A stretch of 36,827 bases of DNA, from the NCBI GenBank assembly GCA_020247005.1, contig JADCJN010000194.1:1-36827 (forward strand), given 5' to 3'. The stretch is from Silvanigrellales bacterium. GTDB lineage: Bacteria > Bdellovibrionota_B > Oligoflexia > Silvanigrellales > Silvanigrellaceae. This document shows positions 1-36,827 of this stretch, piece after piece; positions within the stretch are counted from its first letter, which is position 1, and each line of letters starts with the position of its first letter. A program made the translations under genes and the position numbers. The notes beneath the pieces are model-generated. The model saw only the letters and a program-made list of their open reading frames with translations. It did no database searches and was not told the DNA's origin.

Positions 1-271
1 AGACCCGGATGCCTTCCTGCCATGGAATTTCATGGCAAAGTTCGGCGAGGATCCACCCTCCGACGATGAGTTTCCTACGACAACCGCATAGGACTCCAAC
101 CGAGAAACTGGGACCTCACCCTCGTTCGATCCTTCGGCATTCGACTCCTCGCTGAGTGCGGAAGAAGCCTCTCTGCCTGCGGATCTCCGTGCTCTCATGG
201 AGTCGAGTTTTAAAAACTACAAGTCTGCCTTTGAGCAGTTTGGTTTTCCCGACGCCCCTTCACTCCCCTTG

Positions 272-307
272 CCTCCCGGAGGGCCCGTGCCTCCCGGAGG
301 GTCCGTG
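272..307 (+). repeat. 18-bp tandem repeat, two copies
   Basis: Two adjacent 18-base units, differing at one base, encode a Pro-Pro-Gly-Gly-Pro/Ser-Val motif in the proline-rich tail. They lie just upstream of the 27-bp repeat. Confidence 0.8.
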
Positions 308-359
308 CCTCCCCCCGGTGAGGATATGCCGCCCCTTCCACCGAGCGAATCGCCAGATG

Positions 360-430
360 GAATGGATCCCCCTCCGCCACCCGACGGAATGGATCCCCCT
401 CCGCCACCCGACGGAATGGATCCCCCTCCG
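360..430 (+). repeat. 27-bp tandem repeat, two full units and a 17-base partial unit
   Basis: Units at 360-386 and 387-413 are identical and a third partial unit spans 414-430. Each full unit encodes GMDPPPPPD. Exact identity suggests recent slippage expansion, so copy number may vary between strains. Confidence 0.9.
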
Positions 431-698
431 CCTCCGCCACCTGTTGAACCTTAGTTCACGGGCGGCCCACTGGAAGCGAACTCGCGCAAGGTTTTCACAG
501 TGGCAACGCGATGAGTCCGGCAAGGGTGTGAAGAATTCATTCTCTCTGAGAATGGGAACGCCTCATCGGTTTCCTTAAGTTCGAAGGACGGCGGTTGGAT
601 TGGGCCATCGTGCTCGAGCCCCTTTTGAGTCTTTTGCTCGTCTCCGGCTTCTGTGATAGGGAAACGCGTAACGTTTTCCGCAAGAGAGGTGACGAGAG

Positions 699-2777
699 AT
701 GCCATCCGGGCGCCTTTGGCGCGTCGCCCTTTTTTTCACGGTCGCGTTGGGTGCTGTGTGCGCATCCATAGCGTTTCTTTTTCCAACGTTTAGGGCCTTT
801 CTCGTTTCCTTTGGAAGCTCCCCCATTGCGAGCTCCACAGTCGCGCAGCCCGAACGCTCTGCAGAAGGAAACACTCCGGTTGTGGAATCCAGCGGCTTCG
901 AAAGCTGGCCCTTTCGGTCCGCGCGTGAAGGCCACTGGGTTTCCTACGACGTTTTTCATGAGTCGAAGGGCGTTGCGGCATCCGACGCAGGAACGTCTTC
1001 CGTTCAGCCTCCAGGACCAGCGCAAAACATTGAAGTCGTCAGCACGCTTCGCCTTCGTGCTTTCGTGCTGACGACGAAAGGACGCATTCTTGTTGTCCCT
1101 GCGTCGTTTGAAGCACACGTGCGCACGGGCGAGGGAAACACTCTTTTTCAGAAGAGCCCTTTGTCGGGAGGAGGGAAGTCGATTGCTCCTCTTGTTCCTG
1201 CGACCGTCCGCGGGGCACTCCGAGAAAATGGCCTTTTGGTTTTTGCCAAGCCCGAAAGCGAACTTGGGTTCGATGTGGGGCGGCCCCAGTTCCTGCAGGC
1301 CGAAGGTGCAAAAGAGACAAGCGCTCTCGTTGAGAATCTGCTTGTCGACGGTGCTCGGGCTCTCGCTTTGAAGTTTCCACGGATGCACCCCGTGGTTGGT
1401 GCCCAGCCGGGCTTTTCATTCGATGTGCGAGAAAGCGAAGAGGTCGGTGTGTCGCCCTCGGCGCCCGTGTCGGTGCGGTACGTTGTCGAAGCGCAGGGGG
1501 CAGACACGTGGAGCTTGAGCCGCACCTTGGAAAGCGCGGGTGTCGTTTCGGGCGGTCTGCGCTCGCGGGTGAGTGCGTCAGGCCGTCTTGAAGCTGCCCA
1601 TGTGCCTCTTCATGTGGTTTCGTTTGAAGGGGAACGGACGCACGTCCTGTGGCAGGAAGGGCACCCTCCTCTTGCAACGAATCATTACTCCTGGAAAGCG
1701 AACCGCATGGGCACAGGAGTGCTCAGCGACGCCTCTCTGCTTGAAGTGGAACTTCTGTTGCGGGAAGCGCTTGGTCGAACACAAGACTCGCGCCTTTCTT
1801 CCCGCGCTCCCAACCTTGAGCGTCAAATGCACAAGGAAACCTTGGGGAACGACACGCTGGCAACTTTGCTTTCCAAGCTCGACGACCTGACCCGTGGCGG
1901 GGAGCGGGCCGATGAGGCCGAGAAAACGGCGCTCTACCTGAAGCTTAAGGCGCTCTTGGTACTCGAGCCTTTGAGTGCCAAGGAACTTGGTGTGAGAGCA
2001 GCCGAAGCGGGCGCGGGTTCTTTAGAACTTCAGCTGCTCGCAGGAGCGCTTTCGAGCGCGGGAACACCTGAAGCTCAGGCGGCTCTTCGCGACGTTCACG
2101 CCGGCGCGCCCTCCGGATCTCAAAAGCGTCTCGAACTCGTCCCCATGCTTGGGATGGCAGAAGATCCCACGGCCGGAACACTGCTCTACTTGGAAGAGCT
2201 GTCTCGTGGAAAGCCCTCTGCGGAGTCGAAGAGTGCGCTTTTGTCGCTGGGAATCGCGGCTCACAAAGGGCAGGCGAGGGAAGGGGAGCTGTCTCGTCGC
2301 ATTGCTTTGAGTTTTCGCGAGCGGCTTCTGGCGGCGCGCACGAGCCAGGAAATCATCAACACGCTAGTAGCAGGAGGGAATTCCGGCGATCGCGCTTTTC
2401 TGCGCGCGGCGTCGACGTTCGTGGGGCATTCCGACCCATCCGTGCGTTCCAATGCCATTCTCGCTCTGCGTTTCGTTCCTTTCGAGGAATTTGAAGCGGA
2501 GTATGAACGAGCTCTTTCCGATCGTGAGGAACGCGTTCGTGAAAGCGCGCTCCTCGCTTTGAAACAACAGGGGGCGAGGCCAAGCCTGGCGCGCTTTCTG
2601 ATGAAGGCATTTCCTCTCCAGGTTTCGTCGCGCCTGCGCGTCGGGATGCTGAATCTCCTCTGGTCTTCCCGAAAGGTGAATCCGGAGGTGCAGAAGTTCG
2701 TGCAAGAGGTGGCGTCCGACCCCACACTTGCAGATGTCCAACGGCTCGCCTCGCGCCTCCTCTCGGAAGGGATGTGA
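699..2777 (+). CDS. membrane-anchored HEAT-repeat protein, possibly vitellogenin-N-like
   Basis: A 692-residue protein. Residues 8-32 form a hydrophobic N-terminal segment (signal anchor or signal peptide). Residues about 75-350 alternate in a beta-rich pattern (for example GRILVVPASFEAHV). Residues about 380-690 are helical with HEAT-type repeats; clear examples are DPSVRSNAILALRFV and EERVRESALLALKQQG. This order, a beta-rich N-terminus followed by a helical superhelix, is the architecture of the lipid-transfer N-terminal region of vitellogenin and MTP-type proteins; that comparison is inference from layout. The start is supported by GAGGTG 7-8 bases upstream of the ATG. A second exported protein follows 33 bases later on the same strand, suggesting an operon and a joint function in the periplasm. 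Confidence 0.75.
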   Translation: MPSGRLWRVALFFTVALGAVCASIAFLFPTFRAFLVSFGSSPIASSTVAQPERSAEGNTPVVESSGFESWPFRSAREGHWVSYDVFHESKGVAASDAGTSSVQPPGPAQNIEVVSTLRLRAFVLTTKGRILVVPASFEAHVRTGEGNTLFQKSPLSGGGKSIAPLVPATVRGALRENGLLVFAKPESELGFDVGRPQFLQAEGAKETSALVENLLVDGARALALKFPRMHPVVGAQPGFSFDVRESEEVGVSPSAPVSVRYVVEAQGADTWSLSRTLESAGVVSGGLRSRVSASGRLEAAHVPLHVVSFEGERTHVLWQEGHPPLATNHYSWKANRMGTGVLSDASLLEVELLLREALGRTQDSRLSSRAPNLERQMHKETLGNDTLATLLSKLDDLTRGGERADEAEKTALYLKLKALLVLEPLSAKELGVRAAEAGAGSLELQLLAGALSSAGTPEAQAALRDVHAGAPSGSQKRLELVPMLGMAEDPTAGTLLYLEELSRGKPSAESKSALLSLGIAAHKGQAREGELSRRIALSFRERLLAARTSQEIINTLVAGGNSGDRAFLRAASTFVGHSDPSVRSNAILALRFVPFEEFEAEYERALSDREERVRESALLALKQQGARPSLARFLMKAFPLQVSSRLRVGMLNLLWSSRKVNPEVQKFVQEVASDPTLADVQRLASRLLSEGM

Positions 2778-2810
2778 CGCAAGGCCCATAGACCTTCAGG
2801 AGTGACTCTC

Positions 2811-3860
2811 ATGTTCCTTCGTGCACGCTCTCCGTCCCCCGCTGTGCGTTTTGCTTGGCTCTCTGCCTTCGCTGTTCTTGCAGGTTCTGCCTGTTCGAAT
2901 GGATATGCGGAGTCAACGCTGTTGTCTGCTGCCGACCAAGCTGTGGAGTCGACAGCGGCATCGCACGATGTCGCCCGCGTTTTGCAGCGCGGAGGCGAAT
3001 GGGTTGCCGGCGCCCAAGAAAAATGTTTTCCCCATTCCTGGAAGGGTGGCGACGCTGCTCGTTTCGCGGTGGCCGTAGAGTCGGAGTTGTGCCTGCGCGC
3101 TCGCATGGGCGAAGGCCTGCCCTTGGCCGACATGCGCACCGAAATTGCAGCACAGAGTGTGGGCAATGCAACGCTCCTGGAAAGTGAGTTGAATCTTTTC
3201 GCAGCGCGCGCAGGCGCCTGGCTGCCCGTGACGGGCAGCCCCACGGCGGAGGCAGAAGTCCTTGTTCTTGGTTACCAAGTGTGGACCGATTCCATTTCCG
3301 CGCCTGAACTCGAATTCACCCGAGACTTCACGCTGCTCAATTTCGACAAGGCGGTGTCGGCGCCATTCAACATTGGTCCTGTTCCCGCAACCGTCAGTGC
3401 GGGCGTGCGCGCACGTCTCGATGCGCGCGTTTCAGGAACCCTTGCGCTGGTGAATGCGCGCGGGAACCTGACGCCCAAACTCGCCAGTGGCGGTTACGCG
3501 CAAGTGGCCGTGGACGCCATGATTGCGCGCGGTGGCGTGGAAGGGGCGCTTGAACTTCTGAACGACACCGTTCACCTCGACGGCAAGGTAGGGCTTGGTG
3601 TCGACGTCACTCAAAACCCTCCTCAGGTTTTCTTCGCGGGGGAGGCCCTGGGCACAAACCAGCTTGCGGCCCTTTCAGGAGCCATTCGCATGTTCGCCGA
3701 AACTGCCGGCGACGGCCGCATGTTCGAGCGTGAATTCTTCCGATGGGAAGGCATTCGTCAAGACACAGAACTCTTCCGCAAGACGTTCGCTCCTCGGCCC
3801 TTGTTCCGCGCGCAAGAGTCGTCTGTCGCCGAAAACGTTGGTGAGGTTGCGACGCGCTGA
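2811..3860 (+). CDS. exported protein of unknown function, partner of the HEAT protein
   Basis: A 349-residue protein with an N-terminal hydrophobic segment ending in LAGSACSNG. The cysteine could be lipidated, but the -3 residue is not typical of a lipobox, so signal peptidase I cleavage is as likely. The mature part has many alternating Val/Ala/Gly stretches typical of beta-sheet (FNIGPVPATVSAGVRARLDA, VGLGVDV) and no catalytic motif I recognise. The ATG at 2811 is chosen because AGGAG lies 8 bases upstream; an in-frame GTG at 2802 overlaps that ribosome site. It follows the HEAT-repeat gene closely and is probably co-transcribed. The 3' end lies 8 bp from the end of the convergent lysozyme gene. 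Confidence 0.7.
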   Translation: MFLRARSPSPAVRFAWLSAFAVLAGSACSNGYAESTLLSAADQAVESTAASHDVARVLQRGGEWVAGAQEKCFPHSWKGGDAARFAVAVESELCLRARMGEGLPLADMRTEIAAQSVGNATLLESELNLFAARAGAWLPVTGSPTAEAEVLVLGYQVWTDSISAPELEFTRDFTLLNFDKAVSAPFNIGPVPATVSAGVRARLDARVSGTLALVNARGNLTPKLASGGYAQVAVDAMIARGGVEGALELLNDTVHLDGKVGLGVDVTQNPPQVFFAGEALGTNQLAALSGAIRMFAETAGDGRMFEREFFRWEGIRQDTELFRKTFAPRPLFRAQESSVAENVGEVATR

Positions 3861-3868
3861 GCGTTCCT

Positions 3869-4591
3869 TCACTTCACGACGGAAACGTCGACGAAGCCTC
3901 GCGTTTGGATTTTGCCCTGCCAGTCGACGCACGTGCCGCTCGGAATTGAGACGTCGTGCATGTCGCCGTAAGTGTCGATGATGGTGACGGGCGTGCCCAC
4001 GGGGAGGTCGGAGCAGAAAGCCGATTGCTTCGAAAGGCCCGAGTAGAGCTTGTTTGGCGAACGGGTTATTTTCTTCGTGCCGCCGCCAGGCCCTGAGCTT
4101 CCCGGTGCGGGGTTCGAGTTGCATTCGCTGCGGTTGTATTGGTAGCCGTACCACGCGTTGTAACCTTGTTCGCGGTACACGCGCAGTGCGCAGTTTGCGT
4201 TCACACCAGGGTCGAGAAGGTCGCCGCCAGAGACGCCACAGGCGTCGCCCCAATAGTAAGTGTTGATTTGGAAAAGGCCGTAGTCGACCGTTCCATTGGT
4301 GTTCGTGTTCGTAGCGCCGGTGTAATAGGAGCTTTCATACTTCGCAATGCAAACCATGACGCCAATGGCGCTTTCGGGGAATCCCGCATTCCGAAGGTAA
4401 TAGGCAACTTCGCTTGGTGAAAGCCGCGTGCCGCCGAGGTCTTCGCGCGCGTCGGTGCTCTTGGCATTGAGGAACTTTGCGTAGGAGTCATTCGCCGTTT
4501 TGTGTGTGGGGCCTCCGCATGCTGCCAGCAACGAGAGTGTGGCAAAAATCGCAAGTGAAGAGCAACCGCGCACAGCGTGCATTTTTATCAT
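3869..4591 (-). CDS. C-type lysozyme (GH22-like) lipoprotein
   Basis: A 240-residue protein. The signal peptide ends in lipobox LLAAC (Cys25), so it is probably anchored to a membrane by lipid. Residues about 55-160 match animal C-type lysozyme in order: CIAKYESSY with Glu86 at the position of hen Glu35, TNTNGTVDYGLFQIN with Asp103 at the position of hen Asp52, then ANCALRVY and NAWYGY. Cys81/Cys157 and Cys118/Cys134 fit two of the four lysozyme disulfides; the N/C-terminal pair is absent. Residues about 175-240 form a separate small domain, perhaps SH3-like, for wall binding (inference). Both catalytic acids are present, so muramidase activity on peptidoglycan is expected. The ATG at 4591 has AGGAG 7 bases upstream; a TTG lies one codon earlier. 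The gene stands alone after an AT-rich 5' region. Confidence 0.9.
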   Translation of the reverse strand: MIKMHAVRGCSSLAIFATLSLLAACGGPTHKTANDSYAKFLNAKSTDAREDLGGTRLSPSEVAYYLRNAGFPESAIGVMVCIAKYESSYYTGATNTNTNGTVDYGLFQINTYYWGDACGVSGGDLLDPGVNANCALRVYREQGYNAWYGYQYNRSECNSNPAPGSSGPGGGTKKITRSPNKLYSGLSKQSAFCSDLPVGTPVTIIDTYGDMHDVSIPSGTCVDWQGKIQTRGFVDVSVVK

Positions 4592-4688
4592 CAAGGGTCT
4601 CCTTTGAAAAATAGAAAAAGATATCGATTCGTCTCAATGAAAAAGACGTCTCGAATGATGGGAACTCTGATGGGCTGGGAATACGGTT

Positions 4689-4724
4689 TTCTCCGACGTG
4701 CGCAGTTGAGTCAACGTCGGAGAA
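4689..4724. promoter_or_regulatory. inverted repeat in the lysozyme 5' region (11-bp arms, 14-nt spacer)
   Basis: TTCTCCGACGT at 4689-4699 and its exact complement at 4714-4724 flank 14 bases. The spacer and right arm also contain an overlapping small palindrome, GTTGAGTCAAC. It lies about 100 bases upstream of the lysozyme ATG. No T-run follows on the lysozyme strand, so an operator or leader structure is more likely than a terminator. Confidence 0.5.
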
Positions 4725-4895
4725 CTGACTCATGAACGAAAGTCTGTTTATTTAAGTTCCAAAAAAATCTCTATTTAAAAGGTTTTTCTATTTCTATTTG
4801 TTACTTTAATTATTGTTGGTTGATATTTCGGATTCGAGAATTGCAGCCAACTTCACAGCTTGACACACGTCGAGAGATCGCTATGGCAGACGCAA

Positions 4896-4924
4896 ATGAG
4901 GCGCTTCAAAATGAAGCGCCGCAT
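4896..4924. terminator. hairpin with 12-bp stem (one mismatch) and 5-nt loop
   Basis: GGCGCTTC at 4900-4907 and GAAGCGCC at 4913-4920 form a perfect 8-bp stem around AAAAT, extended by three more pairs after one mismatch. It could end transcripts coming from the HIT/YceI operon on the minus strand, but neither strand has a clear T-run next to it. Confidence 0.35.
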
Positions 4925-4953
4925 GACTTGGTCTTTTGTGTCAGGCTTTTATG

Positions 4954-5091
4954 AAATGTATTTAATACATTATAAAAAGACGAAAAATAATTCGTTCAGG
5001 TGAGAATACAAAAGAAAGAAGGAAGAAAAGACGGGTGCTCTTCTCGTGTGCGGGTTCTAGTGATGTTCTTTATAATGTATTAAATACATTT
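4954..5091. repeat. 138-bp element bounded by perfect 23-bp inverted repeats
   Basis: The 23 bases at 4954-4976 are the exact reverse complement of 5069-5091. Inside each arm is a palindrome, AATGTATT-N-AATACATT, at 4955-4971 and 5074-5090. The 92 bases between the arms show no gene. Either this is a small non-autonomous mobile element (MITE-like), or the palindromes are a pair of operator sites for a dimeric regulator. No clear target-site duplication is visible. Confidence 0.6.
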
Positions 5092-5114
5092 TAAGGATTT
5101 CAGGCCTGTTGGAC

Positions 5115-5459
5115 TTAACCCGGAGGCCAGTCGAGAGCTCGTCCGCCGAGGACATGCGCATGAAGATAGTCCACGGTCTGGCCGCCGTCTTTGCCATTGT
5201 TCAAGACAATTCGAAAGCCGGTTTTTTGGATACCGAGCAATTGAGCGACGTTCCTTGCGGCCAAAAGAACGCGTCCGAGAGCCTCGCCATGCGAGTCGTC
5301 GGCTTCGCCCACATTTTGGATCCGAGTTTTTGGAATCACGAGAACATGCACCGGGGCTTGGGGAGCGATGTCGTGGAAGGCCAAAGTGGCGTCGTCTTCA
5401 TAAACCTTTTTGCACGGAATTTCGCCTCTCAAAATAGCGTCGAAGAGGGTTTCTTTCAT
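5115..5459 (-). CDS. HIT-family purine nucleoside phosphoramidase (HinT-like)
   Basis: A 114-residue cytoplasmic protein of normal HinT length. It has the N-terminal FDAILRGEIPCKKVYEDD motif, HVLVIPKT in the middle and the C-terminal HIT region DYLHAHVLGGR followed by DWPPG. The nucleophilic middle histidine (His100) and the third (His102) are present, but the first HIT-motif histidine is Tyr98. The family hydrolyses AMP-lysine or AMP-amide bonds, for instance after aminoacyl-tRNA synthetase side reactions. The start ATG overlaps the stop of the upstream YceI gene by 4 bp (ATGA), so the two are translationally coupled. Confidence 0.9.
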   Translation of the reverse strand: MKETLFDAILRGEIPCKKVYEDDATLAFHDIAPQAPVHVLVIPKTRIQNVGEADDSHGEALGRVLLAARNVAQLLGIQKTGFRIVLNNGKDGGQTVDYLHAHVLGGRALDWPPG

Positions 5460-6163
5460 TTTGTCCTCGCTTTGAATGACACATAGATGTGAAACGGGTC
5501 GGCGTTCCTCACGGCTCCAAACAGAGCCGAATAGGCCTTGATGCCGAACTCCGAGAACGCAAAGGCCCCGACGCTTTCCACGGTGAGTTCTTTTGAGGCC
5601 ATGGTCACATTCGCGGGCAATCGTTTCTCAACGGTTTTGCCCTTCACCGTGATTTTCACAGTGGCCGTATGAGAAAACTCTCTGCCTTGGAAGGTGTTGC
5701 CTTCTTTTTTAAGGTGGGTGACTTCAGCAAGAATTTCTGGATATTTTGCGGCATCGAGTTGAGACGCATCCAACGCGTTTTCTTTGATCTTCGCTCTGTC
5801 GCCTTCTGAGAGGGGCGAAAAGGGTTCGGCCTTCACTCCCGCTGCCTTCAACGCCGCAAAGTGCTTCGTTTGGGTCTCTGGCGCATCGAACGTCAAAGAG
5901 GAGGCGTTCACCACGAAGCGAAAGACCCCTTTTTCGGGTTCGCCCTCGGGCGCCAAAAGAACCACCTTGTAGTCTTGCGCGGCAATGAGATGGTCGTGGG
6001 CAAAGCCCGATGCGACGCCTTCTTTTTTTGTGATCACGAGGAAAGCCGCGCTCGAGGGCTCAAGTTCATAAGGCGTGGCAACGTCGGCGGCAAATGCAGG
6101 CGAAAAGCCAAAAGAAATGCCAAAAGAAACAGTGGCGACCTGTGCGAGGGAACGCATGAGCAT
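5456..6163 (-). CDS. YceI-family periplasmic lipid-binding protein
   Basis: A 235-residue protein with a clear signal peptide cleaved after AFA (about residue 24). The mature part has the YceI lipocalin-like pattern: YELEPSSAAFLVITKK and FAHDHLIAAQDY at the start, TKHFAALKAAGVKAEPFSPL in the middle, KYPEILAEVTHLKKEGNTF, and the closing GIKAYSALFGAVRNADPFHI. Members bind isoprenoid or other long-chain lipids in the periplasm; the ligand here is unknown. The ATG at 6163 is chosen because AAGGAA lies 7 bases upstream and the signal peptide begins there, although the frame is open further upstream. It is coupled to the HIT gene by an ATGA overlap. Confidence 0.85.
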   Translation of the reverse strand: MLMRSLAQVATVSFGISFGFSPAFAADVATPYELEPSSAAFLVITKKEGVASGFAHDHLIAAQDYKVVLLAPEGEPEKGVFRFVVNASSLTFDAPETQTKHFAALKAAGVKAEPFSPLSEGDRAKIKENALDASQLDAAKYPEILAEVTHLKKEGNTFQGREFSHTATVKITVKGKTVEKRLPANVTMASKELTVESVGAFAFSEFGIKAYSALFGAVRNADPFHIYVSFKARTK

Positions 6164-6265
6164 GGTGGGATTTCCTTTCCGGAGGAAGAATGCCCCAACA
6201 CGGAAAGGACACGAGCTCGGGTTCGCGCGGGGATTCACCTTTTCAACCCTCAAAAAAGGTCTGCG

Positions 6266-6754
6266 TTAGGTGAAGATGAAAATCGCGACGACCAAGACGA
6301 CAAAGGCTGCCGCAAACCAAATAAGCCCCGAACCCAAGCCCGTCGGACGCGCCGGTCGGGATTCCCCACTGTGCCCCGATTCTTCGGCCTTGTCATGGGC
6401 ACCAGGGCCTGTGTCAGGAGACTCCGCTTCTGGAGAGGCCGCGCTGAGGGGGGCGTTTTCTGTGGATGTGCCCGTCGACGTTGCCGACTCAGGTGCTGCG
6501 GGCTTGGTGTCTGATTCTTCTTCTTCGAGCACCGCTTGGGGCCCAGCCTCGGGTGTGTTTCCTTTTTCCTGGCTGCTCTTCGAATCGGGCGCTTTGTCCG
6601 CTTCTTCTTCCACTTCCGGAGGCGGGAGTTCCAAGACTTGAGCCAGACTTCTGTTCGAAGGCGCGACAAGAAACAAGCCCAGGGTGGCTGCAACAAGTGG
6701 GACGTCTTTTCGAGCCCGGGCAACGAGGCGGTACGACAGCGGATGGGTCTTCAA
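6266..6754 (-). CDS. small membrane protein with acidic low-complexity middle
   Basis: A 162-residue protein of unknown function. Residues about 17-37 are hydrophobic and end in a possible signal peptidase site (SLAQ). Residues 45-140 are low-complexity, rich in Glu, Ser, Pro, Ala and Thr. The last 20 residues (LIWFAAAFVVLVVAIFIFT) form a C-terminal transmembrane segment. This resembles a tail-anchored periplasmic spacer protein. No ATG fits; the start is a TTG with an AGGGGA-like ribosome site just upstream, which lowers confidence in the exact start. It lies between the YceI gene and a second unknown gene on the same strand. Confidence 0.6.
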   Translation of the reverse strand: MKTHPLSYRLVARARKDVPLVAATLGLFLVAPSNRSLAQVLELPPPEVEEEADKAPDSKSSQEKGNTPEAGPQAVLEEEESDTKPAAPESATSTGTSTENAPLSAASPEAESPDTGPGAHDKAEESGHSGESRPARPTGLGSGLIWFAAAFVVLVVAIFIFT

Positions 6755-6870
6755 GAGGCTTCCCCTTCACGGCGGACACTGAAGTGTCGTTCCGTCATGT
6801 TACCTCAAAGGGTTCCGAGGGTTCAAAGACAGGGGAGTCCTCGCCTCGTGCCCGTTTGACGGAACAAACC

Positions 6871-7332
6871 TCAGGGGGTTCTCCGGGGGGCTCGGGAACC
6901 CCCCGCCAGAAACCGAGGCCAGACGCTTGTCAGGAGCACTTGCCAAGCGTCGTTGTCTGCCGGAGTGAGAGCGGCCACATGGGTAAAACGAAGCCGCACA
7001 GACGTCGGCGTTGCCTCGTGTTCGGCAACCACAGACTTTCCCAAGCCTGAGCTTGGGCCAAAGACGGAGGTGAGAGTCGGCGACACGTCCGTATACAGTC
7101 GAACGGGCTCTTCCGAAGTCGGGCCATAGATGCAAATTTCCGAACGCACGAGGCCACGCGGATTTTCCACGAGCGATTCGAGGAAGGACGCGACGTCGTC
7201 GGCGGAATCGGTTCCTTCCAACGCCACTTCGAGTGTGAGCGCTTGGGAAGCGTACGCGCACACGCGGGACTCAAGGCCATACGAGAATGAGCCATACAGA
7301 AACCAGACGTCGACGGAGTATTCCGAAAGCAT
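6871..7332 (-). CDS. hypothetical protein downstream of the ABC1 kinase
   Basis: A 153-residue protein with no signal peptide. Alternating hydrophobic stretches (LTLEVALEG, SEICIYGPT, SVRLRFTHVAAL) suggest a small alpha/beta or beta-barrel fold. The C-terminal pattern is faintly PilZ-like, but the RxxxR motif is missing, so I make no functional call. It begins 14 bp after the ABC1 kinase stop on the same strand and is probably co-transcribed. The ATG at 7332 has AAGG about 10 bases upstream, a weak ribosome site. Confidence 0.6.
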   Translation of the reverse strand: MLSEYSVDVWFLYGSFSYGLESRVCAYASQALTLEVALEGTDSADDVASFLESLVENPRGLVRSEICIYGPTSEEPVRLYTDVSPTLTSVFGPSSGLGKSVVAEHEATPTSVRLRFTHVAALTPADNDAWQVLLTSVWPRFLAGGSRAPRRTP

Positions 7333-7346
7333 GTGCGCGAAGGACC

Positions 7347-9017
7347 TTACCTGAAGCGGCCTGAGCGCAGGATGCTCACCACGAGCCAGAGTCCCACGAA
7401 ACCTGCAACCCCGAAGCCCATGAGCCCCAACGAGGAGAGCGAGTCGAAAAGGCGCCCTTGCTTGTCGTAGGTGAGAATACTGCTGCCGAGCACCAAGGCC
7501 CCGAGAATGAGAGCGAGGCTCAACCGGTTTGAGGCGCGGTCGACTTCCCTTCCCAGGAACAGGAGCTCTTCGGATTGGACTCTGATGTTGAGGCTACCTG
7601 CTTGCAGTCGTTTTGCAAGCAGTCGCATGGTGAACGGCAGTTCCTTGAGAAGCGCTTGGGAGTCGCGCAGAATGAACACCGATTCTTGTTCCAGGAATTT
7701 TCGGTTCATCTGCGTTCCTGGCATGGCTTTGGCATACGCCACGGCTTCCTTGAGAACCTCGAACGACGGATCGAGTGTCTTGCCGAACGTTTCCAATGCC
7801 ACCAAAGCCCGGAAGAAGAGCACGAGTTCTCGGGTGACAGGGGCATTGCCCGAGGCTGCGATACGAGCCACCTGCATGAACAATTTTCCAATTTGAAGTT
7901 CGCGCATGGGGAGGTTGAAGGCGGCGTCTACCGCGTCGCGAACGTCATGCTCAATGCCCTGGGCGTCGGTGTCGGGGCGCGCCTCGGTGAGCTCCATGAA
8001 GAGACGCGCGAAGCTTTCAAAGTCTTCCCGCACGAGGGCAAGGAACATAAACGAAAGCGTGTTTCGCATCTCACGTGTGAGGCGTGCCGTGAGGCCAAAG
8101 TCGAGGATGGCGAGCCGGCCATTTTCCATGAGCATGAAGTTGCCAGGGTGCAGGTCCGCATGAAACATTCCGAATTTAAATGTCATGTCGAGAAAGGCCT
8201 GAACACCCGTACGCACGAGCTCCGAGGCGACACCCACTTCTACGTCGAGGCCCGTCAGTTTCTGGCCGCTGATCGCTTCCATGCACAGAACGCGACGCGT
8301 GCAGTGTTCACGAATGATGGCCGGGACGTAGACGCGGGGGTGTCCTTCGAAAAGCGACCTCATGCGTTCGGTGTTGCCCGCCTCGCGAAAGTAATCGAGT
8401 TCCGCCTGAAGTGAGCGGGAAAGTTCATCGACAAGGACAGTGGGCCGCAAAAGACGGACCTCAGGAATGACCCCTTCAAGAAACGAGGCGATGCTTTTCA
8501 GAATAGAGAGGTCGGTTTTTATCACCGCCTCGATTTCCGGACGTTGCACTTTGATAACCACGTCGCGGCCGTCTTTCAGGCGCGCTCGGTGCACTTGTCC
8601 GATGCTGGCTGCGCCCAGGGGAATCGGTTCGATTTCCAGAAAGGAGTCTTTGTGCTTGCCTTCGAACTCCTGGGCAAGAATGCGTTCGAGGGTTTCGAGT
8701 GGGAATGGCTTGGCACGATCTTGGAGGCGCCGCATTTCAAGAACAACATGACGCGGAAGAACGTCTTCTCGAGAGGCCAAAAGCTGCCCGAGTTTGACCC
8801 ACGTGGGGCCGAGTTCCTCGAAGGCCATGGCGAGGCGCTGTGCACCACTCAGTGTCGAAGAAGGTTCTTCGGGAGAGGTGCCTTCGCGGCCCGCGGCGTC
8901 GACGAGTTCCTTGAGTTCCGTTGTTTGGAGTTCTTTCCGAAATCCGTAACGAACGAAAACGTTGATGATCTGCGTGATGCGTCCGACGTTGCGGAAGCGT
9001 TGAGCGAATGTAGCCAT
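7347..9017 (-). CDS. ABC1/UbiB-family atypical protein kinase
   Basis: A 556-residue protein of full family length. Family motifs are in order: the KxGQ extension (VKLGQ, Lys75-Gln78), the Ala-rich nucleotide loop (LGAASIGQVH, about 134-143), the lysine of VVIKVQRP (Lys156), the catalytic loop HADLHPGN (286-293) and the metal-binding DFG (306-308). Two hydrophobic segments at the C-terminus (about 505-550) anchor it in the membrane. Members act as ATPases or kinases that support ubiquinone or other isoprenoid-lipid biosynthesis. The ATG at 9017 is preferred because homology begins there; the ribosome site is weak. It follows the CheY-like gene by 67 bp. Confidence 0.92.
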   Translation of the reverse strand: MATFAQRFRNVGRITQIINVFVRYGFRKELQTTELKELVDAAGREGTSPEEPSSTLSGAQRLAMAFEELGPTWVKLGQLLASREDVLPRHVVLEMRRLQDRAKPFPLETLERILAQEFEGKHKDSFLEIEPIPLGAASIGQVHRARLKDGRDVVIKVQRPEIEAVIKTDLSILKSIASFLEGVIPEVRLLRPTVLVDELSRSLQAELDYFREAGNTERMRSLFEGHPRVYVPAIIREHCTRRVLCMEAISGQKLTGLDVEVGVASELVRTGVQAFLDMTFKFGMFHADLHPGNFMLMENGRLAILDFGLTARLTREMRNTLSFMFLALVREDFESFARLFMELTEARPDTDAQGIEHDVRDAVDAAFNLPMRELQIGKLFMQVARIAASGNAPVTRELVLFFRALVALETFGKTLDPSFEVLKEAVAYAKAMPGTQMNRKFLEQESVFILRDSQALLKELPFTMRLLAKRLQAGSLNIRVQSEELLFLGREVDRASNRLSLALILGALVLGSSILTYDKQGRLFDSLSSLGLMGFGVAGFVGLWLVVSILRSGRFR

Positions 9018-9084
9018 GGAGCCCGCCTGTGCTGGAATGCACGCTCTCATTTTAGCACGGCGGTTCGGGAATGCGTAACGCTCG

Positions 9085-9453
9085 TTAGCTTCCAATGACC
9101 TTCTGCACGGCACCCAGAAGTTTGTCGGGAACGAAAGGCTTCACTATCCATGCCATGATGCCGATTTCCTTGCCTTGCAGCGCGACTTCCTGGCTCGCCT
9201 CAGTGGTGAGCATGAAGATGGGCATGGCCTTGTATTTTTCATTCGACTTGATATTCCGGCACATGTCCAGGCCATTCATATTCGGCATGTTCAAGTCGGA
9301 AATAACGAGGTCGACGCTGTTCTCTTCGAGCTTTTTAAGGCCCTGCACGCCATCCTCAGCCTCAATAATGGTGTAGCCACCCTTGCTTAGGGCAAACTTC
9401 GCCAGGTTGCGCACAGTCATCGCGTCATCGACCACCAGAATCGTTTTGCCCAT
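9085..9453 (-). CDS. CheY-like single-domain response regulator
   Basis: A 122-residue stand-alone receiver domain. It carries the acidic pair Asp9/Asp10 (VVDD), the phospho-acceptor Asp53 in VISDLNMPNMNG, Thr83 in FMLTTE and Lys105 in IVKPF, all needed for phosphorylation and switching. The sequence is close to the chemotaxis and type IV pilus class of CheY proteins. It has no output domain, so it signals by protein contact. The ATG at 9453 has AGGAG 8 bases upstream. It lies 17 bp after the YifB/ComM gene and ahead of the ABC1 kinase. No sensor kinase is adjacent. Confidence 0.93.
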   Translation of the reverse strand: MGKTILVVDDAMTVRNLAKFALSKGGYTIIEAEDGVQGLKKLEENSVDLVISDLNMPNMNGLDMCRNIKSNEKYKAMPIFMLTTEASQEVALQGKEIGIMAWIVKPFVPDKLLGAVQKVIGS

Positions 9454-9470
9454 GTCGTTCTCTCCTGTCT

Positions 9471-11195
9471 TTACGCACTCGCTCCGTCGGCCCCAAGAAC
9501 CCTGTCGGCGCACCCCAGGGGTATCGTCAAAGATCGGAACGACTTTACTTCCTTTGGAGGAAGGGTTTCGTAAAGGAGAGCGTGTTCCAGTATCCCCTCA
9601 AGATCACGGAGGTGAGAGAGGGCGGCAAGACGTTCCTCGACGGAGTAGGCACGTGCGACTTCGGGAAACAGGGCGTCGGCTGTGGTCAACAGGGCGTCCC
9701 ACTGCACCCGGGCACGCAGGTTGGGAGCCATGGTGTCGGAAAGGACATCGCCAAGAAACGGCACGCAAGACTTTTCCTGTTCGCAGGCATCAGATGGAGG
9801 CCAGACGCCGTGCGCCCTCGCCGTGACGTGTGCAAGGCGAACGGCAAAGGCATCGCGCCGGGACTTGTTTGTGTTCATTTCGGTAAATTCAGCCAGGTAA
9901 GGGTCTTGAGGGAGGGTGTCGACTTCGTCGGTCAACGCGAATCGGAGCGTGAAGCGATCGAGGAGAGGGCCCGAGAGGGGCGACCAAGCCTTTGCCCTGT
10001 CGCGAGGGAGGCAGCGACACCCCTTGCGCCGGCTCAGGAAATGTCCGCAGCGGCAAGGGTTCGCGGCCGCAAGAAGCTGAAAGTCGGCGGGAAGCGAAAG
10101 GCTGCCCTGGGCGCGCGCCAGGTGAAGGCGCTTGCCTTCGAGGGGTTCTCGGAGCGCTTCAAGTTTCGTGCGGGAAAACTCAAGAAACTCGTCGAGAAAA
10201 AGAGCGCCTCGGTGAGCTAGCGTGAATTCCCCGGGTGCGAGATGGGCATTGCCCACAAGCCCTGCCACGGTGCAGGTGTGTTGCGGCGCACGGAACGGCC
10301 GAATGCCGCGTTCCTCGTCGAATCCTGTGCCGCATTGAATAAGCCGGCGCTCGATGCGTTCTCGCGCAGTGAGAGGGGGAAGGAGCTCCGCGACGTGCCC
10401 CATGGCATGGGTTTTGCCTATGCCAGGACTTCCGAGCACGAAAAGATGAAGCCGGCCTGCGAGAGCGAGTGCAAGGCCAAGACCCAGGCGAGGCAAGCGG
10501 TTCCACGAAGCCAAAACCCGAGGAAACGCGGCCACGACCTTGGCCTCATACGACTCAAAGTCGAGAAGGTCCTGGCCCCGCGCGCCCTGTTCGTTTCCTA
10601 AGCGCGCGCTCTGTGAACCCGTTCTTGTTTCTTTCGCCTCCCTGTGGACACAGCCTCGCGCCACCCATTGAGCAAAGTCCAACAGGCGGGCAAAGGAAAG
10701 AGAACGATCGCGCGTGGAATCGGATGCCAAAGAAAGAGGGGGGAGGCACACATTGAAATGCGAAGGTGCCGAAAGTGCGGCGGCCTCGCAGAAAAGCGAA
10801 GACGCCCCGGCACTGACGTCGCCCGACAGCAGAACTTCGCCGACGAGGGAAAGAGGGTGTGCGGCCAGCCGTTCCTCGAACGCATCGTCTTTGCCTTCCT
10901 GACTTTCCTTGAGGGCAAGGAGAACGACTGCGCACAGAGCGAAATCAAGGAGTGCAGGCGCGCTGCGAGAAAGTTTGAGTGAGGCTTCACAGCTCACCTG
11001 AACAACCACTTTGCGTTCGTCGAGCCTTTGACCGCACGCTTCGAGAGCGACGCGTGCGCGCTCGCGCGCATCACGCGTCCATTCCGAAGGAAGTCCGAGA
11101 AGGTGCAGGCCCGTGAATCCAGGAGAACAAACAGCTTCAAGACGCAAAGGCACAACGTCGACGCCAACAAGAATGGCGCTATGAACCGTGGGCAT
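9471..11195 (-). CDS. YifB/ComM-family Mg-chelatase-like AAA+ ATPase
   Basis: A 574-residue protein. The N-terminal ChlI-like domain (VHSAILVGVDVVPLRLEAV, GLHLLGLP) is followed by the AAA+ core with Walker A GSPGIGKT (about 255-262), RAPQHTCTVAGLVG, Walker B ALFLDEF, and the cysteine motif ANPCRCGH with further cysteines in KGCRCLP. The C-terminal helical domain matches ComM. ComM is a hexameric helicase that helps branch migration during natural transformation. The ATG at 11195 has AGGAG 7 bases upstream. The residues between about 100 and 215 are more variable than usual. It heads a run with the CheY-like and ABC1 genes. Confidence 0.9.
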   Translation of the reverse strand: MPTVHSAILVGVDVVPLRLEAVCSPGFTGLHLLGLPSEWTRDARERARVALEACGQRLDERKVVVQVSCEASLKLSRSAPALLDFALCAVVLLALKESQEGKDDAFEERLAAHPLSLVGEVLLSGDVSAGASSLFCEAAALSAPSHFNVCLPPLSLASDSTRDRSLSFARLLDFAQWVARGCVHREAKETRTGSQSARLGNEQGARGQDLLDFESYEAKVVAAFPRVLASWNRLPRLGLGLALALAGRLHLFVLGSPGIGKTHAMGHVAELLPPLTARERIERRLIQCGTGFDEERGIRPFRAPQHTCTVAGLVGNAHLAPGEFTLAHRGALFLDEFLEFSRTKLEALREPLEGKRLHLARAQGSLSLPADFQLLAAANPCRCGHFLSRRKGCRCLPRDRAKAWSPLSGPLLDRFTLRFALTDEVDTLPQDPYLAEFTEMNTNKSRRDAFAVRLAHVTARAHGVWPPSDACEQEKSCVPFLGDVLSDTMAPNLRARVQWDALLTTADALFPEVARAYSVEERLAALSHLRDLEGILEHALLYETLPPKEVKSFRSLTIPLGCADRVLGADGASA

Positions 11196-11297
11196 GGAAA
11201 AACTCCTGAACAAAGGGTGCGCAGGAAGTCCTAGAGCCCTCGAGGATGGACAGAAAGGGGCCGCTGCAAAACTGATCGGCGTGTGAACGGAAACAAA

Positions 11298-12131
11298 TCA
11301 GTTCGCGGCGCTCGGAAGCTTTTGGGGCATGGGAGCCTCAACCCGTGCTGGAAGATCGAACACGAAGGGGGGCGTGCCAGCGTCGATGTCCGATTGTGGG
11401 AGCTCTTTTGGAGTTCTTTGGATCGTCACGCCGAATCGGAGGGCGAGGCTCCACATTTCTTCCGCAGAGGTGGGCAACGAGTCGACGAACGACTTCATTG
11501 CCGGAGGAGCTTTCTTGCAGTTGGTTTTCACCTTGTCGTCGTCCGCTTTGATGCGCGTGGAGCTTCGGCAACCATAGAGCCCGTTGGTGAGAAAGGCTGA
11601 GGCGCCAAAAGTGTTTGTTCGCAGAGGAAACGAAGTTGTTTTCGATCCGACTCCGATGCTGACAAAAACAGGAACCTCTGCGGTGGTCTTGGCCAGCAGC
11701 CGGCCTCGGTACCGGATCCAGAGCACCTGACCCATGCCTGCTCCGTTGCGTCCGCGACAAAGCGTAAGTTCTGTGCGCGAAAGGCACGACCACTGTCGTT
11801 CGAGCGAGGCCTCGAACCCCCCTGCCATGGTTTGATCTTTCGTTGTGTTTGAAGGCTTGTCGAAGGGCGACTTCGGACCAAGGTGTGCCACGGGCTTTTT
11901 TTCGAGAGGCTCGGCAGGGGGGGATTTTGGAAAGCCCTCACCCTTTGCTTTGTTGCCTGCTGTTGCGTCCGCTCCACTTTCGTTCTCTCTGTCGCTATTA
12001 TTCTCGCTCATATTGTCGCTCGGAACGACCACTTCTGCCTCGTCGGACGATGTCGAGGTACACGAAGCCAAAAGAAGGAAAGGAACGCCGAGCCCGATGA
12101 ACGCAGCAATCGGGATCACAACGTGACGCAT
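11298..12131 (-). CDS. lipoprotein of unknown function
   Basis: A 277-residue protein with a signal peptide ending in lipobox LLASC (Cys24). Residues 25-110 are a hydrophilic Ser/Asn/Glu/Pro-rich linker. Residues about 110-230 form a compact domain with four cysteines (RQWSCLSRTELTLCRGR, YGCRSS, KTNCKK) that could make two disulfides. The tail is rich in Pro and Ala. No family recognised. AGGAG lies 10 bases upstream of the ATG. It lies 54 bp after the FAD oxidoreductase gene, but a terminator-like hairpin sits between them. Confidence 0.7.
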   Translation of the reverse strand: MRHVVIPIAAFIGLGVPFLLLASCTSTSSDEAEVVVPSDNMSENNSDRENESGADATAGNKAKGEGFPKSPPAEPLEKKPVAHLGPKSPFDKPSNTTKDQTMAGGFEASLERQWSCLSRTELTLCRGRNGAGMGQVLWIRYRGRLLAKTTAEVPVFVSIGVGSKTTSFPLRTNTFGASAFLTNGLYGCRSSTRIKADDDKVKTNCKKAPPAMKSFVDSLPTSAEEMWSLALRFGVTIQRTPKELPQSDIDAGTPPFVFDLPARVEAPMPQKLPSAAN

Positions 12132-12162
12132 GAAGTCTGTTCTCCTTATCTTTTCAAGAAAG

Positions 12163-12181
12163 AAGCCCTTTGAAAGAGCTT
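12163..12181 (-). terminator. probable terminator of the FAD oxidoreductase gene
   Basis: Read on the minus strand, AAGCTC, loop TTTCAAA and GGGCTT form a 6-bp stem with one G-U pair, followed by CTTTCTT. It begins 4 bases after the stop codon. Confidence 0.5.
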
Positions 12182-12185
12182 TTCA

Positions 12186-14021
12186 TTATTCAGGAACAAG
12201 CTTGTAACCTTGAGAGTCGCTGTAGCATCCCAGGTCTTTGCCAGCCGCATCGACGCCTTTGCCCAGGCCAGGGCAAAACCGAATGGGTTGGGTCTTTCTC
12301 ACCTCGTCCTGAATTTTCTGAATGTTCGTCTTTGTGGCCAGCACGGACTTGGTGCTGGCTGGCAAACTCCACATAAAAGCGGCGGTCACTCCGGCTCCCC
12401 AGCCGCTCGACCATTCAATGGGCTGCAGGCGGCTGGCTGAATTCACGTAATAGGTTTGAGAAATGTTCTTTCCGGCGACGAGCAGATTTTCATAAGTCTT
12501 ATTCGTGTGGGCCTTCAAGGGAAGGGTGAAGGGAGCGATGTCTCCAACGCGATCGTTCAAATAGTTTGGCGCAGGGCAGCCGGCGTTCGAATGGATGTCG
12601 GCGACGTAAAGTCCAATTCCGATGCTGTCTTCGGCCACTTTTGCTTGCGTGGACGACGCCGTCTCGGGCCAGATGTCTTTATCTTGAATGAAAAAGTCGT
12701 CCACCGCGACGCTGCGTCGAGTGTCGCGGATGTAAGGAAACTTCGAGAGCCCGTTGTGTGTTCCCATGACTTGCTTTTCGATGCCAACCTTCATGCCGGA
12801 CTCTGATTTGAAGTACCTATGCCATCCCAGCGCATGGGCCTCCGCTTCTGCAAGTGCTTTGACATCAACGCCTCCCTTCCAGTCGGCCCGTTGAGCCGCT
12901 GTCGTAGCCTTGGTGAGATAAAAATTACGGAACGGGTAGTCATTGCCGGGATTCCAGTTCTGAAGTGTCAGATCGGGTCCCACTTTTCGATAATTGAAAA
13001 TGTATTCTTTGGTGAAGGTTTTGCCGTTCGAAGTAAAGCTATAGAACGAGGAGGAGTCTGCGGGGAGCGGGTATCCATCGCCCACATTGTTGCCCATTTT
13101 GTTTTGCGCAAAAGGGAAAACGATGGCTTGCCCACAGACATCGAGCTGTGAGTTGTAGGCATCTCGTGATGTTTCGGGGCCCTGCACGTAAGCGGCGCCG
13201 CCCAATGCCAGGAAGTCAGACGTTTCAGACGCGTCTATGAACACGACGTAATTGAGACTGGTGCCGCTTTTTAGCTGAAATGTGCGCACCGTCTTTTTGA
13301 ATTTTTCTTTTGCCTTTTCTGCCGCTGGGGCGTTGACTTCAAGAGGAAACGTGTACCAATCGTCCCAAATGGCAGACAAACGAGGCTTGTCGTGCGTCCC
13401 TGCGTATGAGTCACGTTGAATGACGGTAATGCCTTCGATTTTGTTTCCCGAGCTTTTGACTTCCTTCACGACGCTGTTCAAATACACTTGAATATTGGGA
13501 TGCTTTTCAAGCATTTCTTGAAGCTTTTGAAGAAAGTAACGCGGGGTGTTGCAGTATGCCGAGACGCTGCAACCACCAGGGTTTTTTGATCCACCGACAA
13601 TAACGTCTTTCTCAACGCCATTTGCGAACATGGAAAAAAATTCTTTGTTGTTGTTCGCCAAAGAGCGAAATTCCAGTTTTGGTCCATGGTGTGGGAAGTC
13701 GACAGCGCTCACACCTTGCGCCGTCAGCTGGCCTCCGACCCAGTCTGTCGGTTCGATGAGGCAGACGTTCGGCTTGTGTCCTCCGAAGCCACGAGCCGCG
13801 GCGATGGCGGCTGAAAACGCCGCCGTGGTTCCACCGTTGATGACGACATCGCATTTTGTGGGGTCGAGTTTCAGGTTGACCGAAGAGACGTTCCTCGTTG
13901 CCGATTCCTCACCCGTATTCGGCCCATCTCCGAAATTGCGCGTGGCACAGGCCGGCACGGAAACTGAGGCAGCAACCACGCCCACAACCGTCAGAGGCGC
14001 TACGAAAAGGGAACGCTGCAT
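12186..14021 (-). CDS. exported FAD-dependent oxidoreductase
   Basis: A 611-residue protein. The N-terminus (MQRSLFVAP, then a hydrophobic stretch ending SVPAC) looks like a lipoprotein signal with Cys25. The FAD-binding region follows: CDVVINGGTTAAFSAAIAAA (about 57-76) is the Rossmann strand and glycine loop, then CLIEPTDWVGGQLTAQGVSA, typical of the FAD_oxidored family (PF12831). FIDASETSDFLALGGA and the C-terminal NLLVAGKNIS and LQPIEWSSG motifs also fit that family. The substrate is unknown. The ATG at 14021 has AAAGGA about 7 bases upstream; the frame is open further upstream without support. Export of a flavoprotein implies Tat transport or periplasmic FAD loading, yet no twin-arginine is visible. 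Confidence 0.82.
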   Translation of the reverse strand: MQRSLFVAPLTVVGVVAASVSVPACATRNFGDGPNTGEESATRNVSSVNLKLDPTKCDVVINGGTTAAFSAAIAAARGFGGHKPNVCLIEPTDWVGGQLTAQGVSAVDFPHHGPKLEFRSLANNNKEFFSMFANGVEKDVIVGGSKNPGGCSVSAYCNTPRYFLQKLQEMLEKHPNIQVYLNSVVKEVKSSGNKIEGITVIQRDSYAGTHDKPRLSAIWDDWYTFPLEVNAPAAEKAKEKFKKTVRTFQLKSGTSLNYVVFIDASETSDFLALGGAAYVQGPETSRDAYNSQLDVCGQAIVFPFAQNKMGNNVGDGYPLPADSSSFYSFTSNGKTFTKEYIFNYRKVGPDLTLQNWNPGNDYPFRNFYLTKATTAAQRADWKGGVDVKALAEAEAHALGWHRYFKSESGMKVGIEKQVMGTHNGLSKFPYIRDTRRSVAVDDFFIQDKDIWPETASSTQAKVAEDSIGIGLYVADIHSNAGCPAPNYLNDRVGDIAPFTLPLKAHTNKTYENLLVAGKNISQTYYVNSASRLQPIEWSSGWGAGVTAAFMWSLPASTKSVLATKTNIQKIQDEVRKTQPIRFCPGLGKGVDAAGKDLGCYSDSQGYKLVPE

Positions 14022-14101
14022 GAAAAGTCCTTTCACGAACAGGGTGCAATGCAAGACACGCGCATAAGGGGCTTGAAACGAGGTTACCAGTTTGCCGGCC
14101 T

Positions 14102-14149
14102 CCAACGAAACAAGCCCCCGACGTTTCCGTTGGGGGCTTGTTTCGTTGG
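14102..14149. terminator. strong bidirectional terminator, perfect 18-bp stem
   Basis: Arms at 14102-14119 and 14132-14149 are exact complements, 12-nt loop. The stem core is AAGCCCCC/GGGGGCTT followed by a T-rich GTTTCGTT on either strand. It ends SecA transcription and isolates the FAD oxidoreductase gene. Confidence 0.85.
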
Positions 14150-14216
14150 GGGCCGGGTGCTCACTCTGCTGTGCTTTTTTTTGACACCCGGAGTCGGATT
14201 CCCGCGATGCGGGAGC

Positions 14217-16742
14217 TCAAACGCGTTCGGGTTCCGCGGGCAGGGCGCCCTCACGCAGAGCCTGTTGAAGGCTCGCCTCGGAAGAAGCCTGGGCATTGGC
14301 ATGGGTCGCCGCGGCCGCACTGAGTTCGCGCGCGGAACGCAGCGCCGCTTGCTCTGCTGCCTCCGCCGCGAACTTGTCGCGGAGGTCAGGCTGCACCCGG
14401 AAGAGCGCGATGAGGGTGTCTTGCTTAATGGCGTTCACAAGGCGCTTGAAGAGTTCGAAGGCCTCACGCTTGTACTCCTGCAGGGGATCCTTCTGCCCGT
14501 AACCTCGCAAACCAATGCCGTCGCGGAGGTGGTCGAGGGAAAGGAGGTGATCTTTCCAGTATTGGTCTACCGTCTGGAGCATCACCCAACGCTCCACTTC
14601 ACGCATTTGTTCATCACCAAAGAGCTGCTCTTTCGTTTCATAGGCCTTAGCCAGCTTCTGGCCAATGACGGCATAAAACTCGTCGCGTGTGAGTTCGGCC
14701 TTCTTCCGTTCGTCGGGAGAGAAGGGAAGCACGGTGTTGAGGCGCTGGAAAAGGGCGCGTTCGAGGCCTCGGTAGTCGACTGCAACCACTTCGCCAGGCA
14801 GTCCTGTGGGAGGAGAAAACTCGTCGCAAATGAGCCTCGTCACCGTGTCGAGGCTTTCAGGAAGCAGAAATTCGCGCACGTTTTCTTTGCGCAGAATGCG
14901 GTTGCGTGCTTCGTAAATGGTTTTGCGCTGCTTGTTGAGGACGTCGTCGTACTCCAGAAGGTGCTTGCGGAGGTCGTAGTTGAAGCCTTCAACGCGCTTT
15001 TGCACCTGGCCAATGACGCGGGTGAGGCGGGGATCGGCAATGGCTTCGTCGCCAACGAAGCGCTCCATGATGAATTGGTTCGCCGCGTTGTTGAACCGTT
15101 TCATGAGGTCATCTTCCCAAGAGAGGAAGAACTTCGACCGACCCGGGTCGCCCTGGCGCCCGGAACGGCCACGCAGTTGGTTGTCGATGCGGCGGCTCTC
15201 GTGGCGTTCGGTGCCAATGACGTAAAGACCGCCGAGGCCCGCAACACCTTCGCCCAGAATGATGTCGGTTCCGCGTCCGGCCATGTTCGTGGAAATGGTG
15301 ATGCGCCCTCGCTGGCCGGCCTGGGCAATGATTTCGGCTTCCGATGCATGGTGTTTGGCGTTGAGAACCTGGTGGGGAATGTTCCTTTGGTTGAGGAGCT
15401 CGGCAAGAAGTTCGCTTTTTTCGATGCTCACCGTGCCCACCAATACGGGCTGACCGCGGTCGTAGGCGTCCTTGATTTCTTCGGCCACCGCATTGAACTT
15501 CGGCCCTTGCTTGAGAAAGAGAACGTCGTCTTCGTCGGCGCGTACCATGGGCCGGTTGGTGGGGATGACAACCACGTCGAGGGCGTAAATTTTGTGGAAC
15601 TCGACAGCCTCGGTGTCCGCGGTTCCTGTCATGCCCGAGAGCTTTCCGTACATACGGAAAAAGTTCTGCAACGTGACCGTGGCAAGGGTTTGGTTCTCGG
15701 CTTGAATGGCGACGTTCTCTTTGGCTTCCAGAGCCTGGTGAAGGCCGTCGGAGTAGCGCCGGCCCTGCATCAAGCGGCCTGTAAATTCGTCGACGATAAT
15801 GACCTGGCCACCTTGAACCACATAATGGTCGTCTTTACGGAAAACCATGTGCGCTTTCAGGGCCTGGTTGAGTGCATGCACCACGTCCATGTTTTCCGGA
15901 TCGTAAAGATTCGTAAGGCCGAGCTTCTTCTCGACCTTGCGAATGCCCTCTTCCGTCAGCGCGCTGCTGCGCGACTTTTCGTCTACCGTATAGTCGATTT
16001 CTCGGCGCAAGCCGCGCACGGCGTCATTGGCCATCAGGTATTTGTCGCCGCTCTGGTCGGAGGGGCCGGAAATAATGAGAGGTGTCCGTGCTTCATCGAT
16101 AAGAATGGAGTCGACTTCGTCGACGATGGCGAAATTGTGCCCACGTTGCGAGAAGTCTTCGAGGCGCACTTTCATGTTGTCGCGAAGGTAGTCGAAACCG
16201 AGTTCATTGTTCGTGCCGTAGGTAACATCAGCCGCGTAAGCCTCTTTCCGCTCTTCGTCGGACATGCGGCTCATGATGACGCCAACTTCGAGGCCCAGAA
16301 AATTGTAGACCTGACCCATTTCCTGGGCCTGGATGGAAGCAAGGTACTCGTTGACGGTGACGACGTGAACACCCTTGCCCGCCAGGGCGTTGAGGTACAC
16401 GGGTGCGACGGCGGTCAGGGTTTTGCCCTCACCTGTCTTCATTTCCGCAATTTTGCCTTCGTGCAGCACAATGCCGCCAATGAGCTGGACGTCAAACTGG
16501 CGCTTGCCCAGCACACGCCGCGAGGCTTCCCTTGCTACGGCAAAGGCCTCCGCAAGCAAGGAGTCGAGCGATTCGCCAGCAGCATGCCGCTTCTTGAATT
16601 CGTCGGTTTTGCCCCGCAGGGCCTCGTCGGAGAGAGCGGTGAACGCGGTTTCCAGCGTATTGATTCGGGTGAGGATAGGCTCGATTCGGCGAAGCTCACG
16701 GTCGTTTTTGGTTCCGAAAACTTTCTTCAAGATGTCGAACAT
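14217..16742 (-). CDS. secA: preprotein translocase ATPase SecA
   Basis: An 841-residue SecA. The motor drives post-translational export through SecYEG at the inner membrane. Visible motifs: Walker A MKTGEGKT (about 101-108), YGTNNELGFDYLRDNM, the DEAD-like DEVDS with LIDEARTPLIISGP, the preprotein cross-linking domain, NMAGRGTDI, GRSGRQGDPG, and the helical scaffold and wing regions. The protein ends in a short Ala/Ser-rich tail with no CxCxxxxxxxCH/C zinc motif, so the usual SecB/phospholipid-binding C-terminus is missing. The ATG at 16742 is chosen because homology (MFDILKKVFG) starts there. It is transcribed away from the small coiled-coil gene at 16900. Confidence 0.97.
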   Translation of the reverse strand: MFDILKKVFGTKNDRELRRIEPILTRINTLETAFTALSDEALRGKTDEFKKRHAAGESLDSLLAEAFAVAREASRRVLGKRQFDVQLIGGIVLHEGKIAEMKTGEGKTLTAVAPVYLNALAGKGVHVVTVNEYLASIQAQEMGQVYNFLGLEVGVIMSRMSDEERKEAYAADVTYGTNNELGFDYLRDNMKVRLEDFSQRGHNFAIVDEVDSILIDEARTPLIISGPSDQSGDKYLMANDAVRGLRREIDYTVDEKSRSSALTEEGIRKVEKKLGLTNLYDPENMDVVHALNQALKAHMVFRKDDHYVVQGGQVIIVDEFTGRLMQGRRYSDGLHQALEAKENVAIQAENQTLATVTLQNFFRMYGKLSGMTGTADTEAVEFHKIYALDVVVIPTNRPMVRADEDDVLFLKQGPKFNAVAEEIKDAYDRGQPVLVGTVSIEKSELLAELLNQRNIPHQVLNAKHHASEAEIIAQAGQRGRITISTNMAGRGTDIILGEGVAGLGGLYVIGTERHESRRIDNQLRGRSGRQGDPGRSKFFLSWEDDLMKRFNNAANQFIMERFVGDEAIADPRLTRVIGQVQKRVEGFNYDLRKHLLEYDDVLNKQRKTIYEARNRILRKENVREFLLPESLDTVTRLICDEFSPPTGLPGEVVAVDYRGLERALFQRLNTVLPFSPDERKKAELTRDEFYAVIGQKLAKAYETKEQLFGDEQMREVERWVMLQTVDQYWKDHLLSLDHLRDGIGLRGYGQKDPLQEYKREAFELFKRLVNAIKQDTLIALFRVQPDLRDKFAAEAAEQAALRSARELSAAAATHANAQASSEASLQQALREGALPAEPERV

Positions 16743-16899
16743 GATCGTTCCATTCTCCCCTGCGAGCCACACAAAAAAACGTGTTCAGAAGGCATAGCAC
16801 GATCTTGCATGGCTGCCAATTTCGCGAAGGGACAGGGCAGCCAGAGTCTTCAAGGACGTCTCCCACAGACCGAAGACCTTTCATTGTTGGGGGTGAACG

Positions 16900-17316
16900 A
16901 TGAGCGACCAGGGAATTCGCAGGGCCTTCGGATTCGGACACGAGAGCGACGAGAACGACGACGACGAGACTTTCGGGTCGAGTGATGACGAGGTGAGCTT
17001 CGCGCTCGACGGTCGGCACCGCACGCCCGACGACGGTCTCGACCCTGCCGCCTTGGTGGGCGAAATGGCTCGGCTGCTCGACTCCATCACCCGCATCGGG
17101 GGGGAAGTGTGCCGCTTGCGCGCTGAAATGGACGGGCTGTTGGACACAAACAAGGTTCTTGGCGAGCGCTTCGAAAGGCTTCGCGAGGTGATAGAGGAGA
17201 AGGGAACCTTGAACATGGACGACTTTGAGCTCGCATGCGAAGTGATGAACATGCGCCAGGGTCCAGGCTCCGCCGATTCGATTTTGCCTCTGCCAAATAA
17301 AAAGATCGCTCATTGA
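16900..17316 (+). CDS. small acidic coiled-coil protein
   Basis: A 138-residue soluble protein, unrecognised. Residues 1-45 are acidic and probably disordered (runs of Asp/Glu). Residues about 48-105 have a heptad pattern (LVGEMARLLDSITRIGGEV, LGERFERLREVIEEK) predicting a coiled coil. The tail is short. It is divergent from secA with a 157-bp shared upstream region, and convergent with rarA. The ribosome site GGGGGTGA before the ATG is moderate. Confidence 0.6.
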   Translation: MSDQGIRRAFGFGHESDENDDDETFGSSDDEVSFALDGRHRTPDDGLDPAALVGEMARLLDSITRIGGEVCRLRAEMDGLLDTNKVLGERFERLREVIEEKGTLNMDDFELACEVMNMRQGPGSADSILPLPNKKIAH

Positions 17317-17363
17317 GCTCAAGGGGAAAAAGAGCCCATTGATCTGAAAGCTGCCGCACTCTG

Positions 17364-17382
17364 GGCGCGCTTTGGGTGCGCC
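17364..17382. terminator. GC-rich hairpin between convergent genes
   Basis: GGCGCGC, a 5-nt loop and GTGCGCC form a 7-bp stem with one mismatch. It lies between the ends of the coiled-coil gene and rarA. No T-run follows closely, so the call is tentative. Confidence 0.35.
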
Positions 17383-17391
17383 ACTCCTTCG

Positions 17392-18687
17392 TTATTTTGT
17401 GCCTTTCGGCGTGGTGTCCCAGAGCGACGCGAGTCGCTCGCGGAGTCGTTTTTCCACGCCGACATCGGAGGGCAGGTAGGCAGGCCCTTGCGCGCGCCGG
17501 ACGGCGGCCACGGCGGGAGGCAGGTATTCAAACGCCACGAATGCGCCCGGAAAGTCGTGCGGATATTGGTAAGATTCCTTCCCGGCCAGGCGCAGCTCTT
17601 TTGGGGGAACCAGAAGCGAGGTGTCTTGCACTTTGGCTTCCGCTTGTCGTTTCCAGTCGCGCACGACTTCAATAGCCTTATAAGCCCGGTTGCTTTTCAC
17701 CGTGCCGGCCAGGTACGTCACCGCCTGTGCAAGCGCAATGCGCCCTTCCGGCATGCCCACGCATTCCACTGCGCGGTAGGCGTTCACAGCGACTTGCAAG
17801 GCGTTCAGGTCGGCATTTCCGACATCTTCGGAAGCGAAAATAACGCACCGCCGGAGAATGAAGAGGGGGTCTTCCCCCGCATCGAGAGCCGAAATAGCGT
17901 AGTAGAGCGCCGCATCAGGGTCGCTTCCGCGCATGCTTTTGATCATTGCCGAAGCAAAATCGGCATGTCCCTTTTCGGTGTAGGCCTTGTGGAGGTTGTG
18001 AAAAATTTCGGTTTCTTGTGCCGCCACCTCGTGTGCGTTGGAGCCCTCGCAGCCCGCCAAGGTTTCGAGAAGATTGAGCGCGAAACGCACGTCGCCACTG
18101 GCGGCCTTGGGAATGGCATCGTTGGCCAGGTCGTGGAGCCGTTGCCGACGTTCCTGTGGAAACGGGCCGGCTCCACGTGCTTGTCTTTCACTTTCGAGTG
18201 CCTTGATGCCTTCCTGCAGGGCGCGGGCAACATCGGCATGGGTCGGAGGCGCGACGTAGAGGGTGCGGATGCGGCTGAGGATGGCCGGATTCAACGACAC
18301 CTGGGGAGATTCCGTTGTTGCGCCCACAACCCACGCTTCCGCGTACTCAAGAATGGGAAGAAGGACGTCTTGTTGCGATTTCGTCAGACGGTGAATTTCA
18401 TCGATGAAAAGGAGCTGACCGGGGGCCGATGAGGCCGCGGCTCGGATGTCCTTGACGCCATCGCGAACAGCAGAAAGTGCTGTAAACCTGAGACCCGTGC
18501 TCTCGCCGAGCAGGCGTGCCAGGGTGGTTTTGCCACTGCCCGGAGGACCCCACAAGACGGCATGGAATCGGTTTTCACTGCGCCATGTGCTAAATTCGCG
18601 GTTCCAAAGTTTGGCAGCGGCGCCCACAAGGCGTTCGGGGTGCTCCGCTGTGGGGCGCATTCGTTCCGAGAGCAAAGCCAAAGTCAC
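17392..18687 (-). CDS. rarA: replication-associated recombination AAA+ ATPase RarA (MgsA)
   Basis: A 431-residue protein of family length that acts at stalled replication forks. It has LSERMRP at the N-terminus, Walker A WGPPGSGKT (46-54), Walker B LLFIDEIH (92-99), sensor 1 VGATTESP, arginine finger LSRIRTL, sensor 2 SGDVRFALN, and the clamp-loader-like C-terminal region (SMRGSDPDAALYYAISAL, IFASEDVGNAD, YPHDFPGAFV). The start is a GTG whose last two bases are the first two of the carbonic anhydrase TGA (GTGA overlap), so translation is coupled. An internal ATG nine codons later would cut into the conserved ERMRP motif. Confidence 0.95.
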   Translation of the reverse strand: MTLALLSERMRPTAEHPERLVGAAAKLWNREFSTWRSENRFHAVLWGPPGSGKTTLARLLGESTGLRFTALSAVRDGVKDIRAAASSAPGQLLFIDEIHRLTKSQQDVLLPILEYAEAWVVGATTESPQVSLNPAILSRIRTLYVAPPTHADVARALQEGIKALESERQARGAGPFPQERRQRLHDLANDAIPKAASGDVRFALNLLETLAGCEGSNAHEVAAQETEIFHNLHKAYTEKGHADFASAMIKSMRGSDPDAALYYAISALDAGEDPLFILRRCVIFASEDVGNADLNALQVAVNAYRAVECVGMPEGRIALAQAVTYLAGTVKSNRAYKAIEVVRDWKRQAEAKVQDTSLLVPPKELRLAGKESYQYPHDFPGAFVAFEYLPPAVAAVRRAQGPAYLPSDVGVEKRLRERLASLWDTTPKGTK

Positions 18688-19493
18688 ATCTCCCGAAGCA
18701 CCCTGTCGCGCAGTGGTTGCACGGGGCGAGCGTTCATCTTGAACACCTTCCGGAAGGCGTCAAGCTGCTGTTTCGAGATTTCCAAAGGAGTCTTCAGCAC
18801 GTGCCAGCTGACACCTTCGGAACAGGGTGGTGTGGTGAGCGATCCTGGATAAAAATCGTAGCCTCCTTTGCGGGGAAGAAGAGCACGTGCGTTCAAAAAA
18901 AGGCCTTCTACGTTCTTTTTGCCGGGTTTGGCCGGCATATTTTCGAACACGGCATCCAGTGCGGGGTGACGCTTGCCGAGTTCGACAAGAATGCCCACCA
19001 CCGCCAGCGCACCTTCCGCGTTGGAATGGACAAGATGGATTTCGAGAGGAAAGGATTTGCCGTCTCGCGTGTGTTCGCTTGGTGTGTGGAAGTGAAACTG
19101 CTTGAGCTCGAAGCGGCCGCGGCCATTTTGAAACGAGCTTCCTTTTTCGACGTCCACCTGAATGGTGTGGCCGTTGTGCCAAACGCTCAAGGGGCTTGGG
19201 AAGTACTCGAAACGGAGCTTGTCACCTTCTCCTGGAGCGGCGTCTCGAAGATCGATGGGAGATTGGTCGGTGCCGCGCTCGCACAAACGGTAGGCTTCGT
19301 TCAGGTGTCCCCAAGATTTTGGCCCTTTTTTTCCAGAGTAACCCCAGGGGGCATCGTTTGATGCGACGGCGACGCCGGCCGAGGCGACAAAGGCCATCAG
19401 GGCCATCGTGGAGAATCGAGAATCCCAGCGGTGTGTCGATCTTTTTTGAGAAGTTGATTTTCGATTCATTTTTCGACTTGTTTCTTTATTCAT
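18684..19493 (-). CDS. periplasmic alpha-class carbonic anhydrase
   Basis: A 269-residue protein; the basic N-terminus and hydrophobic residues 29-44 form a signal peptide. The enzyme interconverts CO2 and bicarbonate in the periplasm. Zinc ligands are His134 and His136 (QFHFHTPSEH) and His153 (EIHLVHSN). His109 in HNGHTIQV is at the proton-shuttle position, and SLTTPPCSEGV carries the gatekeeper threonine. Cys71 and Cys224 match the conserved disulfide of bacterial alpha enzymes. The ATG at 19493 has AGAGGA about 10 bases upstream; the frame is open further 5' without support. It is coupled to rarA by a GTGA overlap. Confidence 0.95.
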   Translation of the reverse strand: MNKETSRKMNRKSTSQKRSTHRWDSRFSTMALMAFVASAGVAVASNDAPWGYSGKKGPKSWGHLNEAYRLCERGTDQSPIDLRDAAPGEGDKLRFEYFPSPLSVWHNGHTIQVDVEKGSSFQNGRGRFELKQFHFHTPSEHTRDGKSFPLEIHLVHSNAEGALAVVGILVELGKRHPALDAVFENMPAKPGKKNVEGLFLNARALLPRKGGYDFYPGSLTTPPCSEGVSWHVLKTPLEISKQQLDAFRKVFKMNARPVQPLRDRVLREM

Positions 19494-19683
19494 CAAGGAA
19501 AGATCCTCTGCAGACTTGCCTGCGCTCGGGCTTTGGCTCGCTTTCGTGTCGGACGAGGAGTAAAGGGTCTGTAGGGGGAACCGCAAAAAAGATTTTGCGA
19601 AAGACGGTCCTCAGAATCCCTTAAGTTCCGCGTTCCCAGGCCGATTCTTCGCCCAAACCCAAATGAGGGAGGCAAGTTTTTCC

Positions 19684-20160
19684 ATGAGCCAAAGAACGAA
19701 CAAAGCTCTGCCATTGCGTCCAACCGCTCTTCTCCTCGCTTTCGCACTGCTGGGGGCGGCGTCAACGGCCGTCGCGCAAAGGGAACACCCCCCCGCGACG
19801 GAAGAACGAGTTGAAGTCGATTGCGTCGATTCGGGTGCCACGCCAGAAACCGTGGACGCTGGTTTGCGTTTCGACCTGCCGCCGCTCGGAACTGAAGGCA
19901 CCGCTGAGCTTCGCAGGGCGGGTGCGGGAAGCCGTAGCCCCTTGCGTCTGGCCTGCGAACGAAACGTGCTTTCCCCCTCCGATCGCACCACCCTCTTCGA
20001 CATCGCGGTGTGCCAGGGAACCCAGACCGGGCGAAAGTACGTTGTCACTTTACAGTGGGGCGGCTTCACTCAGGAGTTCGGTGCTCACTTGCAAGCGCAA
20101 GAGGGATTTTCGTCGTTTTTCTTCTGTCGAACGAGGTCTGCTATCATTCCTTCGTTGTGA
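19684..20160 (+). CDS. small exported cysteine-containing protein
   Basis: A 158-residue protein with a clear signal peptide (residues 1-31, cleavage AVA/Q). The mature part has four cysteines (VDCVD, RLACERN, AVCQGT, FFCRT) that could form two disulfides, and a beta-rich pattern. No family recognised. The ATG at 19684 is preferred over one at 19663 because GGAGG lies before it, about 11 bases away. It is the first gene of a same-strand run with an outer-membrane barrel (25 bp downstream) and a subtilase. Confidence 0.65.
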   Translation: MSQRTNKALPLRPTALLLAFALLGAASTAVAQREHPPATEERVEVDCVDSGATPETVDAGLRFDLPPLGTEGTAELRRAGAGSRSPLRLACERNVLSPSDRTTLFDIAVCQGTQTGRKYVVTLQWGGFTQEFGAHLQAQEGFSSFFFCRTRSAIIPSL

Positions 20161-20185
20161 GCCACAACGGCAGGGGGATGGGCGA

Positions 20186-21688
20186 TTGTTTGACGCGAAC
20201 AGGAATGGGAGCCGCGGGGGAAGCAGACGCCTCGTCTTCGCGGTGAATGTCGCATGTCTCCTTGTCGCAAGTGGTGCGCCTCTTTTTTCGATGCGTCACA
20301 GCGCATGGGCCCAACCACGGCAAGCGTCTCCACAGGGTTCGTTACAGGCTCCTGCAAGACCTCTGCCTGCTGCGAGGCCTTCACGGGGCGACAGGCCTCC
20401 GCAGTCTCCGGTGGCACCCAAGCCCCCTATGAAGGCGCCTTCAAAATCTCGGTTTCCTCAGCCTCCCCCAGCCCCTCTGCCCCCACCGCCGCCGCCGCCG
20501 CCGCCGGAAAGCATCGGCTTTTTCGGTCAAACCGGGGTTGGATTCAGCTACCTCCGCGAAACGTTTTTTAAGCCTGGCTTCGGCGGAAAAAATTGTTCGA
20601 TTTCCTCGGGAACCGGCAAGAACTGTTTGAACCCGGAGCAGAACACACTCCTTTTCAATGCTCTGTTTGGGTTGCGCACGCGGAACAGTTCCGATTTCTT
20701 TCTCATGGCGTACTACAGGTACAACATTTTTTGGGACATTGTTGGCACAAATGCAGCAAGCTTCGGCAATTGGTTCAAGTCCCCTCGCGATGCACAGTCG
20801 CCCCTACCGACACGAGGGTTTTTGCGTGTTCATGAGATTTTTACGGACGCGCGTTACCTCGCGAGCGACGCCTTTCGCTTCGGATTGCAAATTCAATTGT
20901 CGCTTGGACGTGTGAACACTCGCCTTTTTTCGCAACAGTTCGAAACCGTCCGAACGAGTTTCACTTCTGAGGCTGCCATTCCCTACGTCATCTACGTCGC
21001 GAGCCGTCATTACCGAGCTCGTTTCTACATGCCTATCAACACGGTGGTGAACCACGAGGACGAGGAGCTCACCTTCACCACCTTCGACACGAACAAGAAA
21101 GGGCGAGGGTTCGTGCTGAGCGCGGGCCTTTCGAACATGTTCTACGTTCCTTCCGCAGAATCTATTGCCACGCTCGACCTCTCGTACATGGACTACAAAT
21201 TTTACAAAGTGAGCTTCGACCGCACCCGTTTAGGCGGCACGGCGGCATGGAACTGGACGCCTCGTTACTTCTACGGGGGAACGTTGTCGCCGAAGTTGGC
21301 CTATTTCAAGGAAAGCTATTATTTGCCAACGGCCGTTATTCCCGGGTACGACCCAGAAGATTCAAACCCAGAGCCAAACCGAACCCCTGCCGTGCGAACA
21401 TACCGGAAAGACAGCATCCTGAGGTTTGGCGGACAAATGGGTTTGGACGTCGACACCGCCCTAGCGGCCGCGGGTCTGGCACGTCCAGGGCCCTCGCAGC
21501 ACAGGCTTTCGTTTGAAATGGGGTATGAGTCTCGGACGTCTACCGTTTCCGACTTCACGGCGCGTGCTTTGTTCATGCTATTTCGTTACGTCTGGACGTC
21601 GCCGTCCACGGCGGAAGTCGGGCGTTACCTGCGCACGTCGGAGCGCAATCCGCTCGATGCGTCGTTCGAAGGCGATGGAGGACAGTGA
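20186..21688 (+). CDS. predicted outer-membrane beta-barrel with proline-rich N-terminal linker
   Basis: A 500-residue protein starting at a TTG with AGGGGG 8 bases upstream; the frame is open further 5' but that part overlaps the preceding gene. The signal peptide (residues 1-42) is cleaved near AWA/Q. Residues 43-110 are very proline-rich, with a run of ten prolines, like a spacer crossing the periplasm or reaching outward. The rest is rich in Tyr/Phe/Trp/Asn and alternating strands (FFLMAYYRYNIFWDI, ARFYMPINTVV, LSFEMGYES, ARALFMLFRYVW), ending near the C-terminus with aromatic strands, as in outer-membrane barrels. The two cysteines in GKNCSISSGTGKNCLNPEQ may pair. Its stop is one base before the protease start, so they are co-translated. 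Confidence 0.7.
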   Translation: MFDANRNGSRGGSRRLVFAVNVACLLVASGAPLFSMRHSAWAQPRQASPQGSLQAPARPLPAARPSRGDRPPQSPVAPKPPMKAPSKSRFPQPPPAPLPPPPPPPPPESIGFFGQTGVGFSYLRETFFKPGFGGKNCSISSGTGKNCLNPEQNTLLFNALFGLRTRNSSDFFLMAYYRYNIFWDIVGTNAASFGNWFKSPRDAQSPLPTRGFLRVHEIFTDARYLASDAFRFGLQIQLSLGRVNTRLFSQQFETVRTSFTSEAAIPYVIYVASRHYRARFYMPINTVVNHEDEELTFTTFDTNKKGRGFVLSAGLSNMFYVPSAESIATLDLSYMDYKFYKVSFDRTRLGGTAAWNWTPRYFYGGTLSPKLAYFKESYYLPTAVIPGYDPEDSNPEPNRTPAVRTYRKDSILRFGGQMGLDVDTALAAAGLARPGPSQHRLSFEMGYESRTSTVSDFTARALFMLFRYVWTSPSTAEVGRYLRTSERNPLDASFEGDGGQ

Positions 21689-21689
21689 A

Positions 21690-23747
21690 ATGTGCAACCG
21701 TTGGTTGAGTCGGCCCGTTGTGACGTCGTTGCTGCCTGTCTTCGTCTTTCTGGCTTTGGTTGGGTCGGTGGGGCTTTTGAAAAGCTGCGGTGACGGCACG
21801 CCCGACAATGATGTTTCAAAAGACAGGCATCCCGACAACTACGAGGCCTGGCGTGATGCCTGGGACGGCGAACGCTGGATAGTGGCGACGAAAGACAGCA
21901 GGCCCAAGGAAGACGCCTTGCGCTTGGCCTTCGCGCGCGCTTTTGCCGCCCTGCTCCAGGCCCGAGGGGCTTCTTTTCAAGCTAGCAGCGCAAGCATTGA
22001 GAGCTCGAGTGTGGAGTCTTTTCTTCCCCGGGCCGCGCGAATGCCTCTGCTTTTTGTGAATGGTGTCAGCCTCCCGCAAGGCGATGTGTGCGATGTCAAG
22101 CGGTGTCCGACGTTCGCGTTCTTGCGGCTTCCTCACTCCCGTGTGCCCTGGGACGCCTTGTTTCCTTCCGGTGCGCCAAACCCGTTCGACTTCTCGTTCG
22201 CCAAAACCAAAGACGTCATGCGGCTTCATTGGGACACGCTCAATGCGATGGACGGCGTTTTGTTCGCCGAGCCCGACTTGGCTGCGCCTTCTGCGAACGT
22301 TCGAAATGTGGCCAAACCGAATGCGCCGAAAGCCAACACCCCCAAGCTTCTGGCGGAAGCGCCTGTGCAGTATCCCGAGTACCTCAACCTCATTCAGCTT
22401 CCGCAAGCCGAGGCGGCCGAGAAGGCGAAAAAATACACTCTCAAAGACGTTGTGGTGGCTGTCCTCGACACGGGCGTCGACCGCCTCCACCCGGCTCTGA
22501 AAGACAGAATGTTCCAGCTTCCCAACCGCGACCCGGCAAGCCCACCTGCGGTGTTCCGGCAAGGCGACTTTGAGTATTTCGGGGACGCCTTCGGCATTGA
22601 CGCCTCGTGGGAAAAGAACTCTCCTGCCGATGCCGTTGCGGCCTCGCCCGGTTCAGCCGATATTGGCGGGCCTGGGCAACCGTGCCCTTCGGTTACGACC
22701 GAGGACGGCAGAAGTGCAGATTTGAGGTCTTCCACTGGAACGGATTGCAGCCACGGCACGCACGTGGCAGGCATTATTGCGGCTGCCGAAACACCGCCAG
22801 GGCTTGCAGGCAACAACGAAATCGTCACCATCCGAGGTGTTTGCCGCAATTGCAAAATTGTTTCCATACGCTCGGCGTCGGTAGACCTGAAGGGGCCAGT
22901 GCCCAACAACGGCAAGATTCTCGACTCCTCCCAAATACGGGGCATGCAGTTTGTGGCGAGCCTGCGCGCCGACTCTTCGAGCCTTTATGTCAACGTGCTC
23001 AACATGAGCATTGGCCAATACGACGATTCGCGGGCCATGCGAACCATCATCGATTCCCTGCGAGACAGCGGTATCGTGCTTGTGGCGGCAGCGTCGAACA
23101 ACAACACCGACAGGCGTGCGTTTCCGGCGGCCTACCAGGGCGTTGTGGCGGTGTGTGCCACCAGTGTGGAAAGGGCCCGTGGAAATTACGGCAAGGCGAT
23201 TTTCAGCAACTTCGGGGAGTGGGTCGACATCTGCGCGCCGGGCGAGCAAATTTATTCCACCCTCCCCGGTGGCAAAATAGGTGACCAGAGTGGCACCTCC
23301 ATGGCCGCCCCCCTCGTGGCTGGAGTGGCAGGGTACCTCATGGGCATTGCGGAAAGCCTCGGCATCCCTGTGGTGGGACGAGCCGATGCGGTGATTGCAC
23401 GCATGCTGACGGCCTCAAACTGGGGTGTGCTTTATTCCGCGGAGACGGCGCCCTTCAATGAGCCGTACCAATTCAAGCTGCCCGACGGAACAGGTGCGGA
23501 GTTTTTGGGGCGCGGCTTTTTAGACATGGAAAATGCGTTGACGGGTGCTCGCAGTGTCGAAAGAACGGAAGTTCCCAAGCCGCAGGTGGAAAGAGGCTGC
23601 GTGGCAAGCACCATTGGCCAGCCCAATCCGCATGCCATGGGCGATGCCCTGACGAGTGTTCCTTTGCTGCTCGGTGCCTTCGCTCTGCTCTTGAGGCTCA
23701 GGAAGGTCTGGCCCTGGAAAGTGAGGCTCCGGAAAGCGATGAGATGA
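21690..23747 (+). CDS. subtilisin-like (S8) serine protease lipoprotein
   Basis: A 685-residue protease. The catalytic triad is Asp260 (AVLDTGVD), His355 (CSHGTHVAG) and Ser537 (SGTSMAAP), with oxyanion Asn470 (AASNNN). The Asp-His interval is about 95 residues, longer than in subtilisin, indicating an insertion. The N-terminus has a hydrophobic signal ending LLKSC (Cys33), a possible lipobox with unusual Lys. Residues about 35-240 are a presumed pro-region. The last 50 residues have Cys637, a hydrophobic stretch (LLLGAFALLL) and an Arg/Lys-rich end, like a C-terminal sorting tag. The ATG at 21690 has GGAGG 8 bases upstream, inside the end of the barrel gene. The 3' end overlaps the convergent ABC gene by 50 bp. 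Confidence 0.9.
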   Translation: MCNRWLSRPVVTSLLPVFVFLALVGSVGLLKSCGDGTPDNDVSKDRHPDNYEAWRDAWDGERWIVATKDSRPKEDALRLAFARAFAALLQARGASFQASSASIESSSVESFLPRAARMPLLFVNGVSLPQGDVCDVKRCPTFAFLRLPHSRVPWDALFPSGAPNPFDFSFAKTKDVMRLHWDTLNAMDGVLFAEPDLAAPSANVRNVAKPNAPKANTPKLLAEAPVQYPEYLNLIQLPQAEAAEKAKKYTLKDVVVAVLDTGVDRLHPALKDRMFQLPNRDPASPPAVFRQGDFEYFGDAFGIDASWEKNSPADAVAASPGSADIGGPGQPCPSVTTEDGRSADLRSSTGTDCSHGTHVAGIIAAAETPPGLAGNNEIVTIRGVCRNCKIVSIRSASVDLKGPVPNNGKILDSSQIRGMQFVASLRADSSSLYVNVLNMSIGQYDDSRAMRTIIDSLRDSGIVLVAAASNNNTDRRAFPAAYQGVVAVCATSVERARGNYGKAIFSNFGEWVDICAPGEQIYSTLPGGKIGDQSGTSMAAPLVAGVAGYLMGIAESLGIPVVGRADAVIARMLTASNWGVLYSAETAPFNEPYQFKLPDGTGAEFLGRGFLDMENALTGARSVERTEVPKPQVERGCVASTIGQPNPHAMGDALTSVPLLLGAFALLLRLRKVWPWKVRLRKAMR

Positions 23748-24471
23748 CGCGCGCTTCCCACTCGTCGTTCTCCTGGAACCCCTCGTAGTCGGACACCACT
23801 GTGAACGCGCTTTTGCCTTGCGGTTGGCCCAGCACGAGGATGCGTGTGCCAAGCGACAGAGCTTCGCGCACATCGTGCGTGACAAAAAGGCAGGGCATGG
23901 CGGAGTCTTCGAGTTTCAGGCGCAACCATCTTTGAAGCGAAGATCGCGTGAGGGCGTCGAGAGCCGCGAAGGGTTCGTCGAGAAGAAGGCAGCGTGCGCC
24001 ATGAACCTCAGATACGATTTGCGCTCTGGCGAACGAAACACGCGATGCCATGCCTTGCGAAATTTCCCACGGATAGCGATGCGCTGACTCAGAAAGGCCC
24101 ACAGCAGCGAGGAGCGTGTGGACTCTCTCTTTGTTTTTCGCGGCCGACTGCTTTCCAGGGAAGGCGACAAGCAAATTCTCTTCCACGGTTTTCCAAGGAA
24201 ACAGGCAGGGCACTTGGGGCACAAGACTAAATGCTTGCTGCGAAGGCCCCCAGCCAGAAAAATCAAAGGTGGTTTGACCTTGCAGAACGTGTCCCCTTGC
24301 GCCGCGTTCGAGGCCCATGAGAATGCGAAGGAGGGTGCTTTTTCCGCACCCGGAAGGCCCCAGAAGAAACACGCGTGCCCCAGATGGCAGGGAAAAGTGT
24401 ACCTCGCGAAGAACTTCGGGGCCACGGCCATAGGAAAAAGAAGATAAAGACACCGACATCATGCTCGTCAT
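23698..24471 (-). CDS. ABC importer ATP-binding protein (ThiZ-like)
   Basis: A 257-residue ATPase that powers the importer encoded with it. Walker A GPSGCGKST (38-46), Q-loop VPQVPCLFPW, signature ISQGMASRVSFARA, Walker B CLLLDEPFAALD and switch histidine VTHDVREAL are all visible, in the NitT/TauT/ThiZ branch. The signature has Ser-Gln-Gly instead of Ser-Gly-Gly. The start ATG overlaps the binding-protein stop by 4 bp (ATGA), so they are coupled. The last 50 bp overlap the protease gene on the opposite strand. Confidence 0.87.
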   Translation of the reverse strand: MTSMMSVSLSSFSYGRGPEVLREVHFSLPSGARVFLLGPSGCGKSTLLRILMGLERGARGHVLQGQTTFDFSGWGPSQQAFSLVPQVPCLFPWKTVEENLLVAFPGKQSAAKNKERVHTLLAAVGLSESAHRYPWEISQGMASRVSFARAQIVSEVHGARCLLLDEPFAALDALTRSSLQRWLRLKLEDSAMPCLFVTHDVREALSLGTRILVLGQPQGKSAFTVVSDYEGFQENDEWEARVISSLSGASLSRARPS

Positions 24472-25475
24472 GGCTTTTTTGCAGGGGGCGTTTTTGAGGA
24501 GGGTGCTTTTTCAGTGGCGAGGAACGCGTTCGAAAAGTGCGCCCTGGCAGCATCAGGTGCCTTCACGAGGCCTTGTGCTTTCATCCAGGCGAGCGAAGAT
24601 TCCCAGCGGCCCAAAGTTTGGGTTCCCCAGACTTTCACACCCTGTGAGTACTCCTTCGAAAGGAATTGAGCACTTTCCTTCACAAGCGCCGCATCGAGTT
24701 CGGGGACTTCTTTGAGCAAAAGGTCTGCGGCTAGGGTGGGGTTATTGATAGCCACTTTGTAGCCCTCTGTCGTGGCCGCAAGAAAGGTGCGCACCAGGGC
24801 GGCATTGGACTTTGCAAGAACGTCGCCCGTAATGAGCAGTGGGGAAGGTTGGTTGAAGACCGGGTCGATGTCTTTCACGCAGAGGGTTTGGAATTTCACG
24901 CCCGCGAGCTTCGCACGAATGCCGTCCCACGCCATGAAAATCCACATGAAATCGGCATTGCGTTCCGTTGTTGGAATGAAGTCGCTCACGCCTGTGGTGA
25001 CGATTTTCAGTTTCGAGAAGTCAGCGCCGTTTTTTTTCATGATGTAACGCAACTTTTCTTCTTCTTCGGGCGAGCCCCATCCTCCGTAGCGCTTGCCTTC
25101 CCAGTCTTTGATGTTTTTGATGCCTGAAGTGCTTCGCCAAGCGAAACACGACGTGTTGTTTTGAATGACGGCCGCAATGCTTTGCACGGGCACCTTTTCG
25201 GCTCGAGCATGAATAACGTCGCTCATGAAGCTGACACCAAAGTGAGCTCTGCCAGCGCCAACGAGTTGCGTGGTGGTTGTTTGGGCAGGTTGCACGATGG
25301 AAACGTCGAGGCCCGCCTTCGCATAGAGCCCCTGGGCTTTCGCAACGTAGAGGCCTGTGTGGTTGGTGTTCGGAGTCCAGTCGAGGGCGACGACAACTTT
25401 GGTGGGTGTGGATGGCGCACCCAATGCCGTGTTTGTCCCAAGCCCGAAGAGCGCCGCGAGAGCGAAAAGTTTCAT
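24468..25475 (-). CDS. periplasmic pyrimidine-precursor binding protein (ThiY/NMT1-like)
   Basis: A 335-residue protein with a signal peptide (MKLFALAALFGLG, cleaved near LGA). The mature N-terminus VALDWTPNTNHTGLYVAKA is the hallmark of ThiY and NMT1/THI5-like proteins, which bind thiamin pyrimidine breakdown products such as formylaminopyrimidine for salvage. The CCCFC motif of the yeast THI5 enzymes is absent, as expected for a binding protein. Further matches are FGVSFMSDVIHARAEK and YGGWGSPEEE. The last 20 residues are Lys/Pro-rich. The ATG at 25475 has GGAG about 10 bases upstream. It lies between permease (67 bp gap) and ATPase (ATGA overlap). Confidence 0.85.
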   Translation of the reverse strand: MKLFALAALFGLGTNTALGAPSTPTKVVVALDWTPNTNHTGLYVAKAQGLYAKAGLDVSIVQPAQTTTTQLVGAGRAHFGVSFMSDVIHARAEKVPVQSIAAVIQNNTSCFAWRSTSGIKNIKDWEGKRYGGWGSPEEEEKLRYIMKKNGADFSKLKIVTTGVSDFIPTTERNADFMWIFMAWDGIRAKLAGVKFQTLCVKDIDPVFNQPSPLLITGDVLAKSNAALVRTFLAATTEGYKVAINNPTLAADLLLKEVPELDAALVKESAQFLSKEYSQGVKVWGTQTLGRWESSLAWMKAQGLVKAPDAARAHFSNAFLATEKAPSSKTPPAKKP

Positions 25476-25542
25476 GGGGGTCAGGCTCCAAGGAAGAGGA
25501 GGGAAAGGGAGGGAAGGGAAGGGAGTGAGTTCACGTTGAAGG

Positions 25543-26307
25543 TTACCTTGCACGCGCGGGCCAGAAAACGACACGACGGCGGAGGATTTCCACGAGCCAC
25601 GTGGAAAGGAGGCTTGCGACAACAACCACAAAAACAGCGGCCATGACGCGATCGGTGCGATAGGTGCTTTGTGCGCGAATGATGTACACCCCGAGTCCGG
25701 CCTCGCTGCCGATGAGTTCCGCCATGGTCGCACTGACCACAGCATAACTGACACTGACTTTCAGGCCTGAAAAGAAACCTTGCAGCGAAGCGGGCAAGCT
25801 CACCGCGAAAAAAGCTCGCACACGGCTCATTTTGAGCATGGCGCAGACGGCCTCGTACTCTTTACGGGCGTCAAGAAGAGCGTCGAGCCAGACAGCCGCA
25901 ATGGGAAAAGAACATGTGAGAAGAACCAAGACAACTTTGGGCGTCATGCCAAGCCCAAGCCACAAAAGCAGAAGAGGGGCGAAGGTGAGGTAGGGAACCG
26001 CCTGGGACGCCACCAGAAGTGGACGGACAGAGTTCCGCACGCACCGACTGGCGTAACACGCTCCGCAAAGTGCAAAGGCAGCCACAATAGAGAGCGCGAT
26101 TCCCAGTGCCCATTCCTGTGCCGTGACAAGGCCCTGGCGTCCCAAGAGCGCGGCATCGTTCACCAGAATGCGCGCAACATCGACGGGTGAAGGCAACAAA
26201 TAGCGCGGGAGTTCAAAGATCCGCACCGCACCTTCCCAGACGAGAAGAACGGCTGCCGCCACGCCTAGAGTGGTGCCAAGCCCCGTAGCCGTGCGCGCAG
26301 TTCTCAC
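25543..26307 (-). CDS. ABC importer permease (ThiX-like)
   Basis: A 254-residue inner-membrane protein with about six hydrophobic segments and the EAA-loop region (EYEAVCAMLKMSRVRAFFAVSLP) that contacts the ATPase. RYLLPSPVDV near the N-terminus and ELIGSEAGLGVYI near the C-terminus fit the SsuC/TauC/ThiX family. The start is GTG with AGGAGG 6 bases upstream. It is the first gene of the minus-strand importer operon. No TPP riboswitch is recognisable in the 141 bp upstream. Confidence 0.87.
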   Translation of the reverse strand: MRTARTATGLGTTLGVAAAVLLVWEGAVRIFELPRYLLPSPVDVARILVNDAALLGRQGLVTAQEWALGIALSIVAAFALCGACYASRCVRNSVRPLLVASQAVPYLTFAPLLLLWLGLGMTPKVVLVLLTCSFPIAAVWLDALLDARKEYEAVCAMLKMSRVRAFFAVSLPASLQGFFSGLKVSVSYAVVSATMAELIGSEAGLGVYIIRAQSTYRTDRVMAAVFVVVVASLLSTWLVEILRRRVVFWPARAR

Positions 26308-26448
26308 CCGATTCCTCCTTCGTGATTTCGCACACAGGTGCGCCAGTCTTCTGACACGTCAACGATTGCAGCAGAAATTCGGGCTCAGATGGCAAATGAT
26401 GTCCAATGTCGACTCGCATCTTTGAAACGTACCGTAAAGGAGTCCTTC

Positions 26449-27768
26449 ATGGCCAGACCGTTGCTCGCCTCCGCGTTCGCGCTTTCCTGGGGGCTCGTAG
26501 CGCCTTTCGCCGCGTCCAGGGCTCTGGCGGTGGACTTCAAAATCGATCTGCCTCCCTTGCCGGACTTCGACGCGGCGGCAGGGGAAGAGCCCAAAGAGCT
26601 GTCCGACGAACTTCAAAATGCCATTGATGCGGCAGCAACGGCAACGTCACAAGGGTCGCAAGGCGTCGGGGCGTCTGAAATTGACGTTCCCCTGAACGAT
26701 TCGCTGGGCTTGGAATCGTCGCCTGCGGCGTCGGAGCCTTCCGCTGTCTCCCATTCTCCTGTTGCGGCCAAGAAGCCCAAGGTCTTCTCGAATCTCTCGC
26801 GCTCAAAAGGGCGCAACTCCCGCGGAAGTGGGAACCCTGCGCAAGAGAGTGTTGTCACCGCGGCCAATGGATTTCCCGTCATGCAGTGCCTCACTTCGAA
26901 CGTGAAATTTTGGGAGCGTGTTTATAGCGAAGTCGATGAGCATCAGATGCTCGTGCACGACAAAGACGATCTTTCGGTGGTGTACGCCGTGGTCAACGTT
27001 CCCCCCATCCATCAGAAGCGCGAACGGCAGACGGCGATGCGCCTTTGGCGCGCGCACTTTGAACAAGTGCTCGGCTCATTGGCCGTGAAGGCGGGTTCAC
27101 CTTCACGCTGGTCGGCGGAAGAGCGCAAGCTCGCCAAGCGGATCCCTGCCGAAAAATTGAACACGGCATGGCTGCGTTCGGCGCCTTCCACCCTGCGATT
27201 TCAAGGCGGCATGAAGACGCGCTTCGAAGGTGGCATCAAACGTTCACTGTCCTACATGCCCAGCATTCATCCTATCATCACCAAAGCCGGACTGCCGTCG
27301 GACATTGTTCATCTTCCGCACGTCGAAAGCAGTTACGTTCCCTATGCGCGCTCGAAAGTGGGGGCCGTGGGGCTTTGGCAAATTATGCCCGAAACCATGC
27401 GTCAGCTCATGGGGAGTTCGGCCATTCACCGCCGCACGGAGGTGGGCATCGCGACCCAGGCTGCCGCCAAGCTCCTGAGACAGAATTATGAAACCACGCG
27501 CAGTTGGCCTTTGGCTCTCACAGCGTATAATCATGGGCTCGCTGGAGTGATGAGGGCGGTGCGTCGCACAGGCAGCAGCGATCTTTGCGACATTATCGAA
27601 CGGTACGAGAGCCCGAGCTTTCGGTTCGCCTCGAGCAATTTCTATGCGCAGTTCCTGGCCGCCAGGGGCCTCGCCCTTCAGCGTTACGAATTTCTGGCCA
27701 ACGAACGCGGTTCGCACAAGGTGCTCAAGGAGGTCTTGGCGAGTCACGTGAAAGAAGGAAGCACATGA
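26449..27768 (+). CDS. membrane-bound/periplasmic lytic transglycosylase (MltD-like)
   Basis: A 439-residue exported protein; signal peptide residues 1-26, cleavage ALA/V. Residues about 27-140 are a low-complexity linker. The SLT domain (about 270-410) has catalytic Glu293 in HVESSYVPYARS, then GAVGLWQIMPETMR, and ALTAYNHGLAGV with SNFYAQFLAA, as in MltD. It cleaves glycan strands of peptidoglycan leaving anhydro-muramyl ends. No LysM domain is present, unlike E. coli MltD. The ATG at 26449 has AAGGAG 6 bases upstream. Its stop overlaps the aminopeptidase start (ATGA). Confidence 0.88.
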   Translation: MARPLLASAFALSWGLVAPFAASRALAVDFKIDLPPLPDFDAAAGEEPKELSDELQNAIDAAATATSQGSQGVGASEIDVPLNDSLGLESSPAASEPSAVSHSPVAAKKPKVFSNLSRSKGRNSRGSGNPAQESVVTAANGFPVMQCLTSNVKFWERVYSEVDEHQMLVHDKDDLSVVYAVVNVPPIHQKRERQTAMRLWRAHFEQVLGSLAVKAGSPSRWSAEERKLAKRIPAEKLNTAWLRSAPSTLRFQGGMKTRFEGGIKRSLSYMPSIHPIITKAGLPSDIVHLPHVESSYVPYARSKVGAVGLWQIMPETMRQLMGSSAIHRRTEVGIATQAAAKLLRQNYETTRSWPLALTAYNHGLAGVMRAVRRTGSSDLCDIIERYESPSFRFASSNFYAQFLAARGLALQRYEFLANERGSHKVLKEVLASHVKEGST

Positions 27769-29345
27769 CGCCTGTCGCCTCTGCCTTGAACTCCTGGATT
27801 CTGTCTTCGAAGTTCTCGTTTTGCCTCGCCTCGCACTCCGGAGTGAACGCGTCCTCCGAGCATTCCACTCCCCGTGTCGTTGTTCATGTGGGACTGGACT
27901 CCGAAACCGAAGATGCCTGGCTTGTGGCCGCCCGCGCCGTGGCGGGAGATTTCAAACCGAAGGTCTGCGTTTTTGCTGGCCGCGCAGACGATGGCAGTGG
28001 TCAATGGGCGTGTGTCGTGCCTGCATCGTTGCCTCGCAAAATAGGGGGGCATTCCCTGGGCGCACGCGGACTTTCCACCTTACAAGGCGCTATTGCGTGC
28101 GCAGGCCTTCTGGCACTGCCAGCGGGTGCCGTTCCAAAAGACGGCGTTCTTCATGTGCGTCTTTCAAAAGCGCTTTGCACTTCCCTAGAGCAAACTCAAG
28201 AGGAGTTTCTCACGGGGTTTCTCCAACGTGCACACACTTTGAAAAAGGGGACAAGCCAACCCTTGAAGGTGTCCTTCGAGAGCCTCGACGTTTCGGCCGA
28301 GGCGTTCAGCGCCGCCCAGAGTGCTTGCGACGCCATGACCCTCGCGCGTTCGCTTGTGAACATGCCAGCCAATATCTTGAATCCGGAAACCTATGAGCAT
28401 TTTGTGCGCGAGCTGGTGAAGTCGGAGTGCGCGCGTGCGCAGAACCCCAATCACCTTTCGGTGGAGGTTTTTCATGCCGAAAGACTCGCGGCCGACGGCT
28501 GCGGACTGTTGTGCGCGGTGGGCAAGGGGAGCGACGTGACTCCACGCCTGCTGAAACTTCAGTACACTCCTGTGCCGTCGTCGCGCGCGAGCCGCCATGT
28601 TGTGCTCGTGGGCAAGGGCATCACCTTCGACACCGGTGGCCTCGACGTGAAACCCTCCAACTTCATGCGCAACATGAAAAAAGACATGGGCGGATCGGCG
28701 GCCGCCTTGGGTGCGTTCTTGTCGCTGACCCGCCGTCAGGTGCCTCTTCGCCTCACCTGTTATTTGGCTCTGGCCGAAAATATGGTGTCGGGTGCGTCGA
28801 TGCGGCCCGGCGATGTCTACACGGCCCGAAACGGCGTGAGCGTGGAAATCGACAACACCGACGCCGAAGGTCGTCTCGTTCTTGCCGATGCCCTTTGCTA
28901 TGCAGCAGAGGAAAAACCCGACTGGATTGTCGACTTGGCCACCCTGACCGGCGCAGCGCGTACGGCGCTGGGAGGGGGAGTGGACGCCCTGTTTTCCAAC
29001 GACAAGGCAGCGGAAGACCTCCTTTTCCGCACGGGTCTCGAGGTGGCCGACCCTGTGTGGCCCCTTCCCTTGGTGGATGAGTACGAAGCCCTCCTGGATT
29101 CGTCCGTGGCCGACTGCGCCAACAGTTCCACAACGCCGCAAGGCGGCGCCATCACTGCGGCCCTTTTCCTTCGCAAATTCGTGGGAAAAGTTCCTTGGTC
29201 ACACATCGATACCTACATGTGGACCGACCGCGCTGGCGACCTTTTCGCAGAGCCGGGTGCCACAGCGAAGTGCGTGCGTCTGGTGGACGCGTCTGTGCGT
29301 GCCTTTGCGAGCAAGGGGAATTTGGCGTCGGCCGCGTTGAATTGA
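27765..29345 (+). CDS. pepA: M17 leucyl aminopeptidase (PepA-like)
   Basis: A 526-residue cytoplasmic enzyme that removes N-terminal residues from peptides. The two-zinc site is complete: Lys284 and Asp289 (VGKGITFDTGG), Asp307 (KKDMGG), and Asp366 and Glu368 in the family signature NTDAEGRLVLADAL; their spacing matches E. coli PepA. PWSHIDTYMW and similar motifs lie near the end. The N-terminal 180 residues are divergent, as is normal. The start overlaps the transglycosylase stop (ATGA). Confidence 0.95.
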   Translation: MTPVASALNSWILSSKFSFCLASHSGVNASSEHSTPRVVVHVGLDSETEDAWLVAARAVAGDFKPKVCVFAGRADDGSGQWACVVPASLPRKIGGHSLGARGLSTLQGAIACAGLLALPAGAVPKDGVLHVRLSKALCTSLEQTQEEFLTGFLQRAHTLKKGTSQPLKVSFESLDVSAEAFSAAQSACDAMTLARSLVNMPANILNPETYEHFVRELVKSECARAQNPNHLSVEVFHAERLAADGCGLLCAVGKGSDVTPRLLKLQYTPVPSSRASRHVVLVGKGITFDTGGLDVKPSNFMRNMKKDMGGSAAALGAFLSLTRRQVPLRLTCYLALAENMVSGASMRPGDVYTARNGVSVEIDNTDAEGRLVLADALCYAAEEKPDWIVDLATLTGAARTALGGGVDALFSNDKAAEDLLFRTGLEVADPVWPLPLVDEYEALLDSSVADCANSSTTPQGGAITAALFLRKFVGKVPWSHIDTYMWTDRAGDLFAEPGATAKCVRLVDASVRAFASKGNLASAALN

Positions 29346-29405
29346 CCGGCCGGCGCTTTTACACTGCCAGTGTCGCCCGCACCCTTCCTCCCTGTGGAGA
29401 GTTTC

Positions 29406-29702
29406 ATGACGGAAACCCCGGAAAGTGTTGAAGGCGCAGTCCTCTTGGTGAGCGGCCGCCTGCGCGAGTGGATCCACGAGGTCAACAACGCGCTCTTCAT
29501 TACGAAGGGGTTCCTCGAAGAAATTTCGGGCGAAGTGGAAGAGAAGAATTACCTTCAAGACTCGTTTGACCACGAAAACTTCGTCGACATGCTGCAGACT
29601 GTGGGTCGGAGCGTGGAGCGTATCGACATGAACCTGCAGAAGCTTCGCCGGTTCGCGAAGGAAGAGATCTTCGACGCCACGGGTGTGACGCGGCCACCTT
29701 AA
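29406..29702 (+). CDS. orphan histidine-kinase dimerisation (DHp/HisKA-like) protein
   Basis: A 98-residue soluble protein. Residues 18-40 (GRLREWIHEVNNALFITKGF) match the H-box of histidine kinases, with the phospho-acceptor His24 in the HE(V/I)NNAL motif. A second helix (about 58-84) follows, completing the helical hairpin of a DHp domain. The ATP-binding domain is missing and the stop codon is clean. It could be a phosphotransfer protein, a decoy or a dimerisation partner for a kinase elsewhere. The ATG at 29406 has GGAG about 6 bases upstream. It lies 60 bp after pepA, likely in the same operon. Confidence 0.7.
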   Translation: MTETPESVEGAVLLVSGRLREWIHEVNNALFITKGFLEEISGEVEEKNYLQDSFDHENFVDMLQTVGRSVERIDMNLQKLRRFAKEEIFDATGVTRPP

Positions 29703-30114
29703 GGCAGTGAACCGGCGGAAAAAAGTTAAGCTGCCCGCCCGTTCGGTGGCTGACAGCTTCGTCGTCCCTCTGAGGAGGGAAAGTGATGGGTCGATTTTGG
29801 GAAGATAGATTTGCTAAGGCTGGAGATCAGAAGGCGGGCGGTAACAATGAGGCGGGCGAAGTTCGTACCCGAAACGTACGACCTTCGGGGAAGTCCTCTT
29901 GATATTGGATTCCTGCAGTCTCCGCTATCATGAAAGAGTACACAGCCGCAAGATGGTTTTTGAAAATACCGTTGACATCTGTCTTAGCCGGTCGGCCAAA
30001 ATAGCTCCAATTTTTTAATATGTGTGTTCTTTTCCGGCCTGTGTTCCCCGTTTGAATACACCCTGGAATACAGAGGGGTTGTAACGGAACGAGAAGGAAC
30101 AGCCCGTCACACGC
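29703..30114. other. 412-bp region between convergent operons
   Basis: It holds the 38-codon ORF at 29786-29902. Upstream of that ORF, GCCCGCC (about 29733) can pair with the repeated GGCGGGC inside it, so the RNA may be folded. Positions 29900-30060 are AT-richer, with a TTGACA hexamer but no well-spaced -10 box. Short direct repeats (TGTGTTC twice, GAATACA twice) lie near 30020-30075. No clear terminator with a T-run is visible for either operon. Confidence 0.5.
29786..29902 (+). CDS. candidate 38-residue small protein
   Basis: The ORF begins MGRFWEDRFAKAG and is basic and hydrophilic, ending RPSGKSS. The support is a near-perfect ribosome site, GAGGAGG at 29772-29778, exactly 7 bases before the ATG. 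No family recognised; no membrane segment or signal peptide. It lies 83 bp after the DHp gene on the same strand and may be the last gene of that operon or separately expressed. A 12-bp stem with one mismatch (29857-29887) lies inside it. Confidence 0.45.
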   Translation: MGRFWEDRFAKAGDQKAGGNNEAGEVRTRNVRPSGKSS

Positions 30115-31791
30115 TCAAGGGCGGGCGTACGTGCTTGCTCCCACCGTAATTTCTCGCGTTGCGGTTAGAATGACTGCCGTCACGGTCTCGTTCCCCACCT
30201 CGACGACACGTGCCGTGCCAACCTTTACCCGGTCGAGTTCGTCGTCGTCTTCTCCGAAGAGGGGTGAGCCACCGGGCGGCATAAAGAGGTCGATTTCTTC
30301 CCCCACACGCACCGCACCTTCTTTTTCCAGAAACACGGCCTGCGCTTCGCCCACGAGCCAAACGTTGTCGTCAAGCACGCCCACCACGCGGCTTCGCATC
30401 GACGACTTCCGCGTGTCCAGGCCGGGATTCACTTGCACGTAAAGGTTTCGAAACGGAACCAGGACATCGCCTGGGCTGACCCCCGTCGGACCCGCCTCAA
30501 CCAAAAGAGAAACAACGCCCGAGGCATTGAGATGCACGACCCCAACGGTCGCCACGTAAACGTACAGAGGGTACTCGGGGGTGTCGCCATTGGGCGCGAC
30601 GATGTCTTCCACCTTGCGCAGCGCAAGGAAGCGTTCGCCCTCCTTGGGATTTGTTTTGAAAGATGCAAAGGAAACTTCACCTGTAATGGCAAGCGAAGGT
30701 GTGCTTGGCAACGAAAGAACCTCGCCCACGGCATCCACGACTTCGTTCGTCATGAACCCCGGAATGCGGAACGCATAGGCCGTTGAGGCCTGGAAGTCTC
30801 CCATTGAAAGCACGCCTTCATCTTTGGGAAGTTCGTCGGCATCGAGAATGTCGCCATCGCGACCGTCCCGCCAACGCTTCGCCAGCGGGTTGGTGGACTG
30901 GAAAGTGGAGCTTTCCAAAGACACGGGGTTGATGAGGGCCTCCGTGTCGCGTGCAGCCAACAGGGGCCCCCCGGCTCCATCGCTCGGAGTGAACAGGAGC
31001 ACCATGCCCGGGTAAATGAGATTTGGATTCTGAATGGCGTTTTCGTTCAGGCTCCAGAGCTTTGGCCACCAAAACGGGTCGTCGAGGAATTGGTCGGAGA
31101 TGTCCCAAAGGGTGTCGCCGGGTTGCACAACGTATTCTTCCGGGGCCGCGCCCAAGGGAAGCTCTTTGAGCTTGGAGGCAATTTCACGCGCTTTTTGCAT
31201 CTCCTCGGCCCCCATGGCACCAGGGCTCATGCCGGAAAGCACCGGCGAGGCCTCCGAAGGCGAGGGTGGCACAGAGACGGTCTCTGCCGGGACCTCCGGA
31301 GGAGGCTCGAACTCGGGGGGTGCCGTTGCCAAGGGAGACGCGTTGTTGGGCACGGGGCTGGGTTCACCGTTGCCGGTTGCGGCTGCCTTTTCTCCAAGAG
31401 CAAAGGCATCATTGCTTTCGTCTTCGCCGCTGCCCAACGAGAAGTCGTTGTCGGTTTGACTGTCGGCGGCTTCGTTGGCCGTGTTTATCGCGTTCGCGTT
31501 GACTGCGTTCGCATTGACTGCGTTTGCGTTGGCTGCGTTTGCGTTGACTGCGTTTGCGTTGACTGCGTTTGCGTTGACTGCGTTGGTGTTTATCGAGTTG
31601 TTTTCGGCTAAATTCGATGCCGCATTCTGTTTGACGGCATCCTCAATTTCGGCCTCAGCGGGAGCCGAGAGGTTTTCGTCGGTTTGCGCAAAGGCGTCAT
31701 TCGCGCTCAGCAAGGCATTCAAAACCGAGCTTCCCGTGAAGAAAGCCAAAGCTATGGGGAGAAACAGAGGTGTTGGTTTACGGTTGCGCAT
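30115..31791 (-). CDS. exported LysM-domain protein with Asn/Ala repeat region
   Basis: A 558-residue protein with a signal peptide (cleavage near AFA/Q, residue 35). Residues about 68-103 are a NANAV pentapeptide repeat. Residues 104-215 are an acidic and proline-rich linker. A LysM domain (about 219-269; YVVQPGDTLWDISDQF, then NPNLIYPGMVLLF) binds peptidoglycan; its middle, FWWPKLWSLNENA, is of the BON/LysM-like 'SAF' variety. The remaining 290 residues are a beta-rich domain of unknown role. The ATG at 31791 is preferred for GAGGTG just upstream; an in-frame ATG at 31803 overlaps the upstream stop (ATGA). It is co-transcribed with the TPR lipoprotein gene. Confidence 0.85.
   Translation of the reverse strand: MRNRKPTPLFLPIALAFFTGSSVLNALLSANDAFAQTDENLSAPAEAEIEDAVKQNAASNLAENNSINTNAVNANAVNANAVNANAANANAVNANAVNANAINTANEAADSQTDNDFSLGSGEDESNDAFALGEKAAATGNGEPSPVPNNASPLATAPPEFEPPPEVPAETVSVPPSPSEASPVLSGMSPGAMGAEEMQKAREIASKLKELPLGAAPEEYVVQPGDTLWDISDQFLDDPFWWPKLWSLNENAIQNPNLIYPGMVLLFTPSDGAGGPLLAARDTEALINPVSLESSTFQSTNPLAKRWRDGRDGDILDADELPKDEGVLSMGDFQASTAYAFRIPGFMTNEVVDAVGEVLSLPSTPSLAITGEVSFASFKTNPKEGERFLALRKVEDIVAPNGDTPEYPLYVYVATVGVVHLNASGVVSLLVEAGPTGVSPGDVLVPFRNLYVQVNPGLDTRKSSMRSRVVGVLDDNVWLVGEAQAVFLEKEGAVRVGEEIDLFMPPGGSPLFGEDDDELDRVKVGTARVVEVGNETVTAVILTATREITVGASTYARP
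31496..31585 (-). repeat. 15-bp tandem repeat, six units
   Basis: Six 15-base units with zero to two differences each encode the NANAV pentapeptides of the LysM protein, flanked by decayed units on both sides. The 15-base unit keeps the reading frame when copy number changes. Confidence 0.9.
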
Positions 31792-31799
31792 GTCGCACC

Positions 31800-32717
31800 T
31801 CATTCGGCATCGCGGAGGCGAGCGAGCGCGGCGCGGGCCTCTTGTCCCTGCCGTCCTTCGGGCCGCGTGGCGAGGAGTTCCCGATAGAGGGCAAGAGCAC
31901 GTTGGCGTGTGCCCATGAGTTCATGTGCGCGGGCTTCCCAGAGCTTGGCATCGGGAAGGGAGGCCGAAGTGGGAAAGCGGGAGTAAACCTGACGCAGGGC
32001 CGGCAGGGCGTTCTGAGGTTCCCCGAGTTTGATCCACCCCTGTGCTAAAAGGACGAGGCTTCGCCCGCCATCGTCGAATTGGGGAAAACGGGTCTGCACG
32101 TCGGACAGCAGGACAACCGCTTCACCATAACGGGCCAGCCGCATTTTTTCTTCGGCTTCGTCGGTGAGTTTCGCCGGAGAGCCTTCAATGTTCACGGGTG
32201 TTTCTTTTGCTTCGTCTTCGTCAGGAGAAAAAGAACCTGCGGGAGCGGGGAGGGGGGCGATGAGGGAAGCCTTCTCTTTGGCGTCCACGCGTGCGGCCGC
32301 TGAATCGTCGAAGTCGAGTGCGAGGCCGCTGCGCCGCTTGCGCGCGTCCATGTCGCTGCGTTTGCGAATGGCGAACAGTTGATTGCGCAGCTCTTGAGTC
32401 TCGTGCTGGAAACGCGAAAAGTCTTTGCGAGCCAGAGATGTCGAGCGCTCTGTTTCTGAAAGCCGTTTCTCAATCGTTTCGAGTCTCGACTCTATTTTTG
32501 CCAAGACGTCTGCGGCGGGTGTCGCTTTTTCGGCCTCCGAAGACGGCTCGTCGCCTCCTAGCCCGAGTGTGGCACACCCACCCACCAGGAATGCAGGAGC
32601 AACAAAGAGAGAGAGTGTGGCGCAAAACGAGACCCACCGCAGGTTCTGAGCCGGCGGTTTCAAGGAGTCGTTTGAGGAACAGGAGAACAAGATATCAAGG
32701 CTGCTCGGGCTGGGCAT
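31800..32717 (-). CDS. CpoB/YbgF-like TPR lipoprotein
   Basis: A 305-residue protein. A long basic N-region leads to a hydrophobic segment ending LVGGC (Cys48), a lipobox. Residues about 65-115 are a heptad-patterned coiled coil (IESRLETIEKRLSETERS). After a linker, residues about 180-300 carry TPR repeats (ARYGEAVVLLSDVQTRFPQF, GEPQNALPALRQVYSRFP, GTRQRALALYRELLATRPEG). This is the layout of CpoB/YbgF, which coordinates peptidoglycan synthesis with outer-membrane constriction together with Tol-Pal; no tol genes are nearby. GGAGG lies 6 bases before the ATG. It is followed by the LysM gene with an ATGA junction. Confidence 0.8.
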   Translation of the reverse strand: MPSPSSLDILFSCSSNDSLKPPAQNLRWVSFCATLSLFVAPAFLVGGCATLGLGGDEPSSEAEKATPAADVLAKIESRLETIEKRLSETERSTSLARKDFSRFQHETQELRNQLFAIRKRSDMDARKRRSGLALDFDDSAAARVDAKEKASLIAPLPAPAGSFSPDEDEAKETPVNIEGSPAKLTDEAEEKMRLARYGEAVVLLSDVQTRFPQFDDGGRSLVLLAQGWIKLGEPQNALPALRQVYSRFPTSASLPDAKLWEARAHELMGTRQRALALYRELLATRPEGRQGQEARAALARLRDAE

Positions 32718-32813
32718 GGCAAACCTCCCCTCGGGAGTTTAGTCTTCCGCCCGTCGGGGCCAACGGGTCGGAACTTGCCTGGAGTGTCAAGCGACAAGGA
32801 GGAACATGAGGCC

Positions 32814-33662
32814 GTGCCAAAAAACGACGAAAACAGTGAAGAAAATAAAAAAGAAACAAGGGCAACCAGCAACAACACATTCGGGATGGGCCCCAATGCA
32901 TGGGGGCGTTCGCGCCCTTTGTTGGTGGCCACAGGGCTCACGCGTGGCATTGGGCGTGCCTTGGTGGACGCCTTCGGCGACAAGGTGACGTGGCTTTCTT
33001 TGCAGCGTGCAACGGCCTCGGAGTCTTCCTTGCCCGCATCGGTTGAAGTGCTTCCTTGGGATCTCGCGGCGCAGGCGAGCCCCACACGGAGCCAAGCTTT
33101 GGTGAGTGCTCTGAAGGGTAGGCCCGTATGGGGACTCCTGCACTGCGCCGGTGTGCTGGGTCCTGTGGGAGGTGGGGTGAAGGGTTTTGAAGAGGCCTTG
33201 CGGGTGAACACGACCTCTGTACTCGACCTGTTTGAAACGCTTGTGAACGCAAAGGCGTTTTCACCGCGAGAGGAAGACGCGAGGCCACCTTTTGTTCTTC
33301 ACCTGTCGTCGGGGGCTGCTCTTTCGCCTTACCAGGGTTGGGAAGCCTACTGCACCTCGAAAGCGGCCACACGCATGCTTTTTCGTGCATGGTCGACCCG
33401 CTTTTCTGCCAAGGAACTTGTTGTCGCCAGCATCGCACCGGGAACAGTTTTCACTGACATGATGAAAAGCGTTCTGGCGTCTTCACCCCTCGACTTTCCC
33501 GCGGTCCAAAAGTTTCATGACCTCCAGGCGCAAGGAGGTTTGGTGGCACCCGAAGTGCCCGCTCAGGCCATTGCGGCACTGCTCTTCGGCGACTCCCAGA
33601 GTTACGCCGCACTCCACGGCACTTTGTTCGACCTCAGAAAGGGCGTTGTGGCAGGGGCTTGA
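32814..33662 (+). CDS. short-chain dehydrogenase/reductase (sepiapterin/benzil reductase-like)
   Basis: A 282-residue cytoplasmic oxidoreductase. TGLTRGIGRALV is the TGxxxGIG coenzyme loop (NADP or NAD), LLHCAGVLGPV the NNAG-equivalent strand, LHLSSGAALS carries the catalytic serine and YCTSK the catalytic Tyr/Lys; IAPGTVFTDM closes the fold. The order resembles benzil and sepiapterin reductases. The first 30 residues are charged and extra. The start is uncertain: GTG at 32814 has AGGAGG 11 bases upstream, while an in-frame TTG at 32775 would lengthen the protein. It is divergent from the CpoB-like gene. Confidence 0.85.
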   Translation: MPKNDENSEENKKETRATSNNTFGMGPNAWGRSRPLLVATGLTRGIGRALVDAFGDKVTWLSLQRATASESSLPASVEVLPWDLAAQASPTRSQALVSALKGRPVWGLLHCAGVLGPVGGGVKGFEEALRVNTTSVLDLFETLVNAKAFSPREEDARPPFVLHLSSGAALSPYQGWEAYCTSKAATRMLFRAWSTRFSAKELVVASIAPGTVFTDMMKSVLASSPLDFPAVQKFHDLQAQGGLVAPEVPAQAIAALLFGDSQSYAALHGTLFDLRKGVVAGA

Positions 33663-33748
33663 AGGGTATGGTCTAACCCCAAGAAACTGGACCATCTTTT
33701 GTCAAAAAGTAAGATAATCACGTCCAGTTTTTTGGAGGATTTTAGAGC

Positions 33749-33986
33749 ATGAGAAAGAGCCGAAACTCTGCCGAGCAAATGCTCGCCGCTGTGCGCATGG
33801 CAGACGTATGAACACCCATGGCTGACGTCTTCCGTGAGGATGGGATAAGCCACCAGTCCTATTACGCCTGGAAAAAAGAAATTTGCAGGCACAACGCTCT
33901 CAGAGTCGCGCCGTCTCAAAGAGCTTGAGAAAGAAAATGCGAAGCTCAAGAGGCCGCTGGTTGAATACCTCATGATGTCCTCGTAG
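33749..33986 (+). pseudogene. IS3-family OrfA relic
   Basis: The frame starts at an ATG with GGAGG upstream and reads like a helix-turn-helix OrfA (MRKSRNSAEQMLAAVRMADV). It hits a TGA at 33809, resumes as TPMADVFREDGISHQSYYAW, then needs a one-base shift near 33878 to continue into SESRRLKELEKENAKLKR, the leucine-zipper end of OrfA. It is clearly decayed. No OrfB follows; the sequence is cut off near the IS66 end. Confidence 0.8.
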
Positions 33987-34008
33987 CAACGGCGCGTGAC
34001 ACCAAGAA

Positions 34009-35544
34009 TCAGATTTGAAACAACGATGCGTTGGCCGAGGGCAGAGGCGGGTTCTTGAGCGCTTCCGTGAGGAATGCGATTGGATTGAGACCATTGGCAA
34101 TGACCGTCGCTATAATGCTCATGAGGACATCGCCCACGGCAGCGCCATGTTCTGTTCGATAGAACAGTGAATTGCGACGGTGCCTGATGGCGCGTTTGAG
34201 AGTGCGCTCAGCTTCGTTGTTGTCTAGAGGTGCCCCTTCGAATTTGAGAAATCCGGTGAGGCGTTCCCAGTGTTTGACGACGTAGGCGAATGCCTTAGTG
34301 ATGTCCTCGTTCTTCCCGCGGCGGTAGGTGCCGCGCTGGGAGAAATCGAGGAGTTTGGCCATGAGCGGGCCGCTATGTCGTTGGTGCTGGACGAGCCGAT
34401 CGGCCGGCGGAAGTCCTTTGAACTTCGATTCGTTGGCATAAACCTGAGCGACGAGTTCAAGCGGCAAGCGTGTTTCCTCGGGCTCGTGTTCCACGAGCTC
34501 AAAGAAGTTCCGTCTAGCGTGAACGAGGCACGCGAGCGTTCTGATATGTGTCACATTGTGAGCGTGGTTGGCGCTGAGAGAATCGCTCATGGCAAGCGGA
34601 GGCGGCGCATTCGCGGCGCGCCTGCTCATGATTTTTCCGAAAACCTCGCCTGCATGCCTCGTGCTGGTTTCGTAGAGAATGAATTTTTTCGACCCTTGCA
34701 GGCCCACCAACGTTGTCACCGTGACGCTCTTGCGCGAATTCGCTTCCGTGTCGAGTTCCATGATCCTCATAGGGCTGTCATCTCGAAACGTCACGTCACA
34801 GTTGGCGATGCTGTTCTTTATTTGCATCAGAAAATAGCGCAGACGCTTCGCTGCCTCTTCGAATAACCTGAACTGGGTCGATTCAGGCACACTCAGCCCC
34901 AGCATTCCAGTAAGATCTTGCATGCGATGGCTCGGAAGACCCGCGTGGTATCGAAGGAGTGCCAAATGAGCGATGGCGGAGAAGTGGTATTTGCCGATGC
35001 ATTCATTCACAACAGCCGGGGATTCAGCGGATTCGGTGTGCCCGCACGATCGGCAACGCAGGGTTTCAATTTCATACACTTGCGTCACAACCAGATTGAC
35101 GCATTGGATGACGGTTTTCTGGAGAGGACGATCCGCGTGCACATTCCCGCGACGGCAGGAGGGACAGGTGTTGCCGTGCGAAAGTTCATTGCACGAGCAG
35201 CGAATGACCTCAGTGTGAGCGTGCAGCTTCAAATTACGACGGCCGGAGCGGCGGGTCTTTGCGACGTCCGGCGCCAAGGCGAGTTCAGGTTCCACACTAT
35301 CGTGCTTGTCCAAGACGAGTTCGGCATCCGAAAACAGCGTCCCGCTTAGGCTTTCTGTACGCTTCCCGAAGACGAGGTTTTGCAGCCGTCCGACCGACAC
35401 AAGCTTGTTGGCCATCGCCACGTTGTTCGCTTCGCAGGCGCTCAAGAGCGCAAGAAGCTTTGCCTTCACATCCCTCTCGATCTCGAGACCATCAAGAAGG
35501 GTTCGGGCGCTTGCAAATTCTTCGGGCTTGAGCAGTTTGATCAT
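34009..35544 (-). CDS. tnpC: IS66 transposase TnpC
   Basis: A 511-residue DDE transposase. It has the N-terminal helical region (LQNLVFGKRTE), the zinc-finger region (CSCNELSHGNTCPSC), IGKYHFSAIAHLALLRYHAG, then the catalytic core (MRIMELDTEA, MSDSLSANHAHN, CLVHARRNFFEL) and the conserved end APLDNNEAERTLKRAIRHRR with the catalytic Glu. The ATG at 35544 is the first in-frame ATG; a TTG lies 13 codons earlier. Length is normal, so it may be active. Confidence 0.93.
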   Translation of the reverse strand: MIKLLKPEEFASARTLLDGLEIERDVKAKLLALLSACEANNVAMANKLVSVGRLQNLVFGKRTESLSGTLFSDAELVLDKHDSVEPELALAPDVAKTRRSGRRNLKLHAHTEVIRCSCNELSHGNTCPSCRRGNVHADRPLQKTVIQCVNLVVTQVYEIETLRCRSCGHTESAESPAVVNECIGKYHFSAIAHLALLRYHAGLPSHRMQDLTGMLGLSVPESTQFRLFEEAAKRLRYFLMQIKNSIANCDVTFRDDSPMRIMELDTEANSRKSVTVTTLVGLQGSKKFILYETSTRHAGEVFGKIMSRRAANAPPPLAMSDSLSANHAHNVTHIRTLACLVHARRNFFELVEHEPEETRLPLELVAQVYANESKFKGLPPADRLVQHQRHSGPLMAKLLDFSQRGTYRRGKNEDITKAFAYVVKHWERLTGFLKFEGAPLDNNEAERTLKRAIRHRRNSLFYRTEHGAAVGDVLMSIIATVIANGLNPIAFLTEALKNPPLPSANASLFQI

Positions 35545-35619
35545 CACGACCGTTTGTTGATTGCTGAGTGTGGTAACTTGCAAGTAAACAAACGGTTTTT
35601 TGTTGTCAAATTTCAGGGA

Positions 35620-35967
35620 TCAAATAATTTTCTCTGTTGGCTCGAATTCGGCCAAGAACGGATTGCCGTTGAAAATGAGCACCATGAGCTCATGCGCTTT
35701 TAAGGGTAAAAGAGCCGCTCCATCTCGTGGCCATTTTTTGAATTTTCCAGAGCGAAGTCTTTTGTGAAGGCACCACATTCCTTGCCCATCCCACACAAGA
35801 AGCTTCAACGAAGTCAGCGAGCGATTCCGAAACACAAACACTGCACCTGAGAGCAGGTCTTTAAATAGTGTGTTTCGGCAAAGCGCCGAGAGCCCCTCCG
35901 TTCCATTTCGAAAGTCCACCGCTTCGTGAACAATGAAAATCGCTGTCTGTGGGCCGAATGAGAACAT
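35620..35967 (-). CDS. tnpB: IS66 accessory protein TnpB (Orf2)
   Basis: A 115-residue protein of standard IS66 Orf2 type: AVDFRNGTEGLSALCRN, SGAVFVFRNRSLTSLKLLVW, GMWCLHKRLRSGKF and the closing ELMVLIFNGNP. Its ATG overlaps the TnpA stop (TGATG), the usual coupling in this family. Confidence 0.93.
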   Translation of the reverse strand: MFSFGPQTAIFIVHEAVDFRNGTEGLSALCRNTLFKDLLSGAVFVFRNRSLTSLKLLVWDGQGMWCLHKRLRSGKFKKWPRDGAALLPLKAHELMVLIFNGNPFLAEFEPTEKII

Positions 35968-36260
35968 CAGCGTGGACCAATATCGAGTGCTGCGCGCAGT
36001 GTTTCACAATCCGCATAGAATCTCGCAGTGGCGCCAGAGGGTAGAAAAATCTCGCAGAGGACAGAAAAGTCTTCCAAAGTTTCGGACTTTTCAGCTGGCA
36101 CTGGCACCGTGAAATTGACAACTTTAGAACACCTCAGGCTGGTGGTTTCTTGAGAGCGCGCCAAACGTTCTTTGAGGTGATAGAAGTCGAGCCCCAGTCT
36201 CTTGCTCACAAGCGAAAATGGGTGGGTGTGGCTGTAGTGCTCCCCGTCTGAGCCGGACAC
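35967..36260 (-). CDS. tnpA: IS66 accessory protein TnpA (Orf1), divergent
   Basis: A 97-residue protein in the TnpA position. FSLVSKRLGLDFYHLKERL resembles the TnpA helix-turn-helix and IFLPSGATARFYADCETLRA its C-terminal end. The start is a GTG with a weak ribosome site. The sequence is divergent from typical TnpA, but position and coupling to tnpB support the call. Confidence 0.7.
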   Translation of the reverse strand: MSGSDGEHYSHTHPFSLVSKRLGLDFYHLKERLARSQETTSLRCSKVVNFTVPVPAEKSETLEDFSVLCEIFLPSGATARFYADCETLRAALDIGPR

Positions 36261-36290
36261 CTAGCCTTCATACCTAGGATTCTACTGGTC

Positions 36291-36677
36291 ATGGCTATCA
36301 AGGGAGAAGTTCTTCTTGCTCATGGGCGTCAGCCACGAAGACGGTTTTCGGGTGCTGAGAAGATTTCCCTCGTGGAAGAAGCGTAGGTTCCTGGTATGAA
36401 TATTTCAGCTGTGGCTCGGAAGTATGCGATTTCCCCGAGCCAGCTTTTCTCCTGGAGGCGGCTCATGAAGGACGGCGAAATCAAGGCTGTTGAAAGCGAA
36501 GAAGAGGTAGTTCCAGTGAGCGAAGTCAAAGCCCTCAAGGCCAAGATCCGCGAGCTTGAGCGTTCTTTGGGTCGTAAAACCTACGAGCTCGAGGTCATGA
36601 AAGACATTCTTGAGATTGCCCGCGAAAAAAAACTGTTCTCGCCCTCACTGTCGTCCGCGAACAAAGACGGGAAGTGA
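36291..36677 (+). pseudogene. IS3-family OrfA interrupted by an in-frame TAG
   Basis: A continuous frame from the ATG at 36291 encodes GRQPRRRFSGAEKISLVEEA, then TAG at 36384-36386, then VPGMNISAVARKYAISPSQL, FSWRRLMKDG and a leucine-zipper stretch to the stop at 36677. This is a complete OrfA apart from the stop. The ATG at 36396 after it has no ribosome site. The beginning of OrfB (VREQRREVKTVA) follows in the next frame and is cut at about 36690. Confidence 0.8.
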
Positions 36678-36689
36678 AGACTGTTGCAA

Positions 36690-36825
36690 TGCGAACTGCT
36701 TCGTTCAGAATCTCGTTCTCTTCAGTCTTCCGACCAAGGACGCGCTCGAGGCTCTTGATGCGGGCTTCCAATTCTTTGACCTTCGAGACCGGGACAACTA
36801 GGTCTTCGGCCGCGATTCCCTCGAG
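36690..36825 (-). pseudogene. IS3-family OrfA fragment, opposite orientation, at window edge
   Basis: Read on the minus strand from the edge, the frame gives VVPVSKVKELEARIKSLERV and LGRKTEENEILNEAVRIA. This is a diverged copy of the leucine-zipper part of the plus-strand OrfA next to it (VVPVSEVKALKAKIRELERS). Homology stops at about 36690, where the OrfB start of the other copy begins. The rest of the gene lies outside the window. Confidence 0.75.
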
Positions 36826-36827
36826 AG

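Follow-up and report, generated by a model that had tools for sequence, protein, structure and literature searches.

The locus at positions 3869-4591 of the DNA analysed here, a 36,827-nucleotide stretch from a Silvanigrellales bacterium that we call the window, raises the question of how a protein resembling the C-type lysozymes of animals came to be encoded as a bacterial lipoprotein, and whose wall such an enzyme would cut. Its features are as follows.

3869..4591, minus strand: coding sequence of the lysozyme lipoprotein, 240 residues plus stop, from the open reading frame and the PF00062 match
4599..4605, minus strand: Shine-Dalgarno-like AAAGGAG, read from the sequence, with 7 bases between the motif and the ATG (ATG at 4591)
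4520..4591, minus strand: predicted signal peptide, residues 1-24, by inspection a hydrophobic stretch ahead of the lipobox
4517..4528, minus strand: lipobox L22-A23-A24-C25 with Gly at +2 (LLAAC, residues 21-25), by inspection; a lipobox is also present in the relatives P0001-P0005
4091..4420, minus strand: C-type lysozyme (GH22-type) domain, about residues 58-167, from PF00062 on residues 69-152 and the model aligned over residues 50/55-168
4334..4336, minus strand: Glu86 (hen Glu35), catalytic by alignment
4283..4285, minus strand: Asp103 (hen Asp52), catalytic by alignment
4349..4351, minus strand: Cys81 (C30), predicted partner Cys157, from alignments
4121..4123, minus strand: Cys157 (C115), from alignments
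4238..4240, minus strand: Cys118 (C76), predicted partner Cys134, from the trout alignment
4190..4192, minus strand: Cys134 (C94), from the trout alignment
4076..4117, minus strand: Pro/Gly/Ser-rich linker, residues 159-172, from the sequence
3872..4078, minus strand: C-terminal domain, residues 172-240, with a predicted SH3b fold (AF2 model) and two cysteines, also conserved in P0001-P0005
4592..5114, no strand: AT-rich (38% GC) intergenic stretch upstream of the lysozyme gene, presumably with its promoter, from composition

We assessed the lysozyme domain by profile search, alignment and structure prediction. PF00062 matched residues 69-152 with 53.3 bits (E 4e-14, cut-off 27) in the Pfam search of the protein and with 54 bits on the DNA. 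PF18896 was also matched (40.1 bits, cut-off 27), PF01464 (GH23 SLT) stayed below its cut-off (13.1 vs 21.3 bits), and among the NCBIfam profiles nothing came near cut-off. The top match among solved structures was silkworm lysozyme at E 3.8e-18, so the likeness to GH22 is not a matter of chance. When aligned to trout lysozyme, numbered by counting from the printed start of that sequence, E86 falls on Glu35 and D103 on Asp52, which we take to be the catalytic residues of C-type lysozyme, and C81, C118 and C134 fall on C30, C76 and C94; later alignments place C157 on C115. Of the four disulfides of the classical animal enzymes, the protein therefore has the positions of C30-C115 and C76-C94 and lacks C64-C80 and C6-C127. 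The predicted structure has a lysozyme fold, and its residues 50/55-168 can be superposed on C-type lysozymes. With a profile match above cut-off, the catalytic pair and the predicted C-type fold together, we regard the domain as GH22-type. Its core, NTNTNGTVDYGLFQIN, covers residues 95-110.

Conservation was read from an alignment of all 360 domains collected. Among the 209 rows labelled neither animal nor 8-10-Cys, which are not independent and include duplicates, phage-like short forms and the probable insect fragment P0231, the Glu and Asp columns each hold the catalytic residue in 207 rows with 2 gaps, and Gln57, Asn59 and Trp108 are each kept in 208 with 1 gap. Animal rows have the Glu in 108/110 and the Asp in 106/110. 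P0231 is 88% identical to the silkworm enzyme over a third of the query.

By inspection, the protein starts with a signal peptide that ends in a lipobox, as bacterial lipoproteins do. In the model of the full-length protein, ten-residue blocks of the C-terminal domain have pLDDT values of 86-93, and in an AF2 model of residues 166-240 alone the domain is also predicted to fold, with a putative SH3b structure. SH3b domains of wall hydrolases stand among the top rows of the structure comparison; Foldseek gave weak fold matches (best E 0.056), and Pfam returned neither a wall-binding family nor an SH3 match for this domain. In one relative, P0003, the corresponding domain reaches 20.1 bits with PF08239, below the cut-off of 27. 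The preliminary description of this gene had named Glu86 and Asp103 as the catalytic pair, counted two of four disulfides and noted a bacterial lipobox and an added C-terminal domain, and these points agree with the alignments, the L22-A23-A24-C25-Gly motif and the models; the profile search and the structure prediction that it had proposed place the domain in PF00062 and give a predicted lysozyme fold.

To describe the distribution of the family, we searched proteins, genomes, and plasmid and phage collections. The protein search found 146 relatives, of which the best 120 were listed, and a second profile found 998, again with the best 120 listed. The nearest relatives among the matches listed are P0001-P0005 (53-71% identity), which have a lipobox, the C-terminal domain and an identical architecture and, judging by that lipobox, are likely bacterial; the named relatives near them among the matches listed are from Labilithrix. 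Within the phylum, 11 of 58 genomes carry the family (10 of the 39 more complete ones): the window genome, all eight of a sister genus in the same family (g5), G029 and G023. A profile search within these 58 genomes found it in none of the five from three other genera (g2-g4). The G023 gene (L012:1501-1641, plus strand) encodes a divergent protein resembling a lipoprotein, in which PF00062 is half matched and the domain appears to contain a long insert. A scan of named genomes, which used strict patterns, missed Silvanigrellaceae and is no census, gave 13 loci, 12 of them in Myxococcales, Labilithrix or Polyangiaceae MAGs (Myxococcota), including two from one isolate, and one in G029 (L023). 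A crude lipobox pattern was found in 93 of 186 bacterial-type proteins, where many of the misses are fragments or secreted forms, in 3 of 41 proteins of the 8-10-Cys group and in 10 of 108 animal proteins.

The family also occurs in other forms. In the sister genus, seven of eight genomes have a short form and two (G004 and G013) an M23-lysozyme fusion. Such a fusion lies at L039:4497-5285 on the Pigmentibacter ruber plasmid AP029160.1, with a TrbI-like gene (below cut-off) before it and a coupling protein gene (PF10412, E 1e-52) two small genes after it. A second lies at L040:6805-7560 in G004, where three upstream genes, including a TrbI-like gene (below cut-off), match the order on the plasmid and are 38-43% identical. 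In this cluster with type IV secretion genes, a GH22 enzyme possibly fills a VirB1-like role. On the phage-like contig IMGVR_UViG_3300027917_000509, a PF00062 gene (L036:2198-2590, plus strand) about 2.6 kb before a terminase gene is a candidate C-type lysozyme endolysin. The plasmid and phage collections yielded a single plasmid record, plus two entries for the same Rhodococcus phage; a virion structural protein of Rhodococcus phage Finch (NC_054724.1, 42215-42508) has a weak lysozyme-domain match (35%, E 2e-4). One further protein, P0178, labelled 'Trichophyton violaceum', is 65% identical to silkworm lysozyme over the query, comes from a 508-base contig and looks like insect contamination.

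Comparison with known systems sets the window protein apart from each of them. Animal C-type lysozymes (GH22; silkworm 2rsc/1gd6, Musca 3cb7/2fbd, hen) lack its lipoprotein signal and SH3b-like C-terminal domain, whereas the window protein lacks their C6-C127 and C64-C80 pairs and has a shorter middle loop. The 8-10-Cys lysozymes (P0030, P0062, P0092, P0109) share its core at 44-50% identity and attach near its subfamily in trees, but by eye they have the four disulfide positions of the animal enzymes and one further pair, mostly lack a lipobox, and in some cases carry lipocalin or other N-terminal parts; a lipocalin is fused to the lysozyme in P0062, P0092, P0105, P0120 and others. The part of PMC5890168 available reports C-type lysozymes from Dictyostelium, in which a lyC2 knock-out was defective in growth on Klebsiella. 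Because the 8-10-Cys rows are mostly without a lipobox and include lipocalin fusions, and because of these Dictyostelium enzymes, they probably come from microbial eukaryotes. The short and M23-fused forms of Silvanigrellaceae (Fluviispira, Pigmentibacter, Silvanigrella) come from the same taxonomic family as the window genome and have the four-Cys GH22-type domain of the window protein, but no lipobox was seen in them; they are about 156 residues long and apparently secreted, or stand behind an M23 peptidase, with type IV secretion genes alongside in the two cases looked at. DslA of Bdellovibrio, from the same NCBI phylum, is likewise a lysozyme-superfamily enzyme, with a specialised role in prey exit. 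Unlike the window protein it is not C-type but nearest GH23, and the available text of PMC7511926 argues that it is an inverting enzyme with a Glu:Glu pair.

We then considered whether the gene had recently arrived from an animal, or by contamination, as its likeness to insect lysozymes and the adjoining AT-rich stretch might suggest. The preliminary description had framed the enzyme as an animal one and taken an AT-rich context as a sign of transfer. Only the intergenic 4592-5114 is AT-rich: the gene itself has 57.4% GC and a GC3 of 0.70, close to the upper end of the 0.59-0.71 spanned by the window's 21 long ORFs, some of which may be wrong-frame. The contig carries bacterial genes, and the seven neighbours scanned with Pfam are ordinary (HIT, YceI-like, UbiB-like kinase, weak HEAT matches, a sub-cut-off MspA match and two without a Pfam match). 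The window genome (4.28 Mb, 291 contigs, 92% complete) also has a second PF00062 gene, of 140 residues, apparently secreted and without a lipobox (L002:288-710, minus strand, on contig G000:C218); its PF01464 score is just above cut-off (24.8 vs 21.3 bits), and in the 67-row tree it sits apart from the window copy, in a group of other bacterial proteins. Since the nearest listed relatives are lipobox proteins of matching architecture, the genome has a second copy and 11 of 58 phylum genomes carry the family, a recent move from an animal is very unlikely and the animal frame is not supported. We rejected such a transfer on composition, nearest relatives and the trees, in both careful versions of which the animals form a branch of their own without the window protein.

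For these trees, 354 domains of at least 88 residues were reduced to 102 at 66% identity, with named priority rows kept regardless; three rows were dropped and 13 8-10-Cys rows added to give 112, over about 120 columns and with poor resolution. The careful unrooted 67-row tree supports the animals at 100/96, the 8-10-Cys group at 95/90 and both together at 97/90, and separates animals, 8-10-Cys group, window subfamily and P0014 from 34 other bacterial rows at 91/90. In the careful unrooted 112-row tree, whose bootstrap had not settled, support is 100/98 for animals, 85/100 for animals with the 8-10-Cys rows and 84/94 when the window group is added; no branch there sets the 8-10-Cys group apart on its own (one does in 12% of 200 bootstrap trees). 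A quick tree and the SLT-rooted tree place the animals apart and the 8-10-Cys group among bacteria, and a grouping of the window group with the 8-10-Cys rows without animals is not rejected (p-AU 0.446 with 67 rows, 0.39 with 112). The placement of the animal lysozymes is unstable between trees. In both careful trees the animal and 8-10-Cys lysozymes join next to the window protein's subfamily.

Rooting was attempted in three ways. An SLT outgroup, made of four of the six SLT matches from the window genome, joins the ingroup by a branch of about 10 changes per column and puts the root among animals, the pattern expected of long-branch attraction. MAD put the root inside bacteria for the two careful trees, and on the animal branch in 11 of twelve balanced subsamples. 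Because none of these attempts was usable, we claim no direction of transfer. SLT-likeness was also tried as a hint to the root: at E up to 0.1, PF01464 matches 12 of 28 animal proteins (best 6e-5) and 8 of 8 in one bacterial set (best 2e-9). It was dropped as too weak, the window protein itself reaching 13.1 bits. A bolder history can be entertained tentatively, at less than even odds: animal C-type lysozymes, that of hen egg white included, may descend from a bacterial wall-trimming family of membrane-tethered or secreted enzymes in Oligoflexia, Myxococcota and their phages, which would have passed to an early eukaryote and become a weapon there, with the window protein in the subfamily nearest the donor.

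As to function, we favour, at a probability of roughly 0.58, an outer-membrane-anchored C-type lysozyme with both catalytic residues that cuts the cell's own peptidoglycan and is a member of a long-standing bacterial GH22-type family rather than a recent animal import. In E. coli, the Lol sorting rule sends lipoproteins with Gly at +2 to the outer membrane. From its lipobox and +2 Gly, the window protein would be tethered by its lipid to the inner face of that membrane, facing the periplasm, where it would cleave the MurNAc-GlcNAc bond of the cell's own wall. The SH3b domain may hold the enzyme on the wall and the lipid anchor may restrict how far it can act, as the anchor does in the Mlt transglycosylases, which are also outer-membrane lipoproteins. 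The preference for the cell's own wall is drawn from relatives, because the M23/type IV secretion and phage-contig settings look like own-wall or host-wall jobs; by analogy, the settings looked at would favour own wall over prey wall here. Several points count against it. Neither Ivy nor MliC was found in the window genome in searches where E. coli served as positive control and was detected, so the immunity gene that the preliminary description had thought worth seeking did not appear and no such match accounts for self-protection. A PliI search had no match either, but none of its controls matched, so it is uninformative. The genome has six ordinary SLT (GH23) enzymes, so that an extra enzyme is not obviously needed, and the C-terminal domain has the weak Foldseek and absent Pfam wall-binding matches given above. 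One of the six SLT genes lies inside the window, at 27292-27579 on the plus strand. The protein could also face outward, as the +2 rule comes from E. coli and may not hold in this genus.

An outward-facing or vesicle-borne enzyme, aimed by its SH3b domain at the walls of prey or competitors, would be a weapon or digestive lysozyme. C-type lysozyme is a classic antibacterial domain, different lineages carry different C-terminal parts as effectors do, and 12 of the 13 named outside loci in the strict-pattern scan are in Myxococcota, a phylum with many predators. In addition, the available part of PMC12855814 interprets some GH23 lysozymes of myxobacteria as professional lysozymes that belong to a predatory way of life. 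Yet the lipid anchor with Gly at +2 argues against such a role, the seven scanned neighbours (two without a Pfam match, one below cut-off) name no secretion, effector or inhibitor family, the two other settings of the family point to own or host walls, and retention in 8/8 sister-genus genomes looks like a core function; we consider a weapon unlikely, though worth keeping in mind. It is still more doubtful that the lysozyme fold works in effect as a lytic transglycosylase, making 1,6-anhydro products like the GH23 SLT enzymes. The PF18896 match of 40 bits, the branches of the family that exceed the PF01464 cut-off and the NCBI name 'transglycosylase SLT domain-containing protein' for the Fluviispira, Pigmentibacter and Silvanigrella relatives would fit that chemistry, and GH23 SLT and Mlt proteins have the lysozyme superfamily and an ES motif in common with the window protein. 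However, its sub-cut-off PF01464 score, the second catalytic Asp kept in 207/209 rows, and the gaps in four aligned SLT enzymes of the window genome where the stretch before Asp52 stands all speak against it; with the Asp kept, the own-wall lysozyme would be expected to carry out the retaining hydrolysis of hen lysozyme and not the anhydro-forming reaction.

The domain itself is not of a new kind, and such proteins already carry database labels, 'lysozyme C' at JGI and 'SLT domain' at NCBI. We found no paper on a bacterial GH22 family in the open-licence literature; one match, PMC12753073, concerned lysozyme inhibition in the portion available. A 2026 paper (PMC12855814) traces animal g-type (GH23) lysozymes to bacteria and, in its accessible part, reports for the C- and i-types only a clustering with phage-type GH24 and GH46. 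Within the open-licence literature searched, the combination of a bacterial lipoprotein with a predicted SH3b domain appears to be new, as does how widely the family is spread. C-type lysozyme is the textbook antibacterial enzyme of animals, and its origin is unsettled. A bacterial family of this size, which keeps the catalytic pair and occurs as lipoprotein, as secreted enzyme, fused to M23 and on a phage contig, provides a comparison set that makes the question of origin testable. Its existence would also mean that some bacteria routinely use the same enzyme by which other organisms kill bacteria.
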